Shown: positions 1-64,000 of the stretch, piece by piece
Layout of the letters: every line of letters begins with the position of its first letter
How positions within the stretch are numbered: position 1 is the stretch's first letter
Assembly: GCF_016403105.1 (NCBI RefSeq)
Contig: NZ_CP046155.1
Location: 3,129,906-3,193,905 of the forward strand
From: Leptolyngbya sp. BL0902
GTDB taxonomy: Bacteria; Cyanobacteriota; Cyanobacteriia; Phormidesmidales; Phormidesmidaceae
DNA: 64,000 bases
Direction: 5' to 3'
The notes under the pieces: generated by a model
What the model was told of the DNA's origin: nothing
Seen by the model: the letters and a program-made list of their open reading frames with translations, nothing else
The model's database searches: none
Made by a program: the position numbers and the translations under genes

Positions 1-399
1 CAAGAGTTCGCGGTTGCTGGGGTCGTAGCGAAAGCTCGACACAATGGGACGGGCTTCCTCGTAGGCTCGATCTCGCAGGTAGTCTCCGGTGATGATGCCA
101 TGGGTCTGTTGTTTGGGCACAAACAGCGCCCGCAGCTCCTGGGAAACCTTTTCGCCCTTATCAGAAACCGTGTGAAAGACCAGGTTGAACCCCGGTAGGC
201 CATCGAGGTTGTCTGGAACGGCGTAGGCGTTGTCGGCCAAGACTTGGCGCTTTAGATCAGGGGAGATGGCCTCTACCTGAAAATCGGTGTGGGAACGCTC
301 AACCTCCTGGTGGGTGAGGTAGTGGTAGGTGCGCTCAATCGACCAATGGCCAATGCAGCACTCAAAAAAATAGTGAATGTCCGAAAGATTCATTGCCAT
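1..399 (-). CDS. CpcS/CpeS-family phycobiliprotein chromophore lyase (3' part missing)
   Basis: Members of this family attach phycocyanobilin-type chromophores to cysteines of phycobiliproteins in the cytoplasm. The visible 133 codons read leftward off the window edge, so the C-terminus is missing. The N-terminus (FFECCIGHWSIERTYHY, then a run on collecting negative and aromatic residues) matches the lipocalin-like CpcS/CpeS fold, in which an FF...G.W...R/Y opening is typical. Two in-frame ATGs exist (399 and 393); I took the longer one, without a convincing ribosome-binding site for either. A second lyase of the same family lies divergently at 877. Which subfamily (CpcS, CpcU, CpeS, CpcV) it belongs to cannot be settled by eye. 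Confidence 0.75.
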   Translation of the reverse strand, partial: MAMNLSDIHYFFECCIGHWSIERTYHYLTHQEVERSHTDFQVEAISPDLKRQVLADNAYAVPDNLDGLPGFNLVFHTVSDKGEKVSQELRALFVPKQQTHGIITGDYLRDRAYEEARPIVSSFRYDPSNRELL

Positions 400-876
400 T
401 GGCGACCTAAAAACCTCAGTATTCAGCCTCCCTTATCGTAACCCTAGCGCGAAACAGCCACGATTCAGCCATCGGTGCATAGCGCCTAGATCCGGGTTGA
501 CCAGGAAAACTGGCTAGATCCCATAGCGGTCGAAGGGGCCAGAGACCTAACCCCTAGGTGAATCCAATGCTGTAGAGGCGCAGTTTTCGCGCCCGCCACA
601 GAATCCTGGGTTAGTCAGGCAGGTCTAGTCCCCATTGTTAGGAATTGCAGGTAGCCATGGCCATTGAGTAAAAATGCTTACAGATTATCCTAGCCAGGGG
701 CGTACAATCAGCCCCAACACTGGGTGTACCGGATCGCGCTCCACCTTGCCGACCCGCATCACCATGGCTATAGTGAAGAGAGAAAAATATTAAGAAACGT
801 AAATTAAAGTCTCATTTTTTGTCGATTGCTTGACCTCAGCTTTTCCTAGCCCTGCTCCCATTGTGGATGTTGCCCT
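400..876. other. Divergent intergenic region between two lyase genes
   Basis: This 477-base gap separates two divergent lyase genes and should hold promoters for both. I see no ORF of substance. The right half becomes AT-rich just before the rightward gene, and holds the motif described separately at 790-810 and a T-run at 814-819. No tRNA-like or terminator-like structure was recognised. Confidence 0.5.
790..810 (+). promoter_or_regulatory. Motif shared with the efflux-operon leader
   Basis: The core GAAACGTAAATTAAAGT (794-810) recurs as GAAACGTAAACTAAAGT at 4349-4365, and the match extends four bases leftward with one further difference (19 of 21). Both copies lie about 70-120 bases upstream of a rightward gene. 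It could be a regulator site or a conserved promoter element; no known cyanobacterial box (HLR1, NtcA) matches it well. Confidence 0.4.
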
Positions 877-1413
877 ATGCCCTTCTCCGCTGAAACTGCC
901 CGCATTCTTGCTGAGCCCCTCGTCACAGCATTCTTTCAGGAAACGGCGGGGGAGTGGCGGTCAGAGCGCCGTTACTACACCCTCAGCAGCGGCGAAACCC
1001 AGGAGGTAATCAGCCAAATCACCATTGATTTTTTGGAGCCGGGGCATCCCCAACTGCTGCACCTCGCCGATCTGCACCAGATCGGCCCCAACACGCCGCT
1101 CATTTGTGGCACCGCCGTATCCTGGGAAAGTAACTATGTGGGCACAGGCAAAAAGCCTGTCAAGGGCAGCACCCTGTTTGGTGTGCGCGGCACCACACTG
1201 TATCGAGATCGGGGCTTTGCCACTAGCAAACCCGTCACCGCCCAATACACCTTCCGCGATAACCGCACCCTGCAACTCAAAACCCAGTACAACGGATCCT
1301 CCTTTGAAGAAGAAATTCGGCTGATTGGCCAACGCTACCGCACTCGGCAAACGGTGATCTCCCGCGCCGGAGAAGAACTGATGATTGGCCAATACCTCGA
1401 AACCCGCTGTTAG
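877..1413 (+). CDS. CpcS/CpeS-family phycobiliprotein lyase (CpcU-like?)
   Basis: A 178-residue protein of the usual length for this family, which loads bilin chromophores onto phycobiliproteins. Visible family marks are the FFQETAGEWRSERRYY opening (residues about 20-34), a middle segment with a CGTAVSWES strand, and a basic, aromatic C-terminal half ending in GQYLETRC. The start ATG is preceded by a weak GGATG-like sequence. It stands divergent to another family member at 399. In some cyanobacteria CpcS and CpcU act as a heterodimer, so a paired role is an inference from co-location. The gene converges with the metal permease at 1433. Confidence 0.8.
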   Translation: MPFSAETARILAEPLVTAFFQETAGEWRSERRYYTLSSGETQEVISQITIDFLEPGHPQLLHLADLHQIGPNTPLICGTAVSWESNYVGTGKKPVKGSTLFGVRGTTLYRDRGFATSKPVTAQYTFRDNRTLQLKTQYNGSSFEEEIRLIGQRYRTRQTVISRAGEELMIGQYLETRC

Positions 1414-1432
1414 GGATTCTGCACTAATTCTG

Positions 1433-2365
1433 CTACCCACGGGAGGAGGGAGGAACTGTAGCGCGGCGGGAACGTTGGGTGAGCAATCCGTGGCGGGGGC
1501 TGAGGAAAAATGCTAGGACAAAGAACCCAGAGGCCACCAGCACAATGGCGGGGCCAGAGGGTAGGTTGAAATAGTAGCTGAGGTACATGCCGCTAAGGCT
1601 GGAAATGACGCCAATGCCTGCCCCCAGCGCCATGACCTGATGCATCCGGGGCACCAGCAGGTAGGCCGTTGCGCCAGGGGTAATCAACAGCGCTAGGACG
1701 AGGATTACCCCCACCACTTTCATGCTGGCCACCACGGTGAGGGCAATCAGCACCATGAGGCCAAGGTTGAGCCGCCCCACGGGCAAGCCACTGGCCTGGG
1801 CACCGAGGGGGTCGAAGCTATAGAACAGTAATTCTTTATAGAACAAAGCCACCGCCAACAGCACTAAGGCGGCAATGATGGCGGTATCTCGCACATCGCC
1901 GGGGGTAACGCCGAGAATGTTGCCAAAGAGAAAGTGATTCAGGTCGATTTTGTTGTCTTTTTGAATCGTCGTAATTAACGTAATGCCGAGGGCAAAAAAG
2001 GCCGAAAAGACAATGCCCATGGCGGCATCTTCTTTGATGGGCGACCGTCGATGAATCCAGGCGATCAGCACCGTGCTAATCACCCCGGCGATGAACGCCC
2101 CCGCAAAGATATTCACCCCCAGCCAAAAGGCCAAGGCCAGACCGGGCAACACCGAATGGCTAATGGCATCCCCCAGCAGGGCGAGGCGCTGCACCATTAG
2201 GTAGCTGCCCACCACCGAGCAAATGATGCCCACCATCACCGCCACCGCGAGGGATCGCTGCATGAAGGCGAATTGCAGCGGCTCGTAGAACCAATTCAGC
2301 AGGGCCAAACTGGGCCACAACGTAGGGGATAACACCGAGCTAGGCGGCATGGCCAAAGAAACCAA
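1433..2365 (-). CDS. Metal ABC transporter permease (Mn/Zn type, ABC-3 family)
   Basis: Inner-membrane channel of a manganese- or zinc-uptake ABC transporter. The 310 residues hold about eight or nine hydrophobic helices and the family stretch GSYLMVQRLALLGDAISHSVLPGLALAF (near residues 53-80), followed by a conserved GxxxSxxFA-like region and a GAxAYLL segment near the C-terminus. Its start overlaps the end of the ATPase gene by 26 bases, which suggests translational coupling; a second in-frame ATG at 2350 would still overlap. Metal specificity is not visible in this subunit. The ligand-binding partner is the divergent gene at 3322. Confidence 0.9.
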   Translation of the reverse strand: MVSLAMPPSSVLSPTLWPSLALLNWFYEPLQFAFMQRSLAVAVMVGIICSVVGSYLMVQRLALLGDAISHSVLPGLALAFWLGVNIFAGAFIAGVISTVLIAWIHRRSPIKEDAAMGIVFSAFFALGITLITTIQKDNKIDLNHFLFGNILGVTPGDVRDTAIIAALVLLAVALFYKELLFYSFDPLGAQASGLPVGRLNLGLMVLIALTVVASMKVVGVILVLALLITPGATAYLLVPRMHQVMALGAGIGVISSLSGMYLSYYFNLPSGPAIVLVASGFFVLAFFLSPRHGLLTQRSRRATVPPSSRG

Positions 2366-3116
2366 TGTGGCCCCCGTAGGCGCGGGTCATGTTGTCACGG
2401 GTGAGCACCCACTCGCGGGGGCCAGCGGCAATGAGTTCTTTATTTAAGAGAATAATCTGATCAAAATTGGTGATGGATTCGCCCAAATCGTGGTTTACCA
2501 CCAGGACGGTTTTTCCGGCATTGGCCAGCTCATGGAAAATCTGAAAAATCACCGCCTCAGTTTTTTGATCCACCCCCACAAAGGGTTCATCAAAACAGAA
2601 GATTTCCGCTTCCTGGGCCAGGGCACGGGCCAAAAATACCCGCTGCTGCTGTCCACCCGAGAGGGCACCGATGGGGCGATCTTGAAAGTCCAGCATCCCC
2701 ACCCGATCCAGAGCATCCCTTGCGATTTGGCGACTGGTGGCCGAAAACCGATGCAGCCAGCCCGTTTTTTTCACGCGGCCCATCATCACCACATCCCACA
2801 CCGTGGCCGGAAACGTCCAGTCAATCTGGGAGCGCTGGGGCACGTAGGCCACCCGATCCAGTTGGTGCGCCAGAAGATCATCGCCGTAGGTCACGCGCCC
2901 CGTCACCGTCGGAATCAGCCCCAGCATCGCCTTCATCAGCGTGCTTTTGCCTGCACCGTTGGGGCCAAAGACACCCACCAGCCGACCGGGCCGCACCGTG
3001 AGGTTAATGTTCCGCAACGCCTGGGTATCGCGGTAGTTCACCGTGAGGTGATCCACGGTGATTTTGGGGGCGTTTTGGGCGTCGCCGTTGGGGATGCGAG
3101 GGGAACGGGGTGCCAT
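2340..3116 (-). CDS. Metal ABC transporter ATP-binding protein
   Basis: ATPase subunit powering Mn/Zn uptake with the downstream permease. It shows Walker A GPNGAGKST (near residue 50), signature LSGGQQQR, Walker B IFCFDEP and the switch histidine in VNHDLGE. A frame extension to a TTG at 3128 exists, but the ATG at 3116 has a GGAG five bases further upstream and is preferred, giving 258 residues. The gene is first in a leftward two-gene operon and is divergent from the binding-protein gene, with about 200 bases between them. Confidence 0.92.
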   Translation of the reverse strand: MAPRSPRIPNGDAQNAPKITVDHLTVNYRDTQALRNINLTVRPGRLVGVFGPNGAGKSTLMKAMLGLIPTVTGRVTYGDDLLAHQLDRVAYVPQRSQIDWTFPATVWDVVMMGRVKKTGWLHRFSATSRQIARDALDRVGMLDFQDRPIGALSGGQQQRVFLARALAQEAEIFCFDEPFVGVDQKTEAVIFQIFHELANAGKTVLVVNHDLGESITNFDQIILLNKELIAAGPREWVLTRDNMTRAYGGHIGFFGHAA

Positions 3117-3148
3117 AAAAATCTCCAAAGATCGCCGAGTCTGGATGG

Positions 3149-3240
3149 CCCTCTCCCCCAGCCCCTCTCCTTCCTGGGAGAGGGGAGCTAGAAGCTTTTA
3201 AAGTTCCTTTTCCTTAGGGAGAGGGATTTAGGGTGAGGGG
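3149..3240. repeat. CCCTCTCC-type intergenic repeat with hairpin
   Basis: A pyrimidine-rich block of a kind scattered through many cyanobacterial genomes. CCCCTCTCC at 3162-3170 pairs with GGAGAGGGG at 3177-3185 to form a short strong hairpin, and a related GGGAGAGGG follows at 3219-3227. A shorter relative forms the terminator at 53094. It lies in the leader of the ATPase gene. Confidence 0.5.
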
Positions 3241-3259
3241 ACAGAAAGGGAAGCTTTCA

Positions 3260-3313
3260 AAAATGAAACGATTATGAAAGATAGTGTACCGTAAAAATGA
3301 AAGGATTATGAAA
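3260..3313. promoter_or_regulatory. Two 20-base direct repeats, candidate metal-regulator operator
   Basis: AAAATGAAACGATTATGAAA (3260-3279) and AAAATGAAAGGATTATGAAA (3294-3313) differ at one base and start 34 bases apart, about three helical turns. The second ends nine bases before the binding-protein ATG. They sit between divergent halves of a metal transporter, so they could serve both promoters. The reverse complement resembles a Zur/Fur-type box only partly (about 10 of 15 positions by eye), so the regulator is open. Confidence 0.5.
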
Positions 3314-3321
3314 TGTAGCCC

Positions 3322-4293
3322 ATGCAACGAATTGTTAACCTCTCCCAATCTCCACGCTATCGATCCCTGGCCCTGTTGTTATCGGTCGTTGGGGCAGGAT
3401 TGATGGGCTGCGACTCCGCCGAGCGAGGGAATGTCGCCGCTGGGGATGACTCCGGCAGACCTGCTGTAGTCGCGACGAGTACGATCATTGCCGACTGGGC
3501 TGATCAGATTGGCGGCGACCAGATTGAACTGACCAGCATCCTCCAGCCCGGTGCCGATCCCCATGTGTATGAGCCTGTGCCCGCCGACAGCATTGCCTTT
3601 GAGCGGGCCGATTTGATTCTCTACAACGGCTACAACCTAGAGCCGGGTCTGATTCGGCTGCTGAATGCGGCGGGGGCCAATGCCCAACGACTGGCCGTGG
3701 GCGAAGTGGTGCCGCCCCTGGATTTGGAAGACAACGGCAGTACCGTCCCCGACCCCCACGTGTGGGGCGATGTTAGCAACGCCGTGCCCATGGTGGAGGC
3801 GATTCGGGATGCGCTGATCGAGTTACATCCCGACCAGGCGGAAACCTTCCGGGCGAATGCCGCCGCCTATATCGAAGAACTGAACCAACTGCACGACTGG
3901 ATTGGAACCCAAACTGCCACCATTCCCTCGGCCCAACGCCAGCTCGTCACCACCCACGACGCCTTTCAGTACTACGCCAACGCCTACGGCCTGACCGTAG
4001 CTGGAACCCTGATCGGCCTCAGCACCGAGGAGCAGCCCAGCGCCCAAACGGTGCAGCAGTTGGTGACGGTGATTCGCAACCTGGGCGTACCCGCCATCTT
4101 TGCCGAAACCACCATCAACCCCCAATTAATCCGCACCGTAGCCCAGGAGGCCGGAGTCACCCTAGCCGATCAAGAACTCTACGCCGACTCCATCGGTGAA
4201 CCGGGCAGCGAGGGCGACAGCTATCTACGCATGATGGCCGCCAATACCCGGGCCATTGTCACCAACCTAGGCGGCACGGTGACGGAACCGTAG
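3322..4293 (+). CDS. Metal ABC transporter substrate-binding lipoprotein (MntC/ZnuA family)
   Basis: Captures the metal ion outside the inner membrane and hands it to the divergently encoded permease/ATPase. The signal peptide ends in a lipobox with Cys (GLMGC, about residue 30). Candidate metal ligands in family order are His in DPHVYE, His in PDPHVW, Glu in IFAETT and Asp in YADSIG. The His-rich loop usual in ZnuA-type zinc binders is absent, which favours manganese, but this is inference. The length, 323 residues, is normal. Manganese supply would fit the photosystem II content of the window. Confidence 0.9.
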   Translation: MQRIVNLSQSPRYRSLALLLSVVGAGLMGCDSAERGNVAAGDDSGRPAVVATSTIIADWADQIGGDQIELTSILQPGADPHVYEPVPADSIAFERADLILYNGYNLEPGLIRLLNAAGANAQRLAVGEVVPPLDLEDNGSTVPDPHVWGDVSNAVPMVEAIRDALIELHPDQAETFRANAAAYIEELNQLHDWIGTQTATIPSAQRQLVTTHDAFQYYANAYGLTVAGTLIGLSTEEQPSAQTVQQLVTVIRNLGVPAIFAETTINPQLIRTVAQEAGVTLADQELYADSIGEPGSEGDSYLRMMAANTRAIVTNLGGTVTEP

Positions 4294-4344
4294 CCCTGCA
4301 TCAGTCCCCATGGCCCCTGTCTCTACTGCGAGATAGAGATGTTT

Positions 4345-4365
4345 TTAGGAAACGTAAACTAAAGT
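4345..4365 (+). promoter_or_regulatory. Second copy of the GAAACGTAAAYTAAAGT motif
   Basis: It matches 790-810 at 19 of 21 positions and lies about 120 bases before the efflux adaptor gene. A weak hairpin (TCTCTA/TAGAGA, 4320-4339) followed by GTTTTT just to its left might end transcription of the binding-protein gene. Confidence 0.4.
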
Positions 4366-4486
4366 GAAGACAGTCTCGCCGCCGTCGCCTAGTTTAGCCA
4401 TCTCCCCTGCGGTGGGAGAGGCCCACTGAAGCCAGGACGGCGGGGATTCGTGGTCAGACGCAGTTGGCTAGAGGATGATCGTCGGT

Positions 4487-5872
4487 ATGGCTACAGATAT
4501 CAAGGACAACGGGCATCCCAGGCGATGGCGAAATGAGTCCCATCGGCCCTGGCTCGGTAGTATTTTGTTAGTGGCCTTGGCCCTACTGGGTAGCGGCTGT
4601 CGGGGTTGGCAAGAACCTACGGCCCTGGCCCAACCCCAGCCATCAACCGAGGAGGCTGGCCCGATTGTGGTGGATGTAGCCACCGCCCAAGCCGCCGCCG
4701 CCGAAGCCCGCAGCTACACGGGTAGCACCCAGCCCGTTCGTCAGGTGTCTTTGCGTTCCCAGGCGGAGGGGAGTTTGCTCAACCTCAGCTACAACGTGGG
4801 CGACACGGTGGCCCAGGGGCAAGTGGTGGGCACCCTAGAACAAACCCTGCTGCAAACCGCCGTGGGCGAGGCCGAAGCGGAACTGGCGGCGCGGCAGTTT
4901 GAAGTTACCCGCGCCGAGGCGGAACTGGCAGACATTCGCACCCGCATCAACCAGGCCAACCTCGACCTTCAACAGGCCCGCAACGATGCCCAACGCCTGC
5001 GCACCCTCGCCAACGAGGGAGCCATCGCCGAACAAACCGCCGAACAGGCCGAAACCACCCTGGGCGGTGCCCAACAGGCGCTTACCTCCGCCCAGGAACA
5101 GGTGCGCACCCGTGAGCAATCCGTGGCGGCGGCAAGGCAGCGGGTGGTGGCCCAGCAGGCCATTGTGCAAGAAACCCGCCAGCGCCTGTCCTTTGCCAAC
5201 CTCACCGCCCCCCTCAGCGGCGTGGTGCTAGAGCGGGTGGTGGAACCGGGGGATTTGGTGCGCCCCGGAGAAGCGGTGCTGACCTTGGGCGACCTCTCCG
5301 AGGTGGTGGTGGTGATTGAGGTGGCCGACCGCAACCTCAGCGATGTTCGCCTGGGCCAATCCGCCACCGTGACTATCGACGCCCTGCCGGGGGAAACCTT
5401 CCGAGGCCAAGTGACGCGCATTTCGCCCCTGGCCGACCGTACCTCTCGCCTAGTGCCCGTAGAAATTACCCTGCCTAACCCCGGTAGCCGCATCGGTAGC
5501 GGTCTGCTGGCCAGGGTGACGGGGCTAGGAACGACCACCAACGCTGTTTTGGTACCCGAAAGCGCCCTCTCCGTGGGCGAGGGGGGAGGCCAGGGTGGCC
5601 GACCCGGTGGTGGGCCAGGTAGCGCTCCATCGGGAGGGGGAAACAACGGTCAAGCCACTGGCCAAGGCGGTGCCCCAGGAAACCAAATCTTTGTCCTCCA
5701 GCCCCAGGGTGATGTCTTCGTTGCGGCCCCTCGTTCGGTGCAAATCGGTGAACGCAGCGACGGCCAAGTGACGGTTCTGGCTGGGCTTTCTCCCGGAGAT
5801 CGTTATATTGTCCGTAGTGGCCAACCCATTACCCCAGGGGCCACCGTGCAGCCCAGTTTGCTATCGGATTAG
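4487..5872 (+). CDS. Efflux RND transporter periplasmic adaptor (HlyD/MFP family)
   Basis: Membrane-fusion protein bridging an inner-membrane RND pump and an outer-membrane channel. It has a lipoprotein signal (LALLGSGC), a split biotinyl-lipoyl-like domain (VGDTVAQGQVVGTLE and LSGVVLERVVEPGDLVRPGEAVL) around a long Ala/Gln/Glu-rich coiled-coil hairpin, and a beta-barrel. A glycine-rich stretch of about 35 residues interrupts the C-terminal domain near residues 365-400; this is unusual and probably a flexible linker. An ATG also exists at 4475, but it sits directly on its only purine-rich sequence, so 4487 (461 residues) is preferred. The pump gene follows after 142 bases. Confidence 0.88.
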   Translation: MATDIKDNGHPRRWRNESHRPWLGSILLVALALLGSGCRGWQEPTALAQPQPSTEEAGPIVVDVATAQAAAAEARSYTGSTQPVRQVSLRSQAEGSLLNLSYNVGDTVAQGQVVGTLEQTLLQTAVGEAEAELAARQFEVTRAEAELADIRTRINQANLDLQQARNDAQRLRTLANEGAIAEQTAEQAETTLGGAQQALTSAQEQVRTREQSVAAARQRVVAQQAIVQETRQRLSFANLTAPLSGVVLERVVEPGDLVRPGEAVLTLGDLSEVVVVIEVADRNLSDVRLGQSATVTIDALPGETFRGQVTRISPLADRTSRLVPVEITLPNPGSRIGSGLLARVTGLGTTTNAVLVPESALSVGEGGGQGGRPGGGPGSAPSGGGNNGQATGQGGAPGNQIFVLQPQGDVFVAAPRSVQIGERSDGQVTVLAGLSPGDRYIVRSGQPITPGATVQPSLLSD

Positions 5873-6014
5873 GATGCTCCAAGCTAGGGCAGGCGTCCGG
5901 CCTGTCAGCCTTGAAGCCCTGCTTCTACCTGAGATTCTGGAATCCTATCGCGGGCCTTGCCCACCCTACCATTCACCCGACTCCTGACTCCCGACTTCTC
6001 ACGACCCCATTCCC

Positions 6015-9000
6015 ATGACTCAATCTCCCCTTTCTCCCCAACGCTTTAGCATCAGCGGCTTGGCGATTCGGCGGCACATTGGCACCCTGATGCTAGGTCT
6101 GACGGTGTTTGTGATGGGCTTTTTCATCACCAGCCAGTTGCCCGTGGATTTGCTGCCGTCAATTACCTATCCGCGCATTGGTCTGCGGGGAAGCGCTCCG
6201 GGGTTGTCGCCCGTGGTGGCGGTGGATGAGGTGACGCGCCCCCTAGAAGAAGCCCTAGCAACGACGGAAGGGGTGGTGCAGATTTATTCCCAAACCCGCG
6301 AAGGCCAGATCAGTATTGACCTGTTTTTTGAACCGGGCGGCGATATCGATCAAGCCCTCAACGACGCCACCGCAACCTTAAACCGCGCCCGTGGCACTTT
6401 GCCCGACAGTGTTGAAACACCGCGCCTGTTCAAGTTTGATCCCTCCCAGCTTCCGGTCTACGAAATGGCGCTGACCTCGGATCGGCTGAGTTCCCAGGAA
6501 CTGCGGATCTTTGCCGAAGAGGAACTAGAGCGGGAACTGCAACAGGTGCCCGGAGTGGCCAACACCGATGTCTCCGGTGGCGTGGAGGAGCAGGTGCAGG
6601 TGAATGTGGATTTGCCTCGGCTGCAAGCGGTGGGTTTGGGCCTGAATGACGTGATTGCGGCCCTGCGGGAGCGCAACCAGGATGTCTCCGGCGGACGACT
6701 GCGGGGGGGCGAGGCGGAAACCCTGACCCGACTGGTGGGACGCTTTACCTCGGCGGCGGAACTGGAAACGTTGCCGATTACCGTTCCCGGCACCAACCCG
6801 CCCCGGCAGGTGTTTTTGCGGGATGTGGCCACCATTCAGGACGACACCGAGGAACAGCGGGTATTTGTCACCCTCAATGGCCAGCCAGCGGTGAAGGTGA
6901 GTGTGCAAAAGCAGCCCGCCGCCAACACCGTGGATGTGGTGGATGGGGTGAAGGCCAAGCTAGCGGAAATGCAGCAGGCAGGCCAAATGCCCGACGGCAT
7001 GGACATGACCGCCACCCTAGACGAGTCGCGCTTTATCCGTAATTCCATCCAAAATGTGGCCGTCGCGGGGCTAACCGGGGCCACCCTGGCGGCGATTACA
7101 GTGCTGCTATTTTTGGGTTCCCTGCGCCAAACCTTGATTATTGTGCTGGCGATTCCCCTGGCGTCCCTAGCCGCTCTGATCATGATGGGGCTGTTTGGCC
7201 TGTCGCTGAATGTGTTTAGCCTGGGCGGCTTGGCTCTGGGGGTGGGTATTGTGGTAGATAACTCCATCGTCATGCTGGAGAACATTGCCCAGCGGGCCGA
7301 AATGATGGAGCGCTCCCCCCTGAAGGGCCGTTTTCGCCAGCAGGAAGCCCTGTTCCAAGCCGAGGCCAGTAGCCGCGAACTCGAATCCGCACTCCTAGCT
7401 TCGACAACGACAAACCTAGTGGCGGTGCTGCCCTTTCTGCTGATTGGCGGCTTCATTTCCCTGATTTTTAACGAACTGATTTTGACCGTCAGCTTCTCGG
7501 TGGCGGCGTCCTTGGCCGTGGCCCTCACCATCGTCCCGGCCCTATCCGCCCGGATGTTGATGGGACGCCCCACCCCGTCACTGCAAAATGTGGGGCCGTT
7601 TCGGTGGTTTAACCAGCAATTGGAGGGCGTTACCCTGGGCTACAGCCGCTTTTTGGGTCACGTTTTGCGCCATCGCCTTTGGGTGATTGCCTTGGCCCTG
7701 CTGGTGTTTGGCGGCAGCAGCCTGTGGATGGTGCAGCGCATTCCCCAGGAAATTTTGCCCAGCATCAACACAGGCCAAGCCCGTGTCTTCGTCCAATTTC
7801 CAGCGGGCACCACCGTGGAGGCCAATCGGCGGGTGATGCAGGCGGTGGATGAGGTGCTGCTGTCCCAGCCCGAAACGGCCTACGTCTTCACCACGGCGGG
7901 GGGCTTCCTGTTTGGCAGCAACACCAGCGCCAACCCCCTGCGCGGCAGCAGCACCATCAGCCTGCAACCGGGCAGCAACACCGCCGCCTATGTGGAGCGA
8001 GTCAACCGCGAACTGAGCCAACTGCCCCTGGTGGGCACCCTGATTCGGGTTAGCCAAGAAACCGTGCGCGGCCTGGTGCTCAGCAATTCCCCGGTGCGGG
8101 CCGATGTGGACTTGGGGCTTCAGGGTGACGATCCCCAAGCCCTGGCCCTGGCCGGACGGCAGTTGGTTGCGGCCCTCGGTGAGCAAGCCACCCTCGCCCG
8201 CTATCGCCCCGACGGTGAAGCGCCCCAGGATGAGCTCCAAATCTTGCCCGATTGGGGGCGGGCGACGGACTTGGGCCTTTCGGCCACGGATCTGGGGGCG
8301 ACGATTCAAACGGCGCTGAATGGATCAGTACCCACCCAGCTTCAGCGGGGCAATCGCCTGGTGGATATCCAGGTGCAGCTCACCCCCGGCACTGTGCAGC
8401 AATCGGCCCAACTGCTGGATATTCCCCTGGTCTCCCGCACCGGACAGCGGGTGCAACTGGGCGACATTGCCACCGTAGCCCTCGCCCCCGCTCCGGGGGA
8501 AATTCAGCGCATCAACCGACGGCAGGTGTTTCTGGTGGCGGGTAGCCTCTCCGAAGGGGCCAGCCTCGGTGCCGCCCTGGCCGAAGCCGATGCCATCTTT
8601 GACCAGTTGGAACTGCCCCCCGGCGTCACCCGTCTGCCCAGTGCCGCCGCCGCCACCAACGATGGCCTTCAGCAGTCCCTCGCCGTCCTCGGTGCCCTGG
8701 CCACCTTCCTGGTGTTTGTGGTGATGGCGGTGCAGTACAACTCCCTGATCGACCCGCTGGTGATTATGCTGACGGTTCCCCTAGCCCTAGCGGGGGGGAT
8801 TTTGGGCCTATTTGCGACCCAAACCGCCATTGGGGCAACCGTGGTGGTGGGTGCCGTGCTGCTGGTGGGCATCGTGGTCAACAACGCCATCATCATGGTG
8901 GAATTGGCCAACCAGATTTACAACGACACCGGATGCTCCCGCCAGCAGGCGATTCTGCAAGCGGCTCCCCGCCGTCTGCGCCCGATTTTGATGACCACCG

Positions 9001-9254
9001 TCACCACGGTACTGGGCCTGTTCCCCTTGGCCCTAGGCATCGGCGAAGGCTCAGAATTTCTGCAACCCCTGGGCGTGGTGGTGTTCTCCGGCCTCTCCCT
9101 GGCCACGGTGTTGACCCTGTTCATCATCCCCTGCTTCTACACCCTGCTCCACGGCGATCTAGGCCGGGGCCGAGGCCGGGGCGAAGTCCTAACCGTAGAA
9201 AAGCGCCTCGATCCCCCCGAACCCATCACCCCAGCGGAATTGCCCCTGCCCTAG
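6015..9254 (+). CDS. Efflux RND transporter permease (AcrB/MexB-like)
   Basis: Proton-driven trimeric pump of the inner membrane. The 1079 residues show two repeats of one N-terminal helix, a large periplasmic loop and a block of helices. Family marks include the PVDLLPSITYP segment after TM1, the TM4 motif GVGIVVDNSIVMLENI carrying the charged Asp, and the matching repeat GIVVNNAIIMVELANQ. The residues PEEI/IPQEILPS after the midpoint mark the second repeat. It pairs with the adaptor upstream. No TolC-type outer-membrane gene is in the window. Substrate cannot be inferred; the TM4 sequence fits the drug/hydrophobe group rather than the heavy-metal group, with moderate confidence. Confidence 0.93.
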   Translation: MTQSPLSPQRFSISGLAIRRHIGTLMLGLTVFVMGFFITSQLPVDLLPSITYPRIGLRGSAPGLSPVVAVDEVTRPLEEALATTEGVVQIYSQTREGQISIDLFFEPGGDIDQALNDATATLNRARGTLPDSVETPRLFKFDPSQLPVYEMALTSDRLSSQELRIFAEEELERELQQVPGVANTDVSGGVEEQVQVNVDLPRLQAVGLGLNDVIAALRERNQDVSGGRLRGGEAETLTRLVGRFTSAAELETLPITVPGTNPPRQVFLRDVATIQDDTEEQRVFVTLNGQPAVKVSVQKQPAANTVDVVDGVKAKLAEMQQAGQMPDGMDMTATLDESRFIRNSIQNVAVAGLTGATLAAITVLLFLGSLRQTLIIVLAIPLASLAALIMMGLFGLSLNVFSLGGLALGVGIVVDNSIVMLENIAQRAEMMERSPLKGRFRQQEALFQAEASSRELESALLASTTTNLVAVLPFLLIGGFISLIFNELILTVSFSVAASLAVALTIVPALSARMLMGRPTPSLQNVGPFRWFNQQLEGVTLGYSRFLGHVLRHRLWVIALALLVFGGSSLWMVQRIPQEILPSINTGQARVFVQFPAGTTVEANRRVMQAVDEVLLSQPETAYVFTTAGGFLFGSNTSANPLRGSSTISLQPGSNTAAYVERVNRELSQLPLVGTLIRVSQETVRGLVLSNSPVRADVDLGLQGDDPQALALAGRQLVAALGEQATLARYRPDGEAPQDELQILPDWGRATDLGLSATDLGATIQTALNGSVPTQLQRGNRLVDIQVQLTPGTVQQSAQLLDIPLVSRTGQRVQLGDIATVALAPAPGEIQRINRRQVFLVAGSLSEGASLGAALAEADAIFDQLELPPGVTRLPSAAAATNDGLQQSLAVLGALATFLVFVVMAVQYNSLIDPLVIMLTVPLALAGGILGLFATQTAIGATVVVGAVLLVGIVVNNAIIMVELANQIYNDTGCSRQQAILQAAPRRLRPILMTTVTTVLGLFPLALGIGEGSEFLQPLGVVVFSGLSLATVLTLFIIPCFYTLLHGDLGRGRGRGEVLTVEKRLDPPEPITPAELPLP

Positions 9255-9310
9255 ACCTCCGGCATCGCTATTCCCCTAGTGGTCAACCTTCGTTGAGGCG
9301 AGAACATACG

Positions 9311-9335
9311 GTAGGTTGGACAATGTCCAACCTAC
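9311..9335. repeat. 25-base near-perfect palindrome
   Basis: GTAGGTTGGACA and its exact complement flank a single central A. It belongs in style to the GTAGGGTGGGC/GCCCACCCTAC elements elsewhere in the window (5955-5970, 39493-39510). It lies between the pump gene and the DUF924 gene and could form a hairpin downstream of the pump. Confidence 0.6.
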
Positions 9336-9488
9336 TGTGCTTTATGGCGGTTTTGGCCTACATAGAGGGTGCATTTGTGGCTCTACCCAACCCTTGGCGA
9401 TGCTCTGGCCGCCTTAATGGGTCGCAATACGCCCCTGGGAAATCGAGGAAATCTAATCAGGACTTGGTATCACACGGTGGATAACCCT

Positions 9489-10025
9489 ATGGATGATGTG
9501 CTGACCTTTTGGTTCAAAGATCTTCAGCCCCAGCAATGGTGGGCAGCGGATCCCGCTTTCGATGCCCAGCTCAGGGAACGCTTTTGGGATCTCCTGCAAC
9601 GGGCGGCGGCGGGAGAATTATGGCCTTGGCGGGCCACCGCTGCCGGACGCTTGGCGGAAATTATCGTCCTCGACCAGTTTTCTCGCAATATCTATCGCCA
9701 GACCCCCCAGGCTTTTGCCCAGGACGGCATGGCGCTGGTGCTAGCCCAGGAGGCCGTAGCCGCCGGAGCCCTGGCCGATCTGGCCGATCCAATGGAACGT
9801 GCCTTCTTACTCATGCCCTACATGCACAGCGAGTCGAAGCCCATCCACGCCCAGGCCGAACCCCTGTTTCAGGAGCATACCCCTGCCGACAACCTAGACT
9901 TTGAGCGCCGACATCGGGCCATTATTGACCGATTTGGCCGCTATCCCCACCGCAATGCCATCCTGGGACGGGCTTCTACCGAGGAGGAACTTGAGTTTCT
10001 CAAGCAGCCCGGATCTCGCTTTTAA
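9489..10025 (+). CDS. DUF924 family protein
   Basis: A 178-residue cytoplasmic protein of a widespread family without a settled function. The opening DDVLTFWF, the LDQFSRNIYR segment and YMHSES are recognisable family marks. The open frame extends upstream to 9369, but that part is low-complexity intergenic sequence containing the palindrome's flank, so the ATG at 9489 immediately before the conserved start is chosen. It is mostly helical with a TPR-like appearance. Convincing operon partners are lacking; the next gene starts 99 bases downstream. Confidence 0.85.
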   Translation: MDDVLTFWFKDLQPQQWWAADPAFDAQLRERFWDLLQRAAAGELWPWRATAAGRLAEIIVLDQFSRNIYRQTPQAFAQDGMALVLAQEAVAAGALADLADPMERAFLLMPYMHSESKPIHAQAEPLFQEHTPADNLDFERRHRAIIDRFGRYPHRNAILGRASTEEELEFLKQPGSRF

Positions 10026-10124
10026 CCCCCGCTGGACGCCCTCCGTCCCCTTTCAACTGCCCCTAGGACTCCCCGCCCAGTCGAACTCTCCCTGCATCTC
10101 CCTCGCTGTTCCCGCCTTTCAGCC

Positions 10125-11177
10125 ATGACTTCTACCTTTCCTCTGTCCCCCCCATCGTTCCAAACCCAGTACACCAACGACCAAATCCAGGGCATTGCCG
10201 TCGTCAGCCAACTGGCCGTGGCGGATCTGGAGCCCAGCCGAACCCATCGCTTTTACTTTCAGGGGGTGCAGATGGGCACCGGGCAGCATTGGTACGTCCC
10301 GGTGATGGTGGCAAAGGGGAATCGCCCTGGCCCCTGCGTGGGCTTGGTGGCGGGAGTCCATGGCGATGAGGTGAGTTCCTTTCGGGCCGTGCAGCGGATT
10401 ATGGCGCAGTTAGACCCGTCAACCATGGCGGGTTCGGTCTTGGCGACCCTGGGGGTATCGCGTCCGGCGGTGGAATATACCCAGTCTTGGTGGCCCACGG
10501 CCCAAGGGGGCGGCACCTCCTACGACCCCAACCGCCTATGGCCTGGGGATGAACAGGGCGACACCGCCCCCAGCCGCCATGCGGGGTTGCTGTGGAATCG
10601 GCTGTTTCGGCCCAATGTGGATCTGGCGATGGACTATCACACCGTCACCACAGGCAGCGACTTCACCCTCTTTCTCTACGCCGATTTGCGCCAGCCAGCG
10701 GTGCGCCAGATGGCGGAACTGTTCCCGGTCGATCAGGTGATGGATGACCCAGGGATCGACGGTACCCTGGAGACCGCCTTTGTCACCGCCGGGATTCCAG
10801 CCATGACCGTGGAAATTGGCCCCCCTCGACGCTTTGATGCCGACAAAATTGACCGGGCGGTGGAGGGCAGCCTCAACGTCCTCAAGCACCACGGGGTAAT
10901 CCCTGGCCCCCTGGGTCGCACCGCTGCCGATAGGGGCGCGGTTTTTGGTAATGCCATGGCATCTATTCGGGCCACCCAGGGCGGATTTTTGGAACTCCTG
11001 GTGGATCTCAACGCCCCAGTCACGCAAGAGCAGCGGGTAGCCCTTCAACTCAATGCCTTTGGGGATGTGGTGGCCGAGTATCATAGCCCCGTAGCGGGGG
11101 TTGTGGCCATTGTGGCACGGGATGCCCTCTGTGAACCCGGTTCGCGGGTGATGCAAATTTTGTATCGCCAGGATTAA
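10125..11177 (+). CDS. Succinylglutamate desuccinylase/aspartoacylase-family metallopeptidase
   Basis: A zinc-dependent hydrolase of the M14-like AstE/ASPA group, which cleaves N-acyl amino acids or similar amides. GVHGDE (His79, Glu82) supplies the first two zinc ligands; a later His in MDYHTVTTG is the third, and the Glu in TVEIGPP is the likely catalytic base. Length is 350 residues. No signal peptide is seen, so a cytoplasmic site is likely. The actual substrate cannot be told from sequence. It could belong to a short transcript with the DUF924 gene upstream. Confidence 0.85.
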   Translation: MTSTFPLSPPSFQTQYTNDQIQGIAVVSQLAVADLEPSRTHRFYFQGVQMGTGQHWYVPVMVAKGNRPGPCVGLVAGVHGDEVSSFRAVQRIMAQLDPSTMAGSVLATLGVSRPAVEYTQSWWPTAQGGGTSYDPNRLWPGDEQGDTAPSRHAGLLWNRLFRPNVDLAMDYHTVTTGSDFTLFLYADLRQPAVRQMAELFPVDQVMDDPGIDGTLETAFVTAGIPAMTVEIGPPRRFDADKIDRAVEGSLNVLKHHGVIPGPLGRTAADRGAVFGNAMASIRATQGGFLELLVDLNAPVTQEQRVALQLNAFGDVVAEYHSPVAGVVAIVARDALCEPGSRVMQILYRQD

Positions 11178-11303
11178 CCGGAGAACGACCGCAGGATCTC
11201 AGTTTCCTCGCTCTCCCAATCAAGACGGTGGCCCGAACAATCTACACCGGAAGGGCAGCAACCTGATACCCTACTGGCTATCCCTTTCTGTGATGTGCAA
11301 CCC

Positions 11304-11654
11304 ATGGCCGACCCCAACGACTTTAACGACTACCTCCCCGAACAAAAGCCGGAGGAGTACTCCATCGAAATCCCGGCGGATCAGTCACCGCTCAACCTAG
11401 ATCAAGTGCCCTCTGGCCAAGATGTGATGGGCCGCATCGAGCAGCGGGGCATGGCCTACAGCCGTCTGTCCCGTGGGCTGGCCCCGTGGTGGATTCTGAT
11501 TTCGGGCTGGGTAGTATTTGGCGGGTTGGCCCTGGGGTTGCTGAAGATGGCCCTGGCGGGCAATGTCCTGTCTTGGGTGCTGCTAGGAATCGTGGTTCTG
11601 CCCCTGATCATTCTGGCCCAGGGCACCCTGGCAAAGGTCTCTGCGCGTTCCTAG
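11304..11654 (+). CDS. Hypothetical small membrane protein
   Basis: No family recognised. The 116 residues start with an acidic, proline-rich cytoplasmic-looking stretch of about 60 residues, followed by two hydrophobic helices (about 60-82 and 86-106) and a short basic tail. A GTG at 11295 could extend it by three residues, but the ATG is preferred. It is followed after 90 bases by the HdeD-like membrane gene. Confidence 0.7.
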   Translation: MADPNDFNDYLPEQKPEEYSIEIPADQSPLNLDQVPSGQDVMGRIEQRGMAYSRLSRGLAPWWILISGWVVFGGLALGLLKMALAGNVLSWVLLGIVVLPLIILAQGTLAKVSARS

Positions 11655-11744
11655 CAACAGCGTGGATCCAGTTTTTCATCAGCTCAGGAAACCGCTATAG
11701 TTAGCTTCAACTTCCTGGATAATCTGGACTATAAGGATATCGCC

Positions 11745-12335
11745 ATGTCTGCAAATTTGCTGCCCCCAACAGAAATCAAAAAAGCCACAAACTGGGTGAT
11801 TGGCCTGAGTATTGTGCTGGTGATTCTGGGAACGTTAGCTATTTTTTCACCTCTGTTCGCCTCTGCCTTTTTCGTCCTTATGCTGGGCTGGATCAGCCTG
11901 ATTAGCGGCATCATCATGATTATCCAGTCATTTCAGGCCGATCCTGTGCGCGGACGCTGGCTCACACTGGTGGTAGGGCTATTCTACAGTTTGGCAGGGC
12001 TATTCATCATTTTTAATACTACAAAAAGCGTTGCTATCCTCACCCTCAGCTTTGGCATTTTGTTCATTGCTGAAGGTATCACGACCATTGGGATGGGATT
12101 TACCAATCGGGTAGGGCAGTCGATGTCCTGGCTGGTGGTGCTCAACGGAATTATCACCCTCATTTTGGGGATCTTAGTCATTAATGGCTGGCCCTCCACC
12201 GCCTTCTGGTTCATTGGCACCTATGTCGGTATCAGCATTTTATTTAGCGGGATGTCCCTACTGGCTGCGGCCCTCGCCGCCCGAAAAGCCATGGCAGACT
12301 CTCCGGCTAGCCCAGCGGTCAGCGATGCCGAGTAA
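11745..12335 (+). CDS. HdeD family membrane protein (DUF308)
   Basis: A 196-residue integral membrane protein with six hydrophobic helices in three similar pairs, the arrangement of HdeD, which in enterobacteria contributes to acid and stress tolerance. The repeated pattern GLxxIxxGIxxxL/I and F...G....I is visible in each pair. The hydrophilic tail is short. A TATAAG-like sequence lies 15-20 bases before the start. Its function in cyanobacteria is unknown. It converges with the GGDEF-EAL gene, leaving only 27 bases. Confidence 0.85.
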   Translation: MSANLLPPTEIKKATNWVIGLSIVLVILGTLAIFSPLFASAFFVLMLGWISLISGIIMIIQSFQADPVRGRWLTLVVGLFYSLAGLFIIFNTTKSVAILTLSFGILFIAEGITTIGMGFTNRVGQSMSWLVVLNGIITLILGILVINGWPSTAFWFIGTYVGISILFSGMSLLAAALAARKAMADSPASPAVSDAE

Positions 12336-12362
12336 GCCACTCATCCCCCTGTCCCTTCTACC

Positions 12363-15281
12363 CTAGCGACTGGAGACAGCTGCGTAGGTTTGGATCAAGG
12401 TTTCGGCCTGGTCAGCGGTGAGGGATCGAGCGACGAGAAAACCCTGGATGGCGTCGCAGTTCAGTTCCCGCAGGCGCTGGGCTTGGAATTTGGTTTCCAC
12501 ACCTTCAGCCACAACCGCCATACCGAGGGATTTGGCGATTTGAATAATGGCGGTGACGATACTGACGTCATCGTGGTCAATGTCGATATTTTCGACAAAG
12601 GACTGGTCAATTTTGAGGGTGTCGATGGGAAACCGCTTGAGGTAGCTGAGGGACGAGTAGCCCGTACCAAAGTCATCAATACTGATGCTGACGCCCATCC
12701 GTTGCAGGGTGGATAGGGTACTTAGCACCAATTCTCCGTGGCTGAGCAGCATACTTTCGGTGACTTCTAGGCCCAGGCTGGTGGCAGGCAGCCCGGTGCG
12801 CCCCAGCATAGCGGCAACATAGTCAGGAAATTCAGGCTGTTCAAATTGGGCGGCGGCAACGTTGACATTCACCCGCAGGGATTGGGTCGAAGATCGCCGT
12901 TGTTGCCAGGTGGCCATCTGCCGACAGGCGGTTTCAAAAATCCAATCACTGAGGGGCACCATCAGCCCAGTTTCTTCGGCCAGAGGGATGAAGTCGATGG
13001 GGGCAACGAGGCCCCGCTGGGGATGCTGCCAGCGCACCAGAGCCTCGAAGCCCACCAGGGTTTGGCTGGCCAAATGCACAATAGGCTGATAGTGCAGCAC
13101 AAATTCCTGCCGTTCTAGGGCTTGGCGCAGGTGGGTTTCCATTTCAAAAAGCTGGATTGCGCTTTCGTGCATGGCAGGGTTGAAAATTTCGTAGTCTGAG
13201 GACGGCCCCCTGGCCTTGGCTCGATACATGGCATTGTCGGCGTCGCGCAGCAGGTCGTCGCCCCGCTGGTATTTGGGGCTGCCCAGGGCCACGCCCAGGC
13301 TGGCAGAGGTGAAAATAGTGTGCCCCATCACCGTAAAGGGGGCTTTCATGTCGGTTTGGATGCGCTCGACCACCTGGATCACCTCGGTGACGGTGGCAAT
13401 GGATTCCAGCAAAATCACAAACTCGTCCCCGCCTAAACGGGCCACGGTGTCGGCACTGCGAATGTGGCGCAGCAATACCTGGGCAATCTGAATCAACAAC
13501 TGATCCCCTACCAGGTGGCCCAGGCTGTCGTTGATCACCTTGAAGCGGTCGAGATCAATAAACAGCACCGCAAATTGCTGATCGGGGTAGCGCTTGGCCC
13601 GCTCCAGCGCCCAATCAAGCCGTTCGGTGAACAAGGTGCGGTTGGGGAGTCCGGTGAGGGCATCGTGGAGGGCTTGGTGGCGTAGTTCCTCTTCGGCTAG
13701 TTTACGGTCGCTGATGTCAATAAAGGTGACGACCACTTGGTTAATCTGTTGCTGTTCATCAAAGGTGGGGAAGGCGTTGATTAAGGCCCAGGTGCAGTCC
13801 TCGGGCTGTTCAGAATGACGAATGCCGACCAGTTGATTTTCCATGGGTCGCCCCGTCGCCAAGACTCGGTTGACCGGATACTGTTCCACCGGAATGAGGG
13901 TGCCGCTTTCGTCCATCAGGGGCCAGGTGGGTTCCAGTGCCCCTTGGCCCAAAATGTCTTCCACAGGGAATCCTAGGAGCTGCGACCCCATGCGATTGCA
14001 CATGGTGATGGTGGTATCCGGCGCATGGACGATCACCCCCGCTTGCAGATGATCCACCAGCAGGCGATAGTTGGCTTCGCTGTGGCCCAACCGTTGCAGC
14101 GCCACCGCTAGCGATTGGGTCTGTTCCTGAAGGGCTTGGTTGGCCTGGGCCAGGGCTTCGGTGCGTTCCTCCACCCGCTGCTCTAGGTTGGCCAGGGTAG
14201 ATCGTACCTGGGTAGCCATATGGTTAAAGGCATCGGCCACCGCTGCAAATTCGTCCTCCCCGGTCAGTTCCAGGGGCTGATCGAGATCTTGTCGGGCAAT
14301 GCGTTCTGCCGCCGCCACCAGTTGATCGAGGGGCTGGATAATCCGCCGCCCCAGCAGCACACTGGCCCCCACCGCCAGGCCCAGGGCACTCAGGGCCGTT
14401 ACCACCAGAGCCGCACTGCTTTGGTGAGCGGTGCGAGCCAGGGCTTGGCGGGCATAGTCTGATCGTTCCTGGGCCTGCTGGCCGATCTCGTCCAGAATTT
14501 GGTCAATGTCGCGGTTGATATTGCTCGATACAATGCGGCTCACCTGCACCTGTTGGTCTAGCAGCAGCAGCGATCTCATACTTGCCAGGTAGGTCTGGGC
14601 AAGGGCTCGGTTTTCCGCCGTCCACCCCGCCCCAAGGGGTTGGGCCAGGGCCCGATCAGCCTGGTCTAAGCTGCGCTGAAGATCGCTGAGGTAGGCCGGG
14701 TTGTGGGTACTCATGTAGGCTTGCTGCTGAGCCAACAGTTGCCACAACTGAACCTCTAGGGTTGGGTTTTCGGTCGCGGCTATCGCCTCGGCCAGCGACC
14801 GCAGCTTGGGGTAGAGGTTGTGGTGAACCCCATCGCCGCTCACCTGCTGGATGGTGCCTTGGAAGGCCATCTCATAGTTTTCAAAGAGCGCAGCTAAAAG
14901 CGCAAAGGAGGGGGCAAAATCGGCGTCTTTTGCGGTTAATTCCTTCAGATCGGTGAGGTTTTCCCTTGCCCGTGCTAGATACTGCTCGTTGGTTTCGATA
15001 TAGTGCTGACTGCGCCGGGGATCCTCCCCCTGTCGCCAGCGATCAAAATATTCCCGTTCGGCCCGACGGGCCAGCAGAAAATTCCGTTGCAGCCGCAGGC
15101 TCAGTTCCCGCACTTGGTGAGCCTGGTTGAGGGTGGTTTGGCTGTGGTAGCGCAGCCGCTGCAAGCTGCTGTAGCCAATCACTGCACTCAGGCCGTGGAG
15201 AATCAAAATCACCCCAAACCCCAGCCGTAGCTGACCGCGAATGGTTTTGGGCATATATCGGCAGAGCCAAGCCATCTTCAT
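12363..15281 (-). CDS. Membrane-bound GGDEF-EAL c-di-GMP enzyme with periplasmic sensor and PAS
   Basis: Makes and/or degrades the second messenger c-di-GMP. Order in 972 residues: TM1 about 19-37, an all-helical extracytoplasmic domain 38-287, TM2 288-311, HAMP 312-365, coiled coil, PAS 397-528, GGDEF 533-693 and EAL 709-955. The GGDEF motif is intact (617-621), with an RxxD inhibitory site at 608-611, and the EAL motif is intact (746-748) with DDFGTG at 869-874 and EGVET at 926-930, so both activities are possible. Its ATG overlaps the stop of the solute-binding gene by four bases, with GGAGG upstream. The coupling suggests that the lipoprotein is its ligand sensor. Confidence 0.93.
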   Translation of the reverse strand: MKMAWLCRYMPKTIRGQLRLGFGVILILHGLSAVIGYSSLQRLRYHSQTTLNQAHQVRELSLRLQRNFLLARRAEREYFDRWRQGEDPRRSQHYIETNEQYLARARENLTDLKELTAKDADFAPSFALLAALFENYEMAFQGTIQQVSGDGVHHNLYPKLRSLAEAIAATENPTLEVQLWQLLAQQQAYMSTHNPAYLSDLQRSLDQADRALAQPLGAGWTAENRALAQTYLASMRSLLLLDQQVQVSRIVSSNINRDIDQILDEIGQQAQERSDYARQALARTAHQSSAALVVTALSALGLAVGASVLLGRRIIQPLDQLVAAAERIARQDLDQPLELTGEDEFAAVADAFNHMATQVRSTLANLEQRVEERTEALAQANQALQEQTQSLAVALQRLGHSEANYRLLVDHLQAGVIVHAPDTTITMCNRMGSQLLGFPVEDILGQGALEPTWPLMDESGTLIPVEQYPVNRVLATGRPMENQLVGIRHSEQPEDCTWALINAFPTFDEQQQINQVVVTFIDISDRKLAEEELRHQALHDALTGLPNRTLFTERLDWALERAKRYPDQQFAVLFIDLDRFKVINDSLGHLVGDQLLIQIAQVLLRHIRSADTVARLGGDEFVILLESIATVTEVIQVVERIQTDMKAPFTVMGHTIFTSASLGVALGSPKYQRGDDLLRDADNAMYRAKARGPSSDYEIFNPAMHESAIQLFEMETHLRQALERQEFVLHYQPIVHLASQTLVGFEALVRWQHPQRGLVAPIDFIPLAEETGLMVPLSDWIFETACRQMATWQQRRSSTQSLRVNVNVAAAQFEQPEFPDYVAAMLGRTGLPATSLGLEVTESMLLSHGELVLSTLSTLQRMGVSISIDDFGTGYSSLSYLKRFPIDTLKIDQSFVENIDIDHDDVSIVTAIIQIAKSLGMAVVAEGVETKFQAQRLRELNCDAIQGFLVARSLTADQAETLIQTYAAVSSR

Positions 15282-16711
15282 CGCACCTCCGTTGCCTGGG
15301 CCAGGTATTGCAGGGCTGTAGCCTGGAGTTGATCGGCAGCGATGCGGGGATCTTCGCCGTCATAGATACGGTGAATGGCGTTAGTAATGGCCATCGCCAC
15401 CCGGTTCCACTGGGGGTGCAAGACAACGGTGGGGCGCGATGTCCGCATCGCTGTTTGCACCGTCAGAGCGTAGTTCAGATCCATGGCTTCGGTGTAGACC
15501 GACGGCGTCAACCAACTGGAAAAGCGCGGTGCCCCCCCGGTGGCTACGGCAATTTTGGCCTCCATGGCGGCACTGGTTGCCCACTGGATAAATAACCAAG
15601 CCGCCGAGGGCTGGGGTGATGTTTTCGGGATTCCTAGCCCCCAAAGCCAGTGGCCCGTCAGGCTTTGGCCCTGCCCTAGGGGCAGCCCTGCATAGCCCAC
15701 ATCTCCAGCAATGGCAGAGGTGACAGGATCTTCAAAACTGGGGCCAAACAGGCTGGCGTCAATGTAAAAGGCGGCTTTTCCAGCGCGGAACAGGTCGGTG
15801 GCCTCGGCCCAGTCCATCTGTTTAATGGTGGGTGGCCCAGCCCGCATCAGGTTGGCATAGGTGGTCAACCCGGCCACAATACGCGGGTCGGTCATGCGGG
15901 GGCGGCTCCAGTCGCCGTCAAACCAGAGGTTAAAGGGCAGCGGCGTAGGATCATTGCCCCACTCATTCAGCACAACCCCCGTCACCGTATCAATAATCGT
16001 GTCGGCGGGCACACCCCGCAGCACCATGCCCACCGCCTCTCCGCTGGCATTGATTTGGCTGGCGGCTTGCACCAGTTCCACCATGGTTTGGGGCACTCGC
16101 CCATCCAAAAAGCGATTGACCAGTCGCTGGTTGTAAAACAGGATGTAGACCTCCACCGTGGCCGGGATCCCAAACAACGCAGCACCCTCATCACCGGGGG
16201 GAAACATCGCCGTCTGCCGAAAGCCCTCTGGAAAATCGTAGAGGTTGTAGTCGCGGGCGGTGAGGGTAGGGTCGTGGATGAAAGGGGTCAGGGGTTGGAG
16301 ACAGTCCCTTTGCCAGAGGCGATAGGCGGTGGAGTCCATCGGCAAGAAGAACACATCAACATCCGATCCCTCGCGATGGAGAGCCGCTTCCATCTCGGTA
16401 AAATAGTCCGACTCTGGCACCACTTCAAGGTTCAGGGTCATCCCTGTTATCGCCTCAAACTCGCCCAAGTGGGGGCGCAGTCCGGTCGTCCAGGGATGAT
16501 CATTCAACAAGAGATGCAGCGCCGTTCCCGCAAATTGCCGCCCCATCTCCCCATTGGGTTGCGTAGAGTCTTCCTCGGGCTCATCAACCACGGGAGGCAG
16601 AGCAGGCGGATGACAACTTGTCGCTAGGCTGGGCAGCAAACCCGACGCCAGCGCCAGCTTCAGCAGGTGCCGACGGGGAAAAGCCCCAAAACGATCCCAG
16701 GGATCTGGCAT
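15278..16711 (-). CDS. Extracellular solute-binding lipoprotein, family 1 (Tat-type signal)
   Basis: Periplasmic binding protein resembling sugar/oligosaccharide ABC receptors. The N-terminus has twin arginines (FPRRHLLKLALASG) and a lipobox ending at Cys33 (LATSC), so it is probably exported folded and lipid-anchored. The body shows family features such as VDVFFLPMDSTAYRLW, GIPATVEVYILFYN and AWLFIQWATS. No permease or ATPase gene is adjacent. Instead the downstream, four-base-overlapping gene is a GGDEF-EAL receptor. A sensory rather than transport role is therefore inferred; a transporter elsewhere in the genome is not excluded. Confidence 0.85.
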   Translation of the reverse strand: MPDPWDRFGAFPRRHLLKLALASGLLPSLATSCHPPALPPVVDEPEEDSTQPNGEMGRQFAGTALHLLLNDHPWTTGLRPHLGEFEAITGMTLNLEVVPESDYFTEMEAALHREGSDVDVFFLPMDSTAYRLWQRDCLQPLTPFIHDPTLTARDYNLYDFPEGFRQTAMFPPGDEGAALFGIPATVEVYILFYNQRLVNRFLDGRVPQTMVELVQAASQINASGEAVGMVLRGVPADTIIDTVTGVVLNEWGNDPTPLPFNLWFDGDWSRPRMTDPRIVAGLTTYANLMRAGPPTIKQMDWAEATDLFRAGKAAFYIDASLFGPSFEDPVTSAIAGDVGYAGLPLGQGQSLTGHWLWGLGIPKTSPQPSAAWLFIQWATSAAMEAKIAVATGGAPRFSSWLTPSVYTEAMDLNYALTVQTAMRTSRPTVVLHPQWNRVAMAITNAIHRIYDGEDPRIAADQLQATALQYLAQATEVR

Positions 16712-17095
16712 GGCAAGCGACCTTGTAACGATGATCCTAGGCTGTAGATCTCAAGACAGCAGGCTCGGCATGGGAGAGCCGCTCACAGGCACGAAGGCTA
16801 CCGCCCAGCCCTGCCCCCAGCTCCAATTTTCCCACCGTCAGGGGCAATCGCTTCAGGATAGCGACCCTACTCCAAGGCTGTTCTCCCATTAGAACCCCTA
16901 GGAACTCGGAACATGCCCAGAGAAAGCCCCGCTGTGTCACAGATCGTTACATTTCTCGATTGTTCTTCATTGAAGAATACCGATCCCAACCATCGAAAAT
17001 CACGATGGCTGCTCCCTTTGCCCCCACACCCCCACTCCGGTGGGCCATTCCCACGCCTATTCAGCACCTAGCCAAGGGGTTCCCGTGTCGAATAG

Positions 17096-17111
17096 TTAAC
17101 ATTTATTTACA
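17096..17111 (+). promoter_or_regulatory. HLR1-like site (RpaB) upstream of psaA
   Basis: TTAACA-TTTA-TTTACA fits the HLR1 consensus of two (G/T)TTACA hexamers spaced by four bases, with one mismatch in the first hexamer. RpaB binding to HLR1 controls photosystem I genes in model cyanobacteria. The site is about 200 bases before the likely psaA transcription start, further than usual, so function is uncertain. Confidence 0.45.
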
Positions 17112-17291
17112 AAAAGTGCCTATTCGAGAATCAATCGGCCCAAAAACTCGCTACTTAATTGAGTTTTGTTAATAGCCCCTATATCTGAGTTCAATTTTGT
17201 GATCAAAGGATTTTTGGAATGCCCACAAATCAAGGGTTTCCGCAGGTTGAATTATTGTTAACCTGTGCCAAGAACCGTCAATTTACGCGAC

Positions 17292-17297
17292 TATAAT
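17292..17297 (+). promoter_or_regulatory. psaA: psaA -10 box TATAAT
   Basis: A consensus -10 hexamer about 125 bases before the psaA ATG. No good -35 hexamer is seen 16-18 bases upstream, as is common for activator-dependent cyanobacterial photosystem genes. It implies a leader of about 115 bases. Confidence 0.5.
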
Positions 17298-17420
17298 GCT
17301 CAAGAGCAATCACCGTCCGAGGAGCGGTTATACCGACAGGCCCCAGGGCCGAGGGTATAGTGACCCCCAAGGCGATATGATGCTCGCTGTTTGCTTTTGT
17401 CTAGAGAGAGGAGAGTCTCC

Positions 17421-19685
17421 ATGACAACTACCCCGCGCGAGCGGGAGGCGAAGGTCAAAGTCATCGTTGACAAGGATCCGGTGCCTACTTCCTTTGAGAA
17501 GTGGGGCAAGCCCGGACACTTTGATCGGACTTTGGCTAAAGGCCCCAAAACCACCACTTGGATTTGGAACCTCCACGCTGACGCTCACGATTTCGATAGT
17601 CATACCAGTGACCTAGAAGATATTTCGCGCAAGATCTTTAGTGCGCACTTCGGTCACCTAGCCGTCATCTTTATCTGGCTGAGCGGCATGTACTTCCATG
17701 GCGCTAAGTTTTCCAACTACGAAGCCTGGATGACCAACCCCACGGGCTTCAAGCCCAGCGCCCAGGTCGTTTGGCCCATCTTTGGCCAAGAGATCCTGAA
17801 CGCCGATGTGGGCGGCGGTTTCCAGGGGATTCAAATTACCTCTGGTCTGTTCCAGCTCTGGCGGGCCTCCGGCTTTACCAACGGCTTCCAGCTTTACTGC
17901 ACCGCCATTGGTGCCCTGGTGATGGCTGGCCTGATGCTGTTTGCGGGCTGGTTCCACTACCACAAGGCCGCTCCCAAGCTGGAATGGTTCCAAAACGTGG
18001 AATCCATGATGAACCACCACCTGGCGGGCCTGCTTGGTCTGGGCTGTCTGGGTTGGGCGGGGCACCAAATCCACGTCTCGCTGCCTGTAAACAAAATGCT
18101 GGATGCGGGCGTGGCTCCGCAGGATATTCCCCTGCCCCACGAGTTCATCCTGAATAAGAGCTTGATGGCGGATCTGTACCCCAGTTTTGCCGAGGGTCTG
18201 AAGCCCTTCTTCACCCTCAACTGGGGCGTCTACGCCGACTTCCTCACCTTCAAGGGTGGGATCAACCCCGTCACGGGCGGTCTGTGGCTGTCGGATACGG
18301 CTCACCACCACCTGGCGCTGGCGGTTCTCTTCATCGTTGCGGGCCACATGTACCGCACCAACTGGGGCATCGGCCACAGCATGAAGGAAATTCTGGAAGG
18401 CCACAAGGGTGATCCCCTGCTGTTTGGTGGCAAGGGCCACGATGGCCTGTACGAGAACCTGACCACCTCCTGGCACGCCCAGTTGGCGGTGAACCTGGCC
18501 ATCCTCGGTTCCATCACCATCATCGTGGCGCAGCACATGTACGCCATGCCGCCCTATCCGTACATCGCGACGGATTACCCCACCCAACTGTCGCTGTTTA
18601 CCCACCACATGTGGATTGGCGGCTTCCTGATTGTGGGGGCTGCGGCCCACGCCGCGATCTTCATGGTGCGCGACTATGATCCCGCCGTGAACATGGATAA
18701 CGCCCTGGATCGGATGCTCCGCTCCCGCGATGCGATTATCTCCCACCTCAACTGGGTCTGTATTTTCCTCGGCTTCCACAGCTTTGGTCTGTACATCCAC
18801 AACGACACCATGCGGGCTCTGGGCCGTCCCCAGGATATGTTCTCGGATTCCGCCATTCAGCTTCAGCCCATCTTTGCTCAGTGGGTGCAAAGCTTCCACG
18901 CCGCCGCCGCTGGCGGTACCGCGCCCAACGCCCTGGCTGGGGTTAGCCCCATCTTCGGTGGCGATGTGATTGCGGTGGCTGGCAAAGTGGCCATGATGCC
19001 CATGACCCTCGGCACCGCCGACTTCATGGTGCACCACATCCATGCCTTCACCATCCACGTGACGGCGCTGATTCTTCTCAAGGGCGTGCTGTACGCTCGC
19101 AGCTCTCGTCTGGTGCCCGACAAAGGCGAACTGGGTTTCCGGTTCCCCTGCGATGGCCCCGGTCGGGGTGGCACCTGTCAGGTTTCCGGTTGGGACCACG
19201 TGTTCCTGGGCCTGTTCTGGATGTACAACTCCCTGTCCATCGTAATTTTCCACTTTAGCTGGAAGATGCAGTCCGACATTTGGGGTACCGTTAGCCCCGA
19301 TGGCACCGTGTCTCACATCACGGGTGGCAATTTTGCCCAAAGCGCCATCACCATCAACGGTTGGCTGCGCGACTTCCTGTGGGCTCAGGCTTCCCAGGTG
19401 ATCGGTTCCTACGGTTCCGCCCTGTCCGCCTACGGCCTCATGTTCCTGGGTGCCCACTTCGTTTGGGCCTTCAGCCTCATGTTCCTGTTCAGTGGTCGCG
19501 GCTACTGGCAAGAACTGATCGAGTCCATTGTGTGGGCTCACAACAAACTCAAGGTGGCTCCCGCCATCCAGCCTCGCGCTCTGAGCATCACTCAGGGTCG
19601 GGCGGTGGGTGTGGCTCACTACCTCCTCGGAGGCATTGCCACCACCTGGGCCTTCTTCCTGGCTCGTATCATCGCGGTGGGCTAG
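17421..19685 (+). CDS. psaA: Photosystem I P700 chlorophyll a apoprotein A1
   Basis: Core subunit of photosystem I in the thylakoid membrane. With PsaB it binds P700, most antenna chlorophylls, phylloquinones and the FX 4Fe-4S cluster. The 754 residues have the family's eleven-helix pattern; the FX cysteines are Cys577 and Cys586 in [12 protein letters not shown]. The frame opens at 17391, but the conserved [12 protein letters not shown] start and the GAGAGGAGAG ribosome-binding stretch put the start at 17421. It is followed by psaB after 100 bases. The loop before [13 protein letters not shown] is short, as in plastid PsaA (SFAEGLK), rather than the longer form of some cyanobacteria. Confidence 0.99.
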
Positions 19686-19707
19686 GTTTCTCGTCATGGA
19701 ATCTCCT

Positions 19708-19737
19708 GGGGGCGCGAAAGCTTCGGCCCAGCGCCCC
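19708..19737 (+). terminator. Intercistronic hairpin between psaA and psaB
   Basis: GGGGCGC (19709-19715) pairs with GCGCCCC (19731-19737) around a 15-base loop. There is no T-run after it, so processing, stabilisation of the psaA end or partial attenuation is more likely than full termination. Confidence 0.5.
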
Positions 19738-19785
19738 TACCAGCCGCAACATGACTCAAATGTCGTACTAAATCCGTTTTGATTC

Positions 19786-21987
19786 ATGGCAACTAAATTC
19801 CCTAAATTTAGCCAGGATCTGGCAGCCGATCCGACCACACGGCGGATCTGGTACGGGATTGCCACCGCCCACGACTTTGAAAGCCACGATGGCATGACGG
19901 AGGAGAATCTTTACCAAAAGATTTTCGCCTCCCACTTTGGCCACCTGGCAATCATCTTCCTGTGGACTTCGGGCAACCTGTTCCACGTCGCCTGGCAAGG
20001 TAACTTCGAGCAGTGGATCAAAGATCCGCTCAACGTGAAACCCATCGCCCACGCGATTTGGGATCCCCACTTTGGTCAGCCTGCGGTAGATGCCTTCTCC
20101 CAAGCTGGTTCCTCTACTCCCGTTAACGTCGCCTTCTCCGGGGTCTACCACTGGTGGTACACCATCGGGATGCGAACCAACACCGACCTGTACTCCGGGG
20201 CTGTGTTCCTGCTGATTCTGTCCGCCATCTTCCTGTTCGCAGGTTGGCTGCACCTTCAGCCCAAGTTCCGCCCCAGCCTGTCCTGGTTCAAAAACGCCGA
20301 GTCTCGCCTCAACCACCACCTAGCTGGTCTGTTTGGGGTTAGCTCCCTGGCTTGGACGGGTCACTTGGTACACGTCGCCATCCCCGAATCTCGTGGTGTG
20401 CATGTGGGTTGGGATAACTTCCTCTCCATGAAGCCCCACCCCGAAGGTCTGCTGCCCTTCTTCACCGGAAACTGGGGCGTGTATGCCCAGAACCCCGACA
20501 CCTCTAGCCACGTCTTCGGCACGGCCACGGGTGCAGGTTCTGCCATCCTCACCTTCCTGGGTGGGTTCCATCCCCAGACCGAGTCTCTGTGGTTGACCGA
20601 CATGGCTCACCACCACCTGGCCATCGCGGTGATCTTCATCGTGGCTGGGCACATGTACCGCACCAACTTTGGTATCGGCCACAGCATTAAGGAAATCCTG
20701 AATGCCCACAAGCCCCCCAAAGGCGGTCTTGGCGAGGGTCACAAGGGTCTCTATGACACCCTGAACAACTCTCTGCACTTCCAACTGGCGCTGGCCCTGG
20801 CTAGCCTCGGTGTCGTCACCTCCCTGGTGGCGCAGCACATGTACGCGCTGCCTCCCTACGCCTTCATGGCCAAGGACTACACCACCATGGCGGCCCTGTA
20901 CACCCACCACCAGTACATCGCTGGCTTCATCATGGTGGGGGCTTTCGCCCACGGTGCCATCTTCCTGATTCGGGACTACGATCCCGCCGCTAACAAGAAC
21001 AACGTCCTCGACCGCGTTCTTCAGCACAAGGAAGCCATCATCTCCCACCTGAGCTGGGTGTCCCTGTTCCTGGGTTTCCACACCCTAGGACTCTACGTCC
21101 ACAACGACGTAGTGGTGGCCTTTGGCACCCCCGAAAAGCAAATCCTGGTTGAGCCTGTCTTCGCTCAGTTTGTGCAAGCGGCCTCCGGTAAGCTGCTCTA
21201 CGGCTTCGATACCCTGCTATCGAACGCCGACAGCGTGACCCAAACCGCCAACGCCGTTTGGCTGCCCGGCTGGTTTGAGGCCATCAACAGCAACGCCAAC
21301 TCGCTGTTCCTGACCATTGGCCCTGGCGACTTCCTGGTACACCACGCCATCGCCCTGGGTCTGCACACCACCACCCTGATTCTAGTCAAGGGTGCCCTGG
21401 ATGCCCGTGGTTCCAAGCTGATGCCCGACAAGAAGGACTTCGGCTACAGCTTCCCCTGCGACGGCCCTGGCCGTGGCGGCACCTGCGACATCTCCGCCTG
21501 GGACTCCTTCTACCTGGCGATGTTCTGGATGCTGAACACCATCGGTTGGACCACCTTCTACTGGCACTGGAAGCACCTCAGCATCTGGTCTGGTAACGTG
21601 GCTCAGTTCAATGAGTCCTCCAACTACCTGATGGGCTGGCTGCGCGACTACCTGTGGCTCAACAGCTCTCAGCTGATCAACGGCTACAACCCCTACGGCA
21701 TGAACAACCTCGCCGTCTGGGCCTGGATGTTCCTCTTTGGACACCTGGTTTGGGCTACCGGATTCATGTTCCTGATCTCCTGGCGGGGCTACTGGCAAGA
21801 GCTGATCGAAACCATCGTGTGGGCGCACGAGCGCACTCCCCTGGCGAACCTGGTTCGCTGGAAGGACAAGCCCGTTGCCCTCTCCATCGTGCAAGCTCGT
21901 CTGGTGGGTCTGGCTCACTTCACCGTGGGTTACATCCTCACCTACGCCGCTTTCCTAATCGCCTCCACCTCCAGCCGCTTCGGCTAA
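19786..21987 (+). CDS. psaB: Photosystem I P700 chlorophyll a apoprotein A2
   Basis: Partner of PsaA in the photosystem I heterodimer. The 733 residues begin with the standard [15 protein letters not shown]-ligating Cys558 and Cys567 lie in [12 protein letters not shown]. The many conserved histidines of the antenna and reaction-centre helices are in place (for example [11 protein letters not shown] and HNHH-type loops). Length is ordinary. No clear Shine-Dalgarno precedes the ATG, which is frequent in cyanobacteria. It is co-transcribed with psaA by position, and a strong terminator follows. Confidence 0.99.
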
Positions 21988-22016
21988 GGCTCGGCTAATT
22001 AGGTAAACGGTTTGGT

Positions 22017-22057
22017 AAAGCCTGCTCTCACTCGTTGGGAGCGGGCTTTATCGTTTT
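22017..22057 (+). terminator. Rho-independent-type terminator of psaAB
   Basis: AAAGCCTGCTCTC (22017-22029) and GGAGCGGGCTTT (22038-22049) form a stem with an ACTCGTTG loop, then TCGTTTTT. It lies 29 bases after the psaB stop. Confidence 0.85.
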
Positions 22058-22123
22058 TAGCGATAGAAATTGCCCATCATTTTTTCTTGCTATGCTAAAG
22101 CTAGCCATAATCGGGGTTCTCCT

Positions 22124-22348
22124 ATGACAGACTCCAATGAATTGATGGGCGATAAATCCTCAGCCACTATTCCCGACCAAAACCAAATTTTTGCAAAAGG
22201 AAATCGGGTGATTGCCTTTGCCTCTGGTGGTTCCTTCCTTGGCGCGATGGTTGGACAAATTCCAGGGGCCGTGCTTCTCAGTCTGCTTGGGGCTATGTTT
22301 GCCTTAGTTTATAACCCTGAAACGGCGAATGCTGGTGGAAAGGAATAA
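22124..22348 (+). CDS. Hypothetical 74-residue protein, glycine-rich helix
   Basis: No family recognised. After a polar N-terminus of about 30 residues it has a hydrophobic stretch AFASGGSFLGAMVGQIPGAVLLSLLGAMFALVY (about 31-63) with glycine-zipper spacing, suggesting one or two membrane helices. The frame runs upstream to 22070, but the ATG at 22124 follows GGGGTTCTCCT and is the more natural start. Its TAA is directly followed, without gap, by the ATG of a 25-codon ORF. It lies just past the psaAB terminator. Confidence 0.65.
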   Translation: MTDSNELMGDKSSATIPDQNQIFAKGNRVIAFASGGSFLGAMVGQIPGAVLLSLLGAMFALVYNPETANAGGKE

Positions 22349-22426
22349 ATGAGTCAGTCTATTTTGACTCTCTGGGGGCTGCTGTCGGGCTTCTTGATTG
22401 TTTCCGTGATGGTGGTTAAGGTTTAG
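22349..22426 (+). CDS. Possible 25-residue single-helix membrane peptide, ended by TAG
   Basis: An ATG abuts the stop of the 74-residue gene. The 25 residues begin MSQSILTLWGLLSG and are almost wholly hydrophobic, ending in VVKV, so one membrane helix is likely. It does not look like a known photosystem or cytochrome b6f small subunit (PsaI, PsaM, PetN, PsbT and PsbM compared by memory). The amber stop lies in the same frame as the next gene, with 58 open codons after it; see the findings. Confidence 0.4.
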   Translation: MSQSILTLWGLLSGFLIVSVMVVKV

Positions 22427-22600
22427 CGTGGACAACGGCTGAAAATTCCCCTAGGAGGCTTCATTGTTGAGGGACTTAGATTTCAAAGTCAACTTCTTTC
22501 CGAAATAAAAAGACTTGTTGTTGTATTTAAATATCAACGACTAAAACCTCAAAGTATTGAACATCTAGATCTACTAGTTCACAGGCTCAACTCTACAGCA
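22427..22600 (+). pseudogene. Open frame without a start codon, between TAG and the IMS-domain gene
   Basis: From 22427 the frame of both neighbouring ORFs stays open for 58 codons up to the ATG at 22601, and includes no ATG, GTG or TTG. It would encode an amphipathic basic stretch (for example LLSEIKRLVVVFKYQRL). This may be the relic of a longer protein broken by the amber codon at 22424-22426, or chance in AT-rich DNA. Confidence 0.35.
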
Positions 22601-23266
22601 ATGGCAAATGATACTCGCGCTCAACTACCTTGGGTCTTGATAATCCTTATAGCTATTGGCTCTATTGCAGTTTTTTTTCTTATTCTTACAGGAAGGTGTT
22701 CAAAGGTTGAGGTAGAGGCTTGGAGACTAGCTCTTGATTGTCCTACATCCGAGGGAAGCATTCAGAACAATCCTTCAAACCCAGCTTCAGAATTAGCTGA
22801 GGAGAGTCCTGAAGAGAAATTTAGATCAATTAGCAATATAGATAGTGGCCACGAAGAACTAATGGAAGGTGAGGCAATAGCCTTAGTTCAAGCATGGCTT
22901 GCAGCAAAATCAAGTGTTTATGGCCCCAGTTATGACAGGCAACTTGCCAGTGTTCACATCAATTTCCCAGGAATCGATGCTATATACAATCACCTTGATC
23001 AACTTCAGCGAAATGATACCCATGGCCCCTACTATTGGCTGTATGATGCACCTTCAAATATAGATGAAGTCCATAGGTTTGAATATTTCCCATCCCAGGG
23101 AACAGCAGAGTTAGTCGTCACTATTAGTGAACATAGATCCTTCTATACAAGAAGAGGGAAAAGTCCTGAGCATTCAGGTTCGTCTACCACGGTAAGCAAA
23201 TACACTTTTGGGCGTGACTCTAACGGCAACTGGAAAATTGCTGACATTGAAGAGCAAAGAATGTGA
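22601..23266 (+). CDS. Single-pass membrane protein with an IMS (ARC6-like, DUF4101) domain
   Basis: A 221-residue protein with one membrane helix (about 11-31), a polar acidic linker, and from about residue 92 a domain matching the IMS/DUF4101 pattern: EAIALVQAWLAAKSSVYGPSYD, then a WLYD strand, ...TAELVVTISEHRSFY... and a terminal TFGRDSNGNWKIADIEE. The same domain ends the cyanobacterial/plastid division protein Ftn2/ARC6, where it faces the periplasm or intermembrane space. The bases are AT-richer than those of its neighbours. Function is unknown; a role at an envelope or thylakoid surface is only inferred. Confidence 0.7.
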   Translation: MANDTRAQLPWVLIILIAIGSIAVFFLILTGRCSKVEVEAWRLALDCPTSEGSIQNNPSNPASELAEESPEEKFRSISNIDSGHEELMEGEAIALVQAWLAAKSSVYGPSYDRQLASVHINFPGIDAIYNHLDQLQRNDTHGPYYWLYDAPSNIDEVHRFEYFPSQGTAELVVTISEHRSFYTRRGKSPEHSGSSTTVSKYTFGRDSNGNWKIADIEEQRM

Positions 23267-23385
23267 TAGAGCCCATGAATTAATTCAAGCAGTTCTATAT
23301 CAGTAGGTTAAGTTTTTTGATCATTGTCATTTCACTATCTTTTTTACTGATCGATTAGAGTATTTAGTATGACGACGTTAACTGT

Positions 23386-23622
23386 ATGAGTAAAGAAATC
23401 CATCAGAATATTGCTTCAGAAGTACAACGATTCCAGATAATTGATCAAAAAGAAAACTTTCTCTTTTTGATTGGTGCCCTGCTAGCCAGAGTCATCAGCC
23501 TCAAGAAAGCCTCAGAGGTCATGCAGCTTGAACCTTCGGAGTTTCTCAAAATTCTGGATCTGATGGGAATCGAGTTTTCCTATCTTTCTGAGAAAGATAT
23601 CGAGATGGAGAAAAACTGGTAA
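23386..23622 (+). CDS. UPF0175-like small protein (antitoxin-type HTH), orphan
   Basis: A 78-residue protein whose C-terminal half, VISLKKASEVMQLEPSEFLKILDLMGIEFSYLSEKDIEMEK, follows the UPF0175 pattern (isLgkAaelaglsrweFlelLkergi...yseedle). Members are often antitoxins or DNA-binding partners of a PIN-like DUF3368 protein. No such toxin gene follows; the next 420 bases are non-coding. Low-GC codon use matches the preceding gene, suggesting shared, possibly acquired, origin. Confidence 0.6.
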   Translation: MSKEIHQNIASEVQRFQIIDQKENFLFLIGALLARVISLKKASEVMQLEPSEFLKILDLMGIEFSYLSEKDIEMEKNW

Positions 23623-24045
23623 ATAGATGTAAATGATTATTAGTTTACAGGAGTAATCAACCTAGCAAGGTGCATCTTGAACTATAGGATCCAGATATGA
23701 CTAAGAGTCTGGGCCTTGCACTGTACCTCACGTGACTCAAAAGCGCTGTATCTCACTAGATCAAGAGACGCTGTTTTGTTTTAATAAAAATTACTGTAAA
23801 AGCAGGAATAATCTTTCCTTTTACCTTGATTCTTACTTACTTTTTAGTTTCTAGATGCCTTTTCAGTATCCCCATTGGTTCACCAGTTCTGACTTAGGCG
23901 GGTTCAGGCAATCGCAATTACAACAAAAAGCAGGCAGTCTAGCAGTTTTCTGAGATATTTCGGCTAGTCAATCAAAGGTCTTGTTCACAAAAGGCTTTGA
24001 GCCGTTTAGTATAAATTCGTTACTTAGTTGCTATAGAGACTTGAC
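23623..24045. other. AT-rich non-coding gap
   Basis: About 420 bases with stop codons in all frames. I found no toxin remnant, tRNA or insertion-sequence end. A TATAAAT-like sequence (24010-24016) about 30 bases before the glycosyltransferase ATG may be its -10 region. Confidence 0.5.
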
Positions 24046-25026
24046 ATGGTAGACGTTCCAGCCTCCAACCCCCTTCCCCATCAGGATACATCGTCTGGTT
24101 TTGATCCTATCCCGTTTGTGTCTGTAATCATTCCGGTCTATCAAGATCGAGAGCGCTTAGAGATTTGCCTTGATCACTTAGGACGTCAAAGCTATCCAGA
24201 AAATCGCTATGAGGTCATCGTGGCCGATAACGGCTCAGACAACTACGATAGCATCGAAGCCTTAGTAGAACAGTACGATAATGTGCGTATTGTTCAAGAG
24301 TTAAGTCCTGGCTCCTACGCTGCTCGCAATAAAGGCATTGAAGCTGCCCAGGGGGAGATTCTCGCTTTTACCGATGCCGATTGTCAGCCCTCACCCACCT
24401 GGATAGAAATGGGGGTCAAACACCTTGTTAATAATCCTGATTGTGGGGCCGTAGGTGGGCGCATTGAAATGTTCTACGCCAATCCTGAAAATGTCACCAT
24501 ACCTGACTTGTTTGATCGGGTCATTTTTGGTTTTCCCTATCAAGAAATGCTGGAGGGGTACGGCGGCATGATTACCGCTAATCTGTTCACGCGCAGAGCT
24601 GTTATTGACGACATTGGCCCATTTTTAGCCCGGATTAAGTCCTTTGGCGACCAGGAGTGGGGAATGCGGGTACGGGCCGCAGGCTATGGGCAAATCTACG
24701 CTGATGATGCTTGGGTGGGGCATCCGGTGCGGGGCAGTGTGGCCGGGATCGCCCGCAAGAAAATTCGCTGTTCTGGCGGTGTGTACGACCTCTACGTACG
24801 GGAGGAAACCTCCTGGTTTGTGCGCTATCGTCGCCTTGCCCGCCTAATTTTTGAGGAATTATTCATCCAGTCTCCACCTCAGCTTGTCACTGCATTTACC
24901 GATCCACGCCTTGCCCCTTTGACAACTCGCCTTCAAATTGCGGGCATGGTGGTGATGATGCAGGGTCTTAGCGCCTGGGAAAAGCTGCGCCTCAACTTTG
25001 TAGGCGGCAGTGCTGAACGGCTCTAA
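24046..25026 (+). CDS. Family 2 glycosyltransferase
   Basis: A 326-residue GT-A-fold enzyme transferring a sugar from a nucleotide-sugar donor. SVIIPVYQDRERL (about 26-38) opens the Rossmann-like domain, VIVADNGSDN follows, and DAD at residues 110-112 is the metal/nucleotide-binding DXD. The acceptor half has GDQEWGMRVRAAG, the ED/QxxRW-like region. No transmembrane segments are evident. The gene stands alone, with no polysaccharide cluster around it, so the acceptor (cell-surface glycan, lipid) cannot be named. Confidence 0.88.
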   Translation: MVDVPASNPLPHQDTSSGFDPIPFVSVIIPVYQDRERLEICLDHLGRQSYPENRYEVIVADNGSDNYDSIEALVEQYDNVRIVQELSPGSYAARNKGIEAAQGEILAFTDADCQPSPTWIEMGVKHLVNNPDCGAVGGRIEMFYANPENVTIPDLFDRVIFGFPYQEMLEGYGGMITANLFTRRAVIDDIGPFLARIKSFGDQEWGMRVRAAGYGQIYADDAWVGHPVRGSVAGIARKKIRCSGGVYDLYVREETSWFVRYRRLARLIFEELFIQSPPQLVTAFTDPRLAPLTTRLQIAGMVVMMQGLSAWEKLRLNFVGGSAERL

Positions 25027-25093
25027 TAAAATTCGGCTTGTTTGCCCCTGGTATCATTGGCGGGCGAGGAGCCTAATCCCTACCGTTGGTGGG

Positions 25094-25116
25094 GTCAGGA
25101 GTCGGGGGTTCCTGAC
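25094..25116. repeat. Short inverted repeat after the glycosyltransferase
   Basis: GTCAGGA (25094-25100) pairs with TCCTGAC (25110-25116) around a nine-base loop. There is no T-run on either strand. It sits between convergent genes and might limit read-through. Confidence 0.35.
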
Positions 25117-25200
25117 TCGGATTTGGTATAACCTTTGCGGTATTTCGCTGAAGCGAACATCTTATGTCGCGACTTGCTAGCGTAACTTGCGATGGGGAGC

Positions 25201-25662
25201 TTACTGATCTGATCCCTGGTCAGGCGATTCCCAACGGTGTAGCCACTGCTCCATCCCGGTGGGCAGGGGATGGCGGCGACGGGGTTGAGTTTCGATGCAG
25301 GTATGGCGAGTGAGGGCTTCCGCCAGGGGACGGTTTGCTTTGGACTCTGGCTCAGCATCAACCTCGGCATTGAGAGCTAGGTGGTAGGTGATTTCAAAGC
25401 TGAACGCATCCAACCGTCGAGGATGTAGGGTAATCCTGACGAGGTCGCCGCAGTGGAGGGGGCGATGGTAATCCATGCTGGCGTGAACGATGGGATAGGC
25501 GAGGCGGGCGCTGGCGCTAAAAAAATCGCGCAGATCGAAACCTGCGGATTGGAGCGAGTCTTCGTAGGCCGCATGGCACAGGGCCAGACCATTGGCAAAG
25601 TAAAGCACCCCGGCAGCGTCCGTATCACGGAATTGGATGGGGTAGCTGCGCGTAAAGGCCAT
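25201..25662 (-). CDS. menI: Hot-dog acyl-CoA thioesterase, probable DHNA-CoA thioesterase
   Basis: Likely hydrolyses 1,4-dihydroxy-2-naphthoyl-CoA in phylloquinone synthesis, supplying the photosystem I quinone. The 153 residues have the 4-hydroxybenzoyl-CoA thioesterase-type start: IQFRDTDAAGVLYFAN with the catalytic Asp, followed by the long hot-dog helix. Similar cyanobacterial proteins (Synechocystis Slr0204) carry this activity. The C-terminal 35 residues are polar and variable. It is last in a leftward series after birA and the M23 gene (34-base gap). Another acyl-CoA substrate is possible. Confidence 0.75.
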   Translation of the reverse strand: MAFTRSYPIQFRDTDAAGVLYFANGLALCHAAYEDSLQSAGFDLRDFFSASARLAYPIVHASMDYHRPLHCGDLVRITLHPRRLDAFSFEITYHLALNAEVDAEPESKANRPLAEALTRHTCIETQPRRRHPLPTGMEQWLHRWESPDQGSDQ

Positions 25663-25696
25663 GGATCAGCGACGATGATCAGCGAGGAGCAATGGC

Positions 25697-27163
25697 CTAG
25701 CTAGCATTGGGCTGGGCTGGGCGATAGGGGTAGTCTATCGATCCTTCTAGGGCGCTGGCATCTCCATCGGCGGCGGGCTGAGCTTGTCCTAGGGCAGCCA
25801 TGGGGTTGTTGATAATGTTCATCAGGTTGGCGAGGCCGTACTCCAGCACTTCGCCAGGATCCATAGCGACCCAGCCTTCTCCGGTGAGTTGCCGCACCTC
25901 AAAGTGCAGGTGGGGGCCAGTGGAGGTGCCCGTGCTACCCACTAGGCCGATCACCTCACCTTGTTCAATCCATTCCCCAGAACGCACCGAAATTTGGGAC
26001 AGGTGGGCGTAGCGCGATTCTAGGTTGCCGTCCCCGTGGCGCAGGATGACGGTGAGGCCATAGCCGCCGAGGAAATCTGCCACAGCCACCCGTCCGGCTT
26101 GGGTGGCCAGTACCGGAGTGCCCATAGGCGCGGCGATATCCGTACCCGCGTGGAACCGCCAGGTTTGGTGAACAGGGTGCATCCGCCAGCCAAAGACCGA
26201 GGAAATGGGGGCGGGAATGGACAGCGGGAAGACAAATTGCTCGCTGCCCCGCCGCAGAATGTTGAGGGGCCGGATGCGGTCGTTGAGGGCGGCACGACTG
26301 ATGACGGTGCTGCCGAGGCTAACCCCACGGGGGGCCACGGTGACTGGCCCACTGGGTAATCGAGACCCACCCACCAGAGAACCGTTGGGGGCTAGGGCTC
26401 CGCCTGCCGTAGTGGCTACACCGGGCAGGGTATCAGAACCATTGCCGCAGTCAGACACGGGCTGCCCTCCTGCTACGGTGATTTGGCAGCCTGTAGCGCG
26501 ATTGGAAAACACCACACTGGGGGCCGCTGGAGCCGTGGTGGCCCCTACGTCGTAGGTGGTGGGATCGATGAAGACGCTGTTGTACCCCGCTGGCACCGAG
26601 TCATCGGCGGCAATGCTTCCAGGCACCACCAAATCCGCTGCCCTAGGCAGAGAAGAACCGGGCTCTGGAGTTACAACAGGGGCACTGGGGGCGGCCTGTA
26701 GCAAGCTCTCGGCCATGGTTGGCGCAGCGGTTGTCTCAGGGACAACGATAGCCGCTGCGGGAGGTGGGGGAACCGGGGGTTGCATGGATTGGCTCAGGTG
26801 GGGGGGAGACGTCTGGGCAGGGAGCGCGGCTGGAGACGGTGAAAACTGGGGCTGTGCTGTGGTGGGTACCGACAGATTAACCGATGCCGAAGAACGGGGA
26901 GAACCGCTCACGTGCGACTGACGGCCCAGGGAATCGGGGCTGACCACTGCGGGGGATGCCGTTGGAGCCTCTGCTCCAGAACCAGGACTAGCGCTAACCG
27001 CTGCGGTATCAGCGATGGCCATGCTACCGCCCACCAAGCCCAAGCTCCCCATCAAGACTAGCCCTTGGGATCGCTTGAGGGTTGGCCGTGGGCTAAGGGC
27101 CGCAACCCCAAGCAGCCGAGCAGGCCGAGAAGTTTCCACAGAATCAGGTTTAGAATTCACCAT
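25697..27163 (-). CDS. M23 family peptidase (LytM domain), envelope protein
   Basis: Probable peptidoglycan endopeptidase or regulator of one, acting outside the inner membrane. A hydrophobic segment near residues 32-50 acts as signal or anchor. It is followed by a long Pro/Ala/Ser/Thr-rich region and, from about residue 330, the LytM domain: HAGTDIAAPMGTPV (zinc ligands His and Asp), YAHLSQ and GPHLHFEVR (His-x-His). The catalytic residues are all present, so an active enzyme is expected. The gene starts ten bases after birA ends. Confidence 0.9.
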   Translation of the reverse strand: MVNSKPDSVETSRPARLLGVAALSPRPTLKRSQGLVLMGSLGLVGGSMAIADTAAVSASPGSGAEAPTASPAVVSPDSLGRQSHVSGSPRSSASVNLSVPTTAQPQFSPSPAALPAQTSPPHLSQSMQPPVPPPPAAAIVVPETTAAPTMAESLLQAAPSAPVVTPEPGSSLPRAADLVVPGSIAADDSVPAGYNSVFIDPTTYDVGATTAPAAPSVVFSNRATGCQITVAGGQPVSDCGNGSDTLPGVATTAGGALAPNGSLVGGSRLPSGPVTVAPRGVSLGSTVISRAALNDRIRPLNILRRGSEQFVFPLSIPAPISSVFGWRMHPVHQTWRFHAGTDIAAPMGTPVLATQAGRVAVADFLGGYGLTVILRHGDGNLESRYAHLSQISVRSGEWIEQGEVIGLVGSTGTSTGPHLHFEVRQLTGEGWVAMDPGEVLEYGLANLMNIINNPMAALGQAQPAADGDASALEGSIDYPYRPAQPNAS

Positions 27164-27173
27164 CCATCAACCG

Positions 27174-27998
27174 CTACGCATTGTAGCCTAAACTGACATC
27201 ACCGGGCAGAACTTCCACCTCCAGGGGCGCACCAGTACCGTCGGACGCAATCCGCACCGACAGGTTCCCGGAGGACGCCAAACCCACTACGGTTCCGGTT
27301 TGATGGTGAACCACCACCGACTGGCCCAGGTGGGTCATGCGTTGCTGATAAAGCGCCAGAAAGGCTTGGTCTCCCTGGCTTTGCCAAACGTGGTAGCCCT
27401 GCATCAACCCGTAAAGGGCGACGGCGGCCACACCTTCCAGGCTATTCAAGGGATGGGTGGACTGATCCGGGAAATTTAGAAGCTGCCCTAGGGAAATTCC
27501 CGTAGGCGGAATAGGGTTCGTGTAGTTCAGACCTAGGCCCACGGTGGCGGCTAGCACCTGATCGCCCTGTACCCGCGTTTCAACCAAAATGCCGCCCAGC
27601 TTGCGGCCATTCACCACCAAATCGTTGGGCCATTTCACCTGGGCCGGAATGCCCAAATTCTCTAGGCTAGTGGCCAATCCCCAGGCACTGGCTAAGGTGA
27701 GGCATAGACTACGCTGCACCGTCATTTCTGGCCGCAGCCCCAAAGAAAGATACAGCCCCCCCGATGGAGACTGCCACTGTCGCCCCCATTGCCCCCGTCC
27801 CGCCCGCTGGGTGGCCGCAATCAGCACCGTTCCTGCCGCCGCCCCCGCCACCATTTGGGTCATTAGGTTTTGGTTAGTCGATCCGGTTTCCTCCACCCAC
27901 TGCACCTGAAAACGCGGACGCAATCCGCCTAGTTCTGGCACCACGCCAAGGGTGCTGGGGGGCTGCTGAAGGGTTTGGTGTAGTCGGCGGAGATCCAA
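27174..27998 (-). CDS. birA: Biotin--[acetyl-CoA-carboxylase] ligase
   Basis: Attaches biotin to the carboxyl-carrier protein of acetyl-CoA carboxylase. The 274 residues show the ligase signature: VEETGSTNQ, AGRGQWGRQWQSP (adenylate-binding loop), VKWPNDLVVNGRKLGGILVE (catalytic Lys) and VGLGLN. There is no N-terminal helix-turn-helix, so it is a mono-functional ligase rather than a repressor. First gene of the leftward group birA-M23-thioesterase. Confidence 0.93.
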   Translation of the reverse strand: MDLRRLHQTLQQPPSTLGVVPELGGLRPRFQVQWVEETGSTNQNLMTQMVAGAAAGTVLIAATQRAGRGQWGRQWQSPSGGLYLSLGLRPEMTVQRSLCLTLASAWGLATSLENLGIPAQVKWPNDLVVNGRKLGGILVETRVQGDQVLAATVGLGLNYTNPIPPTGISLGQLLNFPDQSTHPLNSLEGVAAVALYGLMQGYHVWQSQGDQAFLALYQQRMTHLGQSVVVHHQTGTVVGLASSGNLSVRIASDGTGAPLEVEVLPGDVSLGYNA

Positions 27999-28039
27999 GG
28001 TTTGACGGGAATTAGAAGACGGAAACTGGGGATAAAGGG

Positions 28040-28092
28040 GGACTCGTTTAGGAACGAATCAGGACTCGTTTAGACACAAATTTAGACACAAA
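28040..28092. repeat. Short direct and tandem repeats upstream of msrA
   Basis: GGACTCGTTTAG occurs at 28040-28051 and 28062-28073, and TTTAGACACAAA is repeated in tandem at 28069-28080 and 28081-28092. The block sits between divergent birA and msrA. Function is unknown; slippage is a simple explanation. Confidence 0.5.
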
Positions 28093-28256
28093 TGAGCCCT
28101 CGTCTGGAACTGATGTTGAGTCTCGCTGGGCGCGAATCCTTGGGCATGAATCGAAGCCGCCCCATGGGATGCTGATTCGGCAACGGCCATCCCCCACCCC
28201 ACAGAAACTTGGCCTATAGTTAAGCGTAGACGGTAAGTAGCACTCCAGAAATATCT

Positions 28257-28916
28257 ATGGTTTTCTTTGGCTTAGGTAAAGGCAAAAAGACTGAAATGCC
28301 CTCTCCCAAGGAGGCTCTGCCGGGACGCGACACCCCCATTCCCGTGCCGAGCCAGCACTATGTCAACGGCAACCCGCTCCAGCCGCCCTTTCCGGCGGGG
28401 ATGGAAACGGCGATGTTTGGCCTGGGCTGTTTTTGGGGAGCTGAGCGCAAGTTTTGGCAGCAGGAAGGCGTCTTCACCACGGCGGTGGGCTATGCGGCGG
28501 GCTACACCCCCAACCCCACCTACCAAGAGGTGTGCTCTAGCCTGACGGGCCACAATGAGGTGGTGCTGGTGGTGTTTGACCCCAAAGTCATCAGCTACGA
28601 GCAACTGCTGAAGGTGTTTTGGGAAAGCCACAACCCCACCCAGGGCATGCGCCAAGGCAACGATGTGGGCACCCAATACCGCTCTGGCATTTACACCTAC
28701 TCGCCGGAACAAAAGCAGCAGGCCGAAGCCTCTCGGCAGGTCTACCAGCAGGCGCTATCGGCGGCGGGCTATGGCACCATCACCACCGAAATTCTGGAGG
28801 CCCCAGAGTTCTACTACGCCGAAGCCTATCACCAGCAGTATTTGGCCAAAAATCCTGGCGGCTACTGCGGCCTAGGCGGCACCAATGTGGCCTGCCCGGT
28901 GGGCCTCACCGTCTAG
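28257..28916 (+). CDS. msrA: Peptide-methionine (S)-S-oxide reductase
   Basis: Repairs oxidised methionine, using thioredoxin. The catalytic motif [11 protein letters not shown] places the active Cys at residue 58; [19 protein letters not shown] and the YRSGIY segment are conserved, and the C-terminal [13 protein letters not shown] supplies resolving cysteines. The 219 residues include the cyanobacterial N-terminal extension with [18 protein letters not shown]. It probably protects against photosynthetic oxidants. The Nif3 gene follows after 65 bases. Confidence 0.95.
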
Positions 28917-28940
28917 ATCGAGATCATCGAGATCATCGAG
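28917..28940. repeat. ATCATCGAG tandem repeat just after msrA
   Basis: ATCGAG plus two complete ATCATCGAG units immediately after the msrA stop. A short slippage-type 9-base repeat with no obvious role. Confidence 0.55.
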
Positions 28941-28981
28941 ATTGCTGCCCCATCGTTGCCCGACCCGCTGATTCCATCCCC

Positions 28982-29848
28982 ATGAGCACCCCCATCACCG
29001 TCGCCGACCTGATCCAGCGCCTAGAAACCTGGGCACCGCCCCAGTGGCAGGAAAGCTGGGATAACTGCGGCTGGCAGGTGGAACCGGGGGTGCTCGATCA
29101 GCCAGCCAGGGTGTTGGTATGCCTAACGCCTACCCTAGCCGTGCTGGAGGAAGCCCTCGCGCTGCGGCAACAGGGCATTGCGATCAACCTAATCTTGGCC
29201 CACCATCCGCTAATTTTTAGCCCGCTGAAGTCGGTTTCAAAGGTCGATCCCGTCGGCCAGATGGTCTACCAAGCCATCACCCAGGGCATCGGCCTTTACA
29301 GCGCCCACACCAATTTTGACCAAGTGGCCGGAGGAACGGCGGATACCCTGTCCCAACTCCTCCACCTCCAAAACCCGGAACCCGTCGTTCCCACCCAGCC
29401 GGAGGTAGGCTATGGCCGGGTGGGAAATCTAGCGCCAGCCCTCGCTCTGGGAGACCTGCTCAGGGAAATTCAACACAAACTGGTTCCCCCTCGGCTGATC
29501 TATTCTCCGGCGGCTGACTTGGGCCAGCCGATTCAGCGCCTTGCGGTGTTGGGCGGTTCGGGGGCTAGTTTTCTCGGAGCCGTCGCCAAAACCGGAGCCC
29601 AGGCTTACCTTACAGCAGACGTCAAGTTTCACCAGTTCCAAGAAGCCCGTGATCGCGGCATTGTCCTAATTGACGCCGGACACTACGCCACCGAACGCCC
29701 CGCCTGTGCCGCCTTGGCCGACTGGGTACAGGCCCAAGGAGCCGACTGGGCTGCACTAAGCCAGCAGGATGAGGATTTTCGTCAGTTTTTGGGGAGTGGC
29801 TTCGCGGAAGATGGGTCGTCCGCAACGTCTGTGACCGCTGCGGGTTGA
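28982..29848 (+). CDS. Nif3-like dinuclear metal centre protein
   Basis: Family of hexameric, two-metal proteins (YbgI/NIF3, GTP cyclohydrolase-I-type-2 annotations) of unsettled function. The 288 residues show WDNCGWQVE near the N-terminus, HHPLIFSPLKSV (metal-ligating histidines) and YSAHTNFDQV, with a C-terminal IDAGHYATE. The frame reaches back into msrA (28619), but the conserved start is the ATG at 28982. Its last 67 bases overlap the tail of the opposite-strand gene at 29782. Confidence 0.9.
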   Translation: MSTPITVADLIQRLETWAPPQWQESWDNCGWQVEPGVLDQPARVLVCLTPTLAVLEEALALRQQGIAINLILAHHPLIFSPLKSVSKVDPVGQMVYQAITQGIGLYSAHTNFDQVAGGTADTLSQLLHLQNPEPVVPTQPEVGYGRVGNLAPALALGDLLREIQHKLVPPRLIYSPAADLGQPIQRLAVLGGSGASFLGAVAKTGAQAYLTADVKFHQFQEARDRGIVLIDAGHYATERPACAALADWVQAQGADWAALSQQDEDFRQFLGSGFAEDGSSATSVTAAG

Positions 29849-30279
29849 CCCACCTGGGCGCACACATAGTCGAGGGTTTGGGCATTCAGAGGATCCCCAT
29901 CGACCGAGTGCCAGATTAAATCACCGGGTTGCCCGTCGTACACCACATCCCGAAACTCGCGGGCTGGGCAGCGATATTCCGTCTGGTAGGTGGTGCGCTG
30001 TTCGGGCCGCTGCCGCTGATCGACATAGAGGCTCTGCACCTGCACCGTGCCCCCTGGCAGAATTTGGAGGGAGCTAGGATCGATAAACTGTCGCTCCTGC
30101 GCGGGGGGTGTGGTGGGCACCCAGGTATTGGCCCAGGCGGGGAGGCTCCAGGTTAGCACCATGCCGCACAGCCCGATAAGCCAGAGGCGCATCCCCCAGC
30201 GTCCAAATCCTATCCACTTACCCAACCCATCTATCTGTCTCGGAGCAGTCACCCAGGCAGCCTTTAAGCGATTCATCAT
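29782..30279 (-). CDS. Exported hypothetical protein, surface-adhesin-E-like
   Basis: A 165-residue protein with an N-terminal signal sequence (LWLIGLCGMVLTWSLPAWA), then a beta-rich domain with WVP...IDPSSLQILPGGTVQVQSLY, a cysteine in TEYRCP and WHSVDGDPLNAQTLDYVC. This resembles the surface-adhesin E/DUF group found in many cyanobacteria, a weak call. A GTG at 30315 would lengthen it, but it falls in the terminator of the RRM gene; AGGAAACAG precedes the ATG at 30279. Its 3' end overlaps Nif3 tail-to-tail. Confidence 0.65.
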   Translation of the reverse strand: MMNRLKAAWVTAPRQIDGLGKWIGFGRWGMRLWLIGLCGMVLTWSLPAWANTWVPTTPPAQERQFIDPSSLQILPGGTVQVQSLYVDQRQRPEQRTTYQTEYRCPAREFRDVVYDGQPGDLIWHSVDGDPLNAQTLDYVCAQVGQPAAVTDVADDPSSAKPLPKN

Positions 30280-30313
30280 CTGTTTCCTTACGGACTCAGT
30301 ATTCAACCGTTGC

Positions 30314-30344
30314 ACAAAAAAAGACCCTGCCTAGCAGAGTCTTT
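30314..30344 (-). terminator. Terminator of the RRM gene
   Basis: Read leftward: AAAGACTCTGC, a short loop, then GCAGGGTCTTTTTTT. The stem with a seven-T tail is a textbook intrinsic terminator 57 bases after the RRM stop. Confidence 0.85.
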
Positions 30345-30400
30345 CTTGTAACTTAGCAAGGTTTTAAGGACGGGAAACCGCCAACCTTGGGGGCATCAGC

Positions 30401-30712
30401 CTAGAAGCTGGTGCGACGATATTGGCCACCGCCACCGCCGGAGCGGCTACCGCTAGCGGCTTGATTATCATCACGGGGACGAGCTTTGTTCACCCGCATC
30501 TCGCGACCCATCCACTCAGCACCGTCGAGGGCTTCGATGACGGTGTCTTCTTGGGTTTCGGCGGTCATGTCCACAAAGGCAAAACCACGAGGACGCCCGG
30601 TTTCCCGGTCGATGGGCAGGCTGACGCGGCTGACTTCACCGTATTCGTTGAAGACGCGCTCTAGGTCTTCACGGGTGACATCGTAGGACAAATTACCAAC
30701 ATAAATAGACAT
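30401..30712 (-). CDS. RNA-binding protein with one RRM (cyanobacterial Rbp type)
   Basis: Small RNA chaperone/binding protein. RNP2 (IYVGNL, residues 3-8) and RNP1 (RGFAFVDM, about 42-49) are both intact, and the tail is glycine/serine-rich (SGSRSGGGGGQYRR), the type often induced by cold in cyanobacteria. Length 103 is typical. A leader of up to 240 bases separates it from the ABC gene upstream on the same strand; cold regulation is inference. Confidence 0.93.
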   Translation of the reverse strand: MSIYVGNLSYDVTREDLERVFNEYGEVSRVSLPIDRETGRPRGFAFVDMTAETQEDTVIEALDGAEWMGREMRVNKARPRDDNQAASGSRSGGGGGQYRRTSF

Positions 30713-30958
30713 AGGATTCTCTCCAGATTAGCGAATGTATCGAGTAAACGGAGAAGAACCTGCGTCGGAAATCGAAATCGAAATGAAACAAGCGTAATCT
30801 ACCGAAAACTGAACACGCCCATGGTAACACTCTCTTGAGGCGATTGGGGAAAGGTGGCTGCAACTTGGCTCCACGGCCCTCTCCTAGGGATCCTCCTGCG
30901 AGACGGTCGGCTAATTTTCTAGACGATACGGCTTCGATTCACGGTGGCAGAAAGCGGT

Positions 30959-32710
30959 TTAGGGGCTACTTTCTACGGCAAATTGTTGAGCATAGAACTG
31001 AGCATAGCGGCTCTTTTGGGCCAACAGTTCGCTGTGGGTGCCGGACTCAATAATTTGGCCTTTTTCGATCACCAAAATGCGGTCGGCGCGGCGCACGGTG
31101 GCAAGGCGGTGGGCAATGATGAACACGGTGCGATCCCGCATGATCCGCTCTAGGGCTTCCTGCACAAGGGCTTCCGATTCGGCATCGAGGGCGGAGGTGG
31201 CTTCGTCCAAAATCAGGATGCGGGGGTTGAGCAGCACAGCTCTGGCGATGGCGACCCGCTGGCGCTGACCACCGGAGAGGTTCACCCCCCGTTCGCCCAC
31301 CCAGGTGTAGTAGCCCTGGGAAAATTGGCTGATGAAGTCGTGAGCATTGGCGACGCGGGCGGCTTCTTCCACGGCTTTGATATCAAACTCTTTTTGGCCA
31401 AAGGCGATGTTTTGGGCGATGGTGCCGGAAAATAGCGTGTTTTCTTGAGGAACAATGCCGATTTGGCGGCGTAGGCTGCGTAGAGACACCGTGGCAATGT
31501 CTACGTCGTCAATTAAGACCTGGCCGGATTGCGGATCATAGAAGCGGGGCAGCAAGTTCACCAAGGTGGATTTTCCGGCCCCGGAAGCACCGACGAGGGC
31601 GATTTTTTCACCGGGAAGGGCAATTAAGTCCAGGTTTCGTAGAATCGGCTCGGTGGGATCGTAGCCAAAGGTGAGGTTGCGGTACTCGACCCGTCCGGTC
31701 ACGGGGGGGAGTTCGATGGCGTTGGGCAGTTCGCGGACGGCGGGTTCGATGTCCAGCAGTTCCACGATGCGGTCTACGGAGGCTTCGCCCTGTTTGAATT
31801 CGCTGTAGTTGTGGATGAAGTGGTTGACGGGGTCAATCAGCATCAGCGCCGCGATCACGTAGCTGCCGAAGGACGCCCCCGTGAGGTTGCCCTGGGAAAT
31901 TTGCCAGGTGCCCATCAGCAAAATCATCACCACGACTAGGCCGTAGAGGAACCCCACCACAGGATACTGCACTGCCTGGAGCCACGCCGCTCGGTACTTG
32001 GCTTGGCGGTTCTTTTCCGCCTCCTGGGTGAAGCGTTCAATTTCGTAGTCTTCGGCGGCAAAGGCGCGGACGAGGCGAATGCCGCTGAACACCTCCGTGA
32101 CCAGCGACGACAAATCCGACACCAGGTTTTGGCTGCGGCGAGAGGACTTCAGCATTTGGTTGCCAAACCAGCCCGCCAGCACCGCCAGCAGCGGAATCAG
32201 CACCATCGCCGTTAGGGTCAACTGCCAGTTGAGGTAGACCATGTAGCCCACCACCACAATCAGTTGCAGCAGGGAGGGAATGAAGTCGTGGAATAGCTTC
32301 AGTACCACTTCCCCAATGCGGTCGATGTCTTCCGTGAGGCGGTAGGCCAAGTCTCCGGTTTGGCTACGTTCAAAATAGGCCAAGCTGAGGTCGTGAATGT
32401 GGGTATAGACCTGCCGCCGCACCTTAAAGGCCACTTCTAGCGCGGCCTTGGACATGAAGGAGTCCTGGATGTATTGCCCCACCTTCTGCACCGCAAAGCC
32501 CGCCATGGTGACGGCAATCAGCCGCGACACCGCCGGAACATTGCCCTCCGCCAGCAGTGCCAGCACCTGCCCCGACAGCCAGGCCAAAATCGGCCAATAG
32601 CCCACAAAAATCAGCGTCCCAAACATGGCCTTGGCAATGGTGGGCCACTGCTGCCGCACGTAGGGGGCCAGAATCCAGTAGTTTGAGCCTTGGCGACGAG
32701 GGTGGGTCAA
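30959..32710 (-). CDS. ABC exporter half-transporter (ATPase-permease fusion)
   Basis: Six-helix membrane domain fused to an ATPase domain, forming a homodimeric exporter of lipids, peptides or drugs. Walker A GASGAGKST, signature NLSGGQRQR, Walker B ILILDEATSALD and the H-loop IIAHRLAT are complete. Upstream extension to a TTG at 32806 is open, but the conserved region begins at HPRRQGSNYWIL, so the TTG at 32710 (583 residues) is preferred; no ATG is available. Unlike the pair at 33789-37378 its site is canonical. The substrate is unknown. Confidence 0.88.
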   Translation of the reverse strand: MTHPRRQGSNYWILAPYVRQQWPTIAKAMFGTLIFVGYWPILAWLSGQVLALLAEGNVPAVSRLIAVTMAGFAVQKVGQYIQDSFMSKAALEVAFKVRRQVYTHIHDLSLAYFERSQTGDLAYRLTEDIDRIGEVVLKLFHDFIPSLLQLIVVVGYMVYLNWQLTLTAMVLIPLLAVLAGWFGNQMLKSSRRSQNLVSDLSSLVTEVFSGIRLVRAFAAEDYEIERFTQEAEKNRQAKYRAAWLQAVQYPVVGFLYGLVVVMILLMGTWQISQGNLTGASFGSYVIAALMLIDPVNHFIHNYSEFKQGEASVDRIVELLDIEPAVRELPNAIELPPVTGRVEYRNLTFGYDPTEPILRNLDLIALPGEKIALVGASGAGKSTLVNLLPRFYDPQSGQVLIDDVDIATVSLRSLRRQIGIVPQENTLFSGTIAQNIAFGQKEFDIKAVEEAARVANAHDFISQFSQGYYTWVGERGVNLSGGQRQRVAIARAVLLNPRILILDEATSALDAESEALVQEALERIMRDRTVFIIAHRLATVRRADRILVIEKGQIIESGTHSELLAQKSRYAQFYAQQFAVESSP

Positions 32711-32980
32711 CGGAACAATACCTATAAGCAATTGTTTCCTCAACCTATCAGGTTTAGCGGTTCTATGTGATGCGATGGTGTGACATTTTGCCGAGGGGAC
32801 GGGCAAGACTACAATCGATAGGCTGTCTATGTCGATAGCTTGCCTGCGGCGACGTAGGCTCCATGAAAATCTGAAACCCTGAAGCCGTCACCCCCGACCC
32901 CGATCCCAGGGAGGAGAGGGAAGTCAGAAATAGCCGCTGTCTCGCTCAACTTGTCCCTTGCAAACCCAGACGAATCCCCT

Positions 32981-33562
32981 ATGCCTACCGTTGTTGTTGC
33001 CACCGGAAACCCCGGAAAACTGAAGGAAATGCAAGCCTACCTGGGCGATTTGAACTGGGACTTGCAGCTTAAACCCGATGAGTTGGACATCGACGAAACG
33101 GGCACCACGTTTTTGGAAAATGCTCGCCTAAAAGCCTCTGAAGTGGCCAAAGCCCTAGGACAATGGGCCATTGCCGACGATTCGGGCCTAGAGGTGGATG
33201 CCCTAGACGGTGCCCCCGGTTTGTACTCCGCCCGCTATGCCGACAGCGACCCCGCTCGCATTGAGCGAGTATTGCGAGAACTGGAGGGCCAATCCAACCG
33301 GGAAGCGCAGTTTGTCTGTGCCATTGCCCTCGCTCGTCCCGATGGCACTATTGCCCTCGAAACCCTAGGCATCTGCCGAGGGGAAATCCTCACTAGCCCC
33401 AAGGGCAGCGGTGGCTTTGGCTACGACCCAATTTTTTATGTGCCAGAACTGGGACGCAGCTTTGCAGAACTTTCCCCTCCTGAGAAGGAGGCCCACAGCC
33501 ACCGAGGCGTCGCCTTTCGGCAGTTGATGCCTGAGCTCAAAACGCTGGATCTGGGTCGCTGA
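32981..33562 (+). CDS. rdgB: Non-canonical purine NTP pyrophosphatase (RdgB/HAM1)
   Basis: Removes dITP, ITP and XTP from the nucleotide pool, avoiding mutagenic incorporation. Motifs: ATGNPGKLKEM (substrate/phosphate), ADDSGLEVDALDGAPGLYSARYA and GGFGYDPIF. The 193-residue length is normal. A TTG at 32951 could add ten residues, but the ATG at 32981 begins the conserved MPTVVVATGN. It is divergent from the ABC exporter. Confidence 0.93.
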   Translation: MPTVVVATGNPGKLKEMQAYLGDLNWDLQLKPDELDIDETGTTFLENARLKASEVAKALGQWAIADDSGLEVDALDGAPGLYSARYADSDPARIERVLRELEGQSNREAQFVCAIALARPDGTIALETLGICRGEILTSPKGSGGFGYDPIFYVPELGRSFAELSPPEKEAHSHRGVAFRQLMPELKTLDLGR

Positions 33563-33639
33563 CCCTACACAGATTCAGGACAGTTTGCCAGCTCTGGATG
33601 GTGCTGTTAGCCTAATTAGGCTCGGTAGATCGCAAACTC

Positions 33640-33710
33640 AATGTAGAACAGCCATCTTAGCTGTCTTTCTGGCAGGCAGGATGCCCGCCCTACCGTGGTC
33701 TTTTCGATCT
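33640..33710. repeat. GGCAGGCAGGATGCCCGCCCTACC-type dispersed repeat region
   Basis: Between rdgB and the exporter pair, a GCAGGATGCCCGCCCTAC sequence (near 33676-33693) follows CAGCCATCTTAGCTGTC. It is reminiscent of short palindromic elements scattered in cyanobacterial genomes and of the GCCCACCCTAC elements at 5960 and 39500. Confidence 0.4.
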
Positions 33711-33788
33711 ACTCAGGTTGGCTATCAAGGGAGATCAGCCCATTACACCTTGGGTCAGGTCGGCTGAATTCGGGAATAGCTTAAGCAG

Positions 33789-35585
33789 CTAGGGCGTCAG
33801 CACTTTGCCTTTGAATTGGCTGGTGTAGAGGTCGTAGTATAGTCCTCCCATTTGGAGCAGTTCGTCGTGGGTGCCTTGTTCTACGATAGCTCCGGCGTTG
33901 AGGACGAGGATTTGGTCGGCGTGGCGGATGGTACTGAGGCGGTGGGCGATGACGAAGCTGGTGCGTCCAGCCATCAGGCGGTTGAGGGCGGTTTGGATGT
34001 TGGCTTCGGTGCGGGTATCGACGTTGCTGGTGGCTTCATCGAGGATGACCAGGCGGGGGTTGGCCACCATCATGCGGGCGATGGTGAGCAGTTGGCGTTG
34101 GCCCTGGCTGAGGTTGCTGCCCCGTTCGGTGAGCAGGGTGTCGTAGCCGTGGGGTAGGCGCAGGATGAAGTCGTGGGCGTTGGCCCGCTGAGCGGCTTCG
34201 ATGCAGTCGGCTTCGCTGGCTTCGAGGCGGGCGTAGCGTAGGTTGTTGAGGACGGTGTCGGAGAACAGGAAGGGTTCCTGGAGGACGATGCCGACCTGTT
34301 GGCGCAGGCTGTCTTGCTGGATATCGAACAGGTTGTGGCCGTCGATGAGGATGGCTCCGGCGTCGATGTCGTAGTAACGGGTGAGCAGGTTGATGATGGT
34401 GCTTTTTCCGGCTCCGGTGGGGCCGCAGAGGCCGATAGTTTGGCCCGGTTCGGCGATGAAGCTGTTCTGCCGCAGTACCCGCTGCCCCGGCACGTAGCCA
34501 AAGTCCACCTGGCGAAATTCCACGCGGCCCTCGATGGGGGGCAGGGGGATGGCGTGGGGGGCATCCTGCACGGCGGGGGCTTCGTCCAAAATTTGGAAGA
34601 TGCGCTCGGAGGCGGAGACAGCGGCGAGGAGGAAGTCCAGGGTGTTGGCAATGTTGATGATCGGCAGGCCAAACTGGCGGGTGTATTGCAAAAAGGCGGT
34701 GACGGTGCCCACATCGGCCTGTCCGCGCAGGGTCAGCAGGCTGCCGACCAGGGCCACCAGGGCCACATCCAGGTTGGTCAGCACCAGGGTGAGGGGACGG
34801 CTGAGCAGGGCCACGAACCGCGCCCGAATGCCCACTTCCATGGCGGCGCGGCTGACCTCCTCAAAATTGGCGATGGCTTCTTCTTGGCGTTGGTAGGCAA
34901 TCACCACCCGTTCGCCGCTGACGGTTTCTTCCAGGATGCCGTTGAGTTCGCCCATTTCCGCTTGCAGGGCGGCAAAGGCGGGGCCAGAAATGCGGCTGAC
35001 CATGCCCAAAAAGCCCAGCACCAGGGGCACAATCACGCAGGCGGCGATGGCCATGCGCCAGTTCAGCAGCACCATAGCCAGGATGATGAACAGCACCTTG
35101 ATGGTCTCGCTCAGCAGCATCCCCAGGCCGTTGCGGAAAAATTGGGCCACCACCTCGGCATCGTCGCTGACCCGGCTCATCAACTGGCCGATGGGCTGAC
35201 GGTCAAAAAAGTTCAAGGACAGGGTTTGCATATACTCAAACACCTGTTTGCGTAGGACGTAGAGGGCGCGTTGGGTGACGTTGGCCAGCACCTCGCCCTG
35301 GATCACCAGCAGCAGCCAGCTCACCGCCGCCGCCGCCACCATCCACCCTGCCAACTGGGTCAGGTAGGGGCCATCGAACCCGGCGCTGAGGCTGTTGAGC
35401 CCCTGGCCTAGGAGAAACGGGATGAACAGATTCAGGGCTGTGCCGACGAGCAGCAGCACCACCACCAGGGCCATTTCCCAACGGTAGCGGGTGACATAAC
35501 CGAAGAGCCGACCCAAGGCTTGCCGAGGGGGGGCCAACTCCGGCGGCGCAATTTTGACCCGATGACGACGCAGAAACCGTTTCAT
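33789..35585 (-). CDS. ABC exporter half-transporter, consensus-site partner
   Basis: Second gene of a coupled pair; its start overlaps the stop of the upstream half-transporter by four bases. 598 residues: six membrane helices, then the ATPase with Walker A GPTGAGKST (about 387-394), signature variant NLSQGQRQ, Walker B VILDEATSNVD with the catalytic Glu, and the H-loop VIAHRLST. The partner's signature is LSGGQ, and the partner lacks the catalytic Glu. The two therefore probably form a heterodimer with one active and one degenerate ATP site, like BmrCD or TM287/288. The substrate is unknown. Confidence 0.92.
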   Translation of the reverse strand: MKRFLRRHRVKIAPPELAPPRQALGRLFGYVTRYRWEMALVVVLLLVGTALNLFIPFLLGQGLNSLSAGFDGPYLTQLAGWMVAAAAVSWLLLVIQGEVLANVTQRALYVLRKQVFEYMQTLSLNFFDRQPIGQLMSRVSDDAEVVAQFFRNGLGMLLSETIKVLFIILAMVLLNWRMAIAACVIVPLVLGFLGMVSRISGPAFAALQAEMGELNGILEETVSGERVVIAYQRQEEAIANFEEVSRAAMEVGIRARFVALLSRPLTLVLTNLDVALVALVGSLLTLRGQADVGTVTAFLQYTRQFGLPIINIANTLDFLLAAVSASERIFQILDEAPAVQDAPHAIPLPPIEGRVEFRQVDFGYVPGQRVLRQNSFIAEPGQTIGLCGPTGAGKSTIINLLTRYYDIDAGAILIDGHNLFDIQQDSLRQQVGIVLQEPFLFSDTVLNNLRYARLEASEADCIEAAQRANAHDFILRLPHGYDTLLTERGSNLSQGQRQLLTIARMMVANPRLVILDEATSNVDTRTEANIQTALNRLMAGRTSFVIAHRLSTIRHADQILVLNAGAIVEQGTHDELLQMGGLYYDLYTSQFKGKVLTP

Positions 35586-37378
35586 AGCGGGGCACCCCCT
35601 AGCTGGGATTGGTAGATGTCTTGGTAGAGGGGGCTGCTGGCCAGCAGGGTTTCGTGGGTGCCCTGGGCCACCAGTTCTCCGGCCTCCAGTAAAAAGATGC
35701 GGTCGGCGGTGAGAACGGTGCTGATCCGCTGGGCCACGTAGAGTTTGGTGGTGGCGGCCATCAGGTCTTGGACGGCCTCCTGAACGCGGGCCTCGGTGGC
35801 CATATCCAGGGCGCTGGTGCTGTCGTCGAGGATGAGGATCTTCGGCTGCACCGCCAGGGCACGGGCAATGGAAATCCGCTGCCGTTGTCCGCCGGAAAAG
35901 TTGCTGCCTCGTCTTGCCACGGGCGCATCGTAGCCCTCCGGTATGGTGCTGATGAAGCCGTGGGCATCCGCCGCTGCCGCCGCCGCTACCAGTTCCTCCT
36001 GTTCCGCCTCAGGCCGACCGTAGCCGACATTTTCCCGCACCGTACCGCTAAAGAGAACGGCCTCCTGGAGGGCAATGCCCACCCACTGGTGCAGGATTTC
36101 CGGGGCCAAATCGCGCACGTCGATGCCGTCGATCAGAATGCGGCCCTCGGTCACGTCATAGAAACGCGGGATCAGATTCACCAGGGTAGACTTACCGGAA
36201 CCCGTCGCCCCCAAAAAGGCCACGGTCTGCCCCGGCTCGATGGTGAGGTTGATGTTTCGCAGCACGGGGGTGGGCGTTTCCCCCGGTGGGGCAGGATAGC
36301 CAAAGCTGACGTTCTCAAACACAATTCGGCCCTGGGTAGTCGCCGTTGCCGAGGGCAGAACGGGCTGGCTGGGTTGGTCGATGTCAGGCAGGGTATCCAT
36401 CACCTCAAACATGCGCTCCGCCGAGGCTTCCGCTGCCGTCACCTGGGGGGTAATCGTGGCCAACACCACCAGGGGTACCAGGATAGTAACGAGATACTGG
36501 GTAAAGGCCATCAGTTCACCCACGGTACTGTCCCCCTGACTAACTGCTCGCCCCCCAAACCACAGCACCAAGGCCGTCGCCAGGTTCACAATCAAGAAAA
36601 AGCTGGGCTGCAACGCCGCCACATAACGCATCGGGTGCAAAGACGCCTGCCGAAAGGCCTGATTGGCCCGGTCGTAGCGACGATTTTCGTAGTCCCCCTG
36701 CACAAACGCCTTCACCACCCGCACCCCGGCGAGGCTCTCCTGCAACACCTGGTTGAGGTCGTCCAACTTCTGCTGCTGCACCTCAAACAGAGGGGAAATC
36801 TTGAACAAAAACACCGCCAAAATGGCCAGCACCGCCGGAATCACCAGCAGCAAAATCCACATCAGCCCTGGACTGTTGCGGTAGATCAAAAACAGCGCCC
36901 CCACAAACATCACCGGAGCCTGGGCCAGGGACAAAATTACCTGCTGCACCGCCCCCTTAATGGCCGTCACATCGCTGGTCATCCGCACCATTAGGTCGCT
37001 GGTGGGGAACTGATCCAGGTTGCCAAAGGTGAAGGTCTGAATTTTGCGATACTGCCGCATCCGCACCGCATGGGCCGTCCGCTCGGCAAATTGCACGGCA
37101 TAGTAGGCATTGGCGATGGTAAACACCGCACTGCACACCGCAAACAACACCATCCACAGCACCGCCCGCACCATAGCATCACGATTGCCGGGAATAATGC
37201 CATCGTCAATGAGGCTTTGGCTCATCAACGGGATCAGCAGGGTAAACAGGGCCGAAATCGCCAAAAAACCCTGCGACATCCAAAAGGGTTGCTCGTAGCC
37301 CCGGTAAATCTGGATAAACCGCCGCAGATTCGGCAAAAAGCCCGTCAAAATTTTGGAATTCTCTGGTGCGAAGTTCAT
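35582..37378 (-). CDS. ABC exporter half-transporter, degenerate-site partner
   Basis: 598 residues: six membrane helices plus an ATPase domain. Walker A GATGSGKST (about 390-397) and signature NFSGGQRQR are normal, but Walker B reads ILILDDSTSALD (near residue 516), with Asp instead of the catalytic Glu, and the switch region reads VAQRIST with Gln replacing the H-loop His. Both changes are typical of the degenerate nucleotide site of heterodimeric exporters. It is coupled by a four-base overlap to the downstream partner gene. Confidence 0.92.
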   Translation of the reverse strand: MNFAPENSKILTGFLPNLRRFIQIYRGYEQPFWMSQGFLAISALFTLLIPLMSQSLIDDGIIPGNRDAMVRAVLWMVLFAVCSAVFTIANAYYAVQFAERTAHAVRMRQYRKIQTFTFGNLDQFPTSDLMVRMTSDVTAIKGAVQQVILSLAQAPVMFVGALFLIYRNSPGLMWILLLVIPAVLAILAVFLFKISPLFEVQQQKLDDLNQVLQESLAGVRVVKAFVQGDYENRRYDRANQAFRQASLHPMRYVAALQPSFFLIVNLATALVLWFGGRAVSQGDSTVGELMAFTQYLVTILVPLVVLATITPQVTAAEASAERMFEVMDTLPDIDQPSQPVLPSATATTQGRIVFENVSFGYPAPPGETPTPVLRNINLTIEPGQTVAFLGATGSGKSTLVNLIPRFYDVTEGRILIDGIDVRDLAPEILHQWVGIALQEAVLFSGTVRENVGYGRPEAEQEELVAAAAAADAHGFISTIPEGYDAPVARRGSNFSGGQRQRISIARALAVQPKILILDDSTSALDMATEARVQEAVQDLMAATTKLYVAQRISTVLTADRIFLLEAGELVAQGTHETLLASSPLYQDIYQSQLGGAPL

Positions 37379-37510
37379 CTAACCCTCCTCAGCCCAGCGT
37401 CCTAGAGAATTACCACGTTTTTCCAGGCTTAGGCGGATTAATTACAAAAGCCTAACAAAGGCTCCCTTGGCTTTAGATCATCCCTCGCGTTGAACCCATA
37501 ACCATCACAA

Positions 37511-37570
37511 TCCCAGGGATTCTTCGTGCGGCGACCACAGATAAGGGTGCCTCACCAACCATCCCTGGGA
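37511..37570. repeat. 60-base element bounded by a 10-base perfect inverted repeat
   Basis: TCCCAGGGAT (37511-37520) and ATCCCTGGGA (37561-37570) flank 40 bases. It lies between the acetamidase and the exporter pair. There is no T-run or target-site duplication. It may be a small non-autonomous element, an RNA hairpin or chance. Confidence 0.4.
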
Positions 37571-37624
37571 TAATTCAGCCCATGCTTAGGGCAATATCAA
37601 CGCTCAGATATAGGGTGCTGTCGT

Positions 37625-37651
37625 GTGCATTTGCGAAGCCATGCACCATCC
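37625..37651. repeat. Dispersed repeat copy 1 (GCATTTGCGAAGCCATGCAC)
   Basis: Matches 39527-39551 with about three differences over 25 bases and is itself an imperfect palindrome (GTGCAT...ATGCAC). It ends about 10 bases before the acetamidase stop on the other strand. Confidence 0.5.
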
Positions 37652-37662
37652 ACAAACCAGCT

Positions 37663-38985
37663 CTAAGCAACCCAGGTAGACTTGGGCATGAGGCAGTGGA
37701 CATGGTAAGCACCGGAATCCAGGCGACCAATGCGGGCATCCAGGGCCAAGCTAGCTAGGGAATAGGCATCCAGTGCTGCCAGACCTTTTTCGTCCTGGAT
37801 GCGTTCAATCAGCGCGAGGGCGGCTTGGTTCATGGCTTCCATCGCGTCAGCATTCACCGCATGGGTGACAAAATCCGTGCGGGTGTCCATCATAGGCAAG
37901 GGAGCCATGGCGGGGCCGTCGGTTTTGGGCAGCATACAGTACACGCCCTTGAGCTGGTTCACCACCTCGGCCACCCGGAAATCGCCATAGGTGTTCATGT
38001 AGCGACGGGCATCGCTGCTGTTCATGCCCTTCCATTCCGCCAGAAACTTGACGGTTTCCTCTTCCATAATGCGGATGGCGGTGTTCATGTCCCGGTCGTA
38101 GCCCACGGTCATCCAGTGGGTATCAGACTCAATCCGGGGCCAAGTGAGGGGCTTGTTCTTGATTACCTCTACGGTGAGATTGAGTTCGTTAAAGGCCGAT
38201 TCCACTGCCGTGAGGTTGATTTCGCCGTTGCCCTGCACTGCGTGGGAATCTCCCGACCACAGCAATGCCCCCTCCACAAACACCGGGATGTAAACCGTGG
38301 TGCCCGCTACCATTTCGCGACAGTCCATATTGCCGCCAAAGGGGCCAGGGGGAACGGTGCTGTACTGGCCGCTCTCGGCTCGGGCTACACCCAGAATGCC
38401 GGGGAAGGGACGCACAGGCAGCTCAATACCGGGCAGAAATTCCGTCTTACCCCGCGCCATATCTAAGAAGAAATGCTTGGCCTGGGGTTCGGGGAAAAGC
38501 TGCGGAAACTGGCCCAAACCCAATTCACCAGGTAGGTTCCAGTTGCAGCCGTAGGTGCGAGGCACGATTCGGTTAATTTTCACCTTCAGCACGTCGCCCG
38601 GTTCAGCCCCTTCCACAAAAATTGGCCCGGTAATGGTGTGGGGGCCACGGCCAGGATGATCCACCCGCAAACGGGTAATTTCTTCGATGGAAACGCCGGG
38701 GAGAACTTGGTTCTGAGAGGCCATCATCGTTTCCATGATGACGGTATCCCCCGACTGAATCCGAGCACGCGGGGGTTCTGCATTGTTAAACCAGCCCCAC
38801 TGCACCGTTTCATCCGTGGCAGGCAGGAGGTAAACCCCTCCCTGGTATTGCCCCACAAAGCCCTCCTGCAAGGCAATCATTTCTTCCCGATTGGTTTGAG
38901 CCTTAGTCTTGGAGGGATGCAGGACAGCAGCAGCGGCAGCCGTGGCAGCAGCGCTACCGAATAAGAAATCGCGACGTTTTGCCAT
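37663..38985 (-). CDS. Acetamidase/formamidase family protein, Tat-exported
   Basis: Hydrolyses formamide or short amides to ammonium and acid. The N-terminus is a Tat signal (AKRRDFLFGSAAATAAAAAVL), so the enzyme is periplasmic. The FmdA/AmdA fold is visible in VDHPGRGPHTITGPIFVEGAEPGDVLKVKI, DMARGKTEFLPGIELPVRPFPG, GPFGGNMDCREM and LWSGDSHAVQGNGEI. The frame extends to 39018, but the ATG at 38985 begins the Tat signal (440 residues). A GTA-N8-TAC NtcA-type site lies 68 bases upstream, which suggests nitrogen-starvation activation. Confidence 0.9.
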   Translation of the reverse strand: MAKRRDFLFGSAAATAAAAAVLHPSKTKAQTNREEMIALQEGFVGQYQGGVYLLPATDETVQWGWFNNAEPPRARIQSGDTVIMETMMASQNQVLPGVSIEEITRLRVDHPGRGPHTITGPIFVEGAEPGDVLKVKINRIVPRTYGCNWNLPGELGLGQFPQLFPEPQAKHFFLDMARGKTEFLPGIELPVRPFPGILGVARAESGQYSTVPPGPFGGNMDCREMVAGTTVYIPVFVEGALLWSGDSHAVQGNGEINLTAVESAFNELNLTVEVIKNKPLTWPRIESDTHWMTVGYDRDMNTAIRIMEEETVKFLAEWKGMNSSDARRYMNTYGDFRVAEVVNQLKGVYCMLPKTDGPAMAPLPMMDTRTDFVTHAVNADAMEAMNQAALALIERIQDEKGLAALDAYSLASLALDARIGRLDSGAYHVHCLMPKSTWVA

Positions 38986-39052
38986 AGATGAAAAATCGTA
39001 AACAAACCTAATCAACAAGGATTAATTATTTGTTAAGGATTTTTCGCCGGAT

Positions 39053-39066
39053 GTAGCAAAAAGTAC
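39053..39066 (-). promoter_or_regulatory. NtcA-type site upstream of the acetamidase
   Basis: A perfect GTA-N8-TAC palindrome. Read leftward, an AATAAT hexamer (matching TAN3T at all but the first base) starts 22 bases after it, the spacing of NtcA-activated class II promoters in cyanobacteria. The site belongs to the gene for an ammonium-releasing amidase. Confidence 0.65.
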
Positions 39067-39201
39067 ATTCACCATCAAAAATGCTGAGCAAAGAAAAGAC
39101 CCAGATGCCGTGACCTCCATTTAAGATCACCCCTGTTCTGTTTTGGCACAACTTTTGCAGGGCAGGGGTTTAAGGCTCCTTAATAGCGGCTCAACCTCAG
39201 C

Positions 39202-39462
39202 TCACTTACCCTCAAAATACTGATACCACACCCAACTCCCTACCGAAGTCAGCCCTAGCGCCACGCCACCCCCGATCCAACCGAGGCTGGGGTTGTAGCC
39301 GCCTCGACTGAGGTTCGTCATCCACAGGTGGGTGCGGTCATTGCCAAAGAGGGCGTCGGCAATGGCTGGAAACAGATACATCATCGCCGCCCCTACGATC
39401 AGCCAACCCGCCATGGAAACGAGGAGAAAGATGGTTTTGGCGGTGGATTGCTGGCCGATCAT
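39202..39462 (-). CDS. Hypothetical 86-residue membrane protein
   Basis: No family recognised. Two hydrophobic helices (about 9-33 and 58-79) are joined by a polar loop with DRTHLWMTNLSRGGYNPSLGW. The amino-terminal MIGQQSTAKT is typical of a cytoplasmic N-terminus. It is followed on the same strand by the acetamidase after 216 bases, but the NtcA site in between makes co-transcription doubtful. Confidence 0.65.
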   Translation of the reverse strand: MIGQQSTAKTIFLLVSMAGWLIVGAAMMYLFPAIADALFGNDRTHLWMTNLSRGGYNPSLGWIGGGVALGLTSVGSWVWYQYFEGK

Positions 39463-39492
39463 AGGGTTCGGGTTCGGGATAGACGTTGGTTG

Positions 39493-39551
39493 TGGGCCGT
39501 GCCCACCCTACAAAGTAGCGTAAGGCGCATTCGCGAAGCAATGCACCACCC
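39493..39551. repeat. Dispersed repeat copy 2 with GTGGGC palindrome
   Basis: GTGGGC-CGT-GCCCAC (39493-39507) followed by CCTAC and, at 39527-39551, a GCATTCGCGAAGCAATGCAC unit similar to 37627-37651. Comparable GCCCACCCTAC ends occur at 5960-5970. It lies just upstream of the 86-residue gene. Confidence 0.5.
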
Positions 39552-39672
39552 GATCTCAGCACAATAGAACATCATCCAAAACACCAAAAACGCCCAGATC
39601 TCCTAAAGAGAAACTGGACGCTCAGGTTGCCATTTAAGGCTGGACGACTTAGGACTGGATTGAGTCCTGAGA

Positions 39673-39771
39673 TTAGTCCTTGGTAATACGGGGGGGTTCG
39701 CGGAAAGCGATGGCAAAGAACAGGGTGCCAATGATGCAGGCAAAGATGAAGATGTAAGCGACAGCTTCCAT
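39673..39771 (-). CDS. psbT: Photosystem II reaction centre protein T
   Basis: A 32-residue single-helix subunit at the photosystem II dimer interface. It begins MEAVAYIFIFACIIG and ends FAIAFREPPRITKD, the hallmark PsbT tail. The start follows a GAGCTC-type weak ribosome-binding region. It lies 157 bases after psbB on the same strand, the usual cyanobacterial and plastid arrangement, with a hairpin in between. Confidence 0.97.
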   Translation of the reverse strand: MEAVAYIFIFACIIGTLFFAIAFREPPRITKD

Positions 39772-39844
39772 GGTTAAAGAGCTCCTACTCTATCTATAGA
39801 TAGTCTACAAGGATTTCAATGGGGTCTGCGCCCCTGAGAACTTG

Positions 39845-39898
39845 AAAAGCCCGACCGATGTTGCGAAACGCGGTTGGCGAAACGCTCACCAGTCGGGC
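39845..39898 (-). terminator. psbB terminator/attenuator before psbT
   Basis: Read leftward, GCCCGAC (39892-39898) pairs with GTCGGGC (39849-39855), followed by TTTTC. The 36-base loop contains two GTTTCGC copies. It could end most psbB transcripts and leave a fraction to read into psbT, or protect the psbB mRNA end. Confidence 0.6.
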
Positions 39899-39928
39899 CA
39901 TGGGTTAAACCCTCAGATCAAGCGTGGA

Positions 39929-41461
39929 TTAGACGCGCTCTTCGTTGCGGGTGCTGGTGTCGCCCACTTTTTGGAAGAAGCCCCACTCCACCTGTTCGGG
40001 GGAGAGGTCGGGGTCGATCCCGGCGAACACATCGCGGAACAGAGTACGAGACCCGTGCCAGATGTGGCCGAAGAAGAACAGCAGCGCAAACACAGCATGG
40101 CCGTAGGTGAACCAACCACGGGTGCTGGTGCGGAACACACCGTCAGAACCCAGGGTTTCGAGGTCAAACTCGAAGGGTTCGCCCAGTTGAGCCTTACGGG
40201 CGTAGCGCTTCAGCAGGGTGGGATCGGTGATGGTTTGGCCATCCAGTTCACCGCCGTAGAAGGTAGCGGTAACGCCCGTCTGCTCGAAGCTGTACTTAGA
40301 CTCGGCCCGACGGAAGGGGATGTCGGCGCGGACGATGCCGTCCTTATCCACCAGAACCACGGGGAAGGTTTCAAAGAAGTTGGGCAGACGACGAACGCTG
40401 AGTTCGCGGCCTTCGCCATCCTTGAAGACGGGGTGCCCCAGCCAGCCCTGAGCCAGACCATCGCCTTGGTTCATGGGGCCAACCCGGAACAGACCACCCT
40501 TGGCAGGGCTGTTACCCACGTAGTCGTAGAAGGCCAGTTTTTCGGGAATTTGAGCATAGGCCGTAGCCAGGGTGCCGCCAGCGTTCACTTCAGCCTGAAC
40601 TCGACGCTGAATTTCTTGCTGGAAGTAGTTGCTATCCCACTGATAGCGGGTGGGGCCAAACAGTTCGATGGGGGTGGCGGCGCTGCCGTACCACATGGTG
40701 CCTGCAACCACGAAGGCAGCGAAGAACACAGCGGCGATACTGCTAGACAGCACGGTTTCGATGTTCCCCATCCGCAGGGCCTTGTAGAGCCGCTGGGGAG
40801 GACGCACGGTGAGGTGGAACAGTCCGGCAATAATCCCCACAATGCCAGCCGCAATGTGGTGAGCCACAATGCCACCGGGGTTGAAGGGGTTAAAGCCTGC
40901 GGCACCCCACTCAGGGGCCACGCCTTGGACATGTCCGGTTAGACCGTAGGGGTCAGACACCCACATCCCAGGCCCCCAAAGGCCCGTGAGGTGGAAGGCC
41001 CCAAAGCCGAAGCAAAGAAGACCCGACAAAAACAGGTGAATCCCAAACATCTTGGGCAGATCCAGGGCCGGTTCCCCGGTGCGGGGGTCGCGGAACAGAT
41101 CGAGATCCCAGAAAACCCAGTGCCAGCAGGCGGCTAGGAACAGCAGACCGGACAGCACGATGTGCGCCGCCGCCACGCCCTCAAAAGACCAGAAGCCAGG
41201 GTTCACAGCGGTTTCGCCCGTGACGCTCCAGCCACCCCAGGATTGGGTGACGCCGAGACGCGCCATGAAGGGCAGCACGAACATCCCCTGCCGCCACATG
41301 GGGTTGAGCACGGGATCGCTTGGATCAAAGGTAGCTAGCTCGAACAATGCCATCGAACCAGCCCAACCAGCCACAAGGGCCGTATGCATTAGGTGTACAG
41401 AAATCAGTCGCCCGGGATCATTGATGACGACGGTGTGTACCCGGTACCAGGGTAGTCCCAT
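39929..41461 (-). CDS. psbB: Photosystem II CP47 reaction centre protein
   Basis: Inner antenna of photosystem II, binding chlorophyll a in the thylakoid membrane and passing excitation to the D1/D2 core. The 510 residues start with the invariant [19 protein letters not shown], show the six-helix pattern with paired histidines (for example [10 protein letters not shown] and HVFALLFF-type helices) and the large lumenal loop with [14 protein letters not shown]. An AGGAGG ribosome-binding site lies about ten bases before the ATG. It is divergent from the ferredoxin gene and followed by psbT. Confidence 0.99.
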
Positions 41462-41816
41462 TGACTACTCTCCTCCTCTAGGTAAAACAGTGAATGTTTT
41501 GGAAGTTGTCTTAACCATGCCAGATACTGATAAGCCTATCAGATAGGGCTACCAGATCCCCCACAGCAACCCCCTTTCAGCGCCGAACTCTGGGCTTGGC
41601 CAGAACGGCTAGGGGATAGAAGCTCATTTGGTACAGATCAGATGTAACAATGAAATTGCTTAAAGAAGTGTAACTACTTCAAATGCCCCCCGCAAGCTCA
41701 TTTGGCGACGATCTTGATCGCCGACGGAGCCTAAAACAACTGAGGGAAGCCGCCTAAAGCCCGGAAAACATAGCTTTAGTCAAACAACAGACGCCAACGT
41801 GAAGGAGTGTGACCCA
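41462..41816. other. Divergent promoter region of psbB and ferredoxin
   Basis: 355 bases without an ORF. It contains the palindrome at 41527-41542, and TGTAAC twice (41643-41648 and 41669-41674), half-sites that resemble HLR1 but with wrong spacing. It presumably drives psbB leftward and the ferredoxin rightward. Confidence 0.5.
41527..41542. promoter_or_regulatory. 16-base palindrome in the psbB leader
   Basis: CTGATAAGCCTATCAG has six-base arms, CTGATA/TATCAG, around AGCC. It lies 66-81 bases before the psbB start. It may be an RNA hairpin in the leader or a dimeric regulator site. Confidence 0.4.
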
Positions 41817-42119
41817 ATGGCTACTATTAAGTTTCTTAACGAAGACCAAGAGATCATTGTGGCGGATGGGGCGAATCTACGGTTCAAGGCGCTGGAGAAC
41901 CGTATTGATCTATACACCTTCAGCGGCAAGCTGATGAACTGCGGCGGCTATGGCCAATGCGGCACCTGCATTGTGGATGTGGTGTCGGGCGGCGAGAACC
42001 TCTCCCCCCGGACAGCGGTGGAGGAACGCAAGCTGAAGAAGTGGCCCAGCACCTGCCGCCTCGCCTGCCAAGCCACGGTGAACGGCCCCGTCACCGTCGT
42101 CACTAAACCCAAGCGTTAG
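41817..42119 (+). CDS. 2Fe-2S ferredoxin
   Basis: A 100-residue electron carrier with a ferredoxin beta-grasp fold. The cluster ligands are in [11 protein letters not shown] plus a distal Cys in STCRLAC, i.e. a CX5CX2C pattern that differs from the CX4CX2C of major photosynthetic PetF. A minor ferredoxin with a special partner is therefore likely. The strong GAAGGAG at 41801-41807 fixes the ATG at 41817 (a GTG at 41799 is inside it). Many cyanobacteria carry this gene beside psbB, and a photosystem-related role is inferred. Confidence 0.9.
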
Positions 42120-42257
42120 ATCAAGGAGGGGCGAAGTCTCCTCGTCCACTTGTCGTCGTAGTGCTATTTTTCCTGGCGGGGAGAGTGATATTCTAAAGGC
42201 GTTATAGATGATCGCCTGGTCGAGCATCCCTTTGGTTGAGAGTAGAGGCAAGCGCTC

Positions 42258-42368
42258 ATGGAAGTTAACAAGCTCGGTTTTGTGGCCAGCATTCTCTTTG
42301 TGTTGGTGCCCACGGTGTTCCTGCTGATTCTGTACATCCAAACCTCCAGCAAGCAAACCGGGGCCTAG
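42258..42368 (+). CDS. psbM: Photosystem II reaction centre protein M
   Basis: A 36-residue single-helix subunit at the photosystem II dimer interface. It begins [14 protein letters not shown] and continues [15 protein letters not shown], the characteristic PsbM core. A GAGG (42245-42248) sits nine bases before the ATG. It follows the ferredoxin on the same strand and precedes a terminator. Confidence 0.96.
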
Positions 42369-42428
42369 CCTTGGTTTTCGGTGGATGAATTGGATAGATC
42401 CCAAAAATCAGATTATCCGGTGATATAC

Positions 42429-42459
42429 AAAGGGCGCTGGCGGTTGTCAGCGCCTTTTT
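42429..42459 (+). terminator. Terminator after psbM
   Basis: AAAGGGCGCTG and CAGCGCCTTTTT form a stem around GCGGTTGT, followed by the T-run (42455-42459). It separates the ferredoxin-psbM unit from the peptidase gene. Confidence 0.85.
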
Positions 42460-42487
42460 AAGGAGTACGGAACTCATCGTAGACGCC

Positions 42488-43267
42488 ATGACGTATTGCT
42501 TAGGGATATTGGCCCGGTCGGGTCTGGTACTGGCGGCGGATTCTCGCACCAATGCCGGGGTAGACTACATCTCCTCCTACCGCAAGCTGTTTGATTTTTC
42601 GCTGCCGGGGGAGCGGGTGATCCTGCTCTGCACCTCCGGCAACCTCTCCGTGACCCAAGGGGTTGTCCACACCCTCAGCCAAGATATCAAGGGCAACCAA
42701 GCCGCCAACCTACATACGTTACCGACGATGTACGACGTGGCCCGCTACGTGGGGAAGCAAATTCGGGCCATGCAGGAGATGGATCGGGCCTGGTTAGAGA
42801 AGGATCGCATTGACTTTCAGTGCAGCTTTTTGGTGGGGGGGCAAATTATGGGCGAAGAACCTGCCCTGTTTTTGGTCTATAGCCAGGGCAACTGCATCCA
42901 GGCCACCCCAGAAACTCCGTTTTTGCAAATCGGCGAAACCAAGTACGGCAAGCCCATCCTAGACCGCACCATTCGCTTCGATGCGCCCCTGGATGCCATC
43001 GCCAAATGTGCCCTGCTGTCTTTGGATAGCACCATGCGGTCGAATCTCTCCGTGGGGCCACCGATTAACATGACCATGTATCAGGCGGATAGCTTTGTGG
43101 TCAAACACCGGGCCCAGTTCCATGCCGGGGATCCTTACCTGCTGAAAATGCGGAAACATTGGGAGGTCTCCCTGCGGGAAGCTTCGGCCAGTATGCCTGA
43201 TATTGACTGGAACCAAGCCGACGAAAACTTGCTGCCCACGGAAACCGCCGACCTAGAGAAAAATTAG
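42488..43267 (+). CDS. Proteasome-type peptidase (Anbu family)
   Basis: Bacterial ancestral-type beta subunit of the 20S proteasome superfamily, forming open helical assemblies in studied cases. Thr2 follows the initiator Met (MTYCLGILARSGLVLAADSRTNAGVD), and the conserved DSRTN and Lys in YRKLFDF are present, so it may be an active Ntn hydrolase after Met removal. Length 259 is normal. In many bacteria Anbu genes sit with ATP-grasp, alpha-E and transglutaminase genes; none is adjacent here. Confidence 0.9.
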   Translation: MTYCLGILARSGLVLAADSRTNAGVDYISSYRKLFDFSLPGERVILLCTSGNLSVTQGVVHTLSQDIKGNQAANLHTLPTMYDVARYVGKQIRAMQEMDRAWLEKDRIDFQCSFLVGGQIMGEEPALFLVYSQGNCIQATPETPFLQIGETKYGKPILDRTIRFDAPLDAIAKCALLSLDSTMRSNLSVGPPINMTMYQADSFVVKHRAQFHAGDPYLLKMRKHWEVSLREASASMPDIDWNQADENLLPTETADLEKN

Positions 43268-43320
43268 GGCGTCGGTTCAGAAACCTGGTTCTACCGTCGT
43301 GAAGACCAAATCTTGTGTAC

Positions 43321-44094
43321 CTAGGCTGATACTTTCAATGCCAGGGCCGCCGCATAACCTGGGGTAGGTTGCCACTGATAGAGTTGCCAGCCCGGTTCTA
43401 GTCCTTGGGCCGATGCAATCCCCTGGGGTTCTATGGAGTGAACGTTAGGGGGCAGGGTGAGATCGACGGTGTTGAGCGGAATCGTCAGCCCCACCCCCAG
43501 CCCTTTGACGTAGGCTTCTTTGCACGTCCAATACCGCAGAAATTGGGTAGTGGCTTGGTCAAACGACAGGTTCAGCACCGATTGAGCCTCGTTCTCGCTG
43601 AGGTAGCGGCGGCAAAGTTGGGTTAACCGCTGACGGGGCTGAATGGGCTCGATATCAATTCCGACGGCGTGGCGATCACTCAGAGCAATCATCAACCAGT
43701 CGCCGCCGTGGGAGAGGTTGAAGTGAAGGGTGGGAGCCTCCACCAAAAAGGGTTTGCCGTGGGGGCCAGTGCCCAAAGTGAGGCGATTCGCAGGTTGCCC
43801 TGTCACCTGGCTCAGCCATTGTCGCAGCACGGTACGGCTCGCTAAAAAGGCGTGTCGCCGCTGTTGGTGATGAATCTCGCTTGCCCGGTGCTGCTCCGCT
43901 GGGCTCAGGGCTTGGAGATTGGACGTTATGGCGGCTAGGGGCAGGGCCATCACCACGCTATCCGCCACCCGCCAAACCTTGGCCGATGGATCCGGAGATC
44001 GGGGCAACAGCCTATCGGAGGGGTGACTACGGAACTGCAACCTATCCACAGCTTCCGTAGGGATCGTGATGGGGCATCGGTCGAATTTCGGCAT
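43321..44094 (-). CDS. 4'-phosphopantetheinyl transferase (HetI/Sfp-like)
   Basis: Transfers the phosphopantetheine arm from CoA to carrier proteins. The diagnostic motifs are VGIDIEPI (metal-binding Asp/Glu) and WTCKEAYVKGLGVGL; LHFNLSHGGDW precedes them. The open frame extends to 44169, into the divergent NADH dehydrogenase start. The ATG at 44094 gives 257 residues, closer to the HetI/Sfp length. Cyanobacteria often have one such broad-range enzyme serving fatty-acid and natural-product carriers, so the target cannot be restricted. Confidence 0.88.
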   Translation of the reverse strand: MPKFDRCPITIPTEAVDRLQFRSHPSDRLLPRSPDPSAKVWRVADSVVMALPLAAITSNLQALSPAEQHRASEIHHQQRRHAFLASRTVLRQWLSQVTGQPANRLTLGTGPHGKPFLVEAPTLHFNLSHGGDWLMIALSDRHAVGIDIEPIQPRQRLTQLCRRYLSENEAQSVLNLSFDQATTQFLRYWTCKEAYVKGLGVGLTIPLNTVDLTLPPNVHSIEPQGIASAQGLEPGWQLYQWQPTPGYAAALALKVSA

Positions 44095-44156
44095 TACTAC
44101 GGAGTTAGGATATAAAGAGTCTTCTGCATTTTCCCTTCCTGAATCAGGGTATCGCC

Positions 44157-45371
44157 TTGCCCGCGTCATCGTCGTCTTCCTCCCCTACCGAACCCCACCC
44201 TCCCCAGCCCCACGTCTGCATTGTGGGCGGCGGATTTGGCGGGCTCTACTGTGCCCTCGCCCTCCAACGTTACCAGCGGCGAACGGCCCCCACCTTTCGG
44301 ATTACCCTAATAGAACCCAGGGATCGATTTCTGTTTACGCCCCTGCTCTACGAGGTGTTGACCGACGAACTCAAACCCTGGGAAATTGCCCCCAGCTACC
44401 GGGATCTGATTGGCCCCTACCCCATCGACCACTGCCAAGACTGGGTCGAGCAGATCGACATTCACCATCAGCACATTACCCTACGGCAGGGCGAAACGCT
44501 GGCCTACGATTACTTAGTGGTAGCCACCGGAAGCCGTCTCAAACCGCCCGCTACCGAGGGCAGTCACCATGCCATGCCCTTCACCACCTTGGAAGATGCC
44601 TGGACGCTAGAAAAACGGTTAGCCGAGCTAGAACCCACCGCCACCGAAGCCAATCCCATCCACATTGTTGTCACGGGGGCAGGGCCGAGCGGGGTAGAAC
44701 TGGCCTGCAAGCTGGCGGATCGCCTAGGGCGGCAGGGGCACATCACCGTCCTAGACCGACGGGCGGTAATTTTGCGATCCCATTCCCTAGCCATTCAGCG
44801 GGCGGCCTCTAGGGCGATGGCCAAACGGGGCATTGAGGTATTTACCGATGTGGCGCTCGAAGTCGTGAAGGCGAATCAGGTGGTGTACCAGCACGATGGC
44901 CGTACCCACCATTGCCCTGCCGATATTGTTGTTTGGACGGTGGGCACCATTCCGCAACCTTGGCTAGGGATGGAGATTCCCAAGCAGTCTCCCTTGGCCC
45001 AATGCCTGGTTAAACCGACCCTGCAACTCTTGGACTACGAGAACGTCTTTGTGCTGGGCGATCTGGCCGAAATGCCGGGGCCAAACAAAAGCCGTGCCCC
45101 CATGACGGCCCAAGCCGCTTACCAGGCCGCTCCCGTGGTGGCACACAACCTTTGGGCCAGCGTCCACCATCGTTCCCTGCGCCCCTTTCACTACCATCAC
45201 CTGGGCAATATGCTCACCCTAGGCAAGGGTGAAGCGGTGGTGCATGGGCTTGGCCTCTGCCTAACTGGACGATTGGGGGCCATTGCCCGTCGCTGGGGCT
45301 ACTGGCTACGGTTGCCCACCATCCACCATCGCTGGCGAGTGTTCAAGCACTGGCTGGGCTTCGGCAAATAG
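44157..45371 (+). CDS. Type II NADH dehydrogenase, NDC1/NdbB-like
   Basis: FAD enzyme that passes electrons from NAD(P)H to quinones without pumping protons. GGGFGGLYCAL (residues about 24-34) is the FAD site and VVTGAGPSGVELACKLA the NAD(P)H site; VVWTVGTIP and FVLGDLAE are conserved. 404 residues. No ATG is available before the FAD motif; the TTG at 44157 with AGGG seven bases upstream is the best start. NdbB/NDC1 relatives also reduce a naphthoquinone intermediate in phylloquinone synthesis, which would link it to the menI-like gene in this window. Confidence 0.88.
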   Translation: MPASSSSSSPTEPHPPQPHVCIVGGGFGGLYCALALQRYQRRTAPTFRITLIEPRDRFLFTPLLYEVLTDELKPWEIAPSYRDLIGPYPIDHCQDWVEQIDIHHQHITLRQGETLAYDYLVVATGSRLKPPATEGSHHAMPFTTLEDAWTLEKRLAELEPTATEANPIHIVVTGAGPSGVELACKLADRLGRQGHITVLDRRAVILRSHSLAIQRAASRAMAKRGIEVFTDVALEVVKANQVVYQHDGRTHHCPADIVVWTVGTIPQPWLGMEIPKQSPLAQCLVKPTLQLLDYENVFVLGDLAEMPGPNKSRAPMTAQAAYQAAPVVAHNLWASVHHRSLRPFHYHHLGNMLTLGKGEAVVHGLGLCLTGRLGAIARRWGYWLRLPTIHHRWRVFKHWLGFGK

Positions 45372-45458
45372 TCATGATCCGCACAGCCCCTACCCAGGGG
45401 TTTGTGTAGAGCGTGGGGAAAGCCCCCATCGTGGCGCGGCAGCCCTGGCTGGTTAGCC

Positions 45459-46001
45459 CTATTGGTCGGAAGTTTCAAACTTGTGGGCGTGGTCTTGTAG
45501 CAGGCTGCTCACCTGGTTGAGAACGCTGTCGTCAGCTTTCTTCTGGATGGTTTGGCGTTCGGGGAAGAATTCGGGCTTGTCGAGGTTGCGGGCGATGGCT
45601 TGGCGCACCTGTTCCGCAATCAGATCGGCCAGTTCGCCACGGGCGGTGTCTCGCTGGAAGTTCGCCCCTTCCTCGGTGGTGGCGTAGAGGGGCGGCAGAC
45701 GGTTGAGGGCATAGGCGGCGATGTCTCCCAAATCTAGGGTAGTATCGGAGGCCGCTTCGATTTCCGCCACGCGGGAGATCGCCTCGGTCAGCACCAGTTC
45801 TTCCATCACGTTGATGAACTGCTTGCGGGGCACCGCCACCACTTCCCCCGTGAGCAACGCACCCATGAGGCGGTCGAGGGCCATGTATTCTTCGATGGAT
45901 AGCTCGGAGGCAGTATCGCAAATACGACCCACCTCGGCCTCCATGGCCGGGGTTAAGTAGCCATCTTGCAGGGCCTGCTCAACAATCTTTTCAATAGTCA
46001 T
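45459..46001 (-). CDS. ComFB family protein
   Basis: Small cytoplasmic protein of the late-competence ComFB family. Recognisable features are NVMEELVLTEAISRV, then the core LDLGDIAAYALNRLPPLYATTEEGANFQRD. The family was recently reported to bind cyclic dinucleotides in cyanobacteria and to affect motility and competence. This 180-residue version has a helical N-terminal extension of about 65 residues and a charged C-terminal helix. Together with the GGDEF-EAL enzyme at 12363 it suggests c-di-GMP control in this strain. Confidence 0.85.
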   Translation of the reverse strand: MTIEKIVEQALQDGYLTPAMEAEVGRICDTASELSIEEYMALDRLMGALLTGEVVAVPRKQFINVMEELVLTEAISRVAEIEAASDTTLDLGDIAAYALNRLPPLYATTEEGANFQRDTARGELADLIAEQVRQAIARNLDKPEFFPERQTIQKKADDSVLNQVSSLLQDHAHKFETSDQ

Positions 46002-46156
46002 GTGGCCAAACGCTCCAGTGTTGATAGAGGGGGTGAGCAGCCGCTGCTGCCAAGGAATTTGAGGGACATTACCGATTGCCTACGGAGCATAGTGTGCCCT
46101 AAGCATTCAGGAGAGGCAATAGAAAATCGTGATGATTTACATCTCCTAGGCAACCA

Positions 46157-46366
46157 TCAATACTTCATAAAGCCAATCGCCTGCTTCCAAATTTGATGCT
46201 TCCCTTGGTGCTCCACCTCCAGACAAATGCAGTGAGGATCCTGCCAGAGCACTCGTCCAGAAATCAAGTCGCCCGTCAGCAGCTTCACCTCGATAGTCTT
46301 TTTCTCACGAATCAGGGTTTGAAGTTGACGAACACTGGGAAATCCGGTTGCGAACTCTTGGGACAT
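46157..46366 (-). CDS. hfq: Hfq-like RNA-binding protein (cyanobacterial type)
   Basis: Cyanobacterial Hfq has an Sm-fold ring but diverged RNA-binding residues; in Synechocystis it associates with the type IV pilus base and is needed for motility. The 69 residues match: FPSVRQLQTLI, then VEVKLLTGDLISGRVLWQD-type Sm1 and the final KQAIGFMKY. An upstream frame to 46387 exists, but MSQEFATGFPS at 46366 is the natural start. It is leftward and divergent from dapF, with 152 bases between. ComFB is next downstream. Confidence 0.88.
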   Translation of the reverse strand: MSQEFATGFPSVRQLQTLIREKKTIEVKLLTGDLISGRVLWQDPHCICLEVEHQGKHQIWKQAIGFMKY

Positions 46367-46518
46367 GGCAGCTAAGATCATCGACATCTGCTGCCTTTAC
46401 GTTACCGTGAACTTACAGATTCAGAATGCTTAGGTGGAAAATCGTTAGAAAACGTCCCCTTCAGCCCTAGAACAGGGTTTAATTTTAAGAGCATTTCACA
46501 ACGCGATGGGCGGGCCGG

Positions 46519-47370
46519 ATGATGGAATTTAGCAAATACCACGGACTGGGGAACGATTTTATTCTGGTGGACAATCGCCATCAGCCCGATCCGCTGATTT
46601 CCCCAGAGACCGCAGCGGCCTGGTGTGATCGCCACTTTGGTGTTGGGGCGGATGGGGTGATTTTTGCCCTCCCCGGCCAAAACGGCACCGACTACACCAT
46701 GCGAATCTACAACTCCGATGGCTCGGAACCGGAGATGTGCGGCAACGGCATTCGCTGTTTGGCCAAGTTCCTAGAGGCGCTGGAAACCGCTGACGGCACA
46801 GCACCCCAGGCTCCCCACACCTACCGCATTCACACCCTGGCCGGGGTGATTTCCCCCACCCTGCAAGCCGATGGCCAAGTCACCGTCGATATGGGAACGC
46901 CCATTCTGGTGGCTAAGGACATCCCGACCACGCTAGGCACTCCCGATGACAAGGTCGTTAGCCTGCCGCTCTCCGTGGCGGGGCAAGAGTGGGCCGTTAC
47001 CTGTGTCAGCATGGGCAACCCTCACTGCATCACCTTTGTGGAGGATGTCGCAGCGGTGGATCTCGAAAAAATTGGCCCCCAGTTCGAGCATCACCCCGCC
47101 TTTCCCCAGCGCATCAACACCGAATTTATCCAGGTGGTGCGGCCCGATTACCTGAAAATGCGGGTGTGGGAACGGGGGGCAGGCATCACCCTCGCCTGCG
47201 GCACCGGAGCCTGTGCTTCCCTAGTGGCTGGGGTGCTGAATGGCCGTTGTGATCGAGCGGCTACGGTGGAACTGCCCGGTGGCCCTCTCCACATCGAATG
47301 GTCGGCGGCGGATGATCGCATTTATATGACTGGCCCTGCCCAGTTGGTCTTTCGCGGCATGATCGGCTGA
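46519..47370 (+). CDS. dapF: Diaminopimelate epimerase
   Basis: Interconverts LL- and meso-diaminopimelate in lysine and peptidoglycan synthesis by a two-cysteine mechanism. Cys74 in EMCGNGIRC and Cys227 in ACGTGACA are the acid/base pair. [17 protein letters not shown] at the start and MGNPHC are conserved. The first two codons are both ATG (46519 and 46522); either may be used. Length 283 is normal. It is monocistronic by position. Confidence 0.96.
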
Positions 47371-47471
47371 GATCGGCCAAGAACTCGCTGCGCCACATTG
47401 GGCACACAGCGATAGACTGACAGGCTGGAGTTACCCCCCTGGGCGTTTATATTCGGCCTGGGCGTCTGTCT

Positions 47472-48395
47472 ATGAACGAAGGCGCAGATCAACGTCGTAT
47501 CAGCTATCGCCTGCTGTTAGCTACCCTTTGGGCCACGCTGCTGCTGCTGGCGGTGGAGGTGATTGGCGGCTGGGCGACCGGGTCTTTAACGCTGCTTGCG
47601 GAGTCCTTACATACCCTGATCGACGGCTTCAGCACCATTCTCAGCCTGGTGGCCGTCACGTCGCCCCAGCGACAACTAGGCCGCGAGGTGTGGGGCCACG
47701 GGCGGGGAGAGGTGGCAGCCACGCTGATTCTGTGCGCCTTTTTAGGATTTACGGGGATCAGCCTGCTGTTCATTGCCCTCCGTCATCTGTGGGACGGGCT
47801 GAATGGCATCGCCGATCCCTTCCCCGTTGACCTGGATGCCCACGTCCTGCGGCTCACGGCGCTGATGGTGATTGTAAACGTGGCCCTCGGCGTCTACGCC
47901 AACTACCAGGCTCGCAGCCTCAACAGCCTAGCCCTGCGGCTAAATACCCAGCATTTTTTGGCCGATGTTTGGCTGAGTTTGGTCATGGTGGCGGTGCTGA
48001 TGGCCGTTCACTACAACCAGCACTGGCTCGATCCCATCTTTGCCCTAGGGTTGCTGTCCCTAGTGGCCAACAGCCTGTGGCGGGTGCTCAACGAACAGTT
48101 GCCCATGCTTTTGCGACCCACGGCTATCGCCCCAGAGGCCATTGCCCACCTCGTTACCCAGGTGGAGGGTGTCACCCGTTGTCAACGCATTCGGTCGCGG
48201 GGCATGGTGGGGCGACAGGTGTGGGTAGAACTGCATCTGGCGCTGCATCCTGAATATATGGAACTGGCCGACGACATTGGCGAACAGATCGAAGCCCTGC
48301 TGCGCCGCCAGTATGGCCCCCTCCGCACCCAAATTTGGGTAGAGCCCAGCCGTCGCCAAGAGCAATACTGGGATCCGGGCCTCTCTGGGTATTAG
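47472..48395 (+). CDS. Cation diffusion facilitator (CDF) family transporter
   Basis: Proton-coupled exporter of divalent cations such as Zn, Fe or Mn. In the 307 residues the first site is LAESLHTLIDGFS (TM2: His and Asp), and the second site is in HFLADVWLSLVM (TM5: His and Asp). The cytoplasmic C-terminal domain with VTRCQRIRSRG..VWVELHLALHP is present. The HD-type TM2 pair (His rather than Asp at the first position) suggests zinc over manganese, tentatively. Confidence 0.9.
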   Translation: MNEGADQRRISYRLLLATLWATLLLLAVEVIGGWATGSLTLLAESLHTLIDGFSTILSLVAVTSPQRQLGREVWGHGRGEVAATLILCAFLGFTGISLLFIALRHLWDGLNGIADPFPVDLDAHVLRLTALMVIVNVALGVYANYQARSLNSLALRLNTQHFLADVWLSLVMVAVLMAVHYNQHWLDPIFALGLLSLVANSLWRVLNEQLPMLLRPTAIAPEAIAHLVTQVEGVTRCQRIRSRGMVGRQVWVELHLALHPEYMELADDIGEQIEALLRRQYGPLRTQIWVEPSRRQEQYWDPGLSGY

Positions 48396-48414
48396 CCCCT
48401 TGGATCACCTGCAT

Positions 48415-50913
48415 CTAAGGGAATTGGGGAGCATCCTTGACCAGGGCATCAAGGAACTGACTGGGATCCTGTTGTCCATATCGATTCTCCTGAAAACCAG
48501 AGAGGTGCAGGGATTGCTTGGCGCGGGTCAGGGCCACGTAGAACAGGTGCTTTTCCTGCTCCAAATCCTCCCAACGGCGGCAGCGGAAGTCGGGAAATTC
48601 GTCTTCTACCAAGCCTGCAATGAACACATGGTCAAATTCCAAGCCTTTGGACTGATGGGCCGTGATCACCAATACTTGGTCATCACGGGCTGAGAGATAG
48701 TCGAGGGTGGTGGCGAGGGCCGTAAATTCCAGCAGGGTTCTGAGGGCGAGGTGGGGAGGCAACGTTGGATCATCCTGGGCGGCGAAGATGTCTACCAGTT
48801 GCCCCAGGCTTTGGAGGCGCTGGGGTTCGTCCTGGTAGTGCTGAAGCAGGCCAGAGGTGTTCAGAATGTGGTTCAGCAAATCCGCAGGGCGGCGTTTATC
48901 GATCAGGGCTTTCCATCCGGCGAGGGCATCTGCAAGGGGCGCAAAGAGATCGCGATGGCGGCAATACAGGTCGATGCGGGCGGCGGCGGTGGCCTCCAGT
49001 TTGGGGATCAGGTGGTGCAGCAATTCCACCGTGGTGGACACATCGTCCATAGCATGGTGGTTAGGCGTGGTGGGCAGGTTCAACACCTGGGCTAGGTGTT
49101 CCAGGCGATAGTTTTCGGCCTTCAGGAACCGTCGCGCCAGATTGAGGGTATCGGCCCAAACCCAATCCGGGACAGGCATTCCCAGCCGTTGTGCCTGGGC
49201 TGTCACCATGCCGATATCAAAGCCCACATTGTGCCCTACGAGCAGAGCATTTCCAACGAACTGAAAAAATTGCGCCAAAACCTGCCGCCTGGGTTGGCCC
49301 TTCTGACGCAGGAACTCGTTGCTGTAGCCGTGGATGTGCTGAGAGTCACCCACATCGCCAGCATCGCTAATGTAAGTATGGAAACGGTCGATAATCTGGC
49401 CCTTCACCAGCTTTTGGGCGGCAATTTCCACCACCTCATCCTCGATGGCAACGCCCGTAGTTTCTACGTCAAACACCACCAGGGTGCCGTGGCGATAGGC
49501 GTCGATTACCGCTCCTAGGGGATCACCATTCACCCAGGGTTGGAGCAGAGCCATATCCGTCAGCCATAGGCCGCAGGATCGTCCTTGCCCATAAATGTAA
49601 CGCAGGGTACCAACCTCAATAGGGAGGGCATGACGATTCAGCAACCGTTTCAAGGCTCCGGTATCGAAGGGATGAACCAAAAGGCGCAGATAGGCGAGGG
49701 CGTCCTTCACCTCCTGACGCATAAAAAACTGGTAGCTGTCTGCGGTGAGGCAGGGCAGTCCTCGACGCTCCAATCCACTGGCAATGGTGGTGGCTCGTAG
49801 GTTCGTTCGCGCCAGCACAGCCACCCGGTTATAGGCGAAATTTGGCTGATTCTGGGCCAGGGCTTGGATGCGCTGGGCAATCCAGGCCGATTCTTCATTC
49901 TCATCAACCGCGAGGTAAGACCGAATAGGCTCTCCCGGGGCGCTGGTGGCAGGAATCTTAATCTGAGTTTGACGGGCGGCAAAGGTGTCGGCAAAGGCAT
50001 CAGCGGCCTCCAGTAGGCTCCGGGTAGCCCGATAGTTTTCGGTCAAACTGTATTCCGTCGGGGAAAATTCTGCCCGAAACTGCTCCAGCACCGCCTCCGG
50101 TTCCGACCCTCGCCAAGCGTAGATCGTCTGATCGAGGTCGCCAATCATGGCCAGGTTGCGGCATTTTTGGGCCAAATGGCGCACCACCTCATACTCGCCC
50201 ATGTGGGTATCCTGCACCTCATCCACCTGAATGAAGTCATAACGATTGGCCCAGTAGTCTGCCACCTCTGGCACCAGGCGCAGCAGGGATCGGGTGAAGA
50301 AAATCAAATCATCAAAATCCAACGCTTGGCGGCGCTGCAATTCGGCTTGGTAGCGTTTGGCCCACGGTTGATCCCGATCATCCAACTGGGCAAAAAGATC
50401 CTCTAGGCTAAGGTCTAGGGTGAGTTGGTCGGGGCTGGCTTGGGCCTTGGCCTCGCTCATCGCCGATTTCACGGCCTTGGCCCTATCCTCAATGCGTTTC
50501 TCTTCCTGTTGGCGCTGCGACTCCGTCAGAGAATCGTTCTCCTGCCGCCGCATAAAGCCCTTCAGAATATCGGCACTGTCCTCGGCGTCATAAATCACAA
50601 AGTCCGACGGTATCCCCAGAGATTCTGCCCCCATCCGCAACATTCGCACACAGAGCCCGTGGAAGGTTTTGATCGTTACCTGCCGTCCCACTTGGGCCTG
50701 GGTAAGGCGATCAGCCATTTCCTTGGCGGCTCGGTTGGTAAAGGTGAGGCACAGCACCCGATTCGGGTCTGCCCCCTTCGACAATGCATGGACAACCCGC
50801 GCCGATAGCACCGAGGTTTTGCCCGTCCCCACCGGAGCTAGCACCAAGAGGCTCCCCGCTAAGTGTTGAATGACCTGTCGCTGTTCATCGTTGAAAGAAA
50901 AGGAAGATGGCAT
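48415..50913 (-). CDS. UvrD/Rep-type helicase with an inserted DnaQ-like exonuclease
   Basis: Superfamily 1A helicase with a proofreading-type nuclease inside. Walker A is LAPVGTGKTS (about 25-34), LTFTNRAAKEM is motif Ia and DEVQDT motif II; a DEDDh exonuclease lies at about 474-625 (VVFDVETTG, HNVGFDIGM and HHAMDDVSTT), and helicase motifs resume at ITAHQSKGLEFDHV (about 755) and end with VALTRAKQSLHLS. All nuclease acidic and His residues look intact. A role in processing DNA ends or gaps during repair is inferred. It converges with the CDF gene, 19 bases apart. Confidence 0.9.
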   Translation of the reverse strand: MPSSFSFNDEQRQVIQHLAGSLLVLAPVGTGKTSVLSARVVHALSKGADPNRVLCLTFTNRAAKEMADRLTQAQVGRQVTIKTFHGLCVRMLRMGAESLGIPSDFVIYDAEDSADILKGFMRRQENDSLTESQRQQEEKRIEDRAKAVKSAMSEAKAQASPDQLTLDLSLEDLFAQLDDRDQPWAKRYQAELQRRQALDFDDLIFFTRSLLRLVPEVADYWANRYDFIQVDEVQDTHMGEYEVVRHLAQKCRNLAMIGDLDQTIYAWRGSEPEAVLEQFRAEFSPTEYSLTENYRATRSLLEAADAFADTFAARQTQIKIPATSAPGEPIRSYLAVDENEESAWIAQRIQALAQNQPNFAYNRVAVLARTNLRATTIASGLERRGLPCLTADSYQFFMRQEVKDALAYLRLLVHPFDTGALKRLLNRHALPIEVGTLRYIYGQGRSCGLWLTDMALLQPWVNGDPLGAVIDAYRHGTLVVFDVETTGVAIEDEVVEIAAQKLVKGQIIDRFHTYISDAGDVGDSQHIHGYSNEFLRQKGQPRRQVLAQFFQFVGNALLVGHNVGFDIGMVTAQAQRLGMPVPDWVWADTLNLARRFLKAENYRLEHLAQVLNLPTTPNHHAMDDVSTTVELLHHLIPKLEATAAARIDLYCRHRDLFAPLADALAGWKALIDKRRPADLLNHILNTSGLLQHYQDEPQRLQSLGQLVDIFAAQDDPTLPPHLALRTLLEFTALATTLDYLSARDDQVLVITAHQSKGLEFDHVFIAGLVEDEFPDFRCRRWEDLEQEKHLFYVALTRAKQSLHLSGFQENRYGQQDPSQFLDALVKDAPQFP

Positions 50914-50987
50914 GGGTAACTATCAGTTGATCCGCTAGGCTCAAGTTACCCAAAAAATAGACTTTATAGTGATTTATGACCTAAACC

Positions 50988-52040
50988 ATGGAACTGTCCG
51001 TTCAGCCCTTCACCGTCCACAAGCGGGTACCGCTCACCATCAGTCGCGGCACCACGGCCAACTCCACCAACCTCTGGCTCAAAATTCAAGCCGACGGCAT
51101 CGAGGGCTGGGGCGAGGCGGCTCCCTTTTCCATCGGCACCACGCACCAAACCCTGGAGCAGCTTCAGCAAGACTTTGCTCATCTGTCATCCCTCTTGGCG
51201 AATTATCATCCCTGGGATCGCCAAGCCATTGAAGCCGCCATCCAACCCCTAAACCTTCAGTCCGCCAGCCGCGCCGCCCTGGATGTGGCCCTGTGGGACT
51301 GGTGTGGTAAGGCTACGCAGCAGCCGATTTGGAAACTGCTGGGGCTAGATCTGAGTCAAATTTCCCCAACCTCCGTCACCGTGGGGATTATGGCCCCCAG
51401 TGACGCCTGTCAACGCGCCCAGGACTGGCTACAGCAAACCCAGGCGCGGTCGATCAAAATCAAGCTGGGCCAGCCCGCCGGACTGGAGGCCGATCAGGCG
51501 ATGTTCCAGGCTATCGCCGAGGGCATTCCCACCGATATTCGCCTCAGCGTTGATGCCAATGGCGGCTGGAACCTCGATCAAGCCATCACCATGGCCCAAT
51601 GGCTGGGGGAACGCGGCATCACCCACCTCGAACAACCACTGCCCGTCGGTCTCGATCACCAACTGCCCCAACTCCGACAACAGTCTCCCGTCCCTGTGTT
51701 TGTGGACGAAAGCTGCTTCAACACCGCCGATATTCCGCGCCTCGCCAGCTTAGCCGATGGCATTAACATTAAACTGATGAAAGCGGGGGGCCTCACCGAG
51801 GTGCTGCGGATGATTCACGTCGCCCGCGCCTGTAGGTTGCAGGTGATGTTCGGCTGTTATTCCGACAGCAGCCTCGCCAACGGAGCCATGGCCCAACTGT
51901 CTCCCCTGGCCGACTACCTCGACCTCGATAGCCACCTCAACCTGCGAGACGATCCCTTCACCGGGCTCACGCTGGCCCAAGGATGCCTCCTCCCCCCCTC
52001 AACTCCCGGACTTGGACTCACCCATGTATCTCACTGCTGA
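50988..52040 (+). CDS. Enolase-superfamily dipeptide epimerase (AEE/DgcA-like)
   Basis: Epimerises a dipeptide such as L-Ala-D/L-Glu or an N-acyl glutamate. The barrel shows the expected catalytic pair Lys157 and Lys159 (SIKIKLGQ), metal ligands Asp189 (SVDANGG), Glu215 (LEQPL) and Asp240 (FVDES), and the second-face Lys in INIKLMKAGG (about 262-265). 350 residues. Its end overlaps the next frame by a few codons, suggesting translational coupling with the DUF1611 gene. The DgcA assignment rests on this partnership. Confidence 0.9.
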   Translation: MELSVQPFTVHKRVPLTISRGTTANSTNLWLKIQADGIEGWGEAAPFSIGTTHQTLEQLQQDFAHLSSLLANYHPWDRQAIEAAIQPLNLQSASRAALDVALWDWCGKATQQPIWKLLGLDLSQISPTSVTVGIMAPSDACQRAQDWLQQTQARSIKIKLGQPAGLEADQAMFQAIAEGIPTDIRLSVDANGGWNLDQAITMAQWLGERGITHLEQPLPVGLDHQLPQLRQQSPVPVFVDESCFNTADIPRLASLADGINIKLMKAGGLTEVLRMIHVARACRLQVMFGCYSDSSLANGAMAQLSPLADYLDLDSHLNLRDDPFTGLTLAQGCLLPPSTPGLGLTHVSHC

Positions 52041-53076
52041 CAGTCGCATCGCCCTCCTCATGCACGAAGGCACCCAAAGCAACATGGGGAAAACGGGGCT
52101 GTCCATGCTGCGCTATAGCTCGTCCCCCATCGTGGCGGTGGTGGATTATCAGACCGCAGGACGTTCTCTCCAGGAACTCACAGGTATTCCAAAAGCCATT
52201 CCCGTTGTAGAGTCGGTGGCAGCGGCCCTAGCCTATCACCCCACCGTGCTGGCCATCGGCATTGCTCCCTCCGGCGGCAAACTTCCCGATCCGTGGTTCC
52301 AGGAACTAGAGCAGGCCGTTCAATCAGGACTGAGCCTGGTCAACGGCCTGCACACGCCCCTCGCCCAGCATCCGGCCCTTGCGCCGCACCTGGGGCCAAA
52401 CCAGTGGATTTGGGATGTGCGCCAAGAACCGCCAGGGCTCACCGTCGGCACGGGGCAAGCCAGCCAGCTCCCTTGCCAACGAGTTTTGGCTGTTGGCACC
52501 GATATGGCCGTCGGCAAAATGTCCACCATTTTGGAACTCAACCGGGCGGCACAGGGGCGAGGGTTGAAGTCGAAAGTCATTGCCACAGGCCAAACCAACC
52601 TCATGTTGGGCGACGATGGCGTTGCCCTCGATGCCGTGCGGGTAGATTACGCCTCTGGAGCCGTTGAATCCGCTGTCCTGCGCTACGGCCACGACTACGA
52701 TTACCTGTTTATCGAAGGTCAGGGATCTTTGCTAAACCCGGCCTCCACAGCGACGCTACCGCTCCTGCGCGGCTCCCAGCCCACCCACCTCATCCTCTGC
52801 CACAGGGCAGGACAAACCCACATCGCCAATTGTCCCCACGTCCCGATTCCGCCCCTCCCTCAAGTCGTCGATCTTTACGAACAAGTCTCCAGAGCCGGGG
52901 GAGCCTTTGCAGGCAGCAAGGTGGTCGCCATTGCGTTGAATACCGGGCATCTTTCCCAGGCAGAAGCAGCCCAAGCCCTTCAAGAGGCCCAAACCGCCAC
53001 AGGTCTACCCTGCACCGATCCCTTCCGCCACGGCGTCGATCTGTTACTGAATGCGATTCTAGCTTATCCCATTTGA
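52024..53076 (+). CDS. DUF1611 family protein (DgcN-like)
   Basis: The 350-residue P-loop protein has AVGTDMAVGKMSTILELN (about 160-178), the nucleotide-binding loop of DUF1611. DgcN of this family is reported to acetylate D-glutamate, giving N-acetyl-D-glutamate for the DgcA epimerase. GMFIEGQGSLLNPA-like YLFIEGQGSL and HRAGQ are also conserved. The frame begins at TTG 52012, but the ATG at 52024 fits better; either way it overlaps the epimerase gene (17 bases with the ATG). Converges with infA. Confidence 0.85.
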   Translation: MYLTADSRIALLMHEGTQSNMGKTGLSMLRYSSSPIVAVVDYQTAGRSLQELTGIPKAIPVVESVAAALAYHPTVLAIGIAPSGGKLPDPWFQELEQAVQSGLSLVNGLHTPLAQHPALAPHLGPNQWIWDVRQEPPGLTVGTGQASQLPCQRVLAVGTDMAVGKMSTILELNRAAQGRGLKSKVIATGQTNLMLGDDGVALDAVRVDYASGAVESAVLRYGHDYDYLFIEGQGSLLNPASTATLPLLRGSQPTHLILCHRAGQTHIANCPHVPIPPLPQVVDLYEQVSRAGGAFAGSKVVAIALNTGHLSQAEAAQALQEAQTATGLPCTDPFRHGVDLLLNAILAYPI

Positions 53077-53093
53077 CATCCTGGGTATAAGCC

Positions 53094-53126
53094 AAAACCC
53101 CTCTCCCACACCAGGGAAAGGGGTTT
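53094..53126 (-). terminator. Terminator at the end of the ribosomal/secY cluster
   Basis: Read leftward: AAACCCCTTTCCC, loop TGGTGT, GGGAGAGGGGTTTT. The stem sits 51 bases after the infA stop and is almost symmetrical, so it could also stop the convergent DUF1611 transcript. Confidence 0.8.
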
Positions 53127-53176
53127 CAGGCGCAGACAAGATTACACCCAAGCAGGGATAATTCAGGCGAATCAGC

Positions 53177-53401
53177 CTACTTTTTGCGAAGACGGTACGT
53201 AATGCGGCCTTTGGTCAAGTCGTAGGGGGTAAGTTCCACCTTCACACGGTCTCCAGGCAGGATTTTGATGTAATTACGGCGAATTTTGCCGGAAATGTGG
53301 GCTAAGACGTTAAAGCCATTGTCGAGATCCACCCGAAACATGGCGTTCGGCAAGGACTCCGTCACGGTGCCTTCCATTTCAATGAGATCCTGCTTAGACA
53401 A
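53177..53401 (-). CDS. infA: Translation initiation factor IF-1
   Basis: Occupies the ribosomal A site during initiation. 74 residues of the OB fold: [28 protein letters not shown] and [36 protein letters not shown]. The start codon is TTG (53401) with GAGGAG about eight bases upstream; there is no ATG alternative before the conserved region. It closes the cluster here: rpmJ, rpsM, rpsK and rpoA do not follow. Confidence 0.97.
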
Positions 53402-53462
53402 GTGAAACTCTCCTCTACGTAGTACTTAAACAATAGGCTCAAGACCCATCTCTAGGTGTCAT

Positions 53463-54017
53463 TTAAGCGGCAATCACCTGCTGAAGAGAAGCGTAAACCG
53501 CTTCCATGGGCTGATTGCCATCTACCGAAACCAGTTGCTGGCGGCTGCGATAGAAATCAATTAGCGGCTCAGTTTGCTGACGATAGACTTCTAATCGATG
53601 GCGAATCACCGACTCCTCATCGTCAGCCCGACCCCGCTTGAGCAAGCGAGACACAATGACCTCATCGGTCACATCCAGGTTAACCACGAAATCAGCGGGC
53701 TGCTCAATTTGCTCAAGCAACTGGCCCAAAAATTCCGCCTGAGGGACGTTGCGAGGGAAGCCATCCAAAACCCAACCCACCTGGGCATCGTCTTGGCTGA
53801 GGCGTTCTTTGATCAAATCCAGGATGAGCTCATCGGGAACTAATTCCCCAGCACTCATATATTGCTGTGCTTTTTGGCCCAAGTCGGATCCTTCAGCCAC
53901 CGCCGCACGGAGAATATCTCCCGTTGAAATATGGGGAACGCCAGCCTCCGACGCAATTTTCAGCGCCTGAGTTCCTTTACCAGCCCCCGGTGGCCCCAAG
54001 AAAATGAGTCGAGTCAC
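53463..54017 (-). CDS. adk: Adenylate kinase
   Basis: Balances AMP, ADP and ATP. The P-loop is [10 protein letters not shown] (about 8-17); [10 protein letters not shown] and the RRADDEE-type short LID region follow, with RHRLEVY. The 184-residue length and compact LID are typical of cyanobacterial short-LID forms without zinc cysteines. The start is GTG, and its G is the last base of the secY TAG, so the two genes are coupled. Confidence 0.97.
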
Positions 54018-55330
54018 TATTGTTTCACCATTCCTTCGTAGCGTTGGGAAATGACATAGGTCTGAATTTGCTTGGCCGTATCAATGGCAACCCCCACCAA
54101 AATCAGTAGAGACGTTGCACCAAAGCCACGGAAGGTAGGAATACGAGTCAGACTCTCAACGGCACTGGGGACAACCGCAACTAATCCCAAGAAAATGGCC
54201 CCCAGGAAGGTTAGGCGATTCAGGATGCGGCTGATGTAATCCGTCGTAGCCTTACCAGGGCGAATACCTGGGATGCTGGCCCCCATTTTCTTCAGGTTGC
54301 GGGACAAATCCTCAGGATTAATCACCAGAGAAGAATAGAAGTAGCTGAAGAACAAAATCAACAGCAGGTAAACCACCACGTAGAGCAAGGAGGTCGGATT
54401 GAAGTAGTTACTAACAAAGCGGTTGAAGGCTGGATTGGTAACGTACTGCGTGACCGAAATAGGCAACACCAGAACCGCCGATGCAAAAATAATTGGCATC
54501 ACCCCACCCTGGTTAAGCCGGAGGGGCAGGTAGTTGCTCTGCTCCAGGTACATTTTCCGTCCCACCTGGCGCTTAGCGGAAATGATGGGGATCCGGCGAG
54601 TGCCCTCCTGAACAAACACAATCCCAACAATCATGGCCAGGAAGGTAATCATCAGGATGATGATACCGCCGACGATGTTGCGATCTCCGCTTTGAGCTAG
54701 CTCAACGGTTTGCCCTAGGGATCGGGGCAGGGTGGACACAATGTTCAGGAAAATCAGCAGCGAAGCACCGTTGCCGATACCGCGCTCGGTAATCAGTTCC
54801 CCAGCCCACATGACAAACATCGATCCAGCCGTGAGGGCCACGACCGTCTCAAAGACGAAGGGAATACCGGGCTCTCTCGCAAATTGGTAGAGCAGGAAGG
54901 AGGACAGCAGGGTACTTTGCAGAATCGCCCACCCCAGAGCCACGTAGCGGGTGATCTGAGAGATTTTCCGGCGTCCTGCTTCCCCTTCATTCTTCTGTAG
55001 GTCTTCCAGAGCTGGGAGCGCTGCCGTCAACAACTGAATAATGATGGACGCATTAATGAACGGCAAAATGCCCAGGGCAAAAATGCCTAGGGCAGATAGA
55101 CCGCCACCCACAAAGATGTCGAGGAATCCGACAACTCCGCCCAGACTTCCTGATTGGATGGACGCCGCAAAGGCCTGCCGATCAATACCGGGAACCGGGA
55201 TAAAAATCCCCAATCTAACTAAGAGCAAAAGCCCCAGAGTAACCAATAGACGACTACGCAAGCCAGCGGCTTGGGCCATCTGCATAAAGGTTTCCTGAGC
55301 GCTTGGAGTTTTACCCCGATTAACGACCAT
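54017..55330 (-). CDS. secY: Preprotein translocase subunit SecY
   Basis: Forms the protein-conducting channel in plasma and thylakoid membranes. The 437 residues hold ten hydrophobic helices; VPGIDR near the N-terminus, RITQYITRYV-like segments and the plug region are standard. Fits the usual place after rplO (102-base gap) in the spc block; rpmD is missing, as in other cyanobacteria. Confidence 0.98.
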
Positions 55331-55432
55331 GCAATAGCTCCTCGAACCTTAGCGCCTTTTTTCAACAAGTAGAGTGAAACACACAGGTGTTATTACCCTA
55401 GACTTAGTCTAAGGGATAGAGGCCCAACCGGG

Positions 55433-55879
55433 CTAACCCACCACTTCGCAGGTGCCGCCTGCCGCTTCAATCTTGGTCTTGGCAGATTGGGTAAAGGCCG
55501 CTGCTTTCACATTCAGCGCCACGGACACTTCGCCATCACCCAAGATTTTCAGAGGCCCGTCGTTGGTGGTAAGGATACCCGCATCCAGAAGGGAATCCAG
55601 AGTCACTTCCGTACCCGCTGCCAGATCGGTCAGAGACTTCAGGTTGATGATGGTGTACTGCTTTTGGTTCACCAAGGGGAAGTGCTTCAGCTTGGGAATC
55701 CGGCGATAGAGGGGCATTTGACCACCCTCAAAGCCGGGGCGGGTGCCGCTACCAGAGCGGGATTTTTGACCCCGCATCCCAAACCCACAGCTTGCCCCTT
55801 GGCCCGCCGAGATACCCCGGCCTACCCGGCGACGGCGGCGCTTAGAGCCAGGTTGGGGTTGTGCGTCGTTAATTCTCAT
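55433..55879 (-). CDS. rplO: 50S ribosomal protein L15
   Basis: Large-subunit protein. [53 protein letters not shown] is the conserved basic start, and the globular half follows. 148 residues. It follows rpsE after 21 bases. Confidence 0.97.
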
Positions 55880-55900
55880 GGCCTAGTCAAGGTAAAGGGT

Positions 55901-56422
55901 CTAAACGTACAGGTTTTCAACGGGAATGTCGCGTTCCTCGGCTACCTCGGAGAAGGTGCGGAGGGAGGCCAGGGCATTGGCTGCGGCGCGGGCGTTGTTG
56001 AGGGGGTTGTTAGAGCCAAGCTGTTTGGCCAGCACGTTTTTCACGCCCGCCATCTCTAGCACGGTACGCACGGCACCCCCGGCAATTACCCCGGTACCGG
56101 GAGCCGCAGGCCGCATGAAGACCTTAGCACCACCGCCCACACCGCTGGAGGGATGGGGAATGGAGTTGGAGCGAGTGAGGGGCACATCGACCAGATGCTT
56201 TTTGCCATCGGCGACGCCTTTTTTGACGGCCCCGATCACATCGCTGGCTTTACCAACGCCAACGCCAACCTGGCCTTTTTCATTGCCAATCACCACGATG
56301 GCCCGGAAGCTGAGCTTTTTGCCCCCTTTTACCACCTTCGTCACCCGGCGGATTTGAACGACCCGCTCTTGCCACTCGGTTTTCTTTTCTTTGGTACGTG
56401 CTTCTTTACGACGGTTTGCCAT
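55901..56422 (-). CDS. rpsE: 30S ribosomal protein S5
   Basis: Small-subunit protein near the mRNA entrance. [31 protein letters not shown] marks the double-stranded-RNA-binding N-domain, and [23 protein letters not shown] the C-domain. 173 residues. Preceded by rplR with 78 bases between. Confidence 0.97.
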
Positions 56423-56500
56423 GCTTTTCCCCAGCCTTGTTGTGTTCCGCGAAATTCGATGGGTATCTATGGGTATCTAACGAACGGTGCTCGTTGGAGG

Positions 56501-56863
56501 TTACAGGCTTAGCCCTGCTTCCCGAGCCGCCTCTGCCAGAGCCGCCACACGACCGTGGTAGAGCTTGCCGCCCCGGTCAAAGACCACCTGGGTAATCCCA
56601 GCCTTCAGAGCGCGTTCCGCCAACGCTTTACCCACCGCTGCCGCCGCTTCCTGGGTAGCACCGGAGGCGTCTTTTTCGAGAACGTCGGACTCCAGGGTGG
56701 ACGCCGCCGCTAGGGTGTGATGGGCGGTATCGTCAATGATCTGAGCGTAGATGTGCTGGTTAGACCGAAATACCGCCAGACGAGGCCGCTCAGGGGTGCC
56801 AAACACGCGCCGACGGATGCGGGCGTGGCGACGACGGGTTAATTCTTTACGACTTGCTTTCAT
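56501..56863 (-). CDS. rplR: 50S ribosomal protein L18
   Basis: 5S rRNA-binding protein of 120 residues. The basic N-terminus [41 protein letters not shown] is characteristic, as is [26 protein letters not shown]. Three bases separate it from rplF. Confidence 0.97.
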
Positions 56864-56866
56864 GGC

Positions 56867-57406
56867 TTACTTCTTACCTGACTTCCCAGCCTTACGTCGA
56901 ACCTGTTCCCCGGCATAGCGAACGCCCTTGCCCTTATAGGGCTCAGGGGGACGGCTAGCCCGAATACTGGCAGCGATGTTTCCCACCAGCTCTTTGTCAA
57001 TGCCGCTGATGATGACGTTCGTGTTGTTTTCAACGGCGAACTCAATGCCAGCAGGGGGCTCAAACACCACCGGATGGCTGTAGCCCAAGCTCAGGTTGAG
57101 ATTGCGGCCTTGAACCTGAGCCCGATACCCAATCCCCTGGATTTCCAGGCGCTTTTGGTAGCCGTTAGCCACCCCTTCAACCATGTTCGCCACCAGGGTG
57201 CGGCACAAACCATGACGCTCCCGTGCCAGCCGAGAATCATCCACACGATTCACCAGAACCGTGTCACCCTCCTGAAGGATAACCACCCCGGTAGGCAGGG
57301 TGCGGGACAGTTCGCCCTTTGGCCCTTTCACCTGAACATCCCGGCCGTCAATCGTAATTGACACCTTAGCCGGAATAGGAATTGGCCGTTTGCCAATACG
57401 TGACAT
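56867..57406 (-). CDS. rplF: 50S ribosomal protein L6
   Basis: Large-subunit protein near the factor-binding site, 179 residues. [32 protein letters not shown] and the C-terminal [24 protein letters not shown] are typical. Follows rpsH after 77 bases. Confidence 0.97.
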
Positions 57407-57483
57407 GATGCAATACTCCTAAATCCTTAGCACTCAATAACACTGGGTCTTTGGACAGACCCAAAACCGAAGCCGACGCTGTT

Positions 57484-57885
57484 CTACCAAACGTAGCAGA
57501 GCACTTCACCGCCAATCCCTTGGCGACGGGCGTCGCGGTCGGTCATGATGCCGCTGGAGGTAGAAATGATCGCAATCCCGATGCCCCCCAGCACCCGAGG
57601 CAGTTCTTTCCGGTTGGAATACACCCGCAGACCAGGCTTGCTAACACGCGTTAGGTTGCGAATAATGGGCTGACGAGTTTTACCTTTGTACTTCAGGGCA
57701 ATCACCAACTGGGGCCGATCATCTTCAGTCGCCTCAGAGTAATCGGTGATAAATCCTTCTTCCTTGAGTACCTTGGCAATACTCCGAGTCATCCGGGTCG
57801 AGGGAATATTCACGGTTTGGTGCCGCGCCAAGTTCGCATTCCGAATGCGAGTCAGCATATCCGCAATTGTGTCGTTAGCAGCCAT
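57484..57885 (-). CDS. rpsH: 30S ribosomal protein S8
   Basis: Binds the central 16S domain. 133 residues; [14 protein letters not shown] at the start and [26 protein letters not shown] at the end are conserved. rpsN, which stands between rplE and rpsH in many bacteria, is absent, as usual in cyanobacteria. Confidence 0.97.
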
Positions 57886-57912
57886 AGTCCTAATTTCGCG
57901 TATAAACCTGTG

Positions 57913-58458
57913 TTAGTTGTCCCGGAATGGCATACCCAATGCCTTGAGTAGCGCTCGCCCTTCTTCGTCGGTATTGGCCGTGGTCACAATGGTGATGTCC
58001 ATGCCGCGAATTTGATCGATACCGTCGTACTCAATCTCTGGAAAAATGAGCTGTTCTCGCAGACCCAGGGTGTAGTTCCCACGACCATCAAAACTCTTGG
58101 GGCTAATCCCACGGAAGTCACGGATTCGGGGGAGAGCCAGGTTGATCAGGCGGTTCAGGAAGGAATACATCCGATCCGCACGGAGGGTAACGGCCACCCC
58201 CACAGGCATCCCTTGACGAATTTTGAAGCCTGCAATGGCTTTCTTGGCGCGGGTGACGACGGGACGTTGGCCCGTAATCAGCGCCAGTTCGTTCAGGGAG
58301 GATTCCAACGCCTTAGCGTTTTGGGAAGCTTCCCCTAGGCCACGGTTTACCGTGACTTTGACCACCTTAGGCACCTGGTGGATGTTTTCGTACTTAAACT
58401 GTTCCATCAGTTTCGGTACGACGGTGTCTTTGTAGAACGTTTTGAGCTGGTCTGTCAT
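57913..58458 (-). CDS. rplE: 50S ribosomal protein L5
   Basis: 5S rRNA-binding protein contacting the P-site tRNA, 181 residues. [45 protein letters not shown] and the C-terminal [27 protein letters not shown] are recognised. Confidence 0.97.
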
Positions 58459-58534
58459 GGATGGTATCTACTTCTTTCCTGGGCTGGGTCAGGAATACAA
58501 CTAAAGGATCGAGAGCAGCGAGAGGGGCCGGAGC

Positions 58535-58882
58535 CTAGTCGATGATTTCGCCTGTTTTTTTCAGCATCCGCACCTTACGACCGTCTTTATCAAAGGTGTA
58601 GGCGATGCGGCTGGCGACCTTTTCCTTCTCGGAATACAGCATCACATTGGAGCTGTGGATGGGCGCTTCTTGGGTCACAATCTGGCCAGACTCACCCTCT
58701 TGTTGAGGCTTAACGTGCTTGGTGCGAATGTTGACGCCCTGCACAATCACCTGGCTTTTCTTGGGGTTTACGGCTAGGATTTCCCCCACCTTGCCCCGGT
58801 CACGTCCGGCAATCACCTGCACGGTGTCGCCCTTGCGGACATGCATTTTGTACCGAACGGGTTTCTTCGTAGACGTTGCCAT
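58535..58882 (-). CDS. rplX: 50S ribosomal protein L24
   Basis: Assembly initiator of the large subunit, 115 residues. [48 protein letters not shown] is the KOW region. The ATG shares its A with the rplN stop (TAATG), so translation is coupled. Confidence 0.97.
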
Positions 58883-59247
58883 TACAGTACCTCCGGTGCC
58901 AGGGAAACGATCTTTGTGAAGTTCTTATCCCGCAGTTCCCGCGCTACGGGGCCAAACACCCGCGTTCCTTTGGGGTTGCCGTCTTGGTTGATGATCACCG
59001 CTGCGTTGTCATCGAAGCGAATGCTCATGCCGCTGGTGCGACGGAGCCCTTTCTTGGTGCGAACCACCACGGCCCGAACCACGTCAGACTTCTTCACGGC
59101 CATGTTGGGGATGGCATCTTTCACAACGGCGATGATCACATCGCCCACTCCGGCGTAGCGACGGTTGCCGCCCAGAACCCGGATACACATCAACTTACGA
59201 GCGCCGCTGTTGTCGGCCACATTGAGATAGGTTTCTTGCTGAATCAT
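58882..59247 (-). CDS. rplN: 50S ribosomal protein L14
   Basis: Large-subunit interface protein, 121 residues, close to the family norm of about 122. [27 protein letters not shown] and the [15 protein letters not shown]-type region identify it. One-base overlap with rplX. Confidence 0.97.
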
Positions 59248-59258
59248 GAGTTCCCCCG

Positions 59259-59510
59259 CTAGGCGTCTGCCGCTCTGTTAACAATGTCAGCCACGACCCA
59301 GCGCTTCGTCCGACTCAGGGGACGGGTTTCAAGAATGCGAACACGGTCGCCCTCTTGGCAGGTATTGTCTTCGTCGTGGGCTTTGTAGCGCTTGGTGCTA
59401 ACCACAATTTTCCCGTACTTGGGATGGGCGGAGCGGCTTTCCACGGCAACGACGACGGTTTTATCCATCTTGTTGCTCACTACCGTTCCTACTCGTTCTT
59501 TAACCGCCAT
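59259..59510 (-). CDS. rpsQ: 30S ribosomal protein S17
   Basis: 16S 5'-domain binder, 83 residues. [44 protein letters not shown] is the OB core. Eleven bases separate it from rplN. Confidence 0.97.
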
Positions 59511-59528
59511 CTGGATTCCCTATCTCCC

Positions 59529-59783
59529 CTATGCTGATACCGATTCTGCTGTGGCCGAAGTCGCCTCGGCAGCTTGAGCGGCGGCTAGTTCCCGCTCCCG
59601 TTGCACCGTCATCAACTGAGCTAGGCGATGACGCGTGTGCTTAAATTGATGAACTTCCTTAGTCAGCTGACGAGTGGCCTTTTTAAACCGAAGCTGGAAC
59701 AGATCGCGCTTGGCTTCAACGATGGCCTCTAGCAGTTCAGCATCACTCAGGCTTCGCGCCTCTTTAATCTTGGGTAGTGCCAT
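59529..59783 (-). CDS. rpmC: 50S ribosomal protein L29
   Basis: Exit-tunnel protein. The 84-residue product starts at the ATG at 59783 (MALPKIKEARSLSDAELLEAIVEAKRDLFQLRFKKAT); the frame extends into rplP, but not naturally. An Ala-rich C-terminal tail of about 20 residues exceeds the 63-residue enterobacterial form. Four bases after rplP. Confidence 0.95.
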   Translation of the reverse strand: MALPKIKEARSLSDAELLEAIVEAKRDLFQLRFKKATRQLTKEVHQFKHTRHRLAQLMTVQRERELAAAQAAEATSATAESVSA

Positions 59784-59787
59784 GACC

Positions 59788-60207
59788 CTAGGCCTCCTTG
59801 CTGTCTCGAACAATAAACTTGGTCTTGAAGGGAAGCTTGAAGGCCGCCAGTCGCATGGCTTCACGGGCCGTTGCCTCAGGCACTCCAGCAATTTCAAAGA
59901 CAATCCGACCGGGCTTCACCACCGCCACCCAGTATTCGGGGTTCCCTTTACCGGAGCCCATCCGGGTTTCCGCAGGGCGCATGGTGACAGGCTTATCGGG
60001 GAACACTCGGATCCAGATTTTCCCACCCCGGCGGACATAGCGGGTCATGGCTCGACGGGCGGCCTCAATCTGGCGAGAGGTCAACCAGCAGGGTTCAGTG
60101 GCCTGAAGGGCGAAATCCCCAAAGCTGATGTCGCTGCCCCGCTGGGCCATTCCGCGCATACGGCCACGGTGATGCTTGCGAAATTTTGTTCGTTTTGGAC
60201 TAAGCAT
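59788..60207 (-). CDS. rplP: 50S ribosomal protein L16
   Basis: Organises the peptidyl-transferase/A-site region, 139 residues. [54 protein letters not shown] is the conserved start. Sixty bases after rpsC. Confidence 0.97.
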
Positions 60208-60267
60208 GGCTCGGCACTCGTCAATTCACAGGTCAAAAGTTAGTTCGAGAAAACGTAGGGTCAGCCG

Positions 60268-61002
60268 TTATTCTTCGTTGGAGCGATCTTCAAATTGCTG
60301 GCGACGGCGAGGCTGACGGCGACGAGGCTGGGCATTGCTGGGGGCCGGAGCCTGCTCTTCTTGGCCAGGGATAATCTCACCCTTGAAGATCCAGACCTTA
60401 ACGCCCAGGATGCCGTAGGTGGTTTGGGCGGTAGTGTAGGCGTAGTCCACATCGGCCCGCAGGGTGTGTAGGGGCACCCGACCTTCGCGAGTCCACTCTG
60501 TCCGGGCAATTTCAGCCCCGTTCAGACGACCGCTCACCTGGATTTTGATGCCTTCAACCCCAGCCCGCTGAGCCCGCTGGATGGCCTGACGCACCACGCG
60601 GCGGAAGGACACCCGACGCTCCAGTTGTTGAATGATGTATTCCGCCACCAGGGCCGCATCGGCATCCACGCGGCTCACTTCCACCACGTTGACCCGAATT
60701 TGACGGCTAGAATCCTTCAGCAGCTTTTGCAGACCCACCCGGAGGGATTCAATCCCGGCACCGCCTCGGCCCACCACCACCCCAGGACGGGCGGTGCGAA
60801 CTTCGAGATCAATCTGATCGGCCTTGCGCTCGATCCGAATATCGGCGATCCCCGCGTTGTTCAGGGTCTTCTGAACATACTCGCGAATACGATGATCCTC
60901 TTGGAGCAGTTCAGGGTAGCGCATTCCCTCCGCAAACCAGCGGGAGCGGTGCTCCTGAACCACGCCTAGGCGAAACCCGGTTGGATGAATCTTGTGTCCC
61001 AC
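60268..61002 (-). CDS. rpsC: 30S ribosomal protein S3
   Basis: mRNA-entry protein. [24 protein letters not shown], the KH domain with [12 protein letters not shown] and the C-terminal VWIFKGEI are typical. The tail after [16 protein letters not shown] adds about 20 basic and acidic residues, within the range of cyanobacteria. 244 residues. A 110-base spacer to rplV is the longest inside this part of the cluster. Confidence 0.97.
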
Positions 61003-61112
61003 GAACTAACCCTCTGCAAAGTATTGCTGAATGACTGCTGCTGAATGCTTGCTGCTAAACAATGACGGTGCTGAATACTCAACGTAACTCAATTAAGCCT
61101 TGACCCAGCGCC

Positions 61113-61469
61113 CTACTCAACCGCCGGAGCAACGGCGATGGTGATGTGACAGGTGGGCTTACGGATTTGGTAAGCCCGACCTTGGGCTCTGGGGCGGAAG
61201 CGGCGCAGGGTTGGGCCTGCATCCGCAAAGGCTTCGCTAATCACCAGGCTCGCCGGATCGAGGCCATTGTTGTGCTCAGCGTTGGCCACCGCCGACCGCA
61301 GCACCTTGATGATAGGTTCACAGGCCTTGTAGGGCATGAACTCCAGGATAATCAGCGCGTCTCGGTAGCTTTTGCCCCGGATTTGGTCGAGCACCCGACG
61401 AACTTTGCGGGGCGACATCCGGACATATTTGGCTACTGCCTTAACCTGCTCGGAGGTATCTACAGCCAT
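61113..61469 (-). CDS. rplV: 50S ribosomal protein L22
   Basis: Tunnel-lining protein, 118 residues. [41 protein letters not shown] and [22 protein letters not shown] are typical. It overlaps nothing; 22 bases follow rpsS. Confidence 0.97.
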
Positions 61470-61491
61470 GACTCTAACTTCCTCTACCTAC

Positions 61492-61770
61492 CTAACGACG
61501 GGCTTTTTTATCACTTTTGGCATGGCCCCGGAAGGTTCGCGTGGGGGCGAACTCACCCAGTTTGTGACCCACCATTTGCTCGGTCACGTAGACGGGAACG
61601 TGCTGGCGACCGTTGTGGACGGCGATGGTATGCCCAATCATTTGGGGCAGAATCGTCGAAGCCCGCGACCAGGTCTTAATCACCTGCTTGTCGCCCTTCG
61701 CATTGAGGGCTTCAACTTTTGAGAGTAAGTGGTCAGCCACGAAAGGCCCTTTTTTTAACGAGCGCGACAT
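61492..61770 (-). CDS. rpsS: 30S ribosomal protein S19
   Basis: Head-domain protein of 92 residues. [72 protein letters not shown] is wholly standard. Confidence 0.98.
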
Positions 61771-61824
61771 GATTCAGTCCCTACACAACAATCTGATACC
61801 GTCCAGTTACGTACCTTGCCCAGC

Positions 61825-62688
61825 CTAGGCATTCCGTCCACCGCGTCCCCGCTTGGACACCCGACGACGCTTCCGTACCACGTACTTGTCGCTGTCCTTC
61901 TTCTTCTTGCGGGTCTTGAAGCCCAGAGCTGGCTTACCCCAAGGGGTGACAGGGCCAGAGCGGCCAATGGGAGCCCGACCTTCACCACCACCGTGGGGGT
62001 GATCCACCGGGTTCATTACACTACCGCGCACCTCAGGACGACGGCCCAGCCAGCGCTTACGGCCCGCCTTACCCAGGCTGACGTTCCGCACATCGGCGTT
62101 GCCCACTTGGCCAATGGTGGCGTAGCACTCGCGGCGCACCATCCGAACTTCCGTAGAAGGCAGCTTCAGGGTGACATAGTCCCCTTCCTTCGCCACCACC
62201 TGAGCCCCGGCACCAGCGGAACGCACCATCTGACCGCCTTTTCCAGGCTGCATCTCGATGTTGTGAACGGTGGTACCCAGAGGAATCTTGTACAGGGGCA
62301 GAGCATTCCCCACTTCCAGGGGAGACTCAGGACCAGACACCACGGTGCTACCCACAGTCAGACCAGCGGGGGCCAGGATGTAGCGCTTCTCGCCGTCTTC
62401 GTAGTGAAGCAGGCAAATGCGAGCGTTGCGGTTGGGATCGTACTCAACGGAAGCGACTTTGGCGGGAACGCCGACTTTATCCCGGCGGAAGTCAATCACC
62501 CGATAAAGACGCTTGTGGCCACCGCCGCGATGGCGACAGGTGATCACGCCGCGATTATTACGCCCCTTGGGACGGTGCTTGGATCGGGTCAGCGACTTTT
62601 CAGGCTCACTGCGGGTGATTTCGGCAAACTCGGATACAGTTCGCTCACGCGTGCCCGGGGTATAAGGTCGGTAAGAACGGATGCCCAT
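61825..62688 (-). CDS. rplB: 50S ribosomal protein L2
   Basis: Needed for subunit joining and peptidyl transfer, 287 residues. [44 protein letters not shown] and the C-terminal [20 protein letters not shown], with its essential His, are all present. Confidence 0.98.
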
Positions 62689-62744
62689 GGAAATACTTGC
62701 TGGCTACACGGCAAAAGTTGCGGAAGTCTCTAAGATCAAATTCC

Positions 62745-63044
62745 TTAGAGATCAGGGAAGAGGGGAATGGAATCCCCAGCGGCGAGGGTGACAATGGCCC
62801 GCTTATAGTGAGCCCGGTTGCCGACAAAGCGACCATAGCGGCGCTTTTTCTTGGGAGGGTTGTAGGTGTTCACGGAGACCACCTTGACCTCAAACAGTTC
62901 TTCGATGGCGGCTCCGATATCGAGCTTGGTGGCGCGGGGATCCACCTCGAAGACGTACTGGTTGTTTTCCAGCAGTAGGGTAGCCTTTTCAGTCACCAGG
63001 GGGCGACGAATGATGTCAGCCAGGGTTGGCGCAGTATTAGTCAC
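62745..63044 (-). CDS. rplW: 50S ribosomal protein L23
   Basis: Exit-site protein docking trigger factor and SRP. 99 residues with a GTG start: [33 protein letters not shown]. The AGGAGG ribosome-binding site (63051-63056) is six bases upstream and inside the end of rplD, which the gene overlaps by eight bases. A frame extension to 63068 was rejected because of this site. Confidence 0.94.
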
Positions 63045-63669
63045 AATAAACCTCCTGAATGGCCTCAAGGGCGGGGGATGTAATTACAATCTGGTCAGCG
63101 GCAAGCAAATCGTGGACGTTTAGGTTCGCCGCCGTCAGCAGCTTGACGTTTTCGATGTTGCGGGCAGAGAGGTAGACCAGTTCTTGCTTTTCAGAGATGA
63201 TCAGCAGAATTTTGCCCTCGATATCCGCTCCCCAACGCCCCAGAGCCTCCAGCAGCTCCTTGGTTTTGGGACGTTCAAACTTGTCGGCAAACGCCTCGAC
63301 CACAATCAGGTCATCGACCCGGCTTTGGAACGCGGTACGTAGAGCCAGACGCCGCTCTTTGCGGTTCATCTTGACACTGAAATCCCGAGGCTTGGGGCCG
63401 AAGGTGACACCACCGCCCCGCCACAGGGGAGAGCGATTAGAGCCAGCCCGGGCCCGACCCGTCCCTTTTTGCCGCCAGGGCTTACGACCACCCCCGCTCA
63501 CTTCGGCGCGGGTTTTGGTGGATACCGTTCCCTGCCGAGCGTTATGCATCTGCCGCACCAGGGCACGGTGGACGATGTGAGAGGCGGTTTCTTCGCTGGC
63601 GACTTTGAGATCTAAAGTCGCGCTACCAGCCTCTTGGCCCTCCCAGTTTTTTACGGCGCACTCAACCAT
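63037..63669 (-). CDS. rplD: 50S ribosomal protein L4
   Basis: Tunnel protein and, in some bacteria, autoregulator of its operon. 210 residues; the loop with [53 protein letters not shown] is diagnostic. It lies 65 bases after rplC. Overlaps rplW by eight bases. Confidence 0.97.
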
Positions 63670-63734
63670 TGTCTTGACCTATCCCTACAACTCCGAAAGT
63701 CTCTCAAAAACGGCCCATCTCAATGCTTGAGGGA

Positions 63735-64000
63735 CTAGGCCTTCACCCATTTGGCCGGGGCAACGCTCAGCAGCGCACCGGGCTTACCCGGAACTGCGCC
63801 CTTAATCAGCAGCAGGTTGCGCTCGTTGTCTACCCGCACCACTTCCAGCTTGCGAACCGTCACCTGGGTGTTGCCCAACTGACCCGCCATCCGCTTGCCG
63901 GGATAGACACGACCAGGGGTGGTACCCGCTCCGGTGGAACCGGGCAGGCGGTGGTTCTTAGAACCGTGGGCCATGGGGCCACGGCGGAAGTTGTGGCGCT
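63735..64000 (-). CDS. rplC: 50S ribosomal protein L3 (C-terminal part, 5' end outside window)
   Basis: Assembly initiator of the large subunit. The frame runs off the right edge; the visible 88 codons include [42 protein letters not shown], the conserved central/C-terminal region of L3, so the internal ATG at 63974 is not the start. First visible gene of the leftward S10-spc series. Confidence 0.96.

Follow-up and report, generated by a model that had tools for sequence, protein, structure and literature searches.

On the minus strand of the Leptolyngbya sp. BL0902 genome, two adjacent genes share four nucleotides, ATGA. Both lie within the window, a 64,000-nt stretch of contig NZ_CP046155.1 (3,129,906 to 3,193,905), and all coordinates below are relative to this window (Table 1). 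The upstream gene encodes a solute-binding lipoprotein (SBP). The downstream gene encodes a membrane receptor with the order TM, helical periplasmic domain, TM, HAMP, PAS, GGDEF, EAL. A first-pass annotation of this DNA had described a Tat-type lipoprotein gene overlapping that of a membrane c-di-GMP enzyme; both reading frames are present as described, with residues R13, R14, and C33 kept. The SBP gene and psaA/psaB are transcribed divergently (window 16712-17420), an arrangement seen also at locus L004 and absent from the other loci read. A further SBP_bac_8-type SBP is encoded about 1.3 kb upstream of the window start (L091:7633-8706), with no BPD-type permease close by. Scans for promoters (five promoter-like sites, 2.3 expected) and terminators (six terminator-like sites, 5.3 expected) were uninformative.

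Table 1. Features of the SBP-receptor locus, in window coordinates.
Feature	Position	Strand	Basis
Solute-binding lipoprotein (SBP) gene, 477 aa, CUT1/MalE-like (SBP_bac_1 / SBP_bac_8)	15278..16711	-	ORF, profile matches
Tat-type signal peptide (RRHLLKLAL...), ending at lipobox-like Cys33 (LATSC)	16613..16675	-	Sequence, ortholog conservation
SBP solute-binding fold, residues about 81-403	15503..16471	-	Domain and conservation analysis
Shine-Dalgarno GGAGGT within SBP 3' end, for downstream receptor gene	15285..15290	-	Sequence
SBP stop/receptor start overlap ATGA; alternative receptor ATG at 15275	15278..15281	-	Sequence, ortholog junctions
Membrane GGDEF-EAL receptor gene, 972 aa	12363..15281	-	ORF, domain search
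Receptor periplasmic sensor domain, residues about 41-287, predicted bimodular helical bundle	14421..15161	-	Hydropathy, AF2, Foldseek, Pfam
Receptor HAMP, residues 309-360	14202..14357	-	Domain search
Receptor cytoplasmic PAS, residues about 404-527	13701..14072	-	Domain search
Receptor GGDEF domain, residues 537-692	13206..13673	-	Domain search; motif GGDEF 13419-13433
Receptor RxxD I-site, residues 608-611	13449-13460	-	Motif alignment
Receptor EAL domain, residues 717-952	12426..13133	-	Domain search; EAL 13038-13046

Most orthologous loci share the ATGA junction, and in nearly all of them the receptor start overlaps the SBP stop. Variants include a 10-bp overlap (L004); TAATG or TGATG (L013, L015, L084, and L133); and a gap of 2-5 nt (L132). 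Flanking genes differ from locus to locus; the pair and its overlapping or near-touching junction persist down to 55% SBP identity. In BL0902, a good Shine-Dalgarno sequence (15290-15285) precedes the overlapping ATG by 3 nt and the in-frame ATG at 15275 by 9 nt. This spacing suggests that the true receptor start may be the second ATG, in which case coupling would still be tight.

The SBP matches Pfam families SBP_bac_1 (1.3e-21) and SBP_bac_8 (9.5e-20), the sugar type of SBP that characterizes CUT1 carbohydrate importers. Among aligned orthologs, the twin arginines are nearly invariant and the lipobox cysteine is invariant. Conserved patches in the fold include PATFEAYILFYN, DTVTG, IDASLFGP, GHWLWGLG, and GGAPRFSSW; another, HPWT (residues 72-75), directly precedes it. 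PDB profile matches (up to E 0.001) are of the sugar/polyol type, namely binders of sorbitol, trehalose/maltose, and sulfoquinovosyl glycerol, and no chain named PotD or PotF is among them. Sulfoquinovosyl glycerol was considered as the ligand through the SmoF profile match; the sequence gave no pocket assignment. An AF2 model of the SBP (pLDDT 43) was too poor and was set aside.

The receptor has hydropathy peaks at residues about 17-40 and 288-308, which delimit about 247 periplasmic residues. This agrees with the 250-residue helical domain proposed in the first-pass annotation, as does an all-helical AF2 model. Both catalytic motifs and the inhibitory RxxD site had also been called intact, and so they are: RxxD (608-611), GGDEF (617-621), EALVRW, and DDFGTG. 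All 15 aligned receptor relatives keep RxxD and GGDEF, and all but one (ESL) keep EAL. Carriers of the pair have receptors with intact catalytic motifs save for two of 17, in which the receptor gene is damaged and the SBP gene intact: one has a 256-residue deletion and a frameshift (L010:9401-11498, genome G416), and the other a frameshift at the GGDEF motif (L132:8685-11587, genome G387). Either may be an assembly error.

No Pfam family accounts for the sensor domain, which has just a weak CHASE3 match and chance matches; its significant PDB sequence matches are confined to the TM2/HAMP part. The AF2 model (mean pLDDT 74.9, built on 17 sequences) has very long first and last helices, with five or six shorter helices between. 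Foldseek matched this model to the McpS ligand-binding domain (probability 1.00, TM to target 0.55-0.61) and to TorS of the TorS-TorT complex (probability 0.98, TM 0.49). For McpS, PilJ, and TorS together, probabilities were 0.96-1.00, but E values were 0.01-0.3, and these matches stood among generic helical proteins. The fold thus modelled is predicted to be a bimodular helical bundle like those of McpS and TorS. Both TorS and CtpL are under SBP control, exerted by TorT and PstS respectively, and CtpL has a helical bimodular sensor (PMC6321045). Such a fold can therefore serve SBP docking. The sensor is also the fastest-diverging part of the receptor, with mean identity to the BL0902 domain of 45%, versus 76% for GGDEF.

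One profile for the SBP family and a separate one for the sensor domain, run on 65 genomes of BL0902's order, identified the same 17 genomes. The two genes are adjacent every time, and neither occurs alone (nominal Fisher p 5e-16, ignoring shared ancestry). The operon comparison across cyanobacterial genomes that the first-pass annotation had proposed thus yielded an adjacent pair in every carrier and a conserved junction across the loci read. In phylum-wide samples, the sensor domain was found in two of 386 genomes and the SBP in the same two of 292 (BL0902 and G170). A Crocosphaera MAG outside the order (L013) also has the pair, perhaps acquired by transfer. The conserved junction and shared distribution indicate that the pairing is more than chance. 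At five loci (L009:8410-12603, and also L007, L008, L011, and L012), a response regulator and then a multi-PAS histidine kinase follow the pair on the same strand, after about 110-140 bp; the L009 response regulator has an Hpt domain. These genes and the pair perhaps form an extended operon in part of the clade.

Outside cyanobacteria, the nearest SBP relatives (45-48% identity) were found by plasmid search in Shinella, Ensifer, and Aminobacter. Each belongs to a complete sugar-ABC operon that also encodes a pair of permeases and an ATPase, next to genes for GntR, ROK, SIS, and a GMC-oxidoreductase-like protein (annotated choline dehydrogenase). In a quick tree, read without the L155 row, the importer SBPs branch beside the cyanobacterial ones. 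Patches common to both are HPWT, FEAYILFYNK, DTxTG, DASxFGP, GHWxWG, and GGAxR, and residues H72, D318, W357, and R396 are common to importer SBPs as well. Retention of these residues and patches argues for retained solute binding. Together with the importer context, the shared patches make the SBP look recruited: as judged from these sequences, its ancestor probably served a sugar importer, and the binding site has probably been retained. A clue to the ligand comes from the neighbours of the closest importer SBPs in rhizobia (L144:2230-11106, L145, and L146), namely genes for GntR, a ROK kinase, a SIS protein, and a GMC-type oxidoreductase. The ROK and SIS genes hint weakly at an amino sugar or something similar.

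This distribution rests on partial sampling, comprising a contig scan, the plasmid search, and 397 genomes of Shinella's order; the contig scan missed the 48% relatives later seen in plasmids, so the non-cyanobacterial range is incompletely sampled. The 397 genomes gave only two strong SBP matches, and permeases were present around each; at L155 the permeases are about 2.8 kb from the SBP match. More distant relatives (25-33% identity) mostly adjoin permeases, and those of spirochaetes and Thioploca adjoin histidine kinases. In the tree, the c-di-GMP-linked SBPs form one group (100/100 support) apart from the kinase-linked SBPs. The first-pass annotation had held that homologous SBPs sitting with ABC permeases, and not with GGDEF-EAL genes, would count against its proposal. 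Such SBPs are found outside the cyanobacteria; inside the cyanobacterial clade there are none.

Indeed, no permease or ABC ATPase is encoded within 5 kb on the same strand at 15 orthologous loci, none of which has the linked permease pair and ATPase of a CUT1 importer. Neither adjoins the BL0902 pair, as had been noted at first pass; one has to go about 125 kb along the genome to reach a BPD_transp_1 permease. The SBP could feed a permease encoded elsewhere, with the link to GGDEF-EAL merely co-regulating uptake with c-di-GMP. Several SBPs sharing one permease are known in general; the nearest SBP relatives belong to importers; and CUT1-like transporters are present elsewhere in the BL0902 genome. 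However, each CUT1-like permease pair whose surroundings were read has its own adjacent SBP, and the SBP is never seen without the sensor among the 65 genomes. Moreover, the closest transporter candidate is without a close orthologue in four of the 17 carriers (G387, G391, G410, and G419) and is present in many non-carriers. The distribution of this candidate differs from that of the pair, which speaks against a shared distant permease and against service to the genome's own CUT1 transporter; we consider such an arrangement quite unlikely.

An SBP that both delivers solute to an unlinked permease and signals through the sensor has a model in the maltose-binding protein, which serves its transporter and the Tar chemoreceptor. 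The patches kept in common with importer SBPs would suit this dual role, and other SBPs with both functions are known (PMC6321045). Yet the sole candidate permease examined does not co-occur with the pair across carriers, which leaves a dual role unlikely. Alternatively, the sensor might, like McpS, bind a small ligand by itself, the SBP being a co-expressed independent protein or ligand scavenger. Direct binders (McpS and PilJ-type domains) are among the best fold matches, and the rapid divergence of the sensor is consistent with direct sensing. On the other hand, perfect co-occurrence and overlapping genes predict partnership, and TorS, of similar fold, uses an SBP. Direct sensing thus appears very unlikely.

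The conserved overlap, perfect co-occurrence, absent permeases, and conserved catalytic sites favour a dedicated sensory pair over an uptake system. To this extent, the one-operon nutrient sensor of the first-pass annotation stands; docking, ligand class, and output direction we infer. The Tat-exported, lipid-anchored SBP would bind a carbohydrate-like solute in the periplasm and dock on the bimodular helical sensor of its overlapping-gene partner. The resulting change, relayed via TM2 and HAMP, would shift the balance between GGDEF (synthesis) and EAL (breakdown), and thereby alter c-di-GMP. By this account the SBP would have been recruited from a CUT1 sugar ABC importer, with the binding site kept and the transporter lost. 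It is likely that the pair constitutes a dedicated two-protein SBP-gated c-di-GMP receptor, with logic like that of NspS-MbaA but with an SBP from another family, tethered by lipid. This conserved two-gene unit, present in some filamentous cyanobacteria, probably senses an external nutrient rather than imports it. The evidence leans, too, toward a broader proposal: that a carbohydrate-importer SBP became the lipid-tethered gate of a bifunctional c-di-GMP enzyme, an independently arisen, sugar-sensing counterpart of NspS-MbaA whose sensor family would be new and dedicated to docking of the SBP.

The first-pass annotation had also likened the pair to receptors controlled by periplasmic proteins, and NspS-MbaA bears this out in both logic and gene order (PMC9993111, PMC8079147, PMC8967002). 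There too, the SBP gene is directly upstream of a membrane GGDEF-EAL gene and overlaps it, by 3 bp in Sinorhizobium and 16 bp in Vibrio (PMC9993111). In Vibrio cholerae and Sinorhizobium meliloti, the bifunctional output is under SBP control (PMC8079147, PMC8967002). The BL0902 receptor has the MbaA plan: a periplasmic domain between two TM segments, followed by GGDEF and EAL. However, NspS is a PotD homologue, whereas the only PDB matches of the BL0902 SBP are sugar/polyol-type binding proteins; by this criterion, applied to sequence, the BL0902 pair is outside the NspS-MbaA family. In addition, the BL0902 SBP is a predicted Tat lipoprotein, unlike NspS; its receptor has canonical catalytic motifs, compared with SGDEF and EVL in MbaA; and its type is found in cyanobacteria, whereas the published NspS-MbaA survey concerns proteobacteria.

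ScrB-ScrC of Vibrio parahaemolyticus is similar in that a periplasmic protein switches the output of a bifunctional GGDEF-EAL enzyme encoded in the same operon (PMC10269520). A third gene of that operon, ScrA, makes the signal; no such constant third gene accompanies the BL0902-type pair. TorT is an SBP of another type. The predicted sensor fold resembles that of TorS, on whose helical sensor TorT docks in solved structures (3o1h), but TorS output is through a histidine kinase, and no sequence kinship with the BL0902 system was found. The CUT1 importers of Shinella, Ensifer, and Aminobacter are kin to the SBP and share its patches, but their operons include no c-di-GMP enzyme. ArtI with STM1987 is a further case of a periplasmic binding protein acting on a c-di-GMP enzyme, and only SBP_bac_3, among 27 families of the periplasmic-binding-protein clan, has been studied in c-di-GMP networks (PMC8846402). 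Adjacency itself is no proof of control: three Pseudomonas aeruginosa SBPs encoded near sensor kinases gave no sign of activating them (PMC11113362). The two carriers with a damaged receptor gene beside an intact SBP gene also count against the receptor reading.

Cyanobacterial c-di-GMP sensing is best known for light, with several photoreceptors listed (PMC8846402). If the pair is indeed a dedicated receptor for a solute outside the cell, probably a sugar-like one, then dissolved organic matter or neighbours would be linked to biofilm formation or motility. Moreover, the importer relatives, at 48% identity, would allow the change of an SBP's partner from permease to receptor to be studied as a natural experiment, and would open a direct path towards the ligand.

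Elsewhere in the same SBP family, spirochaete relatives have no permeases beside them; their genes immediately precede those for a LytS/YesM-type histidine kinase and a response regulator (L019:532-4873, L021:1-4123, and L030:3236-7435). These loci are a second SBP-receptor coupling in the family. Homology between their kinase sensors and the BL0902 sensor was sought and none was detected (hhalign probability 1%). In Thioploca, the SBP stop overlaps the start of a hybrid histidine kinase with sCache and HAMP domains (L082:7734-11557). Given this sCache domain and the non-homologous spirochaete sensors, the BL0902-type sensor is not common to SBP-linked receptors. One Spirochaeta locus (L022:7539-13210) combines an SBP with two permeases and a related histidine kinase, and may represent a stage between use in import and use in a receptor.
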